Assembly (NCBI RefSeq): GCF_011057715.1
Contig: NZ_LNGH01000009.1
Location: forward strand, 1-59,077
Source of the DNA: Marinitoga sp. 38H-ov
Lineage (GTDB): Bacteria > Thermotogota > Thermotogae > Petrotogales > Petrotogaceae
Reading direction: 5' to 3'
DNA: 59,077 bases
The position numbers were made by a program, and so were the translations under genes. Shown here in pieces: positions 1 through 59,077 of the stretch. Position 1 is the first letter of the stretch; every line of letters starts with the position of its first letter. Under the pieces are notes generated by a model. The model did not search any database and was not told where the DNA came from. It saw nothing but the letters and a program-made list of their open reading frames with translations.

Positions 1-69
1 ACCCGACCGTTAAGCATATCTGGGCCGATGGTAGTATGGGCAATCCATGCGAGAGTAGGTAGCGCCCCT
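1..69 (+). rRNA. rrf: 5S ribosomal RNA, 3' part (gene cut by window start)
   Basis: The first ~69 bases match the conserved 3' half of bacterial 5S rRNA: the GGCCGATGGTAGTATGGG segment followed by CCATGCGAGAGTAGG and a closing GCGCCCCT stem strand. The 5' half lies outside the window. A strong terminator follows at once, so this is probably the end of an rRNA operon that meets mfd head-on. Confidence 0.9.
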
Positions 70-80
70 CTTTTTATTTT

Positions 81-107
81 CCCCCTGTCAAAAGACAGGG
101 GGTTTTT
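81..107 (+). terminator. Rho-independent terminator of the rRNA operon
   Basis: A 9-bp GC-rich stem (CCCCCTGTC / GACAGGGGG) with an AAAA loop is followed by TTTTT. The U-tract is only on the plus strand, so it ends the 5S transcript. mfd, arriving from the other side, stops right at the T-run. Confidence 0.92.
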
Positions 108-3012
108 ATTTGAAAATTTCAAACAATGTTTTTTCTGGATTTATAGAATACACAACTATTTTATTTTCATCGGGGAAATAATTAAATCTTTTAGAATATT
201 TTTTAAGAATTTTTATATCTATATCTAAATAGTCTTTATACTCTATAATTAAACTATTATCGTAAATTTCAATATTTCTTGCTCCTCTATTATAGGCAAT
301 AATTCTTAATTTTGTATAATTTAATAGATTAAGTACTTCATTCGGTAACTTTCCAAATCTATCTTCAATATCTTTTTTAATATTATTTATATTTTCAACT
401 TTATTTTCACTAGCTATTATTCTGTATATCCTCATTCTTTCAATAGGATTTTCTATATAACTTTCTGGAATAATAATAGGTAAAGTTATTCCTTTAATAT
501 CTAAATTAATTTTTTCTTTTATATTTTTTATTTCTATGTCTTTGGAATAATATTCTGCTAATGTTCTATTTAATATTTCTTTATACATATGAAGTCCTAC
601 ATTATTTATATGTCCTTTTTGATCCACACCTAATAAGTCTCCAAAACCTCTTATTTCTAAGTCTTGCATAGCTAACTTTAATCCGCTTCCAGGTCCTGAT
701 ATATTTTTAATAGCATCTAGTTTTTTTATTGTATCAGGTTTTAATTTAGATTTGTATAAGAAATATGAAAAAGCTCTTTTATTACTACGTCCAACTCTAC
801 CTCTTAATTGATATAATTGCGAAATTCCATATCTTTCTGCATCATCAACTATTAAGGTATTTGCATTAGGTATATCTATTCCATTTTCTATAATGGTAGT
901 TGATATCAAAACATCAATATCTCCATTATAAAATTGTTTAATTACTTTTGATAAATATCTTTTAGGCATTCTTCCATGAACTGCTACAGTTTTTACTTCA
1001 GGAACAATTTTTTTAACCTCTTCTTCAATTTTCTCTAGGTCATTTATTCTATTATGAACATATAAAACTTGTCCTCCTCTAGATTTTTCTCTTAAAATAG
1101 CGGTTCTTATTATTTTTTCAGAGTATTTATATACAAAAGTTTCAACAGGAATTCTACCGAAAGGTGGAGTTGAAATAACAGATAAATCTCTTAGTCCAGT
1201 TAATGAAAAATATAGCGTTCTAGGAATAGGTGTTGCACTCATTGTAAGTACATTTATACCATGGCTTAATTCTTTTATCTTTTCTTTTTGGAAAACTCCG
1301 AATCTTTGTTCTTCATCAATAACTAAAAGTCCAAGTTTTTTAAATCTAATATTTTTATTAAGTAATGCATGAGTTCCTATTATTACATCAATATTACCAG
1401 AATTAATTTTTTCTATAATACTATCTTTTTCTTTTTTTGTTTTAAATCTATCAATTAATTCAACAGTTATCCCAATTTCATCAAATCTCTCTTTTACATT
1501 ATCATAATATTGTTGAGCTAAAATTGTAGTTGGAACTAATATAGCTGCTTGATATCCTGAACTTACAGTTCTAACTACAGCTCTAAGTGCAACTTCGGTT
1601 TTTCCGAATCCAGCATCTCCCGCAATTAATCTATCCATAGGTTTAACAGAGGATAAATCATTTAAGACTTCTTCAATTGCTTTTTCTTGATCAGTAGTTT
1701 CAATATATTCAAAAGTTTTTCTAAATTTTTCTTCTATTTCTTCATCTCCGTTTAATGATATTCCAGTAACATGTTCTCTTATTGCATATAAATGTATTAA
1801 TTCTTTTATTTTGTTTTGAATATTATCTTTAACTTTTTTCTTTCTTTTTTTCCATGCTGTAGAACCAATCTTGTCTAATTTTACTAAATCAGAATCTCCA
1901 ATATATTTTGTAATTTTATCTATTCTTTCTATTGGCAGAAAGACTTTAGCGTTATTATCATATTCAATTTTAATTAATTCTTTTTCGCCAAATTGCGTTT
2001 TAATTTTTTCTAAACCTTTGTATATACCAATACCATAATCTTCATGAACTACTAGATCGTTTAATTCTAAATCTTCCCATTCAAAAACAGGTATATCTTC
2101 TACTTTCTTCTTATTAATAACTTTTTTTATTAAAAAATTTTGTTTATTTACTTCAATCGCTTTATACTTATTTAAAATATTTTCAATACTTTTTCCACTA
2201 TATAATTTATACAATTCCTTATGAATATTAGAGAATATAAATTCTAAGTTATCTCTTTCTCTTTCTGAATAGGATTTTAATGCTTCGTCTTCATTAATTA
2301 CAAAAATATCATAATTATCTATATAGTCTAAAATAGTATTTTTTTCATTATATAGTATAGCAGGTAATGTTTCAAGAGAATTTATGTCAATATTGAAATT
2401 TCTTATATTATAAGTTTTATAAAAATTATTTAAATTGTTATACAAATTTTTTTCATACTTATACATAAATTCTGAACCAGGTGTAAAATAAAATTCACTT
2501 ATATTTTTAACGCTTTTTTGAGAATTTGAATCAAATAATGCTAATCTGATTATTTCATCATCAAATAATTCTATTCTAATTGGGTAATCATATATTGGGA
2601 TATAAATATCTTTGACAAAACCTTTTTGAGAAAATTCCGAATATTCATAAACGTTCCATACTTTATTGTATCCAAATACAAAAGGATCTATATTAAAATT
2701 ATTTGACAAAGTAAATTTAAAGATATTTTCTTTAAAAATGTTTTTTGGAATTGTATATCTAGTTAATGCATGAAATGTAGTAAAAATAATTGAGTTATTA
2801 TTAGATAAAATATTAAACAAAGTTTTAATTCTATGATATTTTATCTTATTTGATACATTTATTGATTCAAAAGGAAATACATCATAATTTGGGAAATATA
2901 ATATATTTTCATCTATAATATTTTCAATATTCCAAGATTCTGGAAAAATAACAATTTTAATATTTTTTTTAGATTTTTTTATTAAATTGAGAATATCTTT
3001 AATAATAATCAC
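106..3012 (-). CDS. mfd: Transcription-repair coupling factor Mfd
   Basis: Mfd is an ATP-dependent translocase that removes stalled RNA polymerase at DNA lesions and recruits UvrA. The 968-aa protein is shorter than the ~1150-aa E. coli protein because its UvrB-like N-terminal part is reduced, as in other Thermotogae. Visible parts are an RNAP-interaction (CarD-like) domain at about 315-375 (VVHEDYGIGIYKG), Walker A GDAGFGKT near 465-472, the DEEQ box near 567, SATPIPRT, and a C-terminal TRCF domain. The start is uncertain. The only in-frame GTG (3012) overlaps the likely ribosome binding site AGGGGTG, so one of the ATT codons just after it, such as 3003, may initiate. A weak terminator lies just upstream. 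uvrA is in the same window at 20322-23147. Confidence 0.95.
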   Translation of the reverse strand: MIIIKDILNLIKKSKKNIKIVIFPESWNIENIIDENILYFPNYDVFPFESINVSNKIKYHRIKTLFNILSNNNSIIFTTFHALTRYTIPKNIFKENIFKFTLSNNFNIDPFVFGYNKVWNVYEYSEFSQKGFVKDIYIPIYDYPIRIELFDDEIIRLALFDSNSQKSVKNISEFYFTPGSEFMYKYEKNLYNNLNNFYKTYNIRNFNIDINSLETLPAILYNEKNTILDYIDNYDIFVINEDEALKSYSERERDNLEFIFSNIHKELYKLYSGKSIENILNKYKAIEVNKQNFLIKKVINKKKVEDIPVFEWEDLELNDLVVHEDYGIGIYKGLEKIKTQFGEKELIKIEYDNNAKVFLPIERIDKITKYIGDSDLVKLDKIGSTAWKKRKKKVKDNIQNKIKELIHLYAIREHVTGISLNGDEEIEEKFRKTFEYIETTDQEKAIEEVLNDLSSVKPMDRLIAGDAGFGKTEVALRAVVRTVSSGYQAAILVPTTILAQQYYDNVKERFDEIGITVELIDRFKTKKEKDSIIEKINSGNIDVIIGTHALLNKNIRFKKLGLLVIDEEQRFGVFQKEKIKELSHGINVLTMSATPIPRTLYFSLTGLRDLSVISTPPFGRIPVETFVYKYSEKIIRTAILREKSRGGQVLYVHNRINDLEKIEEEVKKIVPEVKTVAVHGRMPKRYLSKVIKQFYNGDIDVLISTTIIENGIDIPNANTLIVDDAERYGISQLYQLRGRVGRSNKRAFSYFLYKSKLKPDTIKKLDAIKNISGPGSGLKLAMQDLEIRGFGDLLGVDQKGHINNVGLHMYKEILNRTLAEYYSKDIEIKNIKEKINLDIKGITLPIIIPESYIENPIERMRIYRIIASENKVENINNIKKDIEDRFGKLPNEVLNLLNYTKLRIIAYNRGARNIEIYDNSLIIEYKDYLDIDIKILKKYSKRFNYFPDENKIVVYSINPEKTLFEIFK

Positions 3013-3018
3013 CCCTAC

Positions 3019-3043
3019 AAAAAAAATACGGACATAAGTCCGT
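3019..3043 (-). terminator. Weak terminator between the flagellar operon and mfd
   Basis: On the minus strand, ACGGAC / GTCCGT (6-bp stem, 4-nt loop) is followed by A and eight T. It begins in the stop codon of the upstream 103-codon ORF, and the T-run ends a few bases before the mfd ribosome binding site. Transcription into mfd would therefore need readthrough. Confidence 0.7.
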
Positions 3044-3354
3044 TATATCCTAATATCCAATGAATGACCTCTATAATCATCAACAACAATTTTTTCTTTT
3101 GTTTCATCTTTTTTCTTTTCCTTTTTCTTTTTATTGTTTTCAGATAAATTTTTTTCTTCATTATTATTAATATTAGATGTTTTAGATTTTTCTTCAGTGT
3201 TATTTACTTGTGATTTTGAATTTTCTTTCTTTTTAATATGTTCTTGCATATCAGTGTTTTTTGCTGCAATAAGAGCATTATTTAAATTCTGTATATTATT
3301 AGATGTTTCTACATTTGTAATATATGAAATAGTAAAATTAATTGGTTCTGGCAT
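3043..3354 (-). CDS. Small Lys/Glu/Asn-rich protein after fliA, unknown function
   Basis: About 103 aa, not recognised. Residues ~1-35 look like an ordinary folded segment (PEPINFTISYITNVE). The middle is low-complexity Lys/Glu/Asn/Ser with a KKKKEKKKDETKEK tract, and the C-terminus is a short ordered tail (VVDDYRGHSLDIRI). It is probably cytoplasmic and partly disordered; no signal peptide or membrane span is seen. I chose ATG at 3354 because GGTGAT sits 5 nt upstream; the longer version from 3366 would start inside fliA without such a site. Its place at the end of the flagellar operon suggests a motility-linked role, but nothing in the sequence proves it. Confidence 0.65.
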   Translation of the reverse strand: MPEPINFTISYITNVETSNNIQNLNNALIAAKNTDMQEHIKKKENSKSQVNNTEEKSKTSNINNNEEKNLSENNKKKKEKKKDETKEKIVVDDYRGHSLDIRI

Positions 3355-3355
3355 C

Positions 3356-4045
3356 TTAATCACCATCCAATTTTTTCTTCAATTTAGATATGATAGAAGA
3401 ATGAATCTGTGAAATTCTCGATTCTGAAATATTAAGAACTTGGCCAATCTCTTTGAAAGTTAATTCTTTTTCATAATACAATGAAAGAATTAATTGTTCT
3501 CTTTCATTTAGACTGGAAATAGCTTTTATAAGTTCATTTTTTAAAATATCTTTATAAGCTAAAATTTCAGGATCATTTTCATCATTAACAGAACCTATAT
3601 TTATTTCATTATTAGATAATAAATATGAATCAAGACTGAGAATTTGACTTCTATGCAGTTCAGCTTTCAATTTTTTTACATCCTCTATCGAAATATCTAA
3701 TTTTTTAGATAGGTCCTCATCACTTATATTATCGTCTAAATTTTGTTCTGCTAAAATATCTTCCATTTTTTTTATTTTATGCCTCAAATCTTTTGGAAGC
3801 CAATCAATTTTACGTAAATAATCTAACATAGCCCCTCTTATTCTTTTTATTGCAAAAGAATAAAAAGTTACACCTTTTGATGGATCGAATTTATCTAAAG
3901 ATTGCATTAAACCTATTATTCCTTCCTGAATTAAATCATCTAATTCTACATTTTTAGGAAGGGTAGATATAAGATTTAAAGCAATATATTTTATTTTAGG
4001 CAAAAAATTTTTTATTATATCATCTTTATTAATGTTTTTTCTCAT
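3356..4045 (-). CDS. fliA: Flagellar sigma factor FliA (sigma-28)
   Basis: An alternative RNA polymerase sigma factor that drives late flagellar and chemotaxis genes. The 229-aa length is normal for the family. Region 2 shows DDLIQEGIIGLMQSLDKFDP and the FYSFAIKRIRGAMLDYLRK block that is typical of FliA/WhiG. Region 3 follows, and region 4 is a helix-turn-helix (LTFKEIGQVLNISESRISQIH). Its ATG overlaps the stop of the small membrane protein upstream (TAATG), so translation is probably coupled. It is the next-to-last gene of the flagellar/chemotaxis operon. Confidence 0.95.
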   Translation of the reverse strand: MRKNINKDDIIKNFLPKIKYIALNLISTLPKNVELDDLIQEGIIGLMQSLDKFDPSKGVTFYSFAIKRIRGAMLDYLRKIDWLPKDLRHKIKKMEDILAEQNLDDNISDEDLSKKLDISIEDVKKLKAELHRSQILSLDSYLLSNNEINIGSVNDENDPEILAYKDILKNELIKAISSLNEREQLILSLYYEKELTFKEIGQVLNISESRISQIHSSIISKLKKKLDGD

Positions 4046-4227
4046 TATTTATTTATCACTACCTTTATAGCTGTATTTATTATAATTATAATGGCAATAC
4101 TAATTATGGATCTAAGTAAGGAGGTTATAAAAAAGTTTTTTGAAATTAAAATATTAATTAGCATAAAAATGAAAAAAGTTATAGAATAAAAAATTAATTC
4201 AATATTTGAAAATTTCAACTTTTTCAC
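4045..4227 (-). CDS. Small two-span membrane protein between cheD and fliA
   Basis: About 60 aa and not recognised. Two hydrophobic helices (about FYSITFFIFMLINILIS and LLRSIISIAIIIIINTAI) are separated by a short Lys/Ser loop, which suggests a hairpin membrane protein. The frame stays open up to an ATG at 4260 inside cheD, but GTG 4227 or TTG 4218 sits better behind the GGTTGGTGG/GGTGGTG stretch. It overlaps the end of cheD and its stop overlaps the fliA start, so it is tightly embedded in the operon. It could regulate or accompany FliA; that is only a guess from position. Confidence 0.6.
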   Translation of the reverse strand: MKKLKFSNIELIFYSITFFIFMLINILISKNFFITSLLRSIISIAIIIIINTAIKVVINK

Positions 4228-4669
4228 CACCACCAACCTTTTTAACCATAACTTCTCCATTATCTAAGTTGAATTCAATACTTCTAGCTCTATTTCCACC
4301 AGTATCTTCTGCAATAATTTTAATTCCATACTTTTTTAACTGCTCTTTTACTGAAGAAATATTTTTTTTTCCAACATCCATAGATGATCCTTTAAACATA
4401 GCAGCACCACCAAATACTTTAGCAGTAAAATTTTTCCCACCTAATTTTATTATATCATCTAATAACAATTTAATACCCAAATCAGCATATTTTGCTGGTT
4501 TAGGAACATTGTCATTAGGAGCATTAGGTAACATTACATGAATTAATCCACCAATTTTATTAGCTTTATCCCATAAGCAAACACCTACACAAGAACCTAA
4601 TCCTAGAGTAACTAGTATATCAGGACTTTTTGATACGGCATATTCTCCTATACCAATTATTTTTTTCAT
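4199..4669 (-). CDS. cheD: Chemoreceptor glutamine deamidase CheD
   Basis: CheD deamidates Gln residues on chemotaxis receptors and binds CheC, raising CheC phosphatase activity. The 156-aa protein has the family's conserved active region: LGSCVGVCLWD supplies the catalytic Cys, and GGLIHVMLP supplies the His. It also has KVFGGAAMF and the EDTGGNRARSIEFN block. The start has GGAGG 7 nt upstream. It lies 3 bp from cheC, consistent with the CheC-CheD complex first characterised in Thermotoga maritima. Confidence 0.95.
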   Translation of the reverse strand: MKKIIGIGEYAVSKSPDILVTLGLGSCVGVCLWDKANKIGGLIHVMLPNAPNDNVPKPAKYADLGIKLLLDDIIKLGGKNFTAKVFGGAAMFKGSSMDVGKKNISSVKEQLKKYGIKIIAEDTGGNRARSIEFNLDNGEVMVKKVGGGEKVEIFKY

Positions 4670-4672
4670 TTT

Positions 4673-5296
4673 TTAACCTCCATAAAATACCTTTTTGACA
4701 AATTCGAATAATTTACTTCTATTATCCTCGTTCATTAGAAATACAATTTTACCTTTTATAGCATTTTCCCAATCTTCAACTTGTATTTCCGTTTCAGTTA
4801 ATATTACCTCATCTTCAAAAGTAATGCTCATTACTATAGATTCAGCTATTAATGATGCAAATGTATCAACAGCGACTTGAGGAGGGTTTATTTGCAAATT
4901 AATGTTTAAAAATTGAGATATCGCACTAGTATAAGAACCAAACATTATATTTCCTAATTCACCAATCATAGAAGATGACATTTCATCCAATTCAGTTATA
5001 TTTTCAATTTCAAAACCAACAGTTTCTTTGATTAATCTTTTTACAGAATCCTTTTCTATTAAAAAAATTAAAGAAGAAGATAAATCACCTTCCATTTTTA
5101 CATAAGAACAGGCGTATATTTCATCAGGATCTTCCATATTTAAAAATATATCTGATAATTTTATAACTTCTAAATTAGGCACAGAAATATCTACTTTTTT
5201 ATTGAGCATCATTGATAACGAACTTACTGCATTACCCATTCCAATATTAGTAATTTCTTTAAAAGCCGACATAAAAAATTCGTTATTATCATTCAT
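4673..5296 (-). CDS. cheC: CheY-P phosphatase CheC
   Basis: CheC hydrolyses CheY-phosphate for adaptation in the CheC/CheD system. The protein is about 207 aa from ATG 5296, which has GGAGGTG 7 nt upstream; the longer frame to 5344 runs inside the pilZ gene. Both active motifs (E..N..G type) are present: FKEITNIGMGNA near the N-terminus and IGELGNIMFGSY in the middle, so both catalytic sites look intact. The start overlaps the previous gene by 8 bp. Confidence 0.94.
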   Translation of the reverse strand: MNDNNEFFMSAFKEITNIGMGNAVSSLSMMLNKKVDISVPNLEVIKLSDIFLNMEDPDEIYACSYVKMEGDLSSSLIFLIEKDSVKRLIKETVGFEIENITELDEMSSSMIGELGNIMFGSYTSAISQFLNINLQINPPQVAVDTFASLIAESIVMSITFEDEVILTETEIQVEDWENAIKGKIVFLMNEDNRSKLFEFVKKVFYGG

Positions 5297-5933
5297 TATT
5301 ATCCACCTCCGCTGATTTTTTTTCTTCGAAAATATCTTCACCACTAATATGTTCTATATATTTGCCAAATAATCCAGTTGGATCTTTTATAATTTTAATT
5401 TCATAAATTATTTTACTTAAATTAAAAAATTCTTGTCTTATTTTAAATATTGATCCTTCAAAGATAATATTGAATTCTTCAATTTCTAATTTTACATCAA
5501 TATTCTTTTTTATATCGCTTATATATTCATTTAAAGTAATTACACCTAAAAAATTATCATTTAAATCCCATAATAACCCATTATATTTATCTTCAATTTT
5601 TACGGGAATTGAAATATATAATCTTTCTTTTCCTCTTTTGCTCTTAATTTTAAAATTACTGTTTAAATTCATTATTAATAGTACTTCATTTTCACCAAAT
5701 GGCATTATTTGAGAAATTATAAAATTTGCTTCATAATATGCTCCTTCAAAAATTGATTCTAAATTTACAACATCTCCTATTTTAAAAGGATATTTAGGAG
5801 AAATTAAAATAATTTCTTTACCTTTAAAATTTTTAATTTTAGCTTTAATTACATCGTTATTAATATATATTCTTATAGAGTTTCCAGGGAAAAAAACTAA
5901 GAATATGCGTTTTATAAATTTTTTCTTATCCAT
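5289..5933 (-). CDS. PilZ-domain flagellar brake protein (YcgR/DgrA type)
   Basis: Predicted c-di-GMP receptor that slows or modifies the flagellar motor. The 214-aa protein has an N-terminal YcgR-like beta domain (GDVVNLESIFEGAYYEA) and a C-terminal PilZ domain. The PilZ RxxxR motif is present (KRGKERLYISIPVKI). The second motif, normally [D/N]xSxxG, is altered to DLNDNFLG, so affinity for c-di-GMP is uncertain. It lies between flhG and cheC in the flagellar operon and has a good AAGGTGATG ribosome binding site. Confidence 0.8.
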   Translation of the reverse strand: MDKKKFIKRIFLVFFPGNSIRIYINNDVIKAKIKNFKGKEIILISPKYPFKIGDVVNLESIFEGAYYEANFIISQIMPFGENEVLLIMNLNSNFKIKSKRGKERLYISIPVKIEDKYNGLLWDLNDNFLGVITLNEYISDIKKNIDVKLEIEEFNIIFEGSIFKIRQEFFNLSKIIYEIKIIKDPTGLFGKYIEHISGEDIFEEKKSAEVDNNE

Positions 5934-5948
5934 ACATCACCTTATTAA

Positions 5949-6806
5949 TTATTTATTATAAAAACCAAATAATACTAAAAGTTTTTTTAATAGATTATCA
6001 TTTTCTTTATTTTTTGTAAATTCAAAGTTTTCAATTTTCTCGGCAATTTTCATTAAATCGTTAGAAACTATAGAAGAAGGTTTAAAACTTGAAATTGGAG
6101 TTTGAGACTTTACGCTTTCATGAACTAAATGATCAAAATTTATATAAAATACATTTCTTATATCTTTATACAAATATTCTTTTATTGTTTTTCGTAAAAC
6201 CTTTTCAGCAGTTTCAGCTTCAGTTTTTTTTCTAATCATATTTATTACTAAATCAACATCTCCTTCAACTTCTAATATTGATAAAGCTTTAACGACAGTA
6301 TAAGCATTTACAATTGCTGTTGGTTCAGGTGTTGTAACAATTAATATTGTATCAGCAGCTATATAAAATGGTTTTAAATTTTCATTATAACCAGCACTTA
6401 CATCAATAATAACATAATCATTCTCTTTCGCTATATTAAAAAATTCTTCAATAGCCTTTCTTGTAAAATTTTTTTGAAATGCTATCCAATCTTTTATATC
6501 AACACCAGTACTTAATAATTTTATTCCATAAGGAGTATTTATTACACATTCTTCTAAAGATAATTTTTTATCAAAATAATCTTTAATGCTTACAGATGGG
6601 GATACGCCAAGTAATATGGAAGCATTAGCAAATCCAGCATCTGTATCGAAAATTAATATTTTTTTATTTAATTTTGCTAAATTAACAGCGGTATTAACAG
6701 ATACTATAGATTTTCCAACACCGCCTTTTCCCCCAGTCACTAATATTATTTTTGTTTTATTTTTTGAAAAGTTTTTTCTTAAAATTTCAGCTTGATCTTT
6801 TATCAT
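5949..6806 (-). CDS. flhG: MinD/ParA-family flagellar number regulator FlhG
   Basis: A P-loop ATPase of the SIMIBI class that works with the GTPase FlhF to set flagellar number and position. The 285-aa protein has the deviant Walker A motif TGGKGGVGKS, the IFDTDAG Walker A' region and YVIIDVSAGY. Its ATG overlaps the flhF stop (ATGA, 4 bp), and the pair is always neighbours in flagellate bacteria. The C-terminus (LLKKLLVLFGFYNK) may form the membrane-binding amphipathic helix, which is an inference. Confidence 0.93.
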   Translation of the reverse strand: MIKDQAEILRKNFSKNKTKIILVTGGKGGVGKSIVSVNTAVNLAKLNKKILIFDTDAGFANASILLGVSPSVSIKDYFDKKLSLEECVINTPYGIKLLSTGVDIKDWIAFQKNFTRKAIEEFFNIAKENDYVIIDVSAGYNENLKPFYIAADTILIVTTPEPTAIVNAYTVVKALSILEVEGDVDLVINMIRKKTEAETAEKVLRKTIKEYLYKDIRNVFYINFDHLVHESVKSQTPISSFKPSSIVSNDLMKIAEKIENFEFTKNKENDNLLKKLLVLFGFYNK

Positions 6807-8158
6807 AATTTCAACTCCTCATAAAAGAGGTTAAATAATTTTTGTGAGTTTGGAATTTCTATGTCATTTGGTACAGCTTGTCCAGTTGTAATATAACTTA
6901 ATGGTAAATTAGAAATGTTAATAATAGACGGAATTTGTCCATAGGATGAAGTTTCATCCAATTTTGTTATTATTAAATGAGTAGGTTTGCATATTGAAAA
7001 TTTATTATATACATCTATCATATCTTTTAATCTCATATTAGCAGGAATTGTTAGAAAAATAAAATCTGGTTTACTTGCATCAATATATATTTTTAATTCA
7101 CCAATATGAATATCATCCTTATGACTTCTTCCAGCTGTATCAACTAATAAAATATCAAAGTTTTTTAAAGATTCCACAGTTGTTTTTAATTCAGTAGGTG
7201 TATAACAAATAGAAGCAGGTATATCCATAATTTCAGCATATGTTTTTAATTGTTCTGTAGCAGCTATTCTATATAAATCAATTGTAGCAATAGCAATTTT
7301 CTTTGATTTATTTAAAGCAGCTAATTTAGCTAAAGTAGTGGTTTTCCCCACTCCAGTAGGGCCAATAAGCATTACTGTTCCGTGTAATTTTGGAACATCA
7401 ACTTTAATATTATTTCTAAAAATATCAAATAAAATATTTTTAAATGTATCATCAAATTTCCAATTCTCTTTATTTATATTGTGAGGTAAATTATTTAATA
7501 TATTTTCTATTAAGTTATCTGATAAATCTTGTTTTTTAAAAACTTCAATTAATTCTGAAATTAAAGGATTTGATCCATGTAAAATAACTCTTTTTGACAA
7601 TTTTTCAATTAAATCTTTTATTTCTTTTAAATCTTCGTTAGTGTTATTATTTTTGTTAGAATTATTATTATTATTATTATATGTAACTTTTCTATATTTC
7701 AATTCATTAAATTCATTTTTATCATAAAATTTTTCAGCATCTTTATCAATCAATTTAGATATTTCGCGTTGTTCTTCTATTAATTTTAAAATATCATTTT
7801 TAGCTGATAACTCTAATTTATCTTTTCCTGGAGCATATTGTTCATAAGCATCGGATTTTTTCATCCTTTGAATTCTTTCATCCAACTTTTTATTGTTTTC
7901 TACAATTTGTTGAATTTCATTAATTTTTCCTTGTGAATTATTTGAGAATCCTGATGGTCTTTTAATATTTTTTATGACCTCTTCAGGATCTTCATCAAGA
8001 ACTGCTGTTACTTCAATGTATTTTTTTCCACCAATGCCTAAAAATCCACCTTTATTAATTCTTTTTGTATCAAGAATATATGCATTATCTCCCAATTCAT
8101 TTCTTATTTTTTCCATTGCTTCAGGTATTGTAGATACAATATATTTTTTTATCTTCAC
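6803..8158 (-). CDS. flhF: Flagellar SRP-like GTPase FlhF
   Basis: A membrane-associated GTPase of the SRP/SR family that marks the site of flagellar assembly. The N-terminal B domain (KIKKYIVSTIPEAMEKIRNE) is followed by a charged, Asn-rich linker with an NNNNNN run at about 165, then the NG domain with GPTGVGKTT, DTAGR and TKLDE. I place the start at GTG 8158, because GAGGTGATG lies the right distance upstream and this gives the usual MKIKKY beginning; GTG 8167 overlaps the ribosome binding site. The protein is about 451 aa. Confidence 0.95.
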   Translation of the reverse strand: MKIKKYIVSTIPEAMEKIRNELGDNAYILDTKRINKGGFLGIGGKKYIEVTAVLDEDPEEVIKNIKRPSGFSNNSQGKINEIQQIVENNKKLDERIQRMKKSDAYEQYAPGKDKLELSAKNDILKLIEEQREISKLIDKDAEKFYDKNEFNELKYRKVTYNNNNNNSNKNNNTNEDLKEIKDLIEKLSKRVILHGSNPLISELIEVFKKQDLSDNLIENILNNLPHNINKENWKFDDTFKNILFDIFRNNIKVDVPKLHGTVMLIGPTGVGKTTTLAKLAALNKSKKIAIATIDLYRIAATEQLKTYAEIMDIPASICYTPTELKTTVESLKNFDILLVDTAGRSHKDDIHIGELKIYIDASKPDFIFLTIPANMRLKDMIDVYNKFSICKPTHLIITKLDETSSYGQIPSIINISNLPLSYITTGQAVPNDIEIPNSQKLFNLFYEELKL

Positions 8159-8185
8159 ATTCATCACCTCATATTAACCATATGA

Positions 8186-10294
8186 TTAAATAGATATATT
8201 TCCATCAGCAGAAATAGGTATTTCTTGAATTATTTCATTATATGAAATTACATTAACATTTGGTATGTTGGATAATAACCATCTTGAAAAATAAAAACGT
8301 AAAGGAGAGCTACATAATATTACAGGATTATAATTTTTCATCATTTGATCTTCTAAAGCTTTACTAATATTATTTAATAAATTTTGAGATAATTGAGGTG
8401 ATAGAGCTAAAGTATAATTTCCTCCATATTCTATTGTATAATTATTTAATGTATTTTCTGTGTTTTTATCTAATATTATTAAATGTAATACGCCATCAGC
8501 GGACTTCATGTTTTCACATATTTGTCTAGAAAGAGAGCTTCTAACTCCTTCTACTAAAGAAACTGTATCTTTAATATCATTACTACCTAATTCTAATAAT
8601 TTTTCAAAAATAATTGGTAAATTTCTAATAGATATTCTTTCATATAATAATTCCTTTAAAACATTTCTTATTTCAAATGTTTTAAAGATTGTTGGAGTAA
8701 GTTCATCGACTAAAGCAGAATTTTTAACTCTTAAACCATCAATAAGCATTTCAGTTTCTTTTGAGCCAAGAATTTCATGAGCATATTTTTTAATAATTTC
8801 AGATAGATGAGTAGCAAAAACACTTGGCGAGTCAACAACCGTATAACCAAGATTTATCGCATTTTCTTTTTGATCTTCATCAATCCAATAAGCATCTAAA
8901 TTAAATGAAGGTTCTTTAGTATATATACCAGCAATTTCCTCATTAGCCATACCAGAATTTATAGCTAACAACTTGTCAGGGAATAATTCAAATCTTCCAA
9001 CTTCAACCCCTTTTAATTTAATTATATACTCATTTGCGCTTAATAAAACACTATCTCTTACTCTTATAGGACTGATAACAATACCTAATTCATACGCAAT
9101 TTGCTTTCTAACCATTGTAATTCTTTCTAAAAGATCACCGCCTTGACTTGGATCGGCTAGAGGAATTAAACCATATCCGATATCTATTTCTAAAACATCA
9201 CTTTGAATAATTTCCGAAACTTCTTCAGCTGAAGTTAAAGGAGGTCCAGATGGTCTAGGTGTTGATCTGCTAACTTCTTGACTAGATGTTTCAAAATCTT
9301 CGCTCGGACCAGATGCTGGAACTGTCTTATTTAAATATCCTTTAGTATTTAAATAAGCAATAGTTAATAATCCACCACCTAACAATACGGCAGGGAGTAT
9401 TGGTAGAGGTGTAGCTAATCCAAGAGTTAAAATTACTCCACCTGTCATATATAATACTCTTTTTTCAGAAGTTAATTCGTTTAACAGATCTGTTCCTAGA
9501 TTTTCATTTGAAGCTGCACGCGATACAACAATACCAGTAGCTGTTGATATTAATAGCGCAGGTATTTGTGCTACTAAACCATCACCAACTGTAAAAAGAG
9601 TATATAATTGTGCTGCTTCAGATATAGAAAGTCCTTGTTGCAAAACACCAATAATCAATCCGCCTAATATATTAATTAATGTTATAATAATACCAGCAAT
9701 AGCATCTCCTCTTACAAATTTCGAGGCACCGTCCATTGCTCCGTAAAAGTCTGCTTCTCTTCTAATATCTTCACGTTTTTTTCTTGCTTCTTCCTCTGTA
9801 ATTATACCAGCACTTAAATCAGCATCTATACTCATTTGTTTTCCAGGCATTGCATCTAATGTAAATCTAGCAGCAACTTCTGCAATTCTTTCAGAACCTC
9901 TTGTAATAACTACAAATTGGATTATTACTAAAATTAAGAATATAACAATACCAACAACATAATTTCCTCCAACAACAAAATCTCCAAAAGCTCTAATAAC
10001 TTTTCCTTGAAAGTTTCTTCCTTGTAAAAGTATTAATCTTGTTGAAGAAACATTTAAGGATAATCTGAAAAGGGTAGTTACTAATAATAATGTTGGAAAA
10101 GCTGATATTTCAAGAGCATTTTTTATATACATAGAAACTAAAAGCAAAACTATGGCTAAAGAGATATTAGCCATTTGTAAAAAATCCAATAAAAATGGAG
10201 GTATAGGAATAACCATTAATATAACAACACTAACGATTAAAATTGGTATTAAAATATCCGACTGTTTTAAAAATCTATTTAATAGTTCCCCCAA
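8186..10294 (-). CDS. flhA: Flagellar export gate protein FlhA
   Basis: The largest inner-membrane component of the flagellar type III export gate, coupling proton flow to secretion. It is about 700 aa, normal for the family: eight or so N-terminal membrane spans, the FHIPEP signature region (SLNVSSTRLIL, GDAIAGIIITLINILGG) and a large cytosolic domain that docks chaperone-substrate complexes. The start is ambiguous. GTG 10303 overlaps the AGGTG ribosome binding site, so TTG 10294, 7 nt downstream of it, is preferred. flhB ends just upstream. Confidence 0.96.
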   Translation of the reverse strand: MGELLNRFLKQSDILIPILIVSVVILMVIPIPPFLLDFLQMANISLAIVLLLVSMYIKNALEISAFPTLLLVTTLFRLSLNVSSTRLILLQGRNFQGKVIRAFGDFVVGGNYVVGIVIFLILVIIQFVVITRGSERIAEVAARFTLDAMPGKQMSIDADLSAGIITEEEARKKREDIRREADFYGAMDGASKFVRGDAIAGIIITLINILGGLIIGVLQQGLSISEAAQLYTLFTVGDGLVAQIPALLISTATGIVVSRAASNENLGTDLLNELTSEKRVLYMTGGVILTLGLATPLPILPAVLLGGGLLTIAYLNTKGYLNKTVPASGPSEDFETSSQEVSRSTPRPSGPPLTSAEEVSEIIQSDVLEIDIGYGLIPLADPSQGGDLLERITMVRKQIAYELGIVISPIRVRDSVLLSANEYIIKLKGVEVGRFELFPDKLLAINSGMANEEIAGIYTKEPSFNLDAYWIDEDQKENAINLGYTVVDSPSVFATHLSEIIKKYAHEILGSKETEMLIDGLRVKNSALVDELTPTIFKTFEIRNVLKELLYERISIRNLPIIFEKLLELGSNDIKDTVSLVEGVRSSLSRQICENMKSADGVLHLIILDKNTENTLNNYTIEYGGNYTLALSPQLSQNLLNNISKALEDQMMKNYNPVILCSSPLRFYFSRWLLSNIPNVNVISYNEIIQEIPISADGNISI

Positions 10295-10299
10295 TAAAA

Positions 10300-11385
10300 T
10301 CACCTCGCTGTTTTCATAACAGAAGCAAGAATTTTAGCGACAATTTGATACATATCCTCGGGTATTTCTTCATTTATTTCAACTCTTTCGTATAGCTGCC
10401 TTGCTACAGGTGGATTTCGCAAAATTGGAACGTGATTTTCACGAGCTATTTCTTTTATTCTAAATGCAACTTCATCATGTCCTTTTGCGACTACAATAGG
10501 TGCGCTAGTTATATTTTCATCATATTTTATAGCAACTGCATAATGGGTAGGATTTGTAACAACAACAGTGGCTTTTGGTACTTCCTTCATCATATTTTGC
10601 ATAACAATTTGACGTAATCTTCTCATTCTAGCAGATTTTATTTGGGGATCTCCTTCAATATCTTTCATTTCTTGCTTTACTTCTTGTTTGGTCATTCTAA
10701 GGTTTTTCCTATATTCGCGTCTTTGATACCAAAAATCAAACAAACCAAGCAATAACATCAAAAGACCCAATTTAAAAAATATTTCAATTATAATAGAGTA
10801 TAAAAAAGATAATGTAAATGTAGCATCAGAATATGGTAATGAAACAATATCTTTCCAATGAGATGTGATTATAGAATAAGATATATATCCTACTAAAGAT
10901 AATTTAATTAATGATTTCAATAATTCAAATAATGTTCTCATAGAAAAAATACGTTGAAGTCCTTTTAACGGATTAAGTTTTCCTAAATCAAATTTAATAG
11001 ATTTAGGAGCAAAAAGAAATTTTGTTTGTAACATACCTAAAACCAAACTTATAACCGCAGCAGATAAAAGAAAAATTGATACAATAATAAAAAGATTATT
11101 TTGTTGCAATATAACACTTAACAATGCATTTTCATCTATAATTTCTGTATCTAGAGAAAGGTATTTAATAAATGCATTTTTTAAGCCTTCAAATAAATAT
11201 TTTGACATTACGAAAAATACAGCACTTACTCCTAAAAATGAGAACGAAGTTAAAAGTTCCTTAGAAACTGGAACATTTCCTTCTTCTCTTGCTTGTTGTA
11301 ACCGTCTAGGAGTAGGTTCTTCTGTTTTACTAGGATCTGCAAATAATTGAAGGTTTATATTAGACTTAATAATGAATTTATCCAT
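10300..11385 (-). CDS. flhB: Flagellar export switch protein FlhB
   Basis: Four-span membrane protein that controls the switch from rod/hook to filament export. The autocleavage site NPTH is intact (VVVTNPTHYAVAIKY). The 361-aa length is normal. The N-terminal cytosolic stretch DPSKTEEPTPRRLQQAREEG is typical, preceded by about 16 extra residues. The ATG at 11385 has GGAG 8 nt upstream and overlaps the end of fliR by 31 bp. Confidence 0.96.
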   Translation of the reverse strand: MDKFIIKSNINLQLFADPSKTEEPTPRRLQQAREEGNVPVSKELLTSFSFLGVSAVFFVMSKYLFEGLKNAFIKYLSLDTEIIDENALLSVILQQNNLFIIVSIFLLSAAVISLVLGMLQTKFLFAPKSIKFDLGKLNPLKGLQRIFSMRTLFELLKSLIKLSLVGYISYSIITSHWKDIVSLPYSDATFTLSFLYSIIIEIFFKLGLLMLLLGLFDFWYQRREYRKNLRMTKQEVKQEMKDIEGDPQIKSARMRRLRQIVMQNMMKEVPKATVVVTNPTHYAVAIKYDENITSAPIVVAKGHDEVAFRIKEIARENHVPILRNPPVARQLYERVEINEEIPEDMYQIVAKILASVMKTAR

Positions 11386-12122
11386 TTTATTATCTCCAAC
11401 ATATTAATATGAAAGATTTCAACCCATACTCCAATAATAGTTAATAAAATTAGAGTTCCAACTAAAATATTTAAAGGTAACCCTACAATAAAAACATTTA
11501 TTTGAGGTATCATTCTAGATATAATTCCTAAGCTAATATTTACAGCTAACATAAATGCACTCATAGGTATAGCTAATTGAGCACCAATTTCAAAAATTTT
11601 TCCAAAAGTTGAAACAATTTCAGGAAAAAACTGAATTTTAAAAGAAAAAATTAAAGGAATACTATTAAAAGAATTTATTATAACTTGAAATAACAATATA
11701 TGTAATTTCATAGTTAAAAATGCAAATATTCCAATCAAAAAAGATAATTGACCAATAATAGGAGATTCTTCTCCGCTTATTGGATCAAAAATACCTGCCA
11801 TTGCAAATCCCATTTGAAAAGCAAAAAATTGGCCTGCAAATTGAATAGCAGCTACTGGAATATATGAAATTAACCCAATTAAAATACCTAAAAAGAAATT
11901 AAGTATCATTAATATGATTAAATAAAAAATAGGTAAATCTGGAATTGTTAAATTTATTAGCGGAAGAGAAATCCAAGAAATAAAAATAGAAAAAAAAACC
12001 TTTAAGGATCTAGGAATTGATCTAGATCCAATAATAGGTGCTGAAACTGTTAAACCAGCTATTCTGAAAAAAATTAATGACCATACCCAGAATTTTGTTT
12101 CTAAAAACAAAATTACATCCAT
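11355..12122 (-). CDS. fliR: Flagellar export gate protein FliR
   Basis: Inner-membrane core subunit of the FliPQR export gate. The 255-aa protein is strongly hydrophobic with about six spans. The family signature AAIQFAGQFFAFQMGFAMAG is visible about a third of the way in. It follows fliQ directly, with its ATG one base after the fliQ stop, and overlaps flhB at its end, as in many bacteria. Confidence 0.95.
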   Translation of the reverse strand: MDVILFLETKFWVWSLIFFRIAGLTVSAPIIGSRSIPRSLKVFFSIFISWISLPLINLTIPDLPIFYLIILMILNFFLGILIGLISYIPVAAIQFAGQFFAFQMGFAMAGIFDPISGEESPIIGQLSFLIGIFAFLTMKLHILLFQVIINSFNSIPLIFSFKIQFFPEIVSTFGKIFEIGAQLAIPMSAFMLAVNISLGIISRMIPQINVFIVGLPLNILVGTLILLTIIGVWVEIFHINMLEIIKWINSLLSLI

Positions 12123-12389
12123 CTATATCATCTCAAAAAAAGTAGTTAATATTTGAAAAGTATAGTCAATAAGTTGTTGAGCTATCCATCCAAACAATAT
12201 ACCAACAATTAAAAATGTAATAATAATTTTTGGAGCAAAAGTTAATGTTTGTTCATTTATTGATGTTATTGTTTGAAAAATACTTATTATCAATCCTACT
12301 CCGAGGCTTACTAGAAGGATAGGAGTAATGATTGTTAAAAATACAGAAATTCCATCTCTAAAAACATCTATAAATAATTCTAAAGTCAT
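12123..12389 (-). CDS. fliQ: Flagellar export gate protein FliQ
   Basis: An 88-aa, two-helix inner-membrane subunit of the FliPQR gate. It has the conserved SIFQTITSINEQTLTFAPKI segment between the helices. The start codon overlaps the fliP stop by one base (TAATG) and has AGGAGG upstream. Confidence 0.96.
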   Translation of the reverse strand: MTLELFIDVFRDGISVFLTIITPILLVSLGVGLIISIFQTITSINEQTLTFAPKIIITFLIVGILFGWIAQQLIDYTFQILTTFFEMI

Positions 12390-13168
12390 TACAGACCTCC
12401 TGAAATTTGAAAACTCCTAATTAATCCACCAATTAATAAATCCCATCCATTTACTAATATAATTAGTAATAATTTAAATGGCATTGAAATCATTACAGGT
12501 GGTATCATCATCATACCCATAGATAACAAAATACTTGCAACTACCATATCAACAATGATAAAAGGTATATATATTAATACACCCATTTTAAACGAAATTT
12601 CCAACTCACTTAATGCAAAAGCGGGTATTAAAATTTCTGGAGGTGTATCGTTTATATTATTGATTTCGCGTTTTACACTTGAAGCTAGCATAAAAATATT
12701 ATCTTGATTTTTATGAGCAATTATTTCGCCGAGCATAAACTTTTTTATAGGATTCCAACTATTTTCAAATAATTGTGTATAAGAAATTTTTTCTTCAGTA
12801 TAAGGTATTATAGCATTTTGATAAATATCATTAAATATTGGAGACATAATTAAAAAAGTTAAAATTAAAGATATACCTATTAAAACTTGGTTTGGAGGGG
12901 CCTGACGACTTCCTAATGCAGTTCTTAAAAATGATAGAACAATAACAATTCTCATAAAAGAGGTAAACATCATAATAAAAGATGGTGCTAATGATAGAAT
13001 TGTTATTAATAATAATATTTCTAGTGTTGGTATTAAAGTATCAGGACTCGGTATATCTCCACCTATATTAATAGAAATTTCTGGTATGGGAACAGGTTCT
13101 TGAGCAGAAACTGATGAAAATAAAAATAAAGATATAAGAATTAGAAATATTATTTTATTGAATTTCAT
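12389..13168 (-). CDS. fliP: Flagellar export gate protein FliP
   Basis: Core subunit of the FliPQR export gate. The 259-aa protein starts with a cleavable signal peptide (KIIFLILISLFLFSSVSAQ), as is usual for FliP. It contains FMRIVIVLSFLRTALGSRQAPPNQ, a FliP signature, and ends in the MMMIPPVMISMPFKLLLFI-like region. It overlaps fliO by 14 bp at its start. Confidence 0.97.
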   Translation of the reverse strand: MKFNKIIFLILISLFLFSSVSAQEPVPIPEISINIGGDIPSPDTLIPTLEILLLITILSLAPSFIMMFTSFMRIVIVLSFLRTALGSRQAPPNQVLIGISLILTFLIMSPIFNDIYQNAIIPYTEEKISYTQLFENSWNPIKKFMLGEIIAHKNQDNIFMLASSVKREINNINDTPPEILIPAFALSELEISFKMGVLIYIPFIIVDMVVASILLSMGMMMIPPVMISMPFKLLLIILVNGWDLLIGGLIRSFQISGGL

Positions 13169-13538
13169 CTAAATTCTTCTCCCTCTTTAATACTCCAATA
13201 AAAGTATCAAAAAATTCCTTTTTTCCTTTTAATAATTCTGAAAGTTCGTCATAATTTATTTTATCTAAGAAAGAAATTGAATTATTATTTGTTAAAACAA
13301 GATAATAATTATCTAACACTTTAATTATATTTAATGTTAAATTTCTATCAATATAAAATTTTTTTACTAATCTAACTGAAGGAGTATTTAAAATTCCTTT
13401 ATTAATTAATTTTCTTTGAATAAAAAGAAGTAAAATAATGAAAAGGATAAAGAAAAATAATAAAAGAAATGCCCATATAGTCCAGCTTGTTAAAATAGAA
13501 GTTTGAGTTGATGATAAAGTAGGGGGCGTAAAAATCAC
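13155..13538 (-). CDS. fliO: FliO-like flagellar biosynthesis protein
   Basis: A 127-aa protein with one membrane helix near residues 18-42, followed by a small basic domain (LVKKFYIDRNLTLNIIKVLDNYYLVL) that matches the general plan of FliO. FliO assists assembly of the FliP ring. Identity rests on this plan and on its place directly before fliP, because FliO is poorly conserved. The start GTG 13538 overlaps the cheY stop (GTGA), with AAAGG about 9 nt upstream. Confidence 0.8.
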   Translation of the reverse strand: MIFTPPTLSSTQTSILTSWTIWAFLLLFFFILFIILLLFIQRKLINKGILNTPSVRLVKKFYIDRNLTLNIIKVLDNYYLVLTNNNSISFLDKINYDELSELLKGKKEFFDTFIGVLKREKNLDEIQ

Positions 13539-13900
13539 CCCCTAGATACCTTTTGTATTGCTTCTATAACTCTATTTGCTTGGAATGGTTTAACAATAAA
13601 ATCTTTAGCTCCAGCTTGTATAGCTTCAATAACCATAGCTTGTTGTCCCATAGCACTACATACTATAACCTTTGCTCCAGGATCAGTTTTTTTAATTTCT
13701 TTTATAGCTTGAATTCCATCCATAACAGGCATTGTAATATCCATAGTAACAATATCTGGTTTTAATTCTTGATATTTCATCACAGCTTCTTGCCCATTTG
13801 CAGCCTCACCAACAACTTCCATACCAGCTTTTGTAACAATATCTTTTAATAACATTCTCATAAAAGCAGCATCATCAACTATTAAAACCTTAATCGCCAT
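13535..13900 (-). CDS. cheY: Chemotaxis response regulator CheY
   Basis: A single receiver domain of about 121 aa that carries phosphate from CheA to the flagellar switch. The acidic pocket (LIVDDAAFMR), phospho-acceptor Asp (DIVTMDITMPVMDG), switch Ser (VCSAMGQQ) and Lys (FIVKPF) are all present. It is very like Thermotoga CheY. I chose ATG 13900, with GGAGGTG 7 nt upstream, rather than the in-frame ATG at 13915. Confidence 0.97.
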   Translation of the reverse strand: MAIKVLIVDDAAFMRMLLKDIVTKAGMEVVGEAANGQEAVMKYQELKPDIVTMDITMPVMDGIQAIKEIKKTDPGAKVIVCSAMGQQAMVIEAIQAGAKDFIVKPFQANRVIEAIQKVSRG

Positions 13901-13940
13901 TAAAAGCACCTCCAAATATTTAAATTATATTTCTGTTAAA

Positions 13941-14366
13941 TTATATTTCTATTGTTTCAAATAATTTCTCTAAATTTAAATAAACAATAAGTCTGTTATT
14001 TATTTTTAAAATACCATTTGAGATTCCAATAAATTTACCGTTCTTGGAAGGAAGAATATCTAATTGTTCATCGTCAAATGAAATAACATTATTTACCCTA
14101 TTTACTAAAATTCCTACTTCTTCTTTATCAATTTTTAAAATAACTATACTATCAAATACTATTTCTTCCGAAAAATCCAAACTTAAAATTTTAACTAAAT
14201 TAAATACAGGAACGATTCTACCTCTTAAATTTACAACACCCTCAATAAAATCTTTTGTATTTGGAATAGGAGTTATTTCTTCTTTTTCAATAACCATTTC
14301 AACAAAATCAACATCAATACCAAACTCTTGTTTTGAGATTTCAAATGAAATAATTTCTTTTTGCAT
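13941..14366 (-). CDS. cheW: Chemotaxis coupling protein CheW
   Basis: A 141-aa SH3-like coupling protein that links chemoreceptors to CheA. The domain is complete, with the signature ITPIPNTKDFIEGVVNLRGRIVPVFNL. It lies between cheA and cheY with a GAGGTG ribosome binding site. Confidence 0.95.
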   Translation of the reverse strand: MQKEIISFEISKQEFGIDVDFVEMVIEKEEITPIPNTKDFIEGVVNLRGRIVPVFNLVKILSLDFSEEIVFDSIVILKIDKEEVGILVNRVNNVISFDDEQLDILPSKNGKFIGISNGILKINNRLIVYLNLEKLFETIEI

Positions 14367-14375
14367 TATATCACC

Positions 14376-16406
14376 TCATCCTAATTCATTTAAATATGTA
14401 ACATCTAAGATTAAAGCAATTCTTCCATCACCCAAAATGGATCCGCCACTGAATTCTTTAACACTGTTCAAATATTTCCCTAATGATTTAATAACAATAT
14501 CATCTTGACCTAAAAGACTATCAACGACAACACCTATTTTCTTATTAGCAGTTTTTACAATAACAACTTTCTCCGAATTTTCATTTTCATTTTTAGGCAT
14601 ATTGAATAATTCTCTAAGTCTAATTAATGGAATTACTTCGCCCCTTAAAACAAATACTTCATTTCCTTGAACAATTTGTATATCTCCATCAGTTATTTTT
14701 TGAGTTGTGTCTATGTTAGCTAATGGTATTGCATAAACATAGTTATCAACAGTTACTAAAAGAACTTGTATAATAGAAAGGGTTAATGGTAATCTTATTA
14801 TAATTTTAGTACCAATATCTTTTTTAGAAGATATTGAAACTGTACCATTTAAAGATTCAACGACAGTCTTTACTACATCCATTCCAACTCCTCTACCAGA
14901 TAAATCGGTAGCCTGTTTTTTTGTTGAAAATCCTGGTAAGAATATAAATGAAAAGACTTCTTCATCACTCATTGATGAAACCATTGAAGGATCTACTAAT
15001 CCTTTTTCAATAGCTTTATTAGCAATTATATCTCTATCTAGACCTTTTCCGTCATCTTCAACACTAATAACTACACCGTCACCCTCATGCCAAGCTGATA
15101 ATTTTATAGTACCTATTTTTGGTTTTCCTTTTTTTATTCTGTCTTCAACTGGTTCAATTCCATGATCAATTGAATTCCTTATTAAATGAATTAATGGATC
15201 ACCTATTTCATCAACAACAGTTCTATCTAATTCAGTATCTTCCCCTTCAATAATCAAATTAACTTCTTTATTTAATTTTTTAGCAGTATCTCTAACTACT
15301 CTAGGGAATCTATTAAAAACAAAAGCGATAGGTATCATTCTTATTTTCATAACAATATTTTGTAAATCCAAAGTGATTCTACTCAAATTAGCTAAACTTT
15401 CATCAACATCTTTTATTTCATATTTTCTTAAAGTTTCTGTTATTCTACTTCTTGATATAACTAATTCTGCCATTAAATTCATCAATTGATCTAATTTTTC
15501 AATATCAACTCTAACAGATTGAAGTTGTATTTTTTTATGAGTATTTGAATTTTCTTGTTTCTCGCTACCAGCAATTTTATTTTCTTCTTTAGAAGAAGGT
15601 GCGGTATTTACGGGTTTTTCGAAATCTATATTCTCAAATTCATTTATGGCAACACTTTCTATTTCAGATATACCTAATATAGATTCTCTTAATTTTTCAG
15701 CAGTAACACTTATTATTACACCAAGATCAAATTCTAAATCAAATTTTTCATCTTCTATTTCTTGGGATGAAGGATTGGTATAAACAACTTCGCCTCCTAG
15801 ATCATTTATTTTATGAAGAACCATAAAAGCTCTAGCAGCTTTTAATTGAACATTTTTATCAAATTTTATTGTTATTAAGTAAAAATTCATATTTTTTTCT
15901 TTAGCAGCATTATATAAGTTTTTTAAAGATTCTCTAGTAATATCATCTAGATGAGATAATTTGTCAGAAGAATCTTGTTTTTCTTCAACTTTAGTACTTT
16001 CTTTACTTTCTATTTCTGTTTGTTCCTTTTTTGTATTTTCTAAAACAGATATTAATTGATCCAATGAAGAAATATCTCCTTTTCCTCCGTTTGAAATATC
16101 TGCAATACTTTCTGTTAATGCATCTAATGTTTTAAAAAGTAAGTCGACTAAATTAGAATCAACATGGGTTTCTCCTTTTCTAATTCTATCCAAAATATTT
16201 TCCATTTTATGAGATAATTTAGCAATTTTATCAAACCCCATTGTTCCAGCCATTCCTTTGAAAGTATGCATTACTCTAAAAATTTCATTAACTTTTTCCA
16301 AATCATCTGGGTTATTTTCTAATTCCAATAATTCCTCATTTAAACGTTGCAAATTTTCATTTGCTTCTTCTATAAAAACATTCAAATAAATATCCATTTC
16401 TTCCAT
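14376..16406 (-). CDS. cheA: Chemotaxis histidine kinase CheA
   Basis: Receptor-coupled histidine kinase that phosphorylates CheY. It is about 676 aa from ATG 16406, with GGGAGGT 6 nt upstream. Domains in order are: Hpt with the phospho-His in [13 protein letters not shown] (about 48-60), a CheY-binding P2 region, P3 dimerisation ([18 protein letters not shown]), HATPase with [19 protein letters not shown] and GRGVGMDVV boxes, and a C-terminal CheW-like P5 domain. All catalytic motifs look intact. Confidence 0.97.
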
Positions 16407-16429
16407 AAAAATACCTCCCATATATCATT

Positions 16430-17629
16430 CTATAAATTAAAAATTTTTAAAAATCGAATCAAAGAATAATATGCTGCTTTTTCTCTTATTAAATATCGAT
16501 TGCCAGAAAAGATTTTCTTTTCAATTATTATTTTATCACAATTTTTATCAAAAAAAGCAAAAAATACTGTTCCAACAGGTTTTTCTTTTGTACCTCCCTC
16601 AGGACCGGCGATTCCGCTTATAGCTATAGAAAAATCTGTATTAAATAATAAGGCTCCATTTTTAGCCATTAAATTTACAGATTCTCTACTAACAGCACCA
16701 TATCTTTTTAATATATGATAATCAACATTCAATAATTTATTTTTTATTTCATTAGAATATGCAATTACACTCCCCTTGTATACTTTTGATGATCCAGGTA
16801 TATCTGTAATAAGTTTACTAACAAGTCCCCCTGTACAAGATTCAAATGTGGATATAGTTAAATTTTCTTTTGATAATTTATTTAATAAATATTTCAAAGG
16901 TTCATTTGGGATAATATATTCTTTAAATATTTCATTTATATATTCAATTATATTATTAACTTTATCAGAGCTATCTTTAAAAATAATAGAAGGTCCAATA
17001 GGAATTTCTATTTTAGTAGAATAGTGTATATTTTTTAACTTGCTTTCTAATTTCTCCATTAAACTAGATTCTGTTATATTATAGAATTGTATTTTTTTTA
17101 TATAAGGTTTGTTTAACTTAAATTGCTTAAAAATAGAAATATTATTTTCTATAATATTTAACGCTTCATTAGGCGGGCCAGGTAATAATATATAATATTT
17201 ATTATTTTTATTTAAAAACATCCCTGGAGCACTTCCAACTTTATTTTCTAAAATTGTAGCTCCTTCAATTATGTGAGCTTGTTTTTTTATAATATTATTT
17301 TTTTCAAAATTGTATTTTTTATATCTATTTAATATATTATTATATATAATTTCGTTAAAAACTAATTTTTTATTCAAGAATGATGAAATTGCTTCTCTAG
17401 TAATATCATCTTCTGTTGAACCGAGTCCTCCAGTGATGATGATAATATCATTATTATTTGTTAAAAAATCTAAAGAAGAGATAATATCTTCTTTATTATC
17501 TCTCACATTAATGTGTTTAGTTATTTCAAATCCTAAAGAATATAATAAATTAGAAATTTCTTTAGAAGTAATATTATATATATTACCTTCTATAATTTCA
17601 TCTCCGGTGCTCAATATAGCTACTTTAAT
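16430..17629 (-). CDS. cinA: CinA, competence/damage-inducible protein with nicotinamide-nucleotide amidase domain; probable ATT start
   Basis: Two-domain protein. The N-terminal molybdopterin-binding-like half (STGDEIIEG, TGGLGSTEDDITRE) acts in other species as an ADP-ribose/NMN-related pyrophosphatase. The C-terminal PncC half (FESCTGGLVSKLITDIPGSS) deamidates NMN. The usual family start is MKVAIISTGDE. Here the codons read ATT AAA GTA GCT ATA TTG AGC ACC GGA, and no ATG or GTG is in frame back to the upstream stop. ATT 17629 lies the right distance from GAGGTGAT; TTG 17614 would cut off the first beta strand. Length is about 399 codons from ATT. It sits between glgX and cheA on the same strand. 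Confidence 0.92.
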   Translation of the reverse strand: MKVAILSTGDEIIEGNIYNITSKEISNLLYSLGFEITKHINVRDNKEDIISSLDFLTNNNDIIIITGGLGSTEDDITREAISSFLNKKLVFNEIIYNNILNRYKKYNFEKNNIIKKQAHIIEGATILENKVGSAPGMFLNKNNKYYILLPGPPNEALNIIENNISIFKQFKLNKPYIKKIQFYNITESSLMEKLESKLKNIHYSTKIEIPIGPSIIFKDSSDKVNNIIEYINEIFKEYIIPNEPLKYLLNKLSKENLTISTFESCTGGLVSKLITDIPGSSKVYKGSVIAYSNEIKNKLLNVDYHILKRYGAVSRESVNLMAKNGALLFNTDFSIAISGIAGPEGGTKEKPVGTVFFAFFDKNCDKIIIEKKIFSGNRYLIREKAAYYSLIRFLKIFNL

Positions 17630-17645
17630 AATATCACCTCTAATA

Positions 17646-19793
17646 TCATTTTGATATTAATATAATTATACTTTTTGGTTTTACCTTATAACTAGTATAA
17701 ACTCTTTGTGGGAATTCTAAAAAATCATTTGGATTTTCAAAATAAGTATCAACAACTCTATACCAATTTCTTTCTTTAGGTAATTCAAAAGATAATTCTT
17801 GATCATAAAAATTCATAGCAATATAAATATCATTATCTGGAACAACATTTTGGTTTATAAAATCAATTCCGCTAATCATAAATGCTAAAGATTTAGAATG
17901 ATAAGAAAAATCAGGATTATTTAAATTCACACCATGCCATGTAATATCCGGTATTCCATCACCACTGTAATCTTTTCCTGTAAAAAAATGTTCTCTTCTT
18001 AAAGTATGATGTTTTTTTCTAAAATCTATTAATTTTTTAACAAATATAAATATATCTGAAAATTTTTCTTTTCTATCCCAATCTACCCAATTTTTAATGG
18101 TATCTTGACAATATGCATTATTATTGCCATATTGAGTTCTACAAAATTCGTCCCCCATATATATCATAGGTGTTCCTTGAGAAATCATCAATATTGTAAA
18201 AAAGTTCTTTATTTGTCTTTTTCTAATTTTGATAATTTCATCATTATCAGTTTCGCCTTCTATGCCATAATTGAAACTATAATTATCATTAGCTCCATCA
18301 TTATTATTTTCCCCATTTTCTTCATTGTGTTTCTCATTATATGAGACTAAGTCCCACATAGTAAAACCGTCATGCGAAGTAACAAAATTAACACTAGCAA
18401 AAGGAGATTTGTTACCATATAAATCCTCGCTTCCAGCTATCCTACAAGCAATTTCTCCGACTAATCCTTCATCACCTTTAACAAATTTTCTAACGGCATC
18501 TCTAAATTTCCCATTCCACTCAGCCCATCCTTCAGGAAATGCTCCTAGAAAATACCCACCAGCAGCATCCCAACCTTCTGCTATTAATTTTGAACCTGAA
18601 ATAATAGGGTCTTCAGCAATATCTTTTAATAATGACAAGTCACCTATCCAGTTTCCTTTATTATCTCTTCCTAAGATTGAAGCCAAATCGAATCTAAATC
18701 CATCTACATGCATTTCAGTAACCCAATATCTCAAACTATCAATTATAAGATTTTTAACAACGGTATGATTGCAATTTAAAGTATTGCCTGTTCCAGAATA
18801 ATTTTCATAATATCTTTTGTTTTCACTTAATATATAATAAACTGAATTATCAATACCTCTAAGAGATAATGTTGGCCCTAATTCGTTTCCTTCACCAGTA
18901 TGATTGTATACAACATCTAATATGACTTCAAACCCTTCTTTATGTAATGTTTTTACAAAATCTTTAAATAAATATACTTGTTCTCCAATTTTTAATCCAT
19001 TTGAATAATTTCCTGTTACAGCAAAAAAAGCAAGAGGGTTATATCCCCAAACATCCTTTAATTTTTCTCCTGTAATAGGATTAGTGCGTATAATAGAATC
19101 TGGGTTAAACTCAAAAACAGGCATTAATTCAATTGCGTTAACACCTAATTCTTTCAAATGATATAATTTTTCTAATAATCCCTCAAAAGTTCCTCTTGAT
19201 TTTACTTTAGAATTTGGATTCATAGTAAATAATCTAACATTTAATTCATATATAATTAAATCTTTAAAAGGTATTCTTGGATGTACATCATCTTCCCAAT
19301 CATATATAGAGTCATCAATTACAATAGATTTTGTAGGACTTATTGCAGAATCTATTTTAGAAAAAGATAAGTCTAATAATTCAGAGTGTTTGTCATAACC
19401 GTATACAGCTTCTTCGTCCCAATTATATGAACCTGATATAGCTTTAGCATAAGGATCAGAAAGAAGCTTGTATTTGTTAAATCTAAGTCCGTTTAAAGGG
19501 TCATAAATTCCATCTACTCTCCAACCATAGAATTGCCCATGTTTAATATTATGAATATATATATGCCAAATATTACCAGTTCTGTTTTTTATTGGATCCA
19601 ATTCAAATATATGAGAAGGGGTATCATCATAAAAATTTTCATATAATTCAAGCCAAACTTTTTTTCCATTTTTTGTAAAAAGAGCAAAGTTGACTCCTTC
19701 GGTGTCAACTGTAGCTCCTAATTTTGGGTAACCCTTTTCTGTTTTTAAAATTACATCCTTACTAGGATTTTCATAATAGAAAAAATTATTCAT
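17646..19793 (-). CDS. glgX: Glycogen debranching enzyme GlgX (GH13 isoamylase family)
   Basis: Hydrolyses alpha-1,6 branches in glycogen or limit dextrins. The 715-aa length is typical. The N-terminal CBM48 domain (GATVDTEGVNFALFTKNGKK) precedes a GH13 barrel with all four motifs: DVVYNHTGEG, DGFRFDLAS (nucleophile Asp), IAEGWDAAG (acid Glu) and VTSHDGFT. A C-terminal beta domain follows. There is no signal peptide, so it acts in the cytoplasm. It is 4 bp from the DUF3783 gene. Confidence 0.94.
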   Translation of the reverse strand: MNNFFYYENPSKDVILKTEKGYPKLGATVDTEGVNFALFTKNGKKVWLELYENFYDDTPSHIFELDPIKNRTGNIWHIYIHNIKHGQFYGWRVDGIYDPLNGLRFNKYKLLSDPYAKAISGSYNWDEEAVYGYDKHSELLDLSFSKIDSAISPTKSIVIDDSIYDWEDDVHPRIPFKDLIIYELNVRLFTMNPNSKVKSRGTFEGLLEKLYHLKELGVNAIELMPVFEFNPDSIIRTNPITGEKLKDVWGYNPLAFFAVTGNYSNGLKIGEQVYLFKDFVKTLHKEGFEVILDVVYNHTGEGNELGPTLSLRGIDNSVYYILSENKRYYENYSGTGNTLNCNHTVVKNLIIDSLRYWVTEMHVDGFRFDLASILGRDNKGNWIGDLSLLKDIAEDPIISGSKLIAEGWDAAGGYFLGAFPEGWAEWNGKFRDAVRKFVKGDEGLVGEIACRIAGSEDLYGNKSPFASVNFVTSHDGFTMWDLVSYNEKHNEENGENNNDGANDNYSFNYGIEGETDNDEIIKIRKRQIKNFFTILMISQGTPMIYMGDEFCRTQYGNNNAYCQDTIKNWVDWDRKEKFSDIFIFVKKLIDFRKKHHTLRREHFFTGKDYSGDGIPDITWHGVNLNNPDFSYHSKSLAFMISGIDFINQNVVPDNDIYIAMNFYDQELSFELPKERNWYRVVDTYFENPNDFLEFPQRVYTSYKVKPKSIIILISK

Positions 19794-19797
19794 ATAA

Positions 19798-20031
19798 TCA
19801 CTCTTTTTTTTGTAAAGCTTCTCTTAAAGCTTTTTTAACCTCCGCATCTTCTTGTTTTAATTCTTTTATTAAATCACCTATTTTCCATTCTACATTTGTT
19901 TTAGTAGTAGTAGCAAAAATAATTCGTGGTAAGCCATCGATACTTTTTACAGCTTTCATTAATTTATTTATTTGCTCACTATCAAAACCATTTAAAATAA
20001 TAACAGGTGTATCTTTTATTTCATCAAACAT
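19798..20031 (-). CDS. DUF3783 domain protein
   Basis: A 77-aa cytoplasmic protein that matches the DUF3783 pattern: a short alpha/beta domain (PVIILNGFDSEQINKLMKAV, PRIIFATTTKTN) and a charged C-terminal helix (ELKQEDAEVKKALREALQKK). The function of the family is not established. It is the first gene of the run DUF3783-glgX-cinA-cheA, with a GGAGGG ribosome binding site and a TATAAT about 30 nt upstream. Confidence 0.75.
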   Translation of the reverse strand: MFDEIKDTPVIILNGFDSEQINKLMKAVKSIDGLPRIIFATTTKTNVEWKIGDLIKELKQEDAEVKKALREALQKKE

Positions 20032-20063
20032 ATTATCCCTCCAATTTTTATATTATCAAATAT

Positions 20064-20069
20064 ATTATA
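20064..20069 (-). promoter_or_regulatory. Probable -10 box for the DUF3783-glgX run
   Basis: On the minus strand GGTATAATATATTTG gives a perfect TATAAT, but no good -35 lies 17 bp upstream (TTTTAT at best). It lies back to back with the rubredoxin promoter at 20078-20106, so the two promoters are divergent and only about 9 bp apart. Confidence 0.5.
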
Positions 20070-20077
20070 CCATATAA

Positions 20078-20106
20078 TTGACAATGATAAAAAGAAATAG
20101 TATAAT
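20078..20106 (+). promoter_or_regulatory. Sigma-70 promoter of rubredoxin 1, with a possible decayed PerR site
   Basis: A perfect TTGACA (20078-20083) and TATAAT (20101-20106) are separated by 17 bp. The base pattern around the -10 resembles the perR and ferritin promoters: TATAGAT follows the -10 in the position of TTTAGAT, but the left half (ATGATAA) is poor. A weakened operator is possible. Confidence 0.85.
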
Positions 20107-20136
20107 TATTATAGATTTTAAAAAGGGGGAGATTTT

Positions 20137-20298
20137 ATGAAAAAATATGTATGTACAGTATGTGGGTATATTTATGATCCAGCAGAAGGGGATCCTACAT
20201 CAGGTATTCCAGCAGGCACAAGTTTTGAAGATTTACCTGAAGATTGGGTATGTCCAATGTGCGGAGTTGGAAAAGATATGTTTGAAGTACAAGAATAA
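20137..20298 (+). CDS. rub: Rubredoxin 1
   Basis: A 53-aa one-iron electron carrier. The four iron-ligand Cys lie in two CxxC motifs, [10 protein letters not shown] near the start and [10 protein letters not shown] near the end. The length is typical for a rubredoxin. The start has AAAAAGGGGG 7 nt upstream. It differs from the second copy at 23294-23455 at only about 4 residues. It has its own promoter and terminator, so it is a single-gene transcript. It probably donates electrons in oxygen or superoxide reduction, which fits the desulfoferrodoxin and ferritin genes elsewhere in the window. Confidence 0.97.
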
Positions 20299-20302
20299 TA
20301 GT

Positions 20303-20330
20303 ATTGCCCCGATTGGGGCAATTATTTTTT
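20303..20330 (+). terminator. Terminator of rubredoxin 1
   Basis: ATTGCCCC / GGGGCAAT with a GATT loop, followed by TATTTTTTT. It overlaps the stop codon of the convergent uvrA gene; the minus-strand side has no U-tract. Confidence 0.88.
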
Positions 20331-23147
20331 TAATACATTTTTCAAATATTGACCTGTATAAGTATTTGCATTAATAATATCCTCTACTGTGCCTTGTGCA
20401 ATTATAAAACCTCCGTTTTCTCCTCCTTCAGGTCCTAAATCTATTATATGATCAGCATTTTTTATTACATCTAAATTATGTTCAATAATGATTACTGTAT
20501 TTCCTTTTTCAACAAGTTTATGTAATACCTCAATTAATTTTTTAACATCTTCAAAATGCAATCCTGTAGTTGGCTCATCTAGAAAATATACAGTCTTTCC
20601 AGTGGCTTTTTTTCTCAATTCAGATGTTAATTTAATTCTTTGAGCTTCACCACCAGATAAGGTGGTAGCTGGTTGCCCTAATTTTATATATCCAACACCA
20701 ACATCATTTAATAATTTAAGAATATTTTTTATTCTTGGAATATTTTCAAAAAATTCTAAAGCCTCTTCCACAGACATATTCAATACATCAGCTATAGATT
20801 TTCCTTTATATTTAACACTTAATGTTTCTTTATTATATCTTTGACCTTTACAAACATCACAAGTAACATATACATCTGGTAAAAATTGCATTTCTATTTT
20901 TAAATATCCATTTCCATTACAAGCTTCACATCTTCCGCCTTTAACATTAAAACTAAATCTTCCCTTGTTGTATCCTTTCATTCTTGCATCTTTGGTTGCA
21001 GCAAATAAATCTCTAATTAAATCAAAGACTCCAGTATATGTAGCAGGGTTACTTCTAGGAGTTCTTCCTATAGGAGATTGATCTATAGCTATCACGTTAT
21101 CTACATTTTCTAAACCTTCTATTTTTTTATAATATCCTGGCTTTACCTTAGCACCTCTTAATTTTTTTATCATCGCAGGATATAATGTATCCATAATTAA
21201 GGAAGATTTTCCGGACCCAGATACACCAGTGACGACAATAAATTTACCTAATGGGATTTCAACATCAATATTTTTTAAATTATTATGAGAAGCACCGAAT
21301 AATTTTATTGAATTATTAATTTCTTTTCTTTGAGTTTTATATTTAATAATTTCTATTTTTTTCTGACCTGTAATATATTGACCAGTTAAAGAACTCTTAG
21401 GATTTTTTAGTAAGTTCTTTATCCAACCACTATATATAACATTACCACCATTAACACCAGCACCAGGTCCTAAATCTACAATATAATCTGAAGACTTAAT
21501 AACTTCTTCATCGTGTTCAACTATTAAAACTGTATTTCCTAAATCTTTTAATTTTTTTAAAGTTTTTATTAATCTATCATTATCTCTAGGATGTAGCCCT
21601 ATAGTAGGTTCATCTAAAACATATGTAACACCAGTTAAACCAGAACCTATTTGTGTAGCTAAACGTACTCTTTGAGATTCGCCTCCTGATAATGTGTTTG
21701 CAGTTCTCGAAAGAGAAATATATCCTAGACCAACATCAACTAAAAACCCCAATCTTTTTTTAATTTCGTTTAATAATTCGCCAACAATTTGGGTTTCGAA
21801 ATCTGATAACTGAATGCTTTCAAAAAATTTTTTTGATTGTTCTATAGGCATATCAGATATTTCTTGAATGTTATATCCGTTTATTTTCACACTTAAAGGT
21901 TCGATTTTTAATCTTTTTCCACCACAACTTTGACAGGTTTTCATAGTCATAAATTCATTTTGATAACGTAATTTAACCTCATCAGATTCTGCGGTATTAT
22001 ACCTTCGCTCATACATATTGTATAAACCTTCAAATTGTTTTTTAAAAGTATATGTACCATTAGGGGTAATGTATTCAAAGGTTATTTTATCTTTTGAACC
22101 ATATAATAATGCATTTTGAGTTTCTGGTTTTAGATCTTTTATTTTCTTATTTGGATCATCATTATAATGTAATATAACCTTCTCTAAATTTTTTACCATA
22201 TAAGTATCTTTTCCAGATTTAGAAGCACCTTCGTAAATATTTTTATCTGGATCAAGTATATATGTGGGTTCAAATTCATATTTGAATCCAAGACCATGAC
22301 ATTCTTCGCATGCACCATATGGACTATTAAAAGAAAATAATTTTGGAGTAATTTCAGGGAAACTAAATCCACATTTTGGACAAACTAATTTCTCACTATA
22401 TATAATTGATTTAATTGTTTTTTCATTAGTATCTATTTCTCTAATTTCAACAAAACCATCTGATTCTCTTAACGATAATTCAACTGCTTCATATAATCTT
22501 TCAAAATTTTCTTTTTTTAATTTTAATCTATCTATTAAAAGATTAATAGTATGTCTATAACTCTTTTTCAAAGAGGTAATATCTTCTAGGTCAAATATTT
22601 CACCATCAATTTCAACTCTTTTATAACCATTTTTTTTCATTTGTTCTATTTCTTTTTTAAATTCACCTTTTTTTTCTTTAGCAACTGGAGCAAAAATATA
22701 AATTCTTGAATTTTCTTCAAATTGAGTATAAATTTTTTCCATTATTTCATCTACAGAAGATTTTTCTACAGGTATATCACAATTAGGGCAAAACGGCTTC
22801 CCGATTCTAGCAAATAAAACTCTCATATAATCATATATTTCAGTAACTGTACCTACAGTAGATCTAGGATTATGAGAAACGGATTTTTGTTCAATAGCTA
22901 TTGCTGGAGATAATCCCTCAATATATTCAACATCAGGCTTTTTTAATTCTCCTAAAAACATTCTTGCATATGAAGAAACAGATTCCAAGTATCTCCTTTG
23001 TCCTTCAGCATAAATTGTATCCATGGCTAAAGTGGATTTTCCGGAGCCAGAAAGCCCTGAAATGACGACAAGTTTATTTTTAGGTATTTTAACATCAATA
23101 TTTTTTAAATTGTGTTCTCTAGCGCCTTTTACAAATATGTAATCCAT
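20322..23147 (-). CDS. uvrA: Excinuclease ABC subunit A (UvrA)
   Basis: Damage-recognition ATPase of nucleotide excision repair. It is 941 aa, normal length, with two ABC modules. The first has GLSGSGKS near residue 30 and LSGGESQR; the second has GVSGSGKS and LSGGEAQR. Zinc-binding Cys pairs are present (FCPNC, CPKC/CEEC, CEAC...CDVC). The ribosome binding site is GAGGTGGAG. It is flanked on both sides by near-identical rubredoxin genes in opposite orientation. Confidence 0.97.
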
Positions 23148-23197
23148 TTCTCCACCTCATATATTTTTATAATATTATATCAATTATATCAAACTTA

Positions 23198-23221
23198 TTT
23201 TTTTGTTTTAAAACAAAAAAA
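23198..23221. repeat. Perfect 24-bp palindrome upstream of uvrA
   Basis: Seven T, G, four T, four A, C, seven A form an uninterrupted perfect palindrome about 55 bp upstream of the uvrA start. It could be a protein-binding site or a cruciform-prone sequence. Two TATAAT-like boxes lie between it and uvrA, so it sits where an operator would be. No known SOS box is recognised. Confidence 0.55.
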
Positions 23222-23264
23222 TAAATATTATATGTAAAATATATAATGAATAAAAATAAATAAT

Positions 23265-23287
23265 AAAAAACCCGCTTTAAAAGCGGG
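23265..23287 (-). terminator. Terminator of the perR-rubredoxin 2 transcript
   Basis: On the minus strand, CCCGCTT / AAGCGGG with a short loop is followed by TTTTTTA. It lies a few bases after the rubredoxin 2 stop codon. Confidence 0.9.
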
Positions 23288-23293
23288 CTGAAA

Positions 23294-23455
23294 TTATTCT
23301 TGTACTTCAAACATATCTTTTCCAACACCACACATTGGACATACCCAATCTTCTGGTAAATTCTCAAAAGTTGTTCCTGCTGGGATACCTGCTGTTGGAT
23401 CTCCTTCTTCTGGATCATAAATATAACCACATACTGTACATACATATTTTTTCAT
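23294..23455 (-). CDS. rub: Rubredoxin 2
   Basis: A 53-aa rubredoxin with both CxxC iron-binding loops ([10 protein letters not shown] and [10 protein letters not shown]). It differs from rubredoxin 1 at about positions 16, 22, 29 and 32 only. It begins 12 bp after the perR stop with a GGAGGG ribosome binding site and has no promoter of its own, so it is cotranscribed with perR. This makes it a likely peroxide-inducible copy. Confidence 0.97.
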
Positions 23456-23467
23456 AGTTTTCCCTCC

Positions 23468-23872
23468 TTATTTATTTAGACAATCTTTACATATACCTGT
23501 AAGTAAATATTGTATTTTCGTTATTTTATGGCCTTCAATCTGTTCTATTTTAGGAACATCTGGAAGTTTTTCTTCGATATCAAAAACTTTTCCGCATTTT
23601 TCACAGTAAAAATGATTATGCTCATTATAAAAATAATCGTATCTAATTGCACGGGGGGTAACGATTTCTTCAATTACACCTTTTTCACTTAATAAATTTA
23701 CAGTGTTAAAAACTGTTGCTCTTGAAATTGCAGGAGTATGATCTTTTAATAGTTCATATATTTCATCTGCTGAAGGATGTTCTTTTCTTTCGGATATTAA
23801 CTTTAAAATAGTTAATCTTTGAAATGTTGGTCTAATCCCATAACTTTTAAGAATTTCCTCATATTTTTTCAT
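23468..23872 (-). CDS. perR: Peroxide-responsive Fur-family repressor PerR
   Basis: A 134-aa Fur-family regulator. By alignment from memory with Bacillus PerR, all regulatory metal ligands are present: His in KEHPSADEIY, Asp in RYDY, the two His in NEHNH, and Asp in GKVFDI. Fur proteins usually have Glu at that last position. The structural zinc Cys pairs CEKC and CKDC are also present. These features favour PerR over Fur. The start is ATG 23872, with AAAGGAG 8 nt upstream; longer in-frame starts are read through the promoter. It is the first gene of an operon with rubredoxin 2. The promoter carries a palindrome that is repeated at ferritin, consistent with autoregulation. Confidence 0.9.
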   Translation of the reverse strand: MKKYEEILKSYGIRPTFQRLTILKLISERKEHPSADEIYELLKDHTPAISRATVFNTVNLLSEKGVIEEIVTPRAIRYDYFYNEHNHFYCEKCGKVFDIEEKLPDVPKIEQIEGHKITKIQYLLTGICKDCLNK

Positions 23873-23893
23873 AATCATATCTCCTTTGACATT

Positions 23894-23932
23894 ATCTAAA
23901 TTTATTATACTATTTTTTTTAGATATTGTCAA
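23894..23932 (-). promoter_or_regulatory. perR promoter with overlapping PerR operator
   Basis: The minus strand has a perfect -35 TTGACA (23927-23932), a 17-bp spacer and -10 TATAAT (23904-23909). The half-sites ATCTAAA and TTTAGAT (23894-23924, 31 bp overall) flank the -10 box. Outside them the arms extend as GACAATATC and GATAATGTC. The same element in the same register occurs at 55482-55512. Confidence 0.88.
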
Positions 23933-23974
23933 TATTTATATATTTCAAATATGTAAAATTGATATCATATATAT

Positions 23975-23994
23975 AAAAAAGCCCCCGAAGGGGC
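23975..23994 (-). terminator. Terminator of the 33-aa membrane peptide gene
   Basis: On the minus strand GCCCC-TTCG-GGGGC is followed by TTTTTT. The UUCG tetraloop makes this very stable. It lies 20 bp after the stop of the short gene at 24014-24115, with no other gene it could serve. Confidence 0.9.
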
Positions 23995-24013
23995 AGAAGG
24001 ATGGAAATGGTCT

Positions 24014-24115
24014 CTATTTTTTTATATTTTTTAAACTACATAATGCACAACCGCTTGTTAAAAAACTCACAATTACTACAAATGAAAATAATAGAATCCC
24101 CAATCCTAATTCCAT
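24014..24115 (-). CDS. 33-residue Cys-containing single-span membrane peptide, unknown
   Basis: This is a short gene found by reading the minus strand. The peptide has an N-terminal membrane helix (GILLFSFVVIVSFLTS), then GCALCSLKNIKK with two Cys spaced CxxC and a basic tail. A GGGAGGG ribosome binding site lies 6 nt upstream and a strong terminator lies downstream, which argues for a real gene. The basic tail suggests that the C-terminus, with its Cys pair, faces the cytoplasm. It loosely resembles short FeoB-associated Cys-rich peptides, but no feoB is nearby and I do not claim that family. Upstream lies tRNA-Asn and its terminator; downstream is the perR promoter. Confidence 0.7.
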   Translation of the reverse strand: MELGLGILLFSFVVIVSFLTSGCALCSLKNIKK

Positions 24116-24212
24116 ATTATCCCTCCCAAAAATAAATATTACTTAAAAGAAAACTTTCATATTTTCTATAAAAAATTTAAGAAAAAAATATTTTTTTCAC
24201 AAAACGTTTTTT

Positions 24213-24240
24213 TAATTAAAAGTTCAGCTTTCGCTGAACT
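24213..24240 (-). terminator. Terminator of tRNA-Asn
   Basis: AGTTCAGC-GAAA-GCTGAACT hairpin immediately after the tRNA on the minus strand, followed by TTTTAATT. The U-tract is interrupted, so the efficiency is uncertain. Confidence 0.75.
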
Positions 24241-24243
24241 TAA

Positions 24244-24318
24244 TGGCTCCGGCGGAGGGATTCGAACCCCCAGCCTAGTGGTTAACAGCCACCCGCTCTA
24301 CCGTTGAGCTACGCCGGA
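24244..24318 (-). tRNA. tRNA-Asn (anticodon GTT)
   Basis: A complete cloverleaf on the minus strand: acceptor TCCGGCG / CGCCGGA, D-loop region AGCTCAACGGTAGAGC, anticodon stem-loop GGTGGCTGTTAACCACT with GTT, T-loop GGGTTCGAATCCC and an encoded CCA end. It has its own promoter and terminator. Confidence 0.97.
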
Positions 24319-24330
24319 ACGACAAGACTT

Positions 24331-24359
24331 ATTATAACATATATTTTGAATTTAATCAA
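24331..24359 (-). promoter_or_regulatory. Promoter of tRNA-Asn
   Basis: The minus strand has -35 TTGATT, a 17-bp spacer and -10 TATAAT, ending about 12 bp before the tRNA 5' end. Confidence 0.85.
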
Positions 24360-24409
24360 GAAAATTTTTTGATACAATTATTAAATATATATATATATTT
24401 TTTAAATAA

Positions 24410-25114
24410 TTATTTTACATAAATTATTTTGGAAATTTCAAGCCATCTAATTCTTTTTTCTTTTATTGAATAAATAAAATTAGCATAACCTATAGTATCA
24501 GCATGGTATAACCCTGAAATTTTTATTTTTCCAGATAGTTCATATACTCCATCATTTCCAAAGTCATATGGGTATAATTCATTTACTCCTCCTATGAAAA
24601 GTTCATTATATTCACCAATAAACTTCTCGTATTTATTATAAGCATTCATATTTATATATTCTTCTTTTCTATCTGATAAATCTATATATGTATAAGCATC
24701 TTCGTATTTTATTAATGCTTTAAATCCATCCATAAACGACGTTTCTAATTTTAAAAAAATAAAATCAGGATTTAGTAATTCTCCATTTTCATATGAATAT
24801 ATATAATAATAATTATAATTTCCACTACCTCCAGAATATCCTTTTACAAAAATATCTAATTCTTTATCTCCATCAAAATCATAAAAATCAATTGAAGGTT
24901 CATAAGCTCCAAATCCTAGTTCTATTGTAGTTGACTCTTTTCCTACAATAGTTAATTTAAGATTATCAATAAAAATAGAACTAATATAATCACCTTCTAA
25001 TATAACTTTCTCATTAAGGGAATCATTGTTTAAATCAACAGCTTTTTGGATGATTACATTTGAAAACATTAATAATGGAAATAAAATAATTAATAATACT
25101 ACAATCTTTTTCAT
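24410..25114 (-). CDS. Secreted protein with three calcium-loop-like repeats, unknown
   Basis: A 234-aa protein with a signal peptide (KKIVVLLIILFPLLMFS). Three short Asp-rich loops (DLNNDSLNEKV, DFDGDKELDIF, DFGNDGVYEL) resemble the metal-binding loops of FG-GAP/VCBS-type beta-propeller blades, so it may fold as a small propeller in the periplasm. No enzyme motif is seen. It begins 2 bp after the radical SAM gene and is probably the last gene of that run. Function unknown. Confidence 0.7.
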   Translation of the reverse strand: MKKIVVLLIILFPLLMFSNVIIQKAVDLNNDSLNEKVILEGDYISSIFIDNLKLTIVGKESTTIELGFGAYEPSIDFYDFDGDKELDIFVKGYSGGSGNYNYYYIYSYENGELLNPDFIFLKLETSFMDGFKALIKYEDAYTYIDLSDRKEEYINMNAYNKYEKFIGEYNELFIGGVNELYPYDFGNDGVYELSGKIKISGLYHADTIGYANFIYSIKEKRIRWLEISKIIYVK

Positions 25115-25116
25115 AT

Positions 25117-26319
25117 TTATTCGCCTCCAAAAAAATGATTATATAGTTTTAGTGATAATTGTTCTTGTTTATGCCAATAACCGCCTAATTTTTCATCTCT
25201 AGATAAATCTCCTAATTTTTTATAATATTTTTTATTTAGTTTCCCTGGTCCAGTATTAAACAAAGGAGTTCCAGGTAATGGCATAAATGTATGTGAGTGA
25301 ATAACTGCATTATATTTTTCTGTTATTTTATCCATAAAATCAAAAGTTTTTTTAATATCTTCATCAGTTTCAAATGGGAATCCGAATATAAAATCAACAT
25401 AAGGTATAAATCCGTAGTCGTTTAATAAAGCTAAAGCTCTTTCCACAATTTCTAAATTATGACCTCTTTTAATTTTATTTAAAATTCTTTCACTACCGCT
25501 TTGAGCTCCTATAATTATCATATTATTATCTACATATTTTTTTATAATTTTTAAAACTTCAGGAGTAACAGATTCTGGTCTTACATCAGATGGAAAAGAT
25601 CCTAAATAAATTTCCTCCATACCTATTTTCTTTAAATTAAAAAGTAATTCTTCTATTTTTTCTACATTTGGTATCACACCATTTTTTGAACCATATCCAA
25701 AGGCGTTTGGGGTTATAAACCTGGCAATTTTTCTATTAAATTTAATACCTTTTTTAGCGTACTCTAGTATAATTTCAACATCTCTATGTCTAACTTTTCT
25801 TCCAAATAAATTAGGCGTTTGACAGTATCCACAGAGGAATGGACAACCTCTAGTAATTTCTATAGGCATAAAATGTTGATTTTTTATTGCAAAAGGAGGA
25901 TATTTATTTAGATCTACAATATCTGTAGAAAAAATTATTTTGTTTTTTATTTCAATATTATTTAATATATTTTTTAAAAAATCGGTGAAGTTTTTTTCCC
26001 CTTCACCTACAAATATATAATCAAAACCTATATTTAATGTGTTTTCAGGCATTGCGCTTGGGTGGGGCCCGCCTGCTACTATTTTAAAACCTTTTTCTTT
26101 TAAAATTGGAATTTCTTTTTCAACATCAAATATATCAAAACTCATGAATGAATAGGCAATTAATGTATCTTTAGGATTATATTCTAATATTTTTTCAAAA
26201 TTTTTTTCTAATATTATTTCTATTTGAATATCTTCTTTTTCTATTGCAGATATTAATGCAACATATGAATACCTATTTGATTTAAATAATCTAAAAATTA
26301 TCCTTTTCAATAGCATCAT
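25117..26319 (-). CDS. B12-binding domain / radical SAM protein
   Basis: A 400-aa protein. The N-terminal ~120 residues form a Rossmann-like cobalamin-binding domain (FKIVAGGPHPSAMP, FDYIFVGEGE), without a clear DxHxxG motif. The radical SAM core has the [4Fe-4S] motif CPFLCGYC in RGCPFLCGYCQTPNLFG. This layout resembles the TIGR04013 (MJ1487-like) group, whose substrate is not known to me. The gene overlaps the end of the membrane protein upstream by 29 bp. No partner enzyme or precursor peptide is adjacent. Confidence 0.85.
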   Translation of the reverse strand: MMLLKRIIFRLFKSNRYSYVALISAIEKEDIQIEIILEKNFEKILEYNPKDTLIAYSFMSFDIFDVEKEIPILKEKGFKIVAGGPHPSAMPENTLNIGFDYIFVGEGEKNFTDFLKNILNNIEIKNKIIFSTDIVDLNKYPPFAIKNQHFMPIEITRGCPFLCGYCQTPNLFGRKVRHRDVEIILEYAKKGIKFNRKIARFITPNAFGYGSKNGVIPNVEKIEELLFNLKKIGMEEIYLGSFPSDVRPESVTPEVLKIIKKYVDNNMIIIGAQSGSERILNKIKRGHNLEIVERALALLNDYGFIPYVDFIFGFPFETDEDIKKTFDFMDKITEKYNAVIHSHTFMPLPGTPLFNTGPGKLNKKYYKKLGDLSRDEKLGGYWHKQEQLSLKLYNHFFGGE

Positions 26320-26746
26320 CCTTTTTAGGGAATATATCTCTTAATCCAGATGCAAAAATCAATATAGCAATAATGATTGCAGAAGAAGTAGAGATATTTA
26401 CATATATATATGAGCCAATAGCTAAAGCATTAATAATCCAAGCTAAAGTAATAAATAATCTCTTATTTTTATAACTATATAAAGATGAAAAAATAGTAGA
26501 TGCTAATACTAAAATAATAAATATGTCTATATTAAAACTTTTAATAATTCCAAAAATAGATAATAATGTACCTATAAACAAATAAACAATAGTTAATTTA
26601 TCATATTTTTTTGATAAAAAGGAAAATAATGCTGTGATTAATCCAAAAATTACTACTAAGATCATATATAATAAATTCGCTTTTAAATAAAATGCTGCTA
26701 ATCCAGATAGTAATAACGAAAAAGCTATAGGGTAAATCATCATCAC
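26291..26746 (-). CDS. Membrane protein with four to five spans, unknown
   Basis: A 151-aa, strongly hydrophobic protein with about five predicted helices and a charged C-terminal tail (FPKKDDAIEKDNF). No family was recognised. It starts 3 bp after argS with GAGGTG upstream, and overlaps the radical SAM gene. It is probably an inner-membrane protein cotranscribed with argS. Confidence 0.7.
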   Translation of the reverse strand: MMMIYPIAFSLLLSGLAAFYLKANLLYMILVVIFGLITALFSFLSKKYDKLTIVYLFIGTLLSIFGIIKSFNIDIFIILVLASTIFSSLYSYKNKRLFITLAWIINALAIGSYIYVNISTSSAIIIAILIFASGLRDIFPKKDDAIEKDNF

Positions 26747-26749
26747 ACC

Positions 26750-28459
26750 TCACATTTTGTCTACTACATTTATTCCTAACAAGTTTAAACCTTTTCTTAG
26801 AACTTCACCAGCTAAATGAGATAATAATAATCTTGATTTTAAAATAGATTCCTCTTCTTTTAATACAGGTAAACTATTATAGAATGAATTATATGTCTGT
26901 GCTAATTCAAATAAATAATCAGCAATTAAATTTGGTTTATAGTCATCAGCCGCTCTCATAACTACTATTGGTAGTTGTGTTAATAATAGTCCTAGTTTTC
27001 TTTCTAATGGTTCAATTAAATTTAATTTTATATTTTCTAAAGAATATCCGGTCTCTTTGGCTTTTCTTTTTAAAGATTGAATTCTAGCATATGTATATAA
27101 TAAATATGGCGCGGTATTTCCGTCAAATGCTAACATTTTATCCCAATCAAAAATTATATGACTAATTCTATTTTGACTCAAATCTGAATATTTTACGGCT
27201 CCGATACCTATAATTTCTGCAATATGATTTTTTTCTTCCTCTGATAAATTAGGATTTTTTTCTTCAATTATTTCTTTAGCTTTTTCAACGGCTTTATTTA
27301 ATAACTCTTCTAATTTAATAACATTTCCTTTTCTTGTTGAAAATACACCATCAGCAAATCTCATTAATCCAAACCAAATATGTTGATAATTTCCGTCCCA
27401 GCCGATTTTTCTTGCAATATTAAATACTTGTTTAAAATGAGTTTGTTGTCTTTCATCGGTTACATATAATATTCTATTTGGATTATATGTTTCTCTTCTG
27501 AATTTAATACAAGCTAGATCAGATGTTGCATATAGAAATGCGCCATCTTTCTTTTGTATAATAGCTGGTGGTAAATTTTCTTCTTCTTCAAAAAATACAA
27601 CAACAGCGCCTTCGCTATATGTAGCTATTCCTTTATCTAATAATAATTTAACAATATCTGGCATAATATCATGATAATGTGATTCGCCATAATATGTTTC
27701 AAATTCTATATCCATTCTTTTATAAATTTTATTATATTCTTTTAAAGAAAGATCAATAAATTCTTGCCATAACTTTCTATTTTCTGGATCTCCATCTTGC
27801 AATTTTTTTAATTCTTGTCGTGCTTCTTCTAATAAATCCGGATTTTTTTCAGATTCTTGTTCGAATTTTACATAAATTCTTTCCATTTCGCCTATAGGAT
27901 CTTTTTCATAATTTTCTTTATCTAACCACAATCTATAAGCGACTATTAGTTTTCCAAATTGAGTTCCCCAATCACCTAAATGATTATCTCCTATTACTTC
28001 ATATCCTAAATATCTATATATTCTTTTTATAGAATCACCAATAACCGTACTTCTTAAATGACCTATATGCATTGGTTTTGCGATATTTGGAGAAGAATAA
28101 TCAATAACAACAGTTCCTTTGTCTTTAATAAATGAAAAATCTGGATCTTCTTTTTCAATTTTTGGTAGATAATCAACCAAAAATTCATTTTTTATGTAAA
28201 TATTAATAAATCCTGGCCCAGCAATTTCTATTTTTTCAATTATATTATTTTCAGGTATATTATCTATTATTTCTTGGGCTATTGACCTAGGAGCTTTCTT
28301 TAATATTTTTGAATTTATCATAGCAAAATTAGTTTGAAAATCACCAAAATTTTCATTTGATGTTCTTTGGATTATAGGATCCTTTAATTCTGTATCTGGG
28401 TATATTTTTTTTACAGTTTCTTTGAATATATCCTCTAATATTTTTTCAATTAATTTCAT
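26750..28459 (-). CDS. argS: Arginine-tRNA ligase
   Basis: A class I synthetase of about 569 aa. HIGH-like motif PMHIGHLRST, the ArgRS-specific N-terminal Add1 domain (NFGDFQTNFAM), and a C-terminal anticodon-binding domain ending in LNLLGINVVDKM. The KMSKS loop is replaced by STRKGNVIKLE, as is usual for many ArgRS. I place the start at ATG 28459 with AAAGGGAGTG upstream. The frame runs further to 28606, but that stretch is AT-rich leader with a TATAAT at 28494-28499. Confidence 0.96.
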   Translation of the reverse strand: MKLIEKILEDIFKETVKKIYPDTELKDPIIQRTSNENFGDFQTNFAMINSKILKKAPRSIAQEIIDNIPENNIIEKIEIAGPGFINIYIKNEFLVDYLPKIEKEDPDFSFIKDKGTVVIDYSSPNIAKPMHIGHLRSTVIGDSIKRIYRYLGYEVIGDNHLGDWGTQFGKLIVAYRLWLDKENYEKDPIGEMERIYVKFEQESEKNPDLLEEARQELKKLQDGDPENRKLWQEFIDLSLKEYNKIYKRMDIEFETYYGESHYHDIMPDIVKLLLDKGIATYSEGAVVVFFEEEENLPPAIIQKKDGAFLYATSDLACIKFRRETYNPNRILYVTDERQQTHFKQVFNIARKIGWDGNYQHIWFGLMRFADGVFSTRKGNVIKLEELLNKAVEKAKEIIEEKNPNLSEEEKNHIAEIIGIGAVKYSDLSQNRISHIIFDWDKMLAFDGNTAPYLLYTYARIQSLKRKAKETGYSLENIKLNLIEPLERKLGLLLTQLPIVVMRAADDYKPNLIADYLFELAQTYNSFYNSLPVLKEEESILKSRLLLSHLAGEVLRKGLNLLGINVVDKM

Positions 28460-28493
28460 TTTTTCACTCCCTTTCAAAAATTCTATATAACTT

Positions 28494-28499
28494 ATTATA
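28494..28499 (-). promoter_or_regulatory. Probable -10 box of argS
   Basis: TATAAT on the minus strand in ATGTTATAATAAG, 35 bp before the argS start. The -35 region is only T-rich, so the promoter call is weak. The rest of 28500-28668 shows nothing else I can name. Confidence 0.45.
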
Positions 28500-28668
28500 A
28501 CATAGATATTGTTAAAAAAAGTATAAATTATATTGTTAATAATAAAAAATAAATTTATATAGCAATCTATAATTAAGAATGCTATACAATTTAGTAAAAA
28601 ATACATTTATATTTAATATAATTATTTAATAATAAATATTGTATAAAATTGTTAAATTTATATTTCGA

Positions 28669-28699
28669 TTGAACATTTTTTTGATTTTTGCAGTATAAT
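28669..28699 (+). promoter_or_regulatory. Possible dnaK promoter
   Basis: TTGAAC (28669) and TATAAT (28694-28699) have a 19-bp spacer, which is longer than usual. No CIRCE palindrome is present, so HrcA control of this gene is not supported. Confidence 0.45.
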
Positions 28700-28739
28700 A
28701 TATATGGAAATCGAAAAGAAGAATAAGGAGGTAGATAAA

Positions 28740-30545
28740 ATGGCTGAAAAAGAATATGTAGTTGGTATTGACCTTGGTACAACAAACTCAGCTATAGCAT
28801 GGATGAAACCTGATGGAAACGTTGAAGTAATTCCTAATGCTGAAGGTAAAAGAACAACACCTTCAATTGTACATTTTTCAAAAGATGGAACAGTTATTGT
28901 AGGAGAACCAGCAAAAAGACAGGTTGTATTGCATCCTGAAAGAACTATTAGATCAATTAAAAGAAAAATGGGATCAGATTATAAAGTAAATGTGGATAAC
29001 AAAAGTTTTACTCCACAACAAATTAGTGCTTTTGTTTTACAAAAATTAGTTAGAGATGCAGAAGCATATTTGGGTGGAAAAATAAAAAAAGCAGTTATAA
29101 CTGTTCCTGCATATTTTAATGATGCACAAAGACAAGCGACAAAAGAAGCTGGTGAAATTGCAGGATTAGAAGTTTTAAGAATTATTAACGAGCCAACAGC
29201 AGCATCTATTGCTTTTGGATTAAATAAAGTTCATGAAGATAAAAAAATAGTGGTATATGATTTAGGTGGGGGTACATTTGATGTTTCAATTCTTGATGTT
29301 GGTGAAGGTGTTATTGAAGTTGTATCAACATCAGGAAACAACCATTTAGGTGGAGATGATTTTGACCAAAAAATTATAGATTGGTTAGTAGAAGAATTCA
29401 AGAAAGAAAATGGTGCAGATATTTCTTCTGATAGACAAGCAATGCAAAGATTAAAAGAAGCTGCTGAAACGGCAAAAATTGAATTATCTACAAAATTAGA
29501 AACTGAAATTAATTTGCCATTTATTACAGTTGTTAATGGCCAACCAGTACATTTGCAAAAAACATTAACAAGAAAGAAATTTGAAGAATTAGTAAGAGAT
29601 TTAGTAGAATCTACAAGGAAACCAATTGAAACAGCATTAAAAGATGCAGGGTTATCAGCTGATGAAATTGATGATGTATTATTAGTTGGAGGATCAACAA
29701 GAATTCCAGCAGTTCAAGAATTAGTAAAATCAATATTCCATAAAGAACCAAGTAAAGGAGTAAACCCTGATGAAGCAGTTGCTGTTGGAGCTGCAGTTCA
29801 AGCAGCTATTATGACAGGTAACACTGAACAAGATTTAGTTTTAGTTGATGTTACTCCATTATCATTAGGGGTTGAAGTTAAAGGTGGATTAATGGAAGTT
29901 ATTATTCCAAAGAATAGTAAAATTCCTATCAGAAAAAGTAAAGTGTTTACAACAGCAGCAGATTTTCAAACTGAGGTTGAAATTGGAGTATTCCAAGGTG
30001 AAAGACCAATTGCTAGAGATAATTTCTTCTTAGGAAGTTTCAAATTAACAGGACTTCCACCAGCACCTAGAGGAGTTCCTCAAATTGAAGTATCATTTGA
30101 TATAGACGCTAATGGTATTGTTAATGTTTCTGCTAAAGATTTAGGAACTGGAAAACAACAATCAATGGTTGTAACTGGAAGGAATAAATTATCTTCAGAA
30201 GATATTGAAAGAATGATTAGAGAGGCTCAAGAATATGAAGAGCAAGATAAGAGAAAAAGAGAAGAAATTGAACTTAAAAATCAAGCAGATGACTTATCAT
30301 ATCAAGTGGAAAAATTAATTAATGAAAATAAGGATAAAATACCAGAAGATCAAAAAACAAGGTTAGAATCATTAATAAGTGATGTGAGAGATGCTATAAA
30401 TAATAATGATATATCTAAATTAAAAATAGTTATGGAAGACTTAAAGAACGAATCAATGAAATTAGGACAATTTATCTATCAACAAGCTCAACAATCAACA
30501 AATGAAGAAACAAATACGAATCCAGAAGATTCACAAAATAATTAA
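28740..30545 (+). CDS. dnaK: Molecular chaperone DnaK (Hsp70)
   Basis: A 601-aa Hsp70. The ATPase domain has [26 protein letters not shown] and [13 protein letters not shown]. The substrate-binding domain and helical lid follow, with an Asn/Gln-rich tail. The start is ATG 28740 behind AAGGAGG. dnaK stands alone: no grpE, dnaJ or hrcA is adjacent. A terminator follows. Confidence 0.97.
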
Positions 30546-30593
30546 AAAAACTCTGGACCATTGATCTGAACCCAAAAAATAAAATAATAAAAA

Positions 30594-30638
30594 AAACACC
30601 CCCGAAAGTGATAAAATAAAAGTAGGGGGTGTTTTTTT
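30594..30638 (+). terminator. Terminator of dnaK with an unusually long loop
   Basis: AAACACCCCC pairs with GGGGGTGTTT across a 21-nt AT-rich loop, followed by TTTTT. The loop is long for an intrinsic terminator but the stem and U-tract are good. Confidence 0.7.
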
Positions 30639-30872
30639 GTGGATATATAAAAAGCATTAAAAAATACAATCATAAAAAAAGTATAAATTCCAATCAAATT
30701 AAATAATATACTCAGAGTACTGGAACTATGTTGTATAAGTTCTTTATTTCATTTTTAATTGTGCCACTTTCTGAGAGTGTATTACATCGTAGTTTTTTAT
30801 CTTACCAAAAAAATTTTTATAATTTTTAGTATAATTGTATTAATTTTTTATAGCCTTAAAATGTTTTAAATC
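30639..30872. other. Intergenic region between convergent dnaK and the transglycosylase gene
   Basis: No gene recognised. The part at about 30705-30800 is less AT-rich than its surroundings. On the minus strand it holds an open stretch of about 28 codons ending in TGA (NTLSESGTIKNEIKNLYN...VPVL) with no start codon or ribosome binding site. It may be a relic of a lost gene or insertion sequence; this is speculative. Confidence 0.4.
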
Positions 30873-32003
30873 TTAAGGGTAAACTTTATTCCATTCTTTC
30901 TCGTATATTAAAACTTTATTTAAGTAATTTGATGTTTCTTTCCTGGTGTTATTTATTAGATAATGGTATAATGAAGATAAATCAAAGTTTTCAAGATTAA
31001 GTCCTCTAACCATTTTTGAAATTGCAATTGGACCCATGTTGTATCCAGCAATAACTAAATATTTTCTCTTTGAATAATCTTTTTCAAATTCAAAGTATTT
31101 ATTATGTAATAAATATATATAAGTAGCACCATACAATATATTTTTTTCTGGGTTATATAGTTCATTAACTAAAGATCTTGGATTAGGTTTTTTATTATAT
31201 AAATATATATATGCTTCAGTTGCTGCGTATCGCGGTATTAATTGCATTAAACCTAATGCTCCGCTTTTAGATCTTACATTTGGTAAAAAAGAAGATTCTT
31301 TTTGTATTATAGATAAAATAAATGACCTTGGAATTCCGTACTTATTTTTTATATTATCAATAATTGGTATATATTGTTTTGCTCTTTCTAGAAATGGATT
31401 ATTTTTTATAGGTATTTTCGTAGTATATATAACCTTATTCTCAAACTCTTTTTCCTTTTTTATTTTGACAGTTTCTAAATCATTTTTTTTCACCAAATTA
31501 TCTAAAATAGGTTTATTTGTATATTCATCCTTTTTAAAAATTGTTTTTTCTGCTTGATCTTTAATTTTTTTTTCAATATTTTTTTTAGATTCATTTTTAT
31601 CAACTATAACTTTAACTTCTATATATCCATATTTATTTTCAATGTCACCTTTAAAAGTGACAATACTAAAAGATTTTAAATCATTGGAAAAATCGTACCA
31701 TTTATCTGGTACATATTCAAAATCTTCTCCCCAAATTGCTTTAAAGTTTTTTATAAATTCTACTTCTTTTTTGGTATATTCTTCGTAATATTTATCCCAT
31801 TCCTTTTGACTTTCTTCATATAATTTTTCCCATTGTTTATCTATATATTTTAAGTGTTCATTCCATTCTTTATTCATATCTTCGAAATATTCATTAAAAT
31901 CATCAGAAAACAAATTTGAATCAAAATTTATATCTATATCTGGTAGATCCGAATATAATATTATAGTAAGAAGTAATATTATAATAATAAATAATTTTTT
32001 CAT
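30873..32003 (-). CDS. Lytic murein transglycosylase, MltC-like
   Basis: Cleaves the glycan strands of peptidoglycan. The 376-aa protein has an N-terminal signal peptide (KKLFIIIILLLTIILYS), a charged coiled-coil-like part, then an MltC-type N-domain (KSFSIVTFKGDIENK). The C-terminal SLT domain has catalytic Glu in SIIQKESSFLPNV, the GALGLMQLIP motif and AGYNMGP. No lipobox Cys is seen, unlike E. coli MltC, so it may be anchored by its signal sequence or be periplasmic. It follows the small membrane protein by 1 bp. Confidence 0.88.
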   Translation of the reverse strand: MKKLFIIIILLLTIILYSDLPDIDINFDSNLFSDDFNEYFEDMNKEWNEHLKYIDKQWEKLYEESQKEWDKYYEEYTKKEVEFIKNFKAIWGEDFEYVPDKWYDFSNDLKSFSIVTFKGDIENKYGYIEVKVIVDKNESKKNIEKKIKDQAEKTIFKKDEYTNKPILDNLVKKNDLETVKIKKEKEFENKVIYTTKIPIKNNPFLERAKQYIPIIDNIKNKYGIPRSFILSIIQKESSFLPNVRSKSGALGLMQLIPRYAATEAYIYLYNKKPNPRSLVNELYNPEKNILYGATYIYLLHNKYFEFEKDYSKRKYLVIAGYNMGPIAISKMVRGLNLENFDLSSLYHYLINNTRKETSNYLNKVLIYEKEWNKVYP

Positions 32004-32004
32004 A

Positions 32005-32487
32005 TTATTTCCCCCAATAATCTTTTAAATAATTTTTGATTCTTATAGATAACTCAATTATTCCTATACAATAAATATTTATTCCTATCAAATAAGCTAA
32101 AATAGAAAAAATATACAATATTTTATTGTTTAATAAAAAATGAGGTATTAGAAAATTAAAAAAAATTAAAAATGTAGTAAGAGAAATAATATAAGCTAAA
32201 ACATAATATATCCATTTTTTAGAATAATAAAAGAAAATTAAAGGAATAAAAAATAATATAATTAAAGATAAAGTTTGTATATGTAATCCAACAAGTAAGT
32301 TTAAAAAGAAAAATCCCACTGTAAATATTATAGAATAGTATAAATTATTCAACAGTGGGATAAATATTGGTAATAATAAAGGTATTATATTCGGTGCAAT
32401 ATGATAAAATTTTGAAATAATATATAATATAAAAGATATAGATAAAAATATTCCAGTTAAATAAAGCTTGTTTAAATACAAGAACAA
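32005..32487 (-). CDS. Membrane protein with about five spans, unknown
   Basis: About 160 aa, almost entirely hydrophobic helices with few charged residues, ending in RIKNYLKDYWGK. It loosely resembles small integral membrane proteins of the Gx-transporter type, but I do not assign it. The frame runs to ATG 32505, but the strong site GGGAGGGGATC points to TTG 32487. It overlaps the Cys-rich gene upstream by 16 bp, so the two are probably coupled. Confidence 0.7.
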   Translation of the reverse strand: MFLYLNKLYLTGIFLSISFILYIISKFYHIAPNIIPLLLPIFIPLLNNLYYSIIFTVGFFFLNLLVGLHIQTLSLIILFFIPLIFFYYSKKWIYYVLAYIISLTTFLIFFNFLIPHFLLNNKILYIFSILAYLIGINIYCIGIIELSIRIKNYLKDYWGK

Positions 32488-32669
32488 AGATCCCCTCCCG
32501 CACATTCACAACAAGTATCAACTACAGCGATTGTTCCTATGCATTGTAAACATTCTGCACAATCATCGTTTCTTCTATAATATCCTGCTCTAAATTTGTT
32601 TAAATCATCTTTTATTTCCTCATTATTTTTATAATCTTCAAAAAGTTTTTTCCAATTATTATTTTTCAT
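32472..32669 (-). CDS. 65-residue Cys-rich protein, unknown
   Basis: The N-terminal half is charged (WKKLFEDYKNNEEIKDDLNKF). The C-terminal half contains eight Cys in a compact pattern: CxxCxxC (CAECLQC), then CCxC (TCCEC), then CxC (DLCSCI) at the end. It has no signal peptide. The Cys pattern could bind zinc or an iron-sulfur cluster, or be a modified peptide precursor. No modifying enzyme is adjacent, so metal binding is the simpler guess. Strong GGAGGTG ribosome binding site and a TATAAT about 35 bp upstream. Translationally coupled to the membrane protein. Confidence 0.75.
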   Translation of the reverse strand: MKNNNWKKLFEDYKNNEEIKDDLNKFRAGYYRRNDDCAECLQCIGTIAVVDTCCECAGGDLCSCI

Positions 32670-32700
32670 ACTTCACCTCCAATTACTTTAATTCCATGAA

Positions 32701-32706
32701 TATTAT
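32701..32706 (-). promoter_or_regulatory. Probable -10 box of the Cys-rich gene
   Basis: GGTATAATATT on the minus strand directly follows the terminator of the SLH gene. No good -35 is seen because the upstream bases belong to the terminator hairpin. Confidence 0.45.
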
Positions 32707-32713
32707 ACCATAT

Positions 32714-32739
32714 TAAAAAATCCCCTATATATAGGGGAT
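32714..32739 (-). terminator. Terminator of the SLH envelope gene
   Basis: AATCCCC / GGGGATT on the minus strand with a TATATATA loop that can pair partly with itself, followed by TTTT. Confidence 0.85.
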
Positions 32740-32744
32740 TGAGA

Positions 32745-33866
32745 TTAATAGTTTGAAGGATTTATAAAGTATATAGTTATTCCTGCTATTCCTAATAAAA
32801 CACCTAACCAACTCAAGATATTTGCTTGATTTGCAGTTTTTTCAATTTTATTAACTCTAGCAGAATCAACAATTGAATCTGAAGTTGCATAATTAGCTAA
32901 TTGAGCTTCTAAATCACTTTTTGTAACATAATCATTTAATTGAGAATCTTTTACTAAACCTGATAAATCAGATTTTAAAGCATAATTTTTTAATTCATTA
33001 TTTAAAGATCCGAAAGTTACAAATTCTTGAAGATCAGATTTTGTAACAAAGTTATTTAAATTTGATTCTAATAATTTTATTTTGTCAGAATTAGATAAAG
33101 TCAAATTCTCTAAATTGCTTAATTTTCCTGATAAAGTATTTAAATCAGAAATTTTTGCATAAGCTTCTAAATCAGTTTTATCAGCTTTTTTACTTTCTAA
33201 AGATGCAAGTTGAGAATCAAAATTAATTGAATTAATTTTTGTCTCTAAAGATGCAACTTTATTAGCTAAAACACCTATTGATTCTAAAGCTGCTTTATTT
33301 GTAGCAACTTCGGATTTTAATGAAGATAATTCTGTTGAGAGTTCTTTTAAAGTAGATAGATTATTTTCTAAATTAGCAATTCTTGTTTCTAAGTTTGATA
33401 ATGAATCAACTTTTGTACTTAAGAAACTAATAACTTCATAAGCTGTTTTTAATTCGTTGATTGAGTTTTCTAATTCTTTTATTCTATTGTTTAAATCGCC
33501 AGCATCAAAATTTGACATAGAATCTTTTATAATATTTTCAACTTCAGCTTTAGTTAATCCAGAAGATTTTTTAGATAATTCTTGTAATTGCTTATCAATA
33601 GAAACAACTTTTTCAGCTAATGTAGCAAATAATTGTTGTTCAACATATTTTAATGCTCTATCTAAAGCTACTGTAAGTTGGTATCTGTTTACTTGGGATA
33701 ATCCTTGATATGTACCATCTGGGAATCCTTCTATAATACCTAAGGATGATAATCTTTCAATAGAATCAAATGCCCAATGATTTACAGGTACATCCTTATA
33801 AGTTGTCGCTGCAAAGGAAAATACAGCTAAAGCTAATACTGTTAAAATGAGTAAAAGTTTTTTCAT
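32745..33866 (-). CDS. Toga outer-envelope protein Omp-alpha type (SLH domain, coiled coil)
   Basis: Structural protein that spans the periplasm of Thermotogota and ties the toga to the cell wall. The 373-aa protein has a signal peptide (KLLLILTVLALAVFSFA), one SLH domain at about 20-77 (DVPVNHWAFDSIERLSSLGI, GFPDGTY), then a long heptad-rich coiled coil at about 80-345. It ends in a hydrophobic anchor (ILSWLGVLLGIAGITIYFIN). This matches Omp-alpha of Thermotoga. Single-gene transcript with GGAGGTG upstream. Its promoter region has inverted repeats. Confidence 0.93.
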   Translation of the reverse strand: MKKLLLILTVLALAVFSFAATTYKDVPVNHWAFDSIERLSSLGIIEGFPDGTYQGLSQVNRYQLTVALDRALKYVEQQLFATLAEKVVSIDKQLQELSKKSSGLTKAEVENIIKDSMSNFDAGDLNNRIKELENSINELKTAYEVISFLSTKVDSLSNLETRIANLENNLSTLKELSTELSSLKSEVATNKAALESIGVLANKVASLETKINSINFDSQLASLESKKADKTDLEAYAKISDLNTLSGKLSNLENLTLSNSDKIKLLESNLNNFVTKSDLQEFVTFGSLNNELKNYALKSDLSGLVKDSQLNDYVTKSDLEAQLANYATSDSIVDSARVNKIEKTANQANILSWLGVLLGIAGITIYFINPSNY

Positions 33867-33918
33867 CCTAACACCTCCAAAAAAATTTATTTATTATAAT
33901 TGTAATTATCAAATACTA

Positions 33919-33950
33919 TTTTACCACAAAAATCAAAAAAAATGGTAAAA
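33919..33950. promoter_or_regulatory. Inverted repeat upstream of the SLH envelope gene
   Basis: TTTTACCA and TGGTAAAA, 8-bp arms, are separated by 16 A-rich bases about 55-85 bp upstream of the start. A further TGGTA follows at 33956. It could be an operator for the abundant envelope gene. A TATAAT (minus) near 33893 lies between it and the gene, with no clear -35. Confidence 0.45.
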
Positions 33951-34081
33951 TAAAATGGTATTTTTAGACACATTTTTATGATATACTTTATTTAAAATAA
34001 ATTAAGTAATCTAATATAACTTTCTACAGTATTATATCATAATCCTTTAAAATATAAAAATGAAATTAGCGGAGGTGTATT

Positions 34082-35842
34082 ATGCGTTTAAAAAGAACAC
34101 ATAAATGTGGAGAATTAAATAGTAAAAATGTAAATGATGTTGTTATTCTCAATGGTTGGGTTGAAAGAATAAGGGATTTAGGAGGTATTAAATTTGGATT
34201 ATTAAGAGATAGATATGGGAAAATTCAATTTGTAATAGATCCTGAAAATAAAAATATATATGATTTAGCTAATGAAATAGGTAATGAATATGTTATTGCT
34301 ATTAAAGGAAAGGTAAGAAATAGACCTGAAGATGCAGTAAATAAAAATATGAAAACCGGTGAAATAGAAGTTTTAGTTGAAGATCTTGAAATATTATCAG
34401 AATCTGAGACGCCACCTATATATGTTAATAAGGAAGAAGAAATTTCAGAAAATTTGAGATTAAAATATAGATATTTAGATTTAAGAAAAGAAAGAATGCA
34501 AAGAAATATATTAATGAGGCATAAAGCATTGCAAATAGTTAGACAATATTTTTCTGAAAATGATTTTGTTGAAATAGAAACACCATACTTAACAAAAAGT
34601 ACTCCAGAGGGAGCAAGAGATTTCTTAGTGCCTTCAAGGTTAAAACCTGGTTCTTTTTATGCATTACCTCAATCGCCTCAGTTATTTAAACAATTATTAA
34701 TGGTATCTGGTTTTGATAGATATTTTCAAATAGCTAGATGTTTTAGAGATGAAGATTTTAGAGCAGATAGACAACCAGAATTTTCTCAAATAGATTTTGA
34801 AATGTCATTTGTTGATATGAATGATATATTAACTTTTTCAGAAGGATTATTAGGGAAATTATTTAAAGAATTGCTAAATTATGAGTTGGAATTGCCATTG
34901 AGAAGATATACATATGATGAAGTTATGGATAAATATGGATCAGATAAACCGGATACAAGATATGGATTAGAAATTCAAGATTTTACTGAATATTTTAAAA
35001 ATACGAAAGCAGAATTTATTAAATCTTCTATTGAAAAAGGTGAAAGTGTTAGAGGTATCGTATTAGAAAACAAAGGGAATAAATTTTCTAGAAAAAGAAT
35101 AGATGAATATACAGAATTTGCAAAATCTGTTGGTGCAAACGGTATGATTTGGGTGAGAAATGAAAATGGTGAAGTAAAATCGTCTATAAAGAAATTAGCT
35201 GAAGATGAATTAAAAGAATTATTTGAAAAAGAAATAATAAAAAACAATGATATAGCATTTATTTTAGTAGGAAAAAGATTAGAAATTAATAAAATATTAG
35301 GTCATATTAGAAATAAATTAATAAAAGAAGAAATGGATAAAAAAGAAGGGTTTGATGTATTGTGGGTAGTTGATTTTCCAATGTTTGCATGGGATGAAGA
35401 AGAAAAAAGATTAGTTGCAGAACATCATCCTTTTACAATGCCAAAATTAGAAGAGTTTGAAAAATACGCAGATACAGATCCTTTAAAAATTAGAGCTCAA
35501 TGTTATGATTTGGTAATTAATGGATATGAAATGGCCAGTGGAAGTATAAGGGTTCATAGAAAGGATTTACAAAATAAAATTTTTGAATTAATAGGATTAA
35601 GCGAAAAAGAAATTAATGAAAAATTTGGATTTTTAATAGAAGCTTTTAAATATGGACCACCTCCACATGGTGGAGCTGCATTAGGTTTTGATAGGCTAAT
35701 AGCTATTATGGTTGGTGAAGAATCAATAAAAGAAGTAATAGCTTTTCCTAAAACAGCAAGTGGTTCTGATCCTATGACCGAAGCGCCTTCTGCGGTGTCA
35801 GAAAGACAATTAAAAGAATTAAAGATTAAATTAGATCTTTAA
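34082..35842 (+). CDS. aspS: Aspartate-tRNA ligase
   Basis: A class IIb synthetase of the bacterial type. The 586-aa length includes the bacterial GAD insertion. OB-fold anticodon domain (VILNGWVERIRDLGGIKF), motif 2 FRDEDFRADRQPEFSQID, and motif 3 GGAALGFDRLIAIM. The start has GCGGAGGTG 7 nt upstream. First gene of the long plus-strand run; 11 bp before cmk. Confidence 0.97.
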   Translation: MRLKRTHKCGELNSKNVNDVVILNGWVERIRDLGGIKFGLLRDRYGKIQFVIDPENKNIYDLANEIGNEYVIAIKGKVRNRPEDAVNKNMKTGEIEVLVEDLEILSESETPPIYVNKEEEISENLRLKYRYLDLRKERMQRNILMRHKALQIVRQYFSENDFVEIETPYLTKSTPEGARDFLVPSRLKPGSFYALPQSPQLFKQLLMVSGFDRYFQIARCFRDEDFRADRQPEFSQIDFEMSFVDMNDILTFSEGLLGKLFKELLNYELELPLRRYTYDEVMDKYGSDKPDTRYGLEIQDFTEYFKNTKAEFIKSSIEKGESVRGIVLENKGNKFSRKRIDEYTEFAKSVGANGMIWVRNENGEVKSSIKKLAEDELKELFEKEIIKNNDIAFILVGKRLEINKILGHIRNKLIKEEMDKKEGFDVLWVVDFPMFAWDEEEKRLVAEHHPFTMPKLEEFEKYADTDPLKIRAQCYDLVINGYEMASGSIRVHRKDLQNKIFELIGLSEKEINEKFGFLIEAFKYGPPPHGGAALGFDRLIAIMVGEESIKEVIAFPKTASGSDPMTEAPSAVSERQLKELKIKLDL

Positions 35843-35853
35843 GGAGGAATAAA

Positions 35854-36513
35854 ATGTTTAATGTAGCAATTGATGGTCCTGCGGGTTCTGGAAAAAGCAC
35901 AATAGCAAAGGAAATAGCAAGAATATTTAAATTATATTATTTGGATAGTGGAGCTTTATATAGAGCTTTTGGATATTTTTTAAAGAAAAAAGGTATTGAT
36001 CTTAACAATGATGAAGATATATATAGTGCATTAAAAGAATTTGACATAAAAATAATAAATGGAGATTATTATCTTTTTGATGAAAAGTTAGATTTTCAAA
36101 TTAGAACATCTGAAATAGGAAAGGCTGCTTCTATAGTAGCAAAAAGACCACTAGTTAGGGAAAAAGTAAATGAAATTTTGAGGAATATATCTAAAAATCA
36201 CGGTGTTGTAATAGATGGTAGGGATATAGGAACAGTAGTTTTACCAAATGCTGAAGTGAAGATATTTTTAACAGCGTCGATAGAAGAAAGGGCTAAAAGA
36301 AGGTATAAAGAATTATTAGAAAAAGGAGAAAATGTAGAGTATAAAAGTATATATGAAGATATTAAAAAGAGAGATGAAGCTGATTCTACAAGAGAAATAG
36401 CTCCATTAAAACCTGCGTCTGATTCAATTATAGTAGATACAACAGGCAAAGATATTGAAACAGTAGTAAATGAAATAAAAAATATAATTATTAGAAAAAT
36501 AAATTTGGAGTGA
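35854..36513 (+). CDS. cmk: Cytidylate kinase
   Basis: Phosphorylates CMP/dCMP. The 219-aa protein has P-loop GPAGSGKST, the CMP-binding LDSGALYRAF and VIDGRDIGTVV motifs and the lid RRYKELLEKG. AAGGAGG lies upstream. The order cmk-ispH-rpsA-der is the one found in Thermotoga. Confidence 0.96.
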   Translation: MFNVAIDGPAGSGKSTIAKEIARIFKLYYLDSGALYRAFGYFLKKKGIDLNNDEDIYSALKEFDIKIINGDYYLFDEKLDFQIRTSEIGKAASIVAKRPLVREKVNEILRNISKNHGVVIDGRDIGTVVLPNAEVKIFLTASIEERAKRRYKELLEKGENVEYKSIYEDIKKRDEADSTREIAPLKPASDSIIVDTTGKDIETVVNEIKNIIIRKINLE

Positions 36514-36517
36514 AAAT

Positions 36518-37360
36518 ATGGAAATACGTTTGGCAAAAAAAATAGGTTTTTGTTATGGTGTAGAAAGAGCCTATAAAGAAGCTTTAACATTATCAAAAGA
36601 AAATAAAAAGGTATATATATATGGTGATCTTGTTCATAATAACAAGGTAAAAAAAGAGCTTATAGAAAACAATATTTGTTTTTTCTATGAATTAGATAAA
36701 TTACCCATGGATTCGAAAGATTCTATATGCATAATAAGAGCGCATGGTATTCCATTAAAAGATAAAGAATATTTAAGAGATAATTTTAGTAAGGTAATTG
36801 ATTTAACTTGTCCTATAGTTGAAAAAGTTTTTAATTATGCATATAATATACAAAAAAATGGGTATTATATAATTGCATATGGGAAAAAAGAGCATGCCGA
36901 GATGATAGGATTAAAAGGTAATATTGATGAAAAAAAACTAGAAATTATTAAAGAACCAAAGGGATATAATCATAGTAAAATATGTATTATTAGCCAAACA
37001 ACAATGGATTACAATAAATTTAGAGAATTTTCTGCAGAGATAGTTAGGTTATCTGATTTTAATGAAGTTGTTATAAAGGATACAATCTGTTATGAAACGA
37101 AAATAAGAGAAAATGAATCTAAAGATATTGCAATTTGGGCAGAATTTGTTATAATAATAGGAGGAAAACACAGTTCGAATACTAGAAAATTATATGAAAT
37201 AGCAAAAAAATACAATGATAATGCTGTTCATATTGACTCGGTAGATGAATTGAAGGGCATGGATATTTCAGGTTATAATAAAATTGGTATCTTAACAGGT
37301 ACATCAACACCAAATAAATCTGTTGAAGAAGTTATTGAATATTTAAGGAGGGGTTTTTGA
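36518..37360 (+). CDS. ispH: 4-hydroxy-3-methylbut-2-enyl diphosphate reductase IspH
   Basis: Last enzyme of the MEP isoprenoid pathway, a [4Fe-4S] enzyme. The 280-aa length is normal. The three cluster Cys are in KKIGFCYGV, DLTCPIVEK and DTICYET. RAHG and HSSNTRKLYEI motifs are also present. It overlaps the start of the S1 gene by one base. Confidence 0.96.
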   Translation: MEIRLAKKIGFCYGVERAYKEALTLSKENKKVYIYGDLVHNNKVKKELIENNICFFYELDKLPMDSKDSICIIRAHGIPLKDKEYLRDNFSKVIDLTCPIVEKVFNYAYNIQKNGYYIIAYGKKEHAEMIGLKGNIDEKKLEIIKEPKGYNHSKICIISQTTMDYNKFREFSAEIVRLSDFNEVVIKDTICYETKIRENESKDIAIWAEFVIIIGGKHSSNTRKLYEIAKKYNDNAVHIDSVDELKGMDISGYNKIGILTGTSTPNKSVEEVIEYLRRGF

Positions 37361-38916
37361 TGGTTGGAGATAAAAACGAATTTGAAAAACTTTTAAACGA
37401 AGAAACGGAATTTCAAATAAAAAAGGGGGATATTATAAAAGGAAAAATTATTACTCAAGGTTCCGATGGAGTTTTTGTTTCTGCTGAAGGTAAACCTTTT
37501 GATGTTTATGTGGGAAAAGATTATTTATTAAAAAATGTTAATGATTATAAATTGGGTGATGAAATTACAGTTAAATTATTAAAAATTAATGAATCAGAAG
37601 GTCAAGCATTTGGATCTGAAAAAGCAGCAAAAAAAGATGAAATTATTGGAGAAATAACGGAAGGTAAAATTGTTAAAGGAAAGATAAAAGAAAAGGTTAA
37701 TAAAGGATATAAGGTAATATTAGAGAATGTAATAGAAGGATTTTTACCAGGTTCTTTAGCAATGATAAATAGAAATTCAGATTTTCCAAAGGAAGAAATG
37801 GATTTTCTTGTATTAAAAAATGAAAAGAGAAGAAATAAAACAAATATTGTTGTATCTAGGAGAGGTATAATAGAAAAATATACAGAAGAATTCTTTAATA
37901 ATCATCATTTAAATATGATAATAGAAGGTGTTGTAACCGATATAAAAGAATTTGGCTTGTTTGTTAATTTAAATCAATATATTACAGCATTGGCTCCAAA
38001 GAGTGAATTATCTTGGGACAAAAATTTTGATCATATGAAATATTATAAAATTGGAGATAAATTAAAGGGTGTAATAATAAAATTAGATAAAGATAGTAAA
38101 AAAGTATCTATTTCAGTAAAAAGGTTAAAAAATGATCCATGGGACGAAGTTGAAAGAAAGTTCCCAATAGATTCTATTGTTAAAGGAGAAGTTGTAGAAA
38201 TATTCCCATTTGGTTTTGCAATTAGATTAGATGAGGGTATAGAAGGATTAGTTCATGAATCAGAAATATTCTGGTCGGGTAAAGGTAAAATAGAAGATGT
38301 GGTCAAAGTTGGAGATGTAGTAAAAGTTAAAGTATTATCCATCGATAAAGATAATAAAAAAATATCTTTAAGTTATAAACAAGTTATGGGGGATCCTTGG
38401 GAAGATATTGAAAATAAATTAAAATATGGAGATATAGTAGAAGGTATTGTTGAAAAAATATTACCTAATGGTATAATAGTTAAATTAAATGATGGATTAA
38501 CAGGGTTTGCGCATGTTTCAGAATTGTCTTGGAATTTTGTAGATGATGTAGAAAGTTTATTTAACGAAGGGGAAAAAATTACAGTTAAAGTTTTGCATGT
38601 TGATAAAGAAAATAGAAAAATAAAATTAAGTGTAAAACAAACTAAAGAAAATCCTTGGAAAAAAATATCTAATGAATTGAAAAAAGGAGATAAAATATCT
38701 GGAAAAGTTGTTAAATATGTTGGAAAGGGTGCAGTTGTATTAATTGATGAATATGAAGTTGAAGCGTTTGTTCCAAAATCAAAAATTGAATTGAAAGAAA
38801 ATGAAGAAATGGAACATGTATTGAAAATTGGAGATAGTGTTGAAGGGGAAATATTATCTATTGAATTTGAAAATGAAGAGCAAAAAGGTAGTATGGTTAT
38901 TAGTTTAATAAAATAA
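37360..38916 (+). CDS. rpsA: Ribosomal protein S1 family
   Basis: RNA-binding protein for translation initiation. The 518-aa protein has six S1 domains: four clear ones in the centre and C-terminal half (for example GVVTDIKEFGLFVNL, GEVVEIFPFGFAIRL, GIVEKILPNGIIVKL) and less typical first, second and last ones. The start is ATG 37360 behind AGGAGGGG; an upstream in-frame TTG is less likely. It overlaps ispH in a TGATG-like junction. Confidence 0.93.
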   Translation: MVGDKNEFEKLLNEETEFQIKKGDIIKGKIITQGSDGVFVSAEGKPFDVYVGKDYLLKNVNDYKLGDEITVKLLKINESEGQAFGSEKAAKKDEIIGEITEGKIVKGKIKEKVNKGYKVILENVIEGFLPGSLAMINRNSDFPKEEMDFLVLKNEKRRNKTNIVVSRRGIIEKYTEEFFNNHHLNMIIEGVVTDIKEFGLFVNLNQYITALAPKSELSWDKNFDHMKYYKIGDKLKGVIIKLDKDSKKVSISVKRLKNDPWDEVERKFPIDSIVKGEVVEIFPFGFAIRLDEGIEGLVHESEIFWSGKGKIEDVVKVGDVVKVKVLSIDKDNKKISLSYKQVMGDPWEDIENKLKYGDIVEGIVEKILPNGIIVKLNDGLTGFAHVSELSWNFVDDVESLFNEGEKITVKVLHVDKENRKIKLSVKQTKENPWKKISNELKKGDKISGKVVKYVGKGAVVLIDEYEVEAFVPKSKIELKENEEMEHVLKIGDSVEGEILSIEFENEEQKGSMVISLIK

Positions 38917-38928
38917 TGAGGTGAGTAT

Positions 38929-40254
38929 ATGAAACCAGTTGTGCTAATTATTGGAAAACCAAATGTAGGTAAATCAACTTTATTTAATAGGTTGATAAAA
39001 GAAAAAAAAGCTATTGTAATGGATTATCCAGGCGTTACTAGAGATCAAATATTTAGTGAGGCACGCTATGATGGGCGTGCCTTCACCTTAGTTGATACTT
39101 GTGGTATTTTTGAGGAACCTACTAATGAATTAGAAGAAATTGCAAAGAAAAAAGTTATAGAATCATTAAATGATTCTGATTTAATATTATTTGTAGTAGA
39201 TGGAAGAAATGGATTAACACCAGAAGATTATTACTTAGCAGATATTTTAAGAAGGGTAAAAGAAAAAGTTATATTTGTTGCTAATAAGGTTGAATCATAT
39301 GAAAAATATGAGATAAATATATTGCCTGAATTATATAAATTGGGTTTAGGTGAACCAATTCCTATTTCGGCAGAACATAATAAAAATTTAGATGAACTTA
39401 TAGAGGGGATTTTTGAAAAAATACCTGAACATCCAATTGAAGAAGAATCTAATGAAGAGGTTATAAAAGTTGCTTTAATAGGGAGAGCTAATGCTGGTAA
39501 ATCTTCTTTGTTTAATGCTATTACTGGTATTGAAAGAGCTATAGTTTCTGATGTTCCTGGAACTACAAGGGATAGCATAGATGAGTTAGTTGAAATTAAT
39601 GGTCAAAAATATTTATTTATAGATACTGCAGGTTTAAAAAGAAAATCAAAAACATCTTATGGGTCTGTAGAAATGTACAGTACAGTTAGAACTATTCGAG
39701 CAATAGAAAATTCAGATGTTGTAGTTTTATTAATAGATGCTGTTGAAGGTATTACTCAACAAGATAAAAAAGTTATAGGGACTGCAGAAAATAGAGGTAA
39801 AGCTACAGTAATTGCATTTAATAAATGGGATTTAGTAAAATATCATGATAAAAGAATGGAAGAATATTTAAAACTTTTTGAAAAAGAATTATATTTTGTA
39901 AATTATAGTCCAGTAGTTTTTACATCAGCGGCTAAACATTGGGGCATAGAAAAATTAATGGATGCTATAGATAATTCGTATAATTCATATACCAAAAGAA
40001 TACCAACTAGTGCGTTAAATGCTGCATTGGAAAGATTTATGATGGTTTCTCCACCTCCAATTAGAAAAGGAAAAAGGATTAAAATTTATTATGGGACTCA
40101 AGTAGATATAAAACCTCCAGTATTTACATTTTTCTGTAATATGCCTCAAGAAATACCTAAGTCATATCAAAGAGCAATTCAAAATATGATTCGAAGATAT
40201 ATCGATCCATTTATTGGAGCACCAGTATTTGTTAAATTTAAAAAAAGAGGCTAG
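38929..40254 (+). CDS. der: Ribosome-associated GTPase Der (EngA)
   Basis: Tandem-GTPase factor for 50S ribosome assembly. The 441-aa protein has first G domain GKPNVGKST/DTCGIFE, second G domain GRANAGKSS/DTAGLKR/NKWD, and a C-terminal KH-like domain. The second G1 (GRANAGKS instead of GRPNxGKS) is slightly unusual. GAGGTGAGT lies upstream. An 8-bp inverted repeat in the coding sequence at 39059-39082 appears accidental. Confidence 0.97.
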   Translation: MKPVVLIIGKPNVGKSTLFNRLIKEKKAIVMDYPGVTRDQIFSEARYDGRAFTLVDTCGIFEEPTNELEEIAKKKVIESLNDSDLILFVVDGRNGLTPEDYYLADILRRVKEKVIFVANKVESYEKYEINILPELYKLGLGEPIPISAEHNKNLDELIEGIFEKIPEHPIEEESNEEVIKVALIGRANAGKSSLFNAITGIERAIVSDVPGTTRDSIDELVEINGQKYLFIDTAGLKRKSKTSYGSVEMYSTVRTIRAIENSDVVVLLIDAVEGITQQDKKVIGTAENRGKATVIAFNKWDLVKYHDKRMEEYLKLFEKELYFVNYSPVVFTSAAKHWGIEKLMDAIDNSYNSYTKRIPTSALNAALERFMMVSPPPIRKGKRIKIYYGTQVDIKPPVFTFFCNMPQEIPKSYQRAIQNMIRRYIDPFIGAPVFVKFKKRG

Positions 40255-40273
40255 TATTGAGGTGATTATATTG

Positions 40274-40870
40274 ATGGATATATTTTGGATTATAATAGGT
40301 TATATAAGTGGATCAATACCTTTTAGTTATATTATGGCAAAATTAGCTGGAATTGATATAACAAAAGTTGGAAGTGGTAATGTAGGTGGTACAAATGTAT
40401 TAAGAAGTGCAGGAGCTTTTTATGGTGTGTTCAGTATGATACTTGATTTATTAAAAGCTTTTATTCCAACTTTTTTAGCGTATAAACTAAGCGGTAATAT
40501 TGCATATTTTGTAGGTTTTTTTGCTGTAATAGGACACATCTATCCAATTGTATTAAAATTTAGAGGTGGTAAAGGAGTTGCATCTACAGTTGGAGTTTAT
40601 TTTGCATTAAATCCTATATTAGGACTTATATTCTTTTTAATATGGATTCCTATAACATTATTTACAAAATATGTTTCATTAGCTTCTATTGTTACTTTAA
40701 CTACAATAGGTATTATAAGTTTTATATATTCATTTGAATTGGGCATATTAAATATTTTATTAGCATTAATTAGTGTTTATAAACACAAATCAAATATTGA
40801 AAGATTATTAAATAAAAATGAAAATAAAACAGATATTATAGAAATATTTAGAAAGACATTTAATAAATAA
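40274..40870 (+). CDS. plsY: Glycerol-3-phosphate acyltransferase PlsY
   Basis: Inner-membrane enzyme that uses acyl-phosphate to make lysophosphatidic acid. About 198 aa with five or so spans. Conserved motifs GSGNVGGTNVLRSAG, GHIYPIVLKFRGGKGVAS and FTKYVSLAS are present. I chose ATG 40274 behind GAGGTGAT; TTG 40271 is possible. The in-frame extension into der is not used. Confidence 0.96.
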   Translation: MDIFWIIIGYISGSIPFSYIMAKLAGIDITKVGSGNVGGTNVLRSAGAFYGVFSMILDLLKAFIPTFLAYKLSGNIAYFVGFFAVIGHIYPIVLKFRGGKGVASTVGVYFALNPILGLIFFLIWIPITLFTKYVSLASIVTLTTIGIISFIYSFELGILNILLALISVYKHKSNIERLLNKNENKTDIIEIFRKTFNK

Positions 40871-40871
40871 A

Positions 40872-42623
40872 ATGAAAAGAAATTTTATTATATTATTATT
40901 TATTTTTATTATTAGTGTATCTTTTTCGCAAAATTTAACAGAAAGCGAAAAAATGGCTCGAAAACTTTTTTCTGAGAGCCTAGATTCTTTTTTCTCTGGA
41001 AAAAGGTATGATGCGAAATTGAAATTGGAAGAAGCTATGTCTAATCAAATATATTTAAATGATATTCCATATTTCTGGTATTATGCAGCAAAGCTGGATT
41101 TGTTATTGGGGAATATTAATAGAGCAAAAGAAGATTTAAATAATATTTTATTTTTTTCGCCTAATAATAGTGAAGCTATATCTTTATTAAATTTTATCGA
41201 TTCTTTAAAAAAGATAAAATTTAATATAAACCCGGAAATAAAAATTAAAGAGATTGGAAGAATAAAAAATATTGTTGATTCAAATGAGAAATTTTTTATT
41301 GGTAATGATTTTTTGATTATAAATGAATATATATATATATTAGATATTGAAAATGATTTAATATACTATACAAATTTAGAAAATTCAGAGGAAAATTGGA
41401 TAAGATTTGAAAGTATTAAAGAAGAAACCTTTAAACCATTTAATATGTACTATGACATTAGGACAGATAACTTTTATTTATCTGGAAATAGCGGATTATA
41501 TATAATAAGAAACTTTTCTAATCAGCAAGATTTTAGATTTGAAAAATTAAATAACTTTAGTAATTTATTGTTAGTTAATTTTGATAGAGTTGGAAGATTT
41601 TGGACTTATTCTGCATCGAATAATAGTATATTAGTTTTTGATATTAATGGTAAATTAATTGAAGAAAAAAAATTAGAAGAAAAATATGTCATAACCCATG
41701 GAAGCTTTGTTAACGATGAATTGAGTTTATTAGATATAAAAAATAAGCAAATATTAGTATTTTCAACATGGAATTTAGAAATAGAGAAAATAATTCCTCT
41801 AGAAAATGAACATTATCCTATAAATATAATATCATTACCTTATAATGCATATATTATATCATATATGAATGATGGAGTTTATCTATATCAAAATAATTTA
41901 ATAACAAAAATATTTGATTTTCCATATCTAATTAAATATGATAAAGGGATTTTGATGAAATTTGATTATAATAAATATGAATTAGTTTTAGATCAAATTG
42001 AATATTTAACGGATATAATGAATTATTATGTTTTTCTATATAGTATAGACTTTAATGTAGCAAAAAAACAAATTAATTTAAAGATAAATACAGTATCTCC
42101 TGAAGATAATTTTATAAACTATATAAGAAAAAAAATATATATAACAGATACTGAAGGAAGATATGCGTTTAATTATTATATGTCTTATAAAAAACCTAAA
42201 ATAATGAAATTTTACAATATGGAATATTTATTTTTAGAAATGCTTCCATTAATTGAGAGCGAATCAATAATTATATTGAAAGATGATGAAAACTTCAATT
42301 ATGAAAAATATATAAATATAACTAACATAATGCCGTTATTGGTAACTAATACTACATTATATATTATAACCGATAAAGATTTAAATGATGAGATAAAACA
42401 TTTAATTCAATTAACTGGTGGAGATATTATTCAAACTAAATATATTAATGTTTTTGAAAATTATATAAAGAATAGTTATAAAATAATTCAAAATATTTCA
42501 TATAATTTATTTGCACCAATAGCTCCAGGTATTAGACCTGTAAAGATTAATTTACAATTGGATAGTAAAATTATTAGCGATACAATGTATTATTATTCGG
42601 AAGGTGTTGGAATTGCAGAATAA
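40872..42623 (+). CDS. Secreted TPR and propeller-like protein, unknown
   Basis: A 583-aa protein with signal peptide (NFIILLFIFIISVSFS) and a short TPR-like helical region at about 25-110 (KARKLF..., YAAKLDLLLGNINRAKEDLN). About 130-400 follow as repeated beta segments (NEYIYILDIENDLIYYTN, FWTYSASNNSILVFDIN, HGSFVNDELSLLDIKNKQILVF) that look like a beta-propeller. The C-terminal ~180 residues are not recognised. It starts 1 bp after plsY with no clear ribosome binding site, so it probably depends on coupled translation. Next come a TPR protein and an SLBB protein. Confidence 0.75.
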   Translation: MKRNFIILLFIFIISVSFSQNLTESEKMARKLFSESLDSFFSGKRYDAKLKLEEAMSNQIYLNDIPYFWYYAAKLDLLLGNINRAKEDLNNILFFSPNNSEAISLLNFIDSLKKIKFNINPEIKIKEIGRIKNIVDSNEKFFIGNDFLIINEYIYILDIENDLIYYTNLENSEENWIRFESIKEETFKPFNMYYDIRTDNFYLSGNSGLYIIRNFSNQQDFRFEKLNNFSNLLLVNFDRVGRFWTYSASNNSILVFDINGKLIEEKKLEEKYVITHGSFVNDELSLLDIKNKQILVFSTWNLEIEKIIPLENEHYPINIISLPYNAYIISYMNDGVYLYQNNLITKIFDFPYLIKYDKGILMKFDYNKYELVLDQIEYLTDIMNYYVFLYSIDFNVAKKQINLKINTVSPEDNFINYIRKKIYITDTEGRYAFNYYMSYKKPKIMKFYNMEYLFLEMLPLIESESIIILKDDENFNYEKYINITNIMPLLVTNTTLYIITDKDLNDEIKHLIQLTGGDIIQTKYINVFENYIKNSYKIIQNISYNLFAPIAPGIRPVKINLQLDSKIISDTMYYYSEGVGIAE

Positions 42624-43065
42624 AAGTAATTATTTTATTAAATTAGGAAATAAATATTTATCATTAAATAATATTAAATTAGCAATAGAAAATTATTTAT
42701 TAGCTTTAAAAGAAGATGAGGAAAATCCATTAATATATCATAATTTAGGCGTTTGTTTTTTGCTAGAAAATAATTATAATGATGCAGTTGTTAATTTTGA
42801 AAAATCTATTGAAAAAGGGATGGATGAAGAAGAAACATATTATTATTATATTAAAGCACTTTATTTATCAGGAAATTATAATGAATGCTTGGAAGTAAAT
42901 GTTAATGAAAAATTTTATATTGATATGAATATAATAAAATTAAAATCTGCTATGAAATTAAATAAATTTGATATTGCAAAAAATATTATTGAGAATTTAA
43001 AATTAAAAGGTTTTTCTAGTCAAGAAATAAATTTGATAGAAAGCATAATAAGTAATCAATATTAG
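42613..43065 (+). CDS. TPR repeat protein
   Basis: About 150 aa of tetratricopeptide repeats (YFIKLGNKYLSLNNIKLAIENYLLALK, NPLIYHNLGVCFLLENNYNDAV, TYYYYIKALYLSGNYNEC). No signal peptide, so probably cytoplasmic. The start is likely TTG 42613, 6 nt after GGAAGGTG; GTG 42604 lies in that site. It overlaps the previous gene by 11 bp. A scaffold role for the neighbouring secreted proteins is an inference. Confidence 0.8.
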   Translation: MQNKSNYFIKLGNKYLSLNNIKLAIENYLLALKEDEENPLIYHNLGVCFLLENNYNDAVVNFEKSIEKGMDEEETYYYYIKALYLSGNYNECLEVNVNEKFYIDMNIIKLKSAMKLNKFDIAKNIIENLKLKGFSSQEINLIESIISNQY

Positions 43066-43085
43066 GATATTGAGGAGGTTAAGGT

Positions 43086-45971
43086 ATGAAACACAAAGCG
43101 GCTATCGTAGTTTTAGTAATATTAACTATTTCTGCATTTTCTAACTATTTGATAAGAACGGGAGATGTTTTGGGATTATGGGTTTTTGGATATTCTGAAT
43201 ATTCTAATCAAAAAATATTAGTAGGGCCTGATGGAGAAATAACAGTTCCTCCTATTGGAAGATTATATGCTCAAGGGAAAACAATTGAAATTTTGGAGAA
43301 AGAGATTAAAGATAAAATAAGTGAGTATATTAAATCTCCAAATGTAACTTTAGGTATTGTAAGTTATGCTCCATTTGAAGTACAAGTTATTGGAAATGTT
43401 ATGAAATCTGGAATTATACAATTACCAAAACCAGAGTTATCCTTAACTAAAATAATATCACTAAGTGGAGGATTTGCGGAGCCTTGGAAAAGTTCTAGAG
43501 CCATAGTAAAGTATCCTGATGGAACAGAGAAATCATATGATATAACAAATTTATTTAAAGGATTATTGTTGGATGAAGATCCTATTATTCCAGAAAATTC
43601 TACAATTGTCATTCCGATAGAATTTAATACAAATATTAATATTTATACTGATTTTGGGATTAAAACTATACAGTATTTTGAAGGTATTACTTTAAAAGAT
43701 ATTATATCATTATCAAATATTAATCCAGAGAATTATGAAAATGAAATTTTAATTTTAAGAGGCGAAAATGTTTTTAAATATACATTTCAAGATTTAAAAG
43801 GAAATAATAATATATCCTTAGAAAAAGGCGATACTGTAATATTTAATAAATTGGAAAAATATGTATATGTATTTGGATTAAATAAAGGTGGTAAAATTTT
43901 ATTTGAAAAGGACGAAAATTTTAATTTAAAAACATTGATGGCTAAATTAGGAATAGAACCAAAATATGTAAAGTATTCAGTATATAGAGAAGATAAGTTG
44001 GAAAATATTAATGAAGATACTGAATTGAATATCGGAGATATAGTTGAATTTGATACAATTGAAAAATATGTATATGTAAGTTCTAATAATGGTGGAGGAA
44101 AAATATTATTTGATGTAAAAGAAAAATTTGATTTATATACCCTATTGGGGAAAATGGGATTTGAAAAAAATGATTATAATATAGAAATATTTAATCCTGA
44201 TACTGGTGAAATAGCATATCCAACAGAAAATATTAACCTAACAAAAGGTATGATTATTAAGTTTACCCCTATTGAAAAATATGTATATGTAACAAATAAA
44301 GGAAAAGTAATCTTTACAAAAACAGAAAAATTTGATTTAGAAACATTAATAGGTAAATTAGGAGTAGATAAAGAATTATCAGAAATAAGAATATTTGATC
44401 CTGAAACTAAAGAAACAATATTAGCAAATGATAATATTGAATTAAAAAATGGTATGTATATAGATATTATACCAATTGAAAAATATGTATATATAGTTGG
44501 TGATATTGCAAAAACTATATATTTTGATAAAAAAGAAAGAATTGACAAAAAAACAATTTTAGCAAAATTAGGGCTTACAGAAGAAAAAATAAATTCATTT
44601 GAATATTCTAGTTTAGAACCGGGAAGTGTTATAACTATAAAAATAAAAAAGAATTATGTTTATACATCTGGTGCTTTTAATTATACGGGAAGATTAGATT
44701 TTGATATTTCAGAACCAATTACATTATCAGCAATTATTTCTAAAACAAAAGGATTCAATAATGATTTTAGTGGCGAGTTATTATTGGTAAATAATGGAGA
44801 AAGTAAATCAATAATTATTGAAGAAAATAAAGTATATAATAATATTATTGATCCAGGAACAATGATTTTAGCTAAAGCTTCAAAAAGAGAAGTTTATATA
44901 TTAGGAGAAGGTGTTGTTAATGGAACATATTCTGCTAAATTAAATGATTCAATATGGAATATATTATTAAGAGCAGGATATATACCTTCAGATAAATATG
45001 AAATAGAAATTAAGATTAACGAAGAAATTCAAAAATATAGTGGAGTAGATGCTGAAAATGATTTAAGTAAATTACCAGTTGTAGGAGAAACGTATATAAA
45101 TGTAAAGAAAGTAAAAAATGATAATGTCTTAATATATAAAAATGGTTCAGTTAATGTTATTACCCCTAAAACAGAAGATTATGTAACATTAATTGATGTT
45201 TTTAGTGCTGTAAATGGTTTTTCTCCTTCCAAGGAAGGAACAATAACTGTTTACTATAATAATGAAAAAATTGCTGAATATAATTCTTTAGATGTTATAA
45301 ATAATCCTTTGGCTAAAATTCCTCAAGGATCATATGTTAGTTTTGTATTATCAATAAATTTAAATTACATAACTATACTAGGAAATACTACACCTAGAAG
45401 TATTAAAACAGAAGTTGCAATGCCTTTAACGGAAATTTTAGGTCAATTATCTATTGATTGGAAAACACAAAAATATATTAAAATATATAAACCGAACGGA
45501 GTTTTAGATAATATTGATTTAGATAAAATAAAAGATTTGAATAATATTTATATAAATCCAGGCGATGTTGTTTATGTTCCTAATACCCATAATCAATATG
45601 TATATATTTTTGGAGAAGTATTAAAACCAGGATTATTACAATATACTAAAGGATTAAATGTAATAGAGGCATTATTTAAAGCTGGAATTAATACACAATC
45701 AGCTGAATTATCAAATGTTTTCTTGTTTAAAGATGGACCAGATCAACCACCAATTGTTTTGAATTTAAAAGACTTTTATAATGGTGGAAATGTTCCAGAT
45801 GTTATGAATAAATTATTAGAACCAGGAGATATAATATATGTTCCAAAAAATATTTTAACAAATGTAGTTAATGCTATGAGTATAGTAAGTAATTTTATGA
45901 GTTTCTTTAATACAGGTTATACAACATATAGTAATGTTAATAGTATAATAAATTCTTTTAATGGAAATTAA
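43086..45971 (+). CDS. Poly_export/SLBB-repeat envelope protein
   Basis: A 961-aa exported protein. Signal peptide (KAAIVVLVILTISAFS), then a polysaccharide-export N-domain (YLIRTGDVLGLWVFGYSEYS, VGPDGEITVPPIGRLYA) as in Wza/GumB, followed by about nine SLBB beta-grasp domains. The central ones are near repeats that begin EKYVYV. Typical Wza-like proteins have only two or three. There is no lipobox. No glycosyltransferase or chain-length gene is in the window, so a role in capsule export is unproven; it may be a structural or DNA/protein-channel accessory. It ends with a hydrophobic stretch near residue 930. Confidence 0.85.
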   Translation: MKHKAAIVVLVILTISAFSNYLIRTGDVLGLWVFGYSEYSNQKILVGPDGEITVPPIGRLYAQGKTIEILEKEIKDKISEYIKSPNVTLGIVSYAPFEVQVIGNVMKSGIIQLPKPELSLTKIISLSGGFAEPWKSSRAIVKYPDGTEKSYDITNLFKGLLLDEDPIIPENSTIVIPIEFNTNINIYTDFGIKTIQYFEGITLKDIISLSNINPENYENEILILRGENVFKYTFQDLKGNNNISLEKGDTVIFNKLEKYVYVFGLNKGGKILFEKDENFNLKTLMAKLGIEPKYVKYSVYREDKLENINEDTELNIGDIVEFDTIEKYVYVSSNNGGGKILFDVKEKFDLYTLLGKMGFEKNDYNIEIFNPDTGEIAYPTENINLTKGMIIKFTPIEKYVYVTNKGKVIFTKTEKFDLETLIGKLGVDKELSEIRIFDPETKETILANDNIELKNGMYIDIIPIEKYVYIVGDIAKTIYFDKKERIDKKTILAKLGLTEEKINSFEYSSLEPGSVITIKIKKNYVYTSGAFNYTGRLDFDISEPITLSAIISKTKGFNNDFSGELLLVNNGESKSIIIEENKVYNNIIDPGTMILAKASKREVYILGEGVVNGTYSAKLNDSIWNILLRAGYIPSDKYEIEIKINEEIQKYSGVDAENDLSKLPVVGETYINVKKVKNDNVLIYKNGSVNVITPKTEDYVTLIDVFSAVNGFSPSKEGTITVYYNNEKIAEYNSLDVINNPLAKIPQGSYVSFVLSINLNYITILGNTTPRSIKTEVAMPLTEILGQLSIDWKTQKYIKIYKPNGVLDNIDLDKIKDLNNIYINPGDVVYVPNTHNQYVYIFGEVLKPGLLQYTKGLNVIEALFKAGINTQSAELSNVFLFKDGPDQPPIVLNLKDFYNGGNVPDVMNKLLEPGDIIYVPKNILTNVVNAMSIVSNFMSFFNTGYTTYSNVNSIINSFNGN
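43851..44680 (+). repeat. Tandem SLBB coding repeats
   Basis: The motif ATTGAAAAATATGTATATGT (one copy with TTG first) recurs at 43851, 44058, 44271 and 44475, giving units of 69, 71 and 68 codons. Further diverged units continue to about 45690. The DNA similarity points to recent internal duplication in the SLBB gene. Confidence 0.8.
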
Positions 45972-45974
45972 TTA

Positions 45975-45994
45975 AATCCCCCGTAAGGGGGATT
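45975..45994. other. Hairpin between the SLBB gene and hslU, without a U-tract
   Basis: AATCCCCC / GGGGGATT with loop GTAA lies right after the SLBB stop. No T-run follows on the plus strand, and the minus side has only TTTAATTAATTT. It may protect or process mRNA, or be a weak terminator. Confidence 0.6.
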
Positions 45995-46016
45995 AAGAAT
46001 TTGCGGAGGTGAGTAT

Positions 46017-47408
46017 ATGGTAGAATTAACACCAAAAGAAATTGTTAAGGAATTAGATAAATATATTATAGGGCAAAATAATGCTAAAAAGGCAGTAGCT
46101 GTAGCTTTAAGGAATAGGTATAGAAGATTAAAATTGCCTGAAGAAATAAAAAAGGAAATAATGCCTAAAAATATTTTAATGATAGGTCCAACTGGCGTTG
46201 GAAAAACTGAAATTGCTAGAAGATTAGCGCAAATCGCTAATGCACCATTTATTAAAGTTGAAGCAACTAGATTCACAGAAGTTGGTTATGTAGGGAAAAA
46301 TGTAGAATCAATGATTAGAGAATTAGTTGATGTATCTATTAATATGGTTAGAAACGAAATGATGAAAGATGTTGAAGAAAAAGCTGAAGAAATGGTAGAA
46401 GAGAAAATTCTTGATGCTATAATGGGAATTAATAAGAAAAAACAACAACCAGCGGGCAATTTTATGGAATTGTTAAATATGTTTGGTCAGAATCAACCTA
46501 AAAAAGAAGAACCTGTAGTAGAAACAAATAATTTTGAAAGAAGACAGGAATTAAAAAAGAAATTAATTAACAAAGAATTAGAAGATATTGAAATAGAAAT
46601 TGAAGTTGAAGAAACTCCAACACCAATGTTTGCAGGATTAGGTCCTGAATTTGAAGATATGGGAATACAAATTGGAGAAATGTTTTCAAATATGATGCCT
46701 AAGAAAACAATTAGAAAAAAAATGAAAATAAAAGATGCTAGAAAGGTTTTACTTCCTATGGAAGCAGAGAAATTAATAGATAAGGAAAAAATGATTCAAG
46801 AAGCTATAGATAGAGCTCAAAACAGAGGTATTATTTTTATTGATGAAATGGATAAAATAGCAGCAAAATCAGGAGGTTCTGGACCTGATGTTTCTAGGGA
46901 AGGAGTACAACGTGATTTATTACCAATTGTTGAAGGTACTACAGTAATTACAAAACATGGACCAATAAAAACTGATTATATGTTATTTATTGCAGCAGGA
47001 GCTTTTCATGTTGCAAAGCCTTCTGATTTAATTCCTGAAATGCAAGGAAGATTTCCAATAAGAGTAGAATTAGAAGCTTTAACAGAAAAAGATTTTGTTA
47101 GGATTTTAGTAGAGCCAGAAAATGCTATTACAAAACAATATAATGCATTATTAAAGACAGATGGTGTAAATATTATATTTACAAATGAGGGTATAGAAGA
47201 AATTGCAAAAATTGCATTTAATCTAAATGAAAAAATAGAAAATATTGGCGCTAGAAGATTATATACTGTAGTTGAAAGAGTATTAGAAGAAATCTCCTAT
47301 GAAGCTCCGCTAGATTCGGAAGTAGATATTCAAATTACCAAAGAATATGTAAGGCAAAGAATTGGAGATTTAGCAGATAATAAGGATTTAAGTGAGTTTG
47401 TCCTTTAG
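46017..47408 (+). CDS. hslU: ATP-dependent protease ATPase subunit HslU
   Basis: AAA+ unfoldase of the HslUV protease. The 463-aa protein has Walker A GPTGVGKT, pore motif GYVG, Walker B IIFIDEMDKIA and a long I-domain of about 150 residues between them. The C-terminal tail (DLSEFVL) is of the type that inserts into HslV. hslV is not adjacent here; it is usually the gene before hslU. Strong GGAGGTGAG ribosome binding site. Confidence 0.96.
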   Translation: MVELTPKEIVKELDKYIIGQNNAKKAVAVALRNRYRRLKLPEEIKKEIMPKNILMIGPTGVGKTEIARRLAQIANAPFIKVEATRFTEVGYVGKNVESMIRELVDVSINMVRNEMMKDVEEKAEEMVEEKILDAIMGINKKKQQPAGNFMELLNMFGQNQPKKEEPVVETNNFERRQELKKKLINKELEDIEIEIEVEETPTPMFAGLGPEFEDMGIQIGEMFSNMMPKKTIRKKMKIKDARKVLLPMEAEKLIDKEKMIQEAIDRAQNRGIIFIDEMDKIAAKSGGSGPDVSREGVQRDLLPIVEGTTVITKHGPIKTDYMLFIAAGAFHVAKPSDLIPEMQGRFPIRVELEALTEKDFVRILVEPENAITKQYNALLKTDGVNIIFTNEGIEEIAKIAFNLNEKIENIGARRLYTVVERVLEEISYEAPLDSEVDIQITKEYVRQRIGDLADNKDLSEFVL

Positions 47409-47417
47409 GAGGAGATT

Positions 47418-48101
47418 ATGAATAAAATATTAATAATCGATGATACACCTGAAATAGTGATGTTATACGAAAAAATGATAAATAATTATCTTCAAGATAT
47501 TGATTTTGTTAATACAATAATATATACTGTAAAAGAGCTTAAAGAATTTCTTTATCACGAAGAAAATTTTAAAGAAAGATTTTCGCTTATTATAAGCGAA
47601 AGTGAATTACATGGAGAAAATATAATAGAATTATTAGAGGTTTTAAAAACATATCAGCCAAAAACCCCATTGTATATTGTAAGTAATAAAATGAATTTAA
47701 GTTCAATAAAAAATGCTTTTAAAATAGGGGTTATAGATTGGATTGAAAAGCCAATAGTTCCAGAAGAATTTTCTATAATGTTGGCTGAATCAATATTTAA
47801 AGGTGAAAGTTTTGAAAGCAAATATAGAAAATTGAAGAATGAATTATTTAAATTTGAATCTGATAATAATTTGGATTTTTTTATTCTAGAAGATAAAATT
47901 AGTTCTTTGATATGTGATAATCCTAATAGATATGAAGGACATATCCTTTTAGGATATTTATATTGGAAAAAATTAAAAAATATTAATTTATTAAAAAAAC
48001 ATTATTATGCTGCAAAAGCATTGGCTGAAAATGTTATAAAAGATAAAGAATTGGAAGATATTATCATCCGCATTTTGGAGGAATATGATAATGAAAAATA
48101 A
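47418..48101 (+). CDS. Degenerate response-regulator protein with C-terminal helical domain
   Basis: A 227-aa protein. The N-terminal ~130 residues fold as a receiver domain with the acidic pair IIDDTPE, the switch Ser (IVSNKM) and the Lys (IEKPIVP). The phospho-acceptor Asp is replaced: the segment reads SLIISESELHGENI, putting Glu or Ser at that site. The C-terminal ~90 residues are TPR-like helices (GHILLGYLYWKKLKN). No DNA-binding domain. It sits before two RCK genes and trkH with a 17-bp overlap into the first, which hints at control of K+ uptake. Confidence 0.82.
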   Translation: MNKILIIDDTPEIVMLYEKMINNYLQDIDFVNTIIYTVKELKEFLYHEENFKERFSLIISESELHGENIIELLEVLKTYQPKTPLYIVSNKMNLSSIKNAFKIGVIDWIEKPIVPEEFSIMLAESIFKGESFESKYRKLKNELFKFESDNNLDFFILEDKISSLICDNPNRYEGHILLGYLYWKKLKNINLLKKHYYAAKALAENVIKDKELEDIIIRILEEYDNEK

Positions 48102-48528
48102 AATGAAATATATTATTATTATTGGTTGTGGGAGATTGGGATCTGAATTAGCTAAAAAATTTTCGAAAGATCATAATGTTATTGTTGTAGATAAAAAGGT
48201 CGAAGCTTTAGAGAGATTAAAAAAATACAACTTTACTGGGTTTTCTATGGTTGTGGATAGTTCGGATATTGCCATTTTAGAGCAAGTAAAGGCTGAAAAA
48301 GCTGATATTATATATTTGGTTACACCTGATGATAATTTGAATTTTATGTTAGCTAATGCTTGCAATATGTTTTATAAATCCAAAAATCCTAACATAGAAA
48401 TAATAGCACGTGTTAATGATCCTCATAAAAAAAGTTTATTTGAAAAAGCTGGGTTAAATATCTTCTGTCCAATAGAACATGCAGTTGATGAACTAGTTGG
48501 GAATGAAGGTGTAAATAATGAAAAATAA
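48091..48528 (+). CDS. trkA: TrkA-type RCK protein 1 (NAD-binding domain only)
   Basis: A 145-aa protein with an intact Rossmann motif (IIIIGCGRLGSELAKKF) and acidic residue at the end of beta-2 (VIVVDKK). It has only the RCK-N domain and lacks the RCK-C half. I chose ATG 48091, 9 nt after GGAGG. It overlaps the next gene by 11 bp. Likely forms a complex with RCK protein 2 on TrkH. Confidence 0.88.
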   Translation: MKNKMKYIIIIGCGRLGSELAKKFSKDHNVIVVDKKVEALERLKKYNFTGFSMVVDSSDIAILEQVKAEKADIIYLVTPDDNLNFMLANACNMFYKSKNPNIEIIARVNDPHKKSLFEKAGLNIFCPIEHAVDELVGNEGVNNEK

Positions 48529-49201
48529 AATTTTTTATATTATAGAAGGAGAGAATATAGCTTATTCTATTGTCAGAAATTTATTACATAAAGGTTATAG
48601 TGTTTATTATATTTCTTCTAAAGAAGTAAATATAAATAAAATTTTATCTTTGAAAGCCTATTATTCTAATTTAGATGGTATTTTACATGATCCTACAGAA
48701 ATTAGTTTTTTAGAAAGTTTAGATATGGCTCCAAATAGAGTAGGTGGAGTTATATCTCTTTCTGATGATGATGCACTGAACTTTGTAGTATCTTGGTTAA
48801 TTAAAAGTTTATATGAGGATATAAGAGTTATTTCATTAGTTAATTATCCTGAAAATGAAAAATTATTTTTATTAAATCATATAGAAACTGTTAGTATAAC
48901 TAATTGGATAGAAAAAATAATTGAAGCATCTTTAGAATATCAAACAAACTTAAGCTTCTTTAATCCTTATGCTGATAAACTTGCAATTATAGAAGTAAAA
49001 ATAAAAAAGCAAGATTATGCAGCAAATAAAAAATTAAAAGATTTACATATGCCAGAAAATTCAATAGTAAGTATGCTTATTAGGGAAGATGGTATATTTG
49101 TTCCTCAAGGAAATACGGAGATTTTACCAGGAGATAAATTGGTTATTTTTTCTTTGAAAGACAAGGTTCCAGAGGTAAAACTCAAGATTTTGAAAGGATG
49201 A
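48518..49201 (+). CDS. TrkA-type RCK protein 2 (degenerate N-domain plus RCK-C)
   Basis: A 227-aa protein. The N-terminal RCK-N domain has lost the glycine motif (YIIEGENIAYSIVRNL in place of GxGxxG), so it may not bind NAD. The RCK-C domain is present in the last 80 residues (LAIIEVKIKKQDYAANKKLKDLHMP, GDKLVIFS). Together with protein 1 it supplies one complete set of functional parts. It ends 4 bp before trkH. Confidence 0.88.
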   Translation: MKNKIFYIIEGENIAYSIVRNLLHKGYSVYYISSKEVNINKILSLKAYYSNLDGILHDPTEISFLESLDMAPNRVGGVISLSDDDALNFVVSWLIKSLYEDIRVISLVNYPENEKLFLLNHIETVSITNWIEKIIEASLEYQTNLSFFNPYADKLAIIEVKIKKQDYAANKKLKDLHMPENSIVSMLIREDGIFVPQGNTEILPGDKLVIFSLKDKVPEVKLKILKG

Positions 49202-49205
49202 AAAT

Positions 49206-50708
49206 ATGCCAAAATACTTATATAATTTGAAACATAGATATAAAATAATATTCAAAAATACTGGTACAATGTTAGTATATTTTGGAATAGGATTAATATT
49301 ATTTGGAACTCTTTCTTTATTATATAAAGATTTTAATTCTTTATATAGTTTTTTAGAATCTGGATTAATAAGTATTTTTGTTGGTTCATTTTTTATTTTA
49401 ATAGGATGGAATAAAGAAAATGATTCTATAAATATTCAGGATGCAATTGTAATAATTTTTTTAGTTTGGACATTAGCAATTTTCTTTTCTGCTCTGCCAT
49501 TTGTATTTTCTGGCATATTAAATATACACCATGCAATTTTTGAATCTACTAGTGGCTGGACAACAACTGGGCTTACTTTAGTTGATGTGGAAAAAATACC
49601 TAAAATTTTCTTATTATGGAGAAGTTTAATGCAGTATTTTGGTGGTGCAGGTTTTGCATTAATTATGGTTATTGCTACTGGCGCATTAGGAGTTGGGTTA
49701 TATCAAGCTGAGGGCCGAACAGATAATGTTGTTCCGAATTTAAGAGATTCTGCTAAAATAATATTTGGAATTTATTTATCTTGGGCAATTATAGGTATAT
49801 TTCTTTTGAAATTTATTGCTGGATTAAATTTTTTTGATGCTTTTAATCATACATTAACCGCATTGGCAACAGGTGGTTTTTCTACAAAAATAAATAGCGT
49901 TGGTGAATTTAATAATGTAAATGCTGAAATAATAATAATAATTCTAATGATTTCGGGTGGTACTGGCTTTGGGGTTCATTATGCGGCGTTGAGAAGAAAA
50001 GATTTATTTAAAAAAAATCCTGAACCAAAGACAATGTTTTTCATACTTTTAATATCAATATTTTTATTATTATTTTTTACAACAAAAATTTTATATGGTT
50101 TTTTTGGTGGATTAAGGCATGCAGTATTTCAAGCGGTTTCTGCGTTAACAGGTACAGGTTTTTCTACAGTATCATATGATAATTGGAATAATTTTGGATT
50201 ATTGATAATGACAATTTTAATGATATTGGGAGGAATGATGGACTCTACTTCAGGTGGGTTGAAGTTATTTAGAGTTTTCGTTATATGGAAAATAATAACA
50301 CATCAAATAAAAAATTATTTTAAACCAGAAGGAAGTGTTTTTCATATTGAAGTATATAAGGGAATATCTAAAAAAAGAATATCATATGATACTTTAAGAG
50401 ATGTAATTGCTGTAGTATCAATGTATTTTTTAATATACATAATTGGCGTATTAGTATTATTATCATATGGATATACTATGGAAGATTCGCTGTTTGAATA
50501 TGCTTCTGCATTATCAGCTGTTGGGTTATCGGTTGGTATTACAACACCAAATGCACCTTTAGGTGTAATATGGATAGAAACATTGGGAATGTATTTGGGA
50601 AGGTTAGAATTTTTTGTAATATTCTTTGCTATAATTAAAATATTTAGGGATATTAAAGATGTTATTCAACTAAAATTTTTGAAACTTAGAGGAGGTGACC
50701 CCTTTTAA
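49206..50708 (+). CDS. trkH: Potassium uptake protein TrkH/KtrB family
   Basis: A 500-aa integral membrane transporter with four M1-P-M2 repeats. The selectivity-filter segments are visible: STSGWTTTGLTL, ALATGGFSTKI, ALTGTGFSTVS and SAVGLSVGITT. GGMMDSTSGGLKLFR is also typical. The 500-aa length fits TrkH. RBS AAAGGATG lies in the stop region of RCK protein 2. Its partners are the two RCK proteins just upstream. Confidence 0.95.
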   Translation: MPKYLYNLKHRYKIIFKNTGTMLVYFGIGLILFGTLSLLYKDFNSLYSFLESGLISIFVGSFFILIGWNKENDSINIQDAIVIIFLVWTLAIFFSALPFVFSGILNIHHAIFESTSGWTTTGLTLVDVEKIPKIFLLWRSLMQYFGGAGFALIMVIATGALGVGLYQAEGRTDNVVPNLRDSAKIIFGIYLSWAIIGIFLLKFIAGLNFFDAFNHTLTALATGGFSTKINSVGEFNNVNAEIIIIILMISGGTGFGVHYAALRRKDLFKKNPEPKTMFFILLISIFLLLFFTTKILYGFFGGLRHAVFQAVSALTGTGFSTVSYDNWNNFGLLIMTILMILGGMMDSTSGGLKLFRVFVIWKIITHQIKNYFKPEGSVFHIEVYKGISKKRISYDTLRDVIAVVSMYFLIYIIGVLVLLSYGYTMEDSLFEYASALSAVGLSVGITTPNAPLGVIWIETLGMYLGRLEFFVIFFAIIKIFRDIKDVIQLKFLKLRGGDPF

Positions 50709-50718
50709 AGGGTAAAAT

Positions 50719-51984
50719 ATGGGTCAGTATAAAAAGTTTAAAGGGACACAAGATATTTTTGGTGATGAAATAAAGCTTTGGTATTATATAGAAAATAAAG
50801 CACGTGAAATATTTTTGAAGTATGGTTATAAAGAAATTAGAACCCCTATTATAGAACCAACTGAACTATTTAAAAGAAGTGTAGGGGAATCTAGTGATAT
50901 AGTACAAAAGGAAATGTATACATTTGAAGATAAAGGTGGTAGATCGGTCACACTAAGACCAGAAGGAACGGCTTCTGTAGTAAGGGCATATGTAGAAAAC
51001 TCAATGATTAATATGGGATCTCCAATAAAATTATATTATATTGGTCCAATGTTTAGATATGAAAAACCTCAAGCTGGAAGATTAAGACAATTTCATCAAA
51101 TAGGAGTAGAAATTTTTGGTACAGATACACCAATATCAGATGCAGAAATAATTGTTTTGGCAGATGAGCTATTAAAAGCTTTAGGATTAAAAAATTATAA
51201 AATTAAGATAAATAGTATTGGATGTCCAGAATGCCGCCCGAAATATAGAGAGGCTCTTAAAAATTATTATAAGCCTATGTTACCTAATATGTGTGAAGAT
51301 TGTCAAAAAAGATATGATGTAAATATAATGAGATTATTAGATTGTAAAATTGATAATAAATATGCAAAGGATGCTCCTGTCATTTTAGATTATTTATGTG
51401 ATGATTGTAAGGATCATTTTAATAGAGTTATAAGTTATTTAAATGCATTAGAAATTAATTATGAAATAGATTCAAGAATTGTTAGAGGTCTTGATTATTA
51501 CTCTAAAACAGCCTTTGAAATTGAGCATTTAGATTTAGGTGCTCAATCAGTAATTTTAGGTGGTGGAAGATATAATTCTTTAGTGGAAGAAATAGGAGGA
51601 AAAGAAACTCCAGCTATAGGCTTTGGAATGGGAATTGAAAGAGTAATATTAGCATTAAAAAAAGAAAATATAAACATAGAAAATCCTGAAGTTATTGATG
51701 TATATATTGCTTATTCAGGGAAAGAAACAGATATTGAAGCTATGAAATTAGCTAAAAAGTTAAAGGATGAAGATTTAAAAGTATTCTTAAATATATCAGA
51801 TAGAAGTATTAGAAATCAAATGAAACATGCTAATAAATTAAATGCCCGTTTTGTAGTTATTATTGGTGAAAATGAGATGCAAAACAATATAATAACTATA
51901 AAAAATATGCAGACTGGAGAACAATTTGAAGTGGAAAAATATTGGGCTCCTCAAATTTTAAAAGAAAAATCTATGTTGGAGTGA
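50719..51984 (+). CDS. hisS: Histidine-tRNA ligase
   Basis: A class II synthetase of 421 aa. Motif 2 FRYEKPQAGRLRQFHQIG, the HisA motif RGLDYYSKTAFEIE and motif 3 AIGFGMGIERVI are present, with a C-terminal anticodon-binding domain. The only Shine-Dalgarno-like sequence, AAAGGG, lies in a small palindrome (CCCTTTTAAAGGG, 50700-50712), which could limit access to it. Confidence 0.97.
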   Translation: MGQYKKFKGTQDIFGDEIKLWYYIENKAREIFLKYGYKEIRTPIIEPTELFKRSVGESSDIVQKEMYTFEDKGGRSVTLRPEGTASVVRAYVENSMINMGSPIKLYYIGPMFRYEKPQAGRLRQFHQIGVEIFGTDTPISDAEIIVLADELLKALGLKNYKIKINSIGCPECRPKYREALKNYYKPMLPNMCEDCQKRYDVNIMRLLDCKIDNKYAKDAPVILDYLCDDCKDHFNRVISYLNALEINYEIDSRIVRGLDYYSKTAFEIEHLDLGAQSVILGGGRYNSLVEEIGGKETPAIGFGMGIERVILALKKENINIENPEVIDVYIAYSGKETDIEAMKLAKKLKDEDLKVFLNISDRSIRNQMKHANKLNARFVVIIGENEMQNNIITIKNMQTGEQFEVEKYWAPQILKEKSMLE

Positions 51985-51988
51985 TTTG

Positions 51989-52825
51989 ATGGTTATTTTG
52001 AATCCTTTAATTGTAATAATCGGCATGATAATTTATTTAATACCATATTTATGGCCAGTAAGCTTTGCTATTACAATGTTTGTGTATCATATACTTTTAA
52101 AAAATAGAGATGAGCATATAAAAAGATTGAAGAAAATATTTGAAACAAAAGGAATAAAAAATTATGATTTTGGTAAAATAAAAGAAAAAGATTCATTAAA
52201 AGTATTGTTTGGATATATTATTTCTTTTTTGGGATTCACTTTAATATTTTTAAAATTATCTAATCAAATTGAAAAAATTTATAGTCAAATAACTTCTTTA
52301 GAAGAATTACAAAATTTAGAATATTCTTTGCCTCAATTTGATACATTTTTGTTTATTCTATTTTTATTCTTTTTATGGGTTACATATATAAATCTTTTAA
52401 ATAAAATAATTAAAGATCAATTTTTTATCCAAAATATGGAAATTATAAATAATGTCATTGATAAACCAGTAATAAAATATAGAGATTCCAATTTTATTAT
52501 GTTTCTTAGAATAATTACATTTAATTTATATGAATGGTTTTTACTTATTTCTTTAATTAGGGAAACAAATACATTGTATATTAAAGATGGGACATATAAT
52601 ATAAAAACTGAAGAACATCTAGAAGAAAAAAATATTGATAATAATATTGATAATAATGAGGAATTAGTAGAAAATAATTTTGAAACAAGAGAAGAATATT
52701 TAAGTTATTTATATTCTGTTTTATCTCAATTAAATAGTGTAAAAAGAATAAAAAAAATGGAAGAATTAGTATCAAATAATAAGATTTCTGAGGAAGAAGC
52801 TGAAAAATTGAAAAAAATGTTTTAA
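51989..52825 (+). CDS. Membrane protein with SHOCT-like C-terminus, unknown
   Basis: A 278-aa protein with two N-terminal helices (LIVIIGMIIYLIPYLWPVSF), a further helix pair around 75-130, and one near 185. The C-terminal ~45 residues resemble a SHOCT motif (LVSNNKISEEEAEKLKKMF). I chose ATG 51989 behind GGAGTG. It follows hisS directly. Function unknown. Confidence 0.72.
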   Translation: MVILNPLIVIIGMIIYLIPYLWPVSFAITMFVYHILLKNRDEHIKRLKKIFETKGIKNYDFGKIKEKDSLKVLFGYIISFLGFTLIFLKLSNQIEKIYSQITSLEELQNLEYSLPQFDTFLFILFLFFLWVTYINLLNKIIKDQFFIQNMEIINNVIDKPVIKYRDSNFIMFLRIITFNLYEWFLLISLIRETNTLYIKDGTYNIKTEEHLEEKNIDNNIDNNEELVENNFETREEYLSYLYSVLSQLNSVKRIKKMEELVSNNKISEEEAEKLKKMF

Positions 52826-52853
52826 TTTTACAAAAAATACAAAGAAAATTTAC

Positions 52854-52882
52854 TTGACATTGTGGAAAAATATTAATATAAT
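52854..52882 (+). promoter_or_regulatory. acpP promoter
   Basis: Perfect TTGACA, 17-bp spacer and perfect TATAAT, 54 bp before the acpP start. The best sigma-70 promoter in the window apart from perR, ferritin and rubredoxin 1. Confidence 0.92.
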
Positions 52883-52935
52883 AATACCGATTTTATTATT
52901 GGCTGTCTTGTGAAAATATATAGGGAGGTATTTAA

Positions 52936-53190
52936 ATGACAAGAGATGAACTTTTTGAAAAGGTAAAAGAAATTATAGTAGATACATTAAATGTTGATGA
53001 GGAAGACGTAACTTTAGACGCTTCTTTTACAGATGATTTAGATGCAGATTCATTAGAGTTAGTTGATTTAACAATGGCATTCGAGTCAGAATTAGGAGTA
53101 TCTATAGAAGATGAAGAATTAGAGAAAATAAAAACAGTAGAAGATGTTGTAGATTCATTAGCAGAAAAATTAAATATAGATGAAGAATAA
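52936..53190 (+). CDS. acpP: Acyl carrier protein
   Basis: An 84-aa acidic protein that carries acyl chains in fatty acid synthesis. The phosphopantetheine Ser lies in [18 protein letters not shown] lies 7 nt upstream. It has its own promoter and terminator. The nearby plsY supplies the downstream acyltransferase step. Confidence 0.97.
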
Positions 53191-53200
53191 TGACCTTTAT

Positions 53201-53230
53201 AAGGGAAGCTTTCGCTTCCCTTATTTTATT
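53201..53230 (+). terminator. Terminator of acpP
   Basis: AAGGGAAGC / GCTTCCCTT with a TTTC loop, followed by ATTTTATTT. The U-tract is interrupted but the stem is 9 bp. Confidence 0.85.
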
Positions 53231-53279
53231 TAAAATTATATAATAATTATTATTTAAATATCATTGTGGAGGTGAAGAA

Positions 53280-54866
53280 ATGGCTAAAAAATATATTGTT
53301 GTAACAGGTGGGGTTTTAAGTGGAATTGGAAAAGGAATTGTTTCTGCATCAATAGGTAGAGTATTAAAGGATTGCGGAATAAAGGTTAATTCATTAAAAA
53401 TAGATCCATATTTGAATGTTGATGCAGGTACAATGAATCCTAATCAACATGGTGAAGTTTTCGTTACAGATGATGGGTATGAAGCTGATCTTGATTTGGG
53501 GCATTATGAAAGATTTTTAGGAATAAATATGAAAAGATATAATAATATAACAGCAGGTCAAATATTCAAAAGCATAATAGAAAAAGAAAGAGAAGGGAAA
53601 TATTTAGGTGCAACTGTGCAGATGGTACCACATGTTACAGATGAAATAAAAAATAGAATTAAAAGTATAGATACTGACTTACTTATGATTGAAATAGGTG
53701 GGACTGTAGGAGATATCGAAGGAGAAATATTTTTAGAAGCGGTAAGAGAACTTTCTTTAGAAGAAGGTATTGAAAATTTCTTTTTTATTCATGTAACATT
53801 TGTTCCGTATTTAAATGTTACTAATGAATTTAAAACAAAACCAACACAACAATCAGTTCAATTGTTAAGGAAAATAGGAATTCATCCTAATATGTTAATA
53901 ATTAGAACAGAAAAATCAATAGATTCGAATAGTATGGATAAAATAGCCTTATTTGCAGGAGTTAATAGAAAATATGTTATTAATTTGCCAGATGCAGATA
54001 ATGTATATGAAGTTCCAGAAAAAATATTTAATTTAGGAATACAAAATATGATAGCAGAGAAATTAAATATAAAAATAGATAATAAATTAAATTGGAATTA
54101 TCCTAAAAACTTTGCTCCAGTAAAAATAGCTATAGTTGGGAAGTATTTAGGAACAGATGATGCTTATAAAAGTATAATTGAAAGTATATTCTTAAGCGGA
54201 GCAGAAAAACCTGAATTATTAGATTCTCAAACAATTGAAGAATTAACTGAGGAGGAAGCTGAAGGATTATTGTCAAAATATGATGGGATAATAATTCCTG
54301 GAGGCTTTGGGAGAAGAGGTATTGAAGGTAAAATAAAGGCAGTAAAAATAGCAAGAGAAAATAAAATACCTATTTTTGGTATTTGTTTAGGAATGCAAAT
54401 AATGGTAATTGAATATGCAAGAAATGTCGGTAAATTAGAAACTGCTAACTCATATGAATTTGATAAAAATACACCTTATCCAGTTATAGATATGATGGAA
54501 GAACAAAAGGAAATATTAAAATTAGGCGGAACAATGAGATTGGGTTCTCAAGAAACAAAAATATTTAGGAATACTAAATTATATTCTATATATAATGAAG
54601 AAATAGTATTCGAAAGACATAGACATAGATATGAAGTAAATTTAGAAAGGTTTAAAGAATTATTTGCATATCCAGATGAAAGTAATTTAGAAGGAAAATT
54701 AATAATATCAGCAAAGTCGGATTTTGTAGAAGCTGTAGAGTTAAAAGAACATCCGTTTTTTATTGGAGTGCAATATCATCCGGAATTAAAAAGCAAAGTT
54801 GGAAAACCACACCCGATATTCAAAGCATTTGTAGAAAAATTAAAAGAGATAAAGGGATTAAAATGA
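53280..54866 (+). CDS. pyrG: CTP synthase
   Basis: Makes CTP from UTP and glutamine. The 528-aa protein has an N-terminal synthetase domain (VTGGVLSGIGKGIVSASIG, SLKIDPYLNVDAGTM) and a C-terminal glutamine amidotransferase domain with nucleophile Cys (FGICLGMQ) and catalytic His-Glu (QYHPEL). GGAGGTG lies upstream. Its end overlaps the CPBP gene by 4 bp. Confidence 0.97.
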   Translation: MAKKYIVVTGGVLSGIGKGIVSASIGRVLKDCGIKVNSLKIDPYLNVDAGTMNPNQHGEVFVTDDGYEADLDLGHYERFLGINMKRYNNITAGQIFKSIIEKEREGKYLGATVQMVPHVTDEIKNRIKSIDTDLLMIEIGGTVGDIEGEIFLEAVRELSLEEGIENFFFIHVTFVPYLNVTNEFKTKPTQQSVQLLRKIGIHPNMLIIRTEKSIDSNSMDKIALFAGVNRKYVINLPDADNVYEVPEKIFNLGIQNMIAEKLNIKIDNKLNWNYPKNFAPVKIAIVGKYLGTDDAYKSIIESIFLSGAEKPELLDSQTIEELTEEEAEGLLSKYDGIIIPGGFGRRGIEGKIKAVKIARENKIPIFGICLGMQIMVIEYARNVGKLETANSYEFDKNTPYPVIDMMEEQKEILKLGGTMRLGSQETKIFRNTKLYSIYNEEIVFERHRHRYEVNLERFKELFAYPDESNLEGKLIISAKSDFVEAVELKEHPFFIGVQYHPELKSKVGKPHPIFKAFVEKLKEIKGLK

Positions 54867-55441
54867 TATTATTATTCTTAAATATTGTCTTATATTTTTT
54901 TATTATTTATTTAATAGAAAGAAATATTCAATTTGAAAAAGGATTAATAATAAAAAGTATAATATTTTTATTATTAATACCATTATATAATTTAATAATA
55001 TTTATAAAAATTCCTTATTTAATATATTTAATATTTTTAATATATGGAATAATTATAAATATATTACCTGATAAATGGGTAAAAACAAATTCTCTTAAAT
55101 TTTATATTAACAGAAAAAGATTATTTTTAATACCTATAGCTGCATCTATAACTGAAGAAGTATTTTTTAGAGGTATTTTGAATGAACTTTTACTAAATGA
55201 ATTAAGTAATATTATGCATGTTTCTATTATATCATCTTTTTTATTTGCATTAATTCATATATTTAATTTATTTAATGGATTAGAAAGTAAAAAATATTTT
55301 GTATTAACATTTCCAATTAGATTTGCTTTTGGTCTATTTTTTTCATTTTTATATTTTAAGTATGGAATAATAAGTGCAATTTTTGTTCATTTTTTAGTAG
55401 ATTTTTCAGCTTTACTAAGAATTTACAAAAATACTCTTTAA
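54863..55441 (+). CDS. CPBP-family (Abi) intramembrane metalloprotease
   Basis: A 192-aa membrane protein with about six spans. The family motifs are present: EExxxR in SITEEVFFRGIL, and the later conserved His in FALIHIFN and HFLVDFS. Family members include CAAX prenyl proteases and proteins linked to peptide maturation. The substrate is unknown. It overlaps pyrG by 4 bp (ATGA) and is translationally coupled to it. Confidence 0.88.
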   Translation: MILLFLNIVLYFFIIYLIERNIQFEKGLIIKSIIFLLLIPLYNLIIFIKIPYLIYLIFLIYGIIINILPDKWVKTNSLKFYINRKRLFLIPIAASITEEVFFRGILNELLLNELSNIMHVSIISSFLFALIHIFNLFNGLESKKYFVLTFPIRFAFGLFFSFLYFKYGIISAIFVHFLVDFSALLRIYKNTL

Positions 55442-55464
55442 TCCTCCTTATGGAGGATTTTTTT
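55440..55464 (+). terminator. Terminator of the pyrG-CPBP transcript
   Basis: AATCCTCC / GGAGGATT with loop TTAT, followed by TTTTTT. Begins in the stop codon of the CPBP gene and ends 10 bp before the ferritin -35. Confidence 0.92.
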
Positions 55465-55473
55465 AAAAATAAC

Positions 55474-55512
55474 TTGACAAAATCTAAAAAATATAATATA
55501 ATAATTTTAGAT
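55474..55512 (+). promoter_or_regulatory. Ferritin promoter P1 with overlapping PerR-type operator
   Basis: Perfect -35 TTGACA (55474-55479), 17-bp spacer, -10 TATAAT (55497-55502). The half-sites ATCTAAA (55482) and TTTAGAT (55506) flank the -10 box, 31 bp overall, in the same positions as at perR. This predicts PerR repression of ferritin and desulfoferrodoxin. Confidence 0.88.
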
Positions 55513-55545
55513 AAAGTATAAAAATATATTTGTATTAAAAAAACA

Positions 55546-55574
55546 TTGACTTAAAAATTTTTAAGGTGTATAAT
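55546..55574 (+). promoter_or_regulatory. Ferritin promoter P2
   Basis: TTGACT, 17-bp spacer, TATAAT, about 35 bp before the ferritin start. The spacer contains a perfect palindrome TTAAAAATTTTTAA. It lacks the ATCTAAA/TTTAGAT halves, so P2 may be constitutive or controlled differently. Confidence 0.75.
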
Positions 55575-55607
55575 ATTTATGTAATAAAATTAAAAAGGGG
55601 TGATGGT

Positions 55608-56120
55608 ATGTTAAAAAGTAAAATGTCAGAAGCATTAAATAAGCAAATAAACGAAGAATTATATTCTTCCTATTTATATTTATCGATGTCAGCATATTTT
55701 GATAATATGGGATTAAAAGGTTTTGCGAATTGGATGAGGATTCAGGCAATGGAAGAAAGAGATCATGCTATGAAATTATTTGATTATTTATTGAGTCAAG
55801 GTTCTGAAGTTGATTTAAAAGAAATTAAAGAACCACAACATAAATGGAATGGGATTAAAGATGTTATAGAAGCTACATTAGAACATGAACAACACATAAC
55901 TCAATGTATTAATGATTTAGTTGATATTGCTGAAGAGTTAAAAGATAGAGCTACATATAATTTCTTGCAATGGTATATTGATGAACAAGTGGAAGAAGAA
56001 GAAAATGCGAGAGAAATATTGGATAAATTAGAATTAATTGGTGATAGTAAAGATGCATTATTTATGTTAGATAAAGATTTGGCTCAAAGGGTTTATACAC
56101 CACCAATAACACAAGCGTAG
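55608..56120 (+). CDS. ftn: Ferritin (FtnA type)
   Basis: Iron storage protein that oxidises Fe(II). The 170-aa four-helix protein has the ferroxidase ligands in NEELYSSYLY, AMEERDHAMK and LEHEQHIT, plus EQVEEEENA. There is no haem Met evidence, so it is ferritin rather than bacterioferritin. The start is ATG 55608, behind AAAAGGGGTGATGGT. It is the first gene of an operon with desulfoferrodoxin under PerR-type control. Confidence 0.95.
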   Translation: MLKSKMSEALNKQINEELYSSYLYLSMSAYFDNMGLKGFANWMRIQAMEERDHAMKLFDYLLSQGSEVDLKEIKEPQHKWNGIKDVIEATLEHEQHITQCINDLVDIAEELKDRATYNFLQWYIDEQVEEEENAREILDKLELIGDSKDALFMLDKDLAQRVYTPPITQA

Positions 56121-56132
56121 GGAGGGATTTTA

Positions 56133-56513
56133 ATGACTAAGAGAGGACAAGTTTATAAATGTGAAAAGTGTGGAAACATTGTTGAAGTATTACATGAAGG
56201 TGCTGGAGAATTAATTTGTTGTGGGGAACCTATGAAACTATTTGAAGAAAAAACAGCAGATTCATCAGTTGAAAAACATGTTCCATTTATTCAAGAAGTT
56301 GAAGATGGTTATTTAGTAAAAGTTGGTGAAACAACAGCTCATCCTATGACTGAAGAACATTATATAGAATGGATAGAATTAACAGTTGATGGAGAAGTAT
56401 TTAAAAAATTCTTAACTCCAAACGATAAACCTGAGGCATTGTTTAAAGTTGCTAAAGGAAAAGAAGTTTCAGCAAGAGAATTTTGTAATTTACATGGATT
56501 ATGGAAAAAATAA
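56133..56513 (+). CDS. dfx: Desulfoferrodoxin (two-iron superoxide reductase)
   Basis: Reduces superoxide to peroxide in anaerobes. The 126-aa protein has both iron sites. The N-terminal desulforedoxin centre is CEKCGNI...ICCGEPM (four Cys). The C-terminal centre has His in [21 protein letters not shown] and the Cys/His pair in [10 protein letters not shown]. Rubredoxin, encoded twice in this window, is the usual electron donor. GGGAGGG lies upstream, 12 bp after ferritin. Confidence 0.96.
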
Positions 56514-56525
56514 TAAAAATATTTT

Positions 56526-56550
56526 GAGGCCTTTAAGGCCTCTTTTTTTT
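56526..56550 (+). terminator. Terminator of ferritin-desulfoferrodoxin
   Basis: GAGGCCT / AGGCCTC with a short loop, followed by TTTTTTTT. Confidence 0.92.
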
Positions 56551-56671
56551 ACTAAAAATTTACTATATATTGTTAATATTATTAATAGCATTTTAAGATA
56601 ATAAAAACTATTAAATAGAAATACAAAAAAATAGAGAATAATTAGGAAAAAATAAAGATAATTGAGTTTTT

Positions 56672-56696
56672 AATGTAATAGTTACATTGCTATAAT
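56672..56696 (+). promoter_or_regulatory. Palindromic operator and -10 box of the barrel-CBM operon
   Basis: AATGTAA-TAG-TTACATT, a perfect 7-bp inverted repeat (56672-56688), sits just upstream of a perfect TATAAT (56691-56696). No good -35 is seen, so an activator or repressor may use the palindrome. The regulator is not identified. Confidence 0.65.
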
Positions 56697-56740
56697 GTAG
56701 ATATGATGAAGATTCTAAAATTTTGAATGGGAGGTATTAT

Positions 56741-57625
56741 ATGAAAAAAATATTATCAATTTTTCTAGTTGTTTTAATGGTGTCGTTTTTATTTTCCGCT
56801 GATATTAACTTAGATGGATATGTTGAAGTGAATTATGATTTAACTTTTGAACCAAAAATCAAATCATCAGAAAGCATAGGATTGTTGTATTTGGGAATTA
56901 AAGGGGATTCATATTTTATAGGTTTAATTAGAGAACCAGTTAATAGTAGTTTCAAAATTGATCAAGCTTATGGTATATTAAACTTAAATTTTGCTAACTT
57001 ATTTTTAGGTAAAAAAGTTCAAAATTTTAGAGTTTCTCCTTTTGGCAACGACTTATGGTTAGCAGGGAATTTATCTGTAGAATTTCCTAATAATTTAGGA
57101 AGTATATATGCTGCTTTAGATATGAATTTCGATTCAAAAAGCACAAATAAAGAAGATCAATTACCAAAAGTAAATGTATTATTTGCAAATATGTTTTATA
57201 GTCCAATATCTCTAAAAACAGTATTATATGAAAATTATAAAAAAATGGAAACAGGAATTGATGTTAATTTGAATTTATTAAATGTATTATCTTATGCTAA
57301 ATATAATATAGAAGAAAATAAATTAGAAAAACTAACCGCTGGTTTAAAATTTAATTTTGAACAATTTGATTTAACTTCATATATTTCCCCGGATGCAGAA
57401 ACATTTAAAACATATTTAATTGGAGTTGATGGAGAATATAAACTTTCTGATATTTTATCTATAAATAGTTATTTTACTTTTGATAGCGAAACACCTGTTT
57501 CAAAATTTGGCATTTCAGCAAATTATAATTATATGGATATAGTTGTTTCACCTTCAATTTTATGGGATGGAAATAAAGAAGAAAATCAAACATCTGGAAC
57601 ATTATCAATAACAATGTATTTCTAA
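56741..57625 (+). CDS. Predicted outer-membrane beta-barrel protein
   Basis: A 294-aa protein with signal peptide (KKILSIFLVVLMVSFLFS) and alternating beta strands throughout (LDGYVEVNYDLTF, LEKLTAGLKFNFEQFDLTSYIS). It ends in an aromatic residue (SITMYF), the usual signal for outer-membrane insertion. No family name recognised. It is the first gene of an operon with two carbohydrate-binding-module proteins, so a sugar-related porin is plausible. GGGAGGT lies upstream. Confidence 0.82.
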   Translation: MKKILSIFLVVLMVSFLFSADINLDGYVEVNYDLTFEPKIKSSESIGLLYLGIKGDSYFIGLIREPVNSSFKIDQAYGILNLNFANLFLGKKVQNFRVSPFGNDLWLAGNLSVEFPNNLGSIYAALDMNFDSKSTNKEDQLPKVNVLFANMFYSPISLKTVLYENYKKMETGIDVNLNLLNVLSYAKYNIEENKLEKLTAGLKFNFEQFDLTSYISPDAETFKTYLIGVDGEYKLSDILSINSYFTFDSETPVSKFGISANYNYMDIVVSPSILWDGNKEENQTSGTLSITMYF

Positions 57626-57656
57626 ATTTAAATAAAATTCATTAGGAGGTGGAAAT

Positions 57657-58268
57657 ATGAATAAAAGATTTTTAGTGATGTTAGTTCTTTCATTGTTAGT
57701 TATAGGATTATTATCTTCATGTGTAAGACCAGTAGAAGATACTAATACTAATGAACCAGTAGAGATAGTTGTAAATGGTGATTTTTCTGAAAGAATTTTA
57801 GGAGATGATGAAAATGTTGGTTTTGAAGGTTGGTTTAAATTTACACCTGAAGGAGCTGATTGGAATGGTTGGGCTTCTTCATCTGCAACAATTGTTAATG
57901 GAGAAGCAAAAGTAGTGGTTAACAACCCAGGATCTGGTACATGGACAATTCAATTAGCTCAATGGCTTAATAATATTGAAGGTGGAAAGACGTATACAAT
58001 TAAATTCAAAGCAAAATCAACAGCTGAAAATCCAGCATTAAATTTTGTTGTAACAGCAAGAAAAAATGATGACAATAACTTATGGATTGATCCTCCATTT
58101 TTAGCAGAAAGTGTTTCATTGACATCAGATTGGAAAGATTATTCATATGAAGTAGAAATACCATCAGATTTTGATTTGGATTCGTATACAGTAAAACTTG
58201 GTTTTGAATTAGGAACATCACCTATAGGAGAATATTACTTTGATGATGTTAGCGTAATGGAAAAATAA
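57657..58268 (+). CDS. Lipoprotein with CBM4_9-like carbohydrate-binding module
   Basis: A 203-aa protein. Lipoprotein signal peptide with lipobox LLSSC (Cys about residue 22). The rest is a single beta-sandwich that resembles CBM4/9: VVNGDFSERIL near the start, GGKTYTIKFKAKSTAE in the middle and YYFDDVSVMEK at the end. No catalytic domain. It is paralogous to the next gene. It probably binds a glucan or glycoside outside the cytoplasm. Confidence 0.83.
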   Translation: MNKRFLVMLVLSLLVIGLLSSCVRPVEDTNTNEPVEIVVNGDFSERILGDDENVGFEGWFKFTPEGADWNGWASSSATIVNGEAKVVVNNPGSGTWTIQLAQWLNNIEGGKTYTIKFKAKSTAENPALNFVVTARKNDDNNLWIDPPFLAESVSLTSDWKDYSYEVEIPSDFDLDSYTVKLGFELGTSPIGEYYFDDVSVMEK

Positions 58269-58282
58269 TAGGAGGTAAAATT

Positions 58283-58900
58283 ATGAGTAATGAAATTTTA
58301 GTGGCAATTACAGTTGCATTATTAGCAGTTGGTTTAGTAGGTGGAGTATTATTTTTTAATTCTCAAAATACAACAGTTGCAGAAAAACCTGTAGAACAAA
58401 CAGTTGAAGCAATAAGTACAGAAGGTTTAGTTTCATTATTGAACAATAGCACATTTGATACAATGATTGTTGATGATGAAAAAGATCCAATGCATTGGTT
58501 TATTTGGCAAGCATCAACATATAAAATTAGTGGTGCAAGAGTATCTGATTTAGAAGTAAAAGATGGATATATAGCTATAACAGTAGCAGATTCTGGAGCA
58601 GATACATGGCATATTCAATTTGATCAAGATGTAAAATTAGAAAAAGGGAAAACATATGTATTTTCATTTAAAGCAAAAGCTGATGCACCAAGAAAAATAA
58701 ATGCGAAAATATTACAAAACCATGATCCATACTACAATTATTTAGCAAAAACAGTTGATTTAACAACAGAATGGCAAACATTCACATTTGAATATACACA
58801 CCCAGAAACAGCAGATGATGTAGTAAGATTGAGTTTTGAATTAGGTAAAGATGTACCAACAACAATCTATTTTGACGATGTAATTCTTGCAAATAAATAA
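58283..58900 (+). CDS. Membrane-anchored CBM4_9-like protein
   Basis: A 205-aa protein anchored by one N-terminal helix (ILVAITVALLAVGLVGGVLFF) with no lipobox, then a linker and a CBM4_9-like sandwich. It shares GKTYVFSFKAKA, an LTxxW segment and IYFDDVILANK with its upstream neighbour. The two paralogues differ in anchoring, lipid against helix, so they may sit in different membranes or depths. Terminator follows. Confidence 0.82.
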   Translation: MSNEILVAITVALLAVGLVGGVLFFNSQNTTVAEKPVEQTVEAISTEGLVSLLNNSTFDTMIVDDEKDPMHWFIWQASTYKISGARVSDLEVKDGYIAITVADSGADTWHIQFDQDVKLEKGKTYVFSFKAKADAPRKINAKILQNHDPYYNYLAKTVDLTTEWQTFTFEYTHPETADDVVRLSFELGKDVPTTIYFDDVILANK

Positions 58901-58906
58901 TATTTT

Positions 58907-58934
58907 AACCCTTCCATTTTTGGAAGGGTTTTTT
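58907..58934 (+). terminator. Terminator of the barrel-CBM operon
   Basis: AACCCTTCCA / TGGAAGGGTT with a TTTT loop, then TTTTTT: a 10-bp stem. Confidence 0.93.
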
Positions 58935-59077
58935 GTTATATAGTGAAATAATTAACAAAAAATTCAGACAAAAACAGTTTAATTTTTATTTTTAATTAAT
59001 ATTTGTGAAATATTTCTTTTGTATAATAATATTGAAAGTGAAATTGTTATCAAACTATAGTCTCCGGTAATAAGTCA
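58935..59077. other. Intergenic end of window
   Basis: AT-rich, no gene seen. A TATAAT near 59022-59027 could be the -10 box of a plus-strand gene outside the window. The last 25 bases (AGTCTCCGGTAATAAGTCA) are less AT-rich and may start an RNA or a leader, but nothing can be identified. Confidence 0.4.

Follow-up and report, generated by a model that had tools for sequence, protein, structure and literature searches.

Two promoters in one stretch of Marinitoga sp. 38H-ov DNA carry the same long interrupted palindrome, and the locus thus raises the question of which regulator the element serves and whether it is read as one long operator or as a pair of ordinary ones. The first-pass annotation had taken it for the operator of PerR, with a geometry that departs from the compact sites typical of this protein family. 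We examined the element within the window (the whole stretch of DNA analysed, 59,077 nucleotides), in the rest of its genome, and in a comparison set of 103 genomes of the phylum.

Results

The regulator gene, perR (23468..23872, minus strand), encodes a 134-aa Fur-family protein (Pfam FUR, 6e-24) whose best solved relative is B. subtilis PerR (2fe3), and the ORF list places a 53-aa rubredoxin gene (23294..23455, minus strand) downstream of it in the same direction, an arrangement matched in genome G025. The perR promoter consists of a -35 hexamer TTGACA (23927..23932, minus strand) and a -10 hexamer TATAAT (23904..23909, minus strand) with a 17-bp spacer. The half-sites that had been described as flanking the -10 over 31 bp, ATCTAAA-N17-TTTAGAT, are present with 0 mismatches at 23894..23924 (minus strand); the interval first assigned to the element ran to 23932 and includes the -35 hexamer. 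The layout had been called identical at the ferritin promoter, and it is: the second copy (55482..55512, plus strand) also has 0 mismatches and lies between a -35 at 55474-55479 and the first genes behind it, ferritin (170 aa; 55608..56120, plus strand; Pfam Ferritin, 1.2e-46) and then desulfoferrodoxin (superoxide reductase, 126 aa; 56133..56513, plus strand; TIGR00320, 181.5 bits with a cut-off of 146.9), the -10 TATAAT of this promoter, P1, being at 55497..55502 (plus strand). Both promoters are of the form TTGACA-N17-TATAAT and share the register TTGACA-N2-ATCTAAA-N8-TATAAT-N3-TTTAGAT (perR, minus strand 23932-23894; ferritin, plus strand 55474-55512), and the whole 59-kb stretch holds no further exact match to the 31-bp pattern.

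In sequence simulated from the window's own first- and third-order composition, the expected number of exact palindromes per 59 kb was 0.015 (Markov-1) or 0.0125 (Markov-3), about 0.013 overall, and 0 of 400 simulated runs contained two. The earlier judgement that two copies are unlikely to be fortuitous therefore stands, with the reservation that the two promoters may be copies of one ancestral promoter, and their occurrences hence not fully independent. Once 3 mismatches are tolerated, the count in the window does not stand out from background (37 vs 36.4 expected), so only exact or promoter-anchored copies are informative. The 2.26-Mb genome of the window (G000, 56 contigs) contains three exact copies; the third, C19:4776, was rejected as an operator as it lies within coding sequence, conserved as coding in G025. 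A promoter-inclusive pattern with up to 3 mismatches matched only the two window sites and the mirror image of the perR site in G000 (control, 0). We also considered as a third window site the promoter (20079-20113) of a rubredoxin gene at 20137-20298, which is at most a weak candidate: one arm is motif-like, the other is poor, and this degraded version of the operator is not conserved in G025. This gene and the near-identical rubredoxin gene at 23294-23455 flank uvrA in opposite orientation.

Of the seven same-genus genomes compared, G000 and G025 alone possess this perR (91% identical), alongside a PerR-like paralog (38-39% identical) that occurs by itself in the other five. Exact promoter copies of the 31-bp pattern within the genus were likewise limited to G000 and G025, at perR and ferritin in both, and exact copies elsewhere in the order were mostly within genes, with no stress gene behind them. 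Among all 103 genomes, TTGAC-N3-ATCTAAA-N17-TTTAGAT with at most one mismatch matched only in G000, G025, and G085, and the reversed control gave 0 matches. G085 belongs to another family, hereafter the second family; its match forms the promoter of a gene orthologous to perR (51% identical), behind which come peroxiredoxin and ferritin. The pattern TTGACANNRTCTAAAN8TANNNT had 12 exact matches in the 103 genomes (control, 0), 10 of which are perR, ferritin, or peroxiredoxin promoters in genomes with this regulator (all three promoters in both G000 and G025, and perR in G077, G078, G079, and G085); the matches in G034 and G054 have no stress gene behind them and were taken as chance. A scan of the genome and its relatives, which the first-pass annotation had suggested in the expectation of oxidative-stress genes, returned promoter-anchored matches at perR and ferritin, and the exact promoter-anchored sites of the 31-bp pattern track the genomes that bear the regulator. 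As a separate observation, a probable IS21-type element with two ORFs lies between ferritin and the desulfoferrodoxin reading frame in G085 (L085 4063-6454), and the N-terminal part of the frame downstream of the insertion looks displaced.

The two window sites might be alike only through copying, i.e., by promoter duplication and common origin rather than as operators. Most of a 44-bp stretch, spacer included, is the same in the perR and ferritin promoters, and in the second family the genes form one operon, so that a second promoter would have been needed once they were split. We nevertheless regard this explanation as unlikely, because the elements are still present in another family whose regulator is 51% identical, because they persist while their flanks diverge (box 2 of the ferritin promoter, described below, is 17/17 identical in G025 vs only 54% for the upstream flanks), and because the peroxiredoxin promoter offers a third, different context. 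Duplication and operator function are in any case compatible.

The architecture of the element emerged from the orthologous promoters. With a three-sequence alignment as query, orthologs were recovered from several second-family genera, and nine of their perR promoters align with that of the window in one register over 51 columns. Columns 35-51 (box 2) form a 17-bp palindrome centred on a base, which is perfect in G084 (TTTAGACA-A-TGTCTAAA); this perfect site is also the box consensus, TTTAGACAATGTCTAAA. Columns 1-17 (box 1) read NNTTGACAATGTCTAAA, which is the box 2 type with TAGACA changed to the -35 hexamer TTGACA. A distance of 34 bp separates the box centres (columns 9 and 43), and the boxes do not overlap but leave 17 bp between them; a centre spacing of 32 bp derived from 15-mers was replaced after alignment to the 17-bp consensus. 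Across 15 promoters, symmetry was strongest about column 43 (0.67 of pairs complementary vs a shuffled 95% level of 0.64), and the symmetry of column 9 alone was not above the shuffled maximum (0.56 vs a mean of 0.57), the half-symmetry of box 1 being confounded by the -35 requirement. Because both boxes overlap promoter elements, part of their conservation is promoter conservation.

In the window, perR box 1 (TATTGACAATATCTAAA; 23918..23934, minus strand; conserved in G025) contains the -35, in a register equal in the 15 promoters, and perR box 2 (TTTAGATAATGTCAAAG; 23884..23900, minus strand; symmetry centre at column 43) lies over the expected transcription start, each within 3 mismatches of TTTAGACAATGTCTAAA. 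Ferritin box 1 (ACTTGACAAAATCTAAA; 55472..55488, plus strand; equal in G025) overlaps its -35 in the same way, and ferritin box 2 (TTTAGATAAAGTATAAA; 55506..55522, plus strand), over the expected start, is within 3 mismatches of the other-family consensus. The G084 17-mer at up to 3 mismatches occurs at 7 places in the window vs 1.3 expected, three of them being perR box 1, perR box 2, and ferritin box 2. From the ortholog alignment and these matches, the 31-bp palindrome therefore consists of the two inner half-sites of compact boxes.

Fur-family dimers are known to read compact sites. A single long split operator, in which one dimer or a tetramer would read ATCTAAA and TTTAGAT across 24 bp, is in our estimate quite unlikely. 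Its inner halves and N17 spacing are exact at perR and ferritin in both genomes, but in the orthologous promoters the two halves, which such a protein would need together, decay independently: box 1 is decayed and box 2 intact in G082-G084, and the reverse holds in G077 and G079. Where the second family has lost the inner half of box 1 (AAATT, TTAAT, TTATT), box 2 alone is a full palindrome; box 1 also occurs intact with box 2 degenerate, and the outer half-sites are partly conserved as well. Two dimers on one operator are, moreover, established for Zur (PMC4219657). Independent decay of the boxes thus argues against a single split site and for two dimers, an arrangement that the first-pass annotation had mentioned as a possibility and that is now favoured, while its proposal of one long operator unlike the compact Fur/PerR geometry is not supported, since the arms are 15-17-bp odd-centred palindromes in other genera. 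Another palindrome, ATCTAAATTTAGAT, whose centre lies right of the half-site, was discarded because it is perfect only in G085 and its symmetry is weaker elsewhere. In most second-family promoters (alignment A2, columns 18-24; G077-G085) an extra half-site, TTTWGAT, abuts box 1 before the -10; it is absent in the window and is possibly a third site.

The regulator had been named PerR from an Asp at the peroxide-sensing position, and the rest of the protein bears this out. It aligns with B. subtilis PerR 2fe3 over its full length (1.7e-21), with a length and predicted fold typical of the Fur family. The putative sensing ligands H32, D79, H85, H87, and D98 correspond to B. subtilis H37, D85, H91, H93, and D104, and four Cys (C90, C93, C128, and C131) would form the structural Zn site. 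N56 corresponds to the specificity residue N61, and Arg51 is in the recognition helix; the ligands, the Cys, and the Asn are invariant among orthologs (alignment A1). NCBIfam PerR equivalog models are clade-specific, and here they scored below cut-off (best, 92.7 bits vs a cut-off of 180). In B. subtilis PerR, for which the roles of the ligands have been described, D104 and N61 are canonical residues, the latter said to make PerR read Per boxes rather than Fur boxes (PMC8638851). The neighbours and candidate targets of the window PerR (rubredoxin, ferritin, desulfoferrodoxin, and peroxiredoxin) are peroxide-stress genes, and perR orthologs adjoin peroxiredoxin, ferritin, flavodiiron protein, rubrerythrin, and desulfoferrodoxin genes.

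A sequence model trained on the second family only, without the window's genus, was run on the G000 genome; it ranked the ferritin promoter third and found perR only in part. Its top matches (C26, C40, C53:16665, and C8) were a coding site, a tRNA promoter, and unrelated promoters, and were rejected. Among its weak matches a new site, ranked ninth, was the promoter of peroxiredoxin (G000:C53:3558), whose gene is the next one after perR in the second family. Peroxiredoxin itself is vertical, being 88-95% identical through the genus, and within the genus exact box 1 is found in its promoter only in the two perR-bearing genomes, G000 and G025. Two genomes without this perR have near-misses there (G024 is one mismatch off, and in G026 ATCTAAA is shifted by one base), so this contrast between genomes with and without the regulator is only suggestive. 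When the peroxiredoxin promoters were compared (G000:C53:3558-3606 [L143] and L155-L160), all seven same-genus genomes had a Bacillus-like Per box, TGWAATnATTAYA, just after the -10, degenerate in G000, which may be the site of the genus-wide PerR-like paralog. The candidate sites in the promoter are TGTAATnATTACA for the paralog and TTGACATTGTCTAAA for the window PerR. Box 2 of the G025 peroxiredoxin promoter (TTTGTAATTATTACAAA) was not accepted as support for the two-box arrangement, as the same type of box occurs in genomes without this perR.

The paralog, a Fur-family protein encoded at G000:C28:28837-29226 (L042), has PerR-type ligands and could share sites with the window PerR, which counts against assignment of the motif to the latter. 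The operator would then be real but belong to the paralog or to another regulator, and the Bacillus-like box near the box 2 position in all seven peroxiredoxin promoters is in keeping with this. However, no exact promoter-anchored site occurs in the five same-genus genomes with the paralog but not this perR, the motif is absent from the paralog's own promoter, and in both families it accompanies the perR clade; we therefore consider another owner very unlikely. Chance resemblance of A+T-rich promoters would fit the background frequency of the 3-mismatch pattern and the near-misses in G024 and G026, but it is scarcely credible when about 0.013 exact copies are to be expected per 59 kb and the motif, across 103 genomes, is conserved and goes with the regulator, and for exact, promoter-anchored sites it is already refuted.

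Discussion

We conclude from these comparisons that the element is probably (at about 0.85) the operator of a PerR-type repressor, made up of two compact 17-bp Fur-family boxes in each regulated promoter. The shared motif is very probably the docking site of PerR on its own gene and on genes for iron storage and for the removal of superoxide and peroxide. In the established PerR mechanism, the metal-loaded protein sits on the -35 and start region and so keeps the promoter off; when peroxide oxidises one of the ligand histidines, PerR is released. From the motif, its register and conservation, its link to the regulator, the target genes, and the residues, all of which are seen directly, we infer binding, stoichiometry, metal, peroxide response, and direction of control as follows. 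A PerR dimer with Fe2+ or Mn2+ would occupy each box and shut out RNA polymerase; upon oxidation of an iron-ligating histidine by H2O2, PerR would leave the DNA, and perR-rubredoxin, ferritin-desulfoferrodoxin, and, elsewhere in the genome, peroxiredoxin would be switched on.

Like B. subtilis PerR, the window protein has five sensing ligands, four structural Cys, and the counterparts of the D104 and N61 hallmarks, and like the B. subtilis Per box, TTATAATNATTATAA, its boxes are compact odd-centred palindromes on peroxide-stress promoters and on that of perR itself. The operator had been described as unlike the Bacillus box; this is correct for the base sequence (half-sites TGTCTAA/TATCTAA here vs ATTATAA, sharing by eye 4/7 positions per half-site, so that the boxes do not conform to the Bacillus consensus) and incorrect for the geometry, each arm being compact and, as usual, odd-centred. 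Two boxes at a fixed centre spacing of 34 bp, one of which has the -35 inside it, also set the arrangement apart from that of B. subtilis, as does a regulon of anaerobe type (desulfoferrodoxin, rubredoxin, ferritin, and peroxiredoxin). In clostridia, similar anaerobe detoxification genes are placed under PerR, e.g., the C. difficile rbr operon with PerR and desulfoferrodoxin, in the portions of the reports drawn on here (PMC8546684, PMC11980386).

A PerR with a lineage-specific palindrome is already a known kind. For the delta-proteobacteria Desulfovibrio and Geobacter, the portion of the source used here gives predicted, lineage-specific palindromic PerR operators that depart from the Bacillus consensus, including one that overlaps a -10, with perR beside rubrerythrin/roo-type genes; that portion describes no two-box arrangement, and the likeness drawn here covers gene neighbourhood, palindromic form, and promoter overlap (PMC545781). 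Two dimers of a Fur-family repressor also sit on one promoter in the case of E. coli Zur on znuABC, but there the sites overlap and the dimers touch, whereas here the boxes are 17 bp apart (PMC4219657). The literature searched, a partial selection to which curated regulon databases did not belong, yielded no prior description of the PerR operator of this lineage. The likely resolution into two compact boxes means that an unusual binding geometry is no longer needed, and the findings supply a DNA code open to testing, with a list of targets, for the way in which an anaerobic bacterial lineage responds to peroxide.

The distribution of these genes points to lateral transfer of regulator, targets, and operator. 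In the tree, the clade of the second family (95/93) takes in the window PerR, which lies beside that family's genus g29 (88/89) and far from its own genus's paralog; the window ferritin is 74% identical to that of G085 vs 63-66% to other same-genus ferritins; and desulfoferrodoxin occurs, among 21 family genomes, only in G000 and G025, plus a 46% relative in G033. The motif is absent from the other same-genus ferritin promoters where these are readable. The sequences thus fit a joint acquisition of perR and ferritin-desulfoferrodoxin with their operator. No relatives were found among viral contigs, and plasmid relatives are remote (best, 38% identity). It is conceivable, though we hold it only tentatively and at less than even odds, that a PerR from another family brought along operator, ferritin, and desulfoferrodoxin and also took over the peroxiredoxin promoter already present in the genome, whose older Bacillus-like box, retained across the genus, was joined by a new PerR box over the -35. 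If so, two PerR proteins with different boxes would control one peroxiredoxin promoter. Close genomes with and without the regulator, with a peroxiredoxin gene in common, would in that respect be a natural experiment on how a transferred regulator recruits promoters.

Ferritin also has a second promoter in tandem (55546-55574; TTGACT-N17-TATAAT), whose spacer contains a palindrome, CTTAAAAATTTTTAAG (CTTAAATAATTTTAAG in G025). The palindrome may be the operator of another regulator, and transcription from this promoter would bypass P1.
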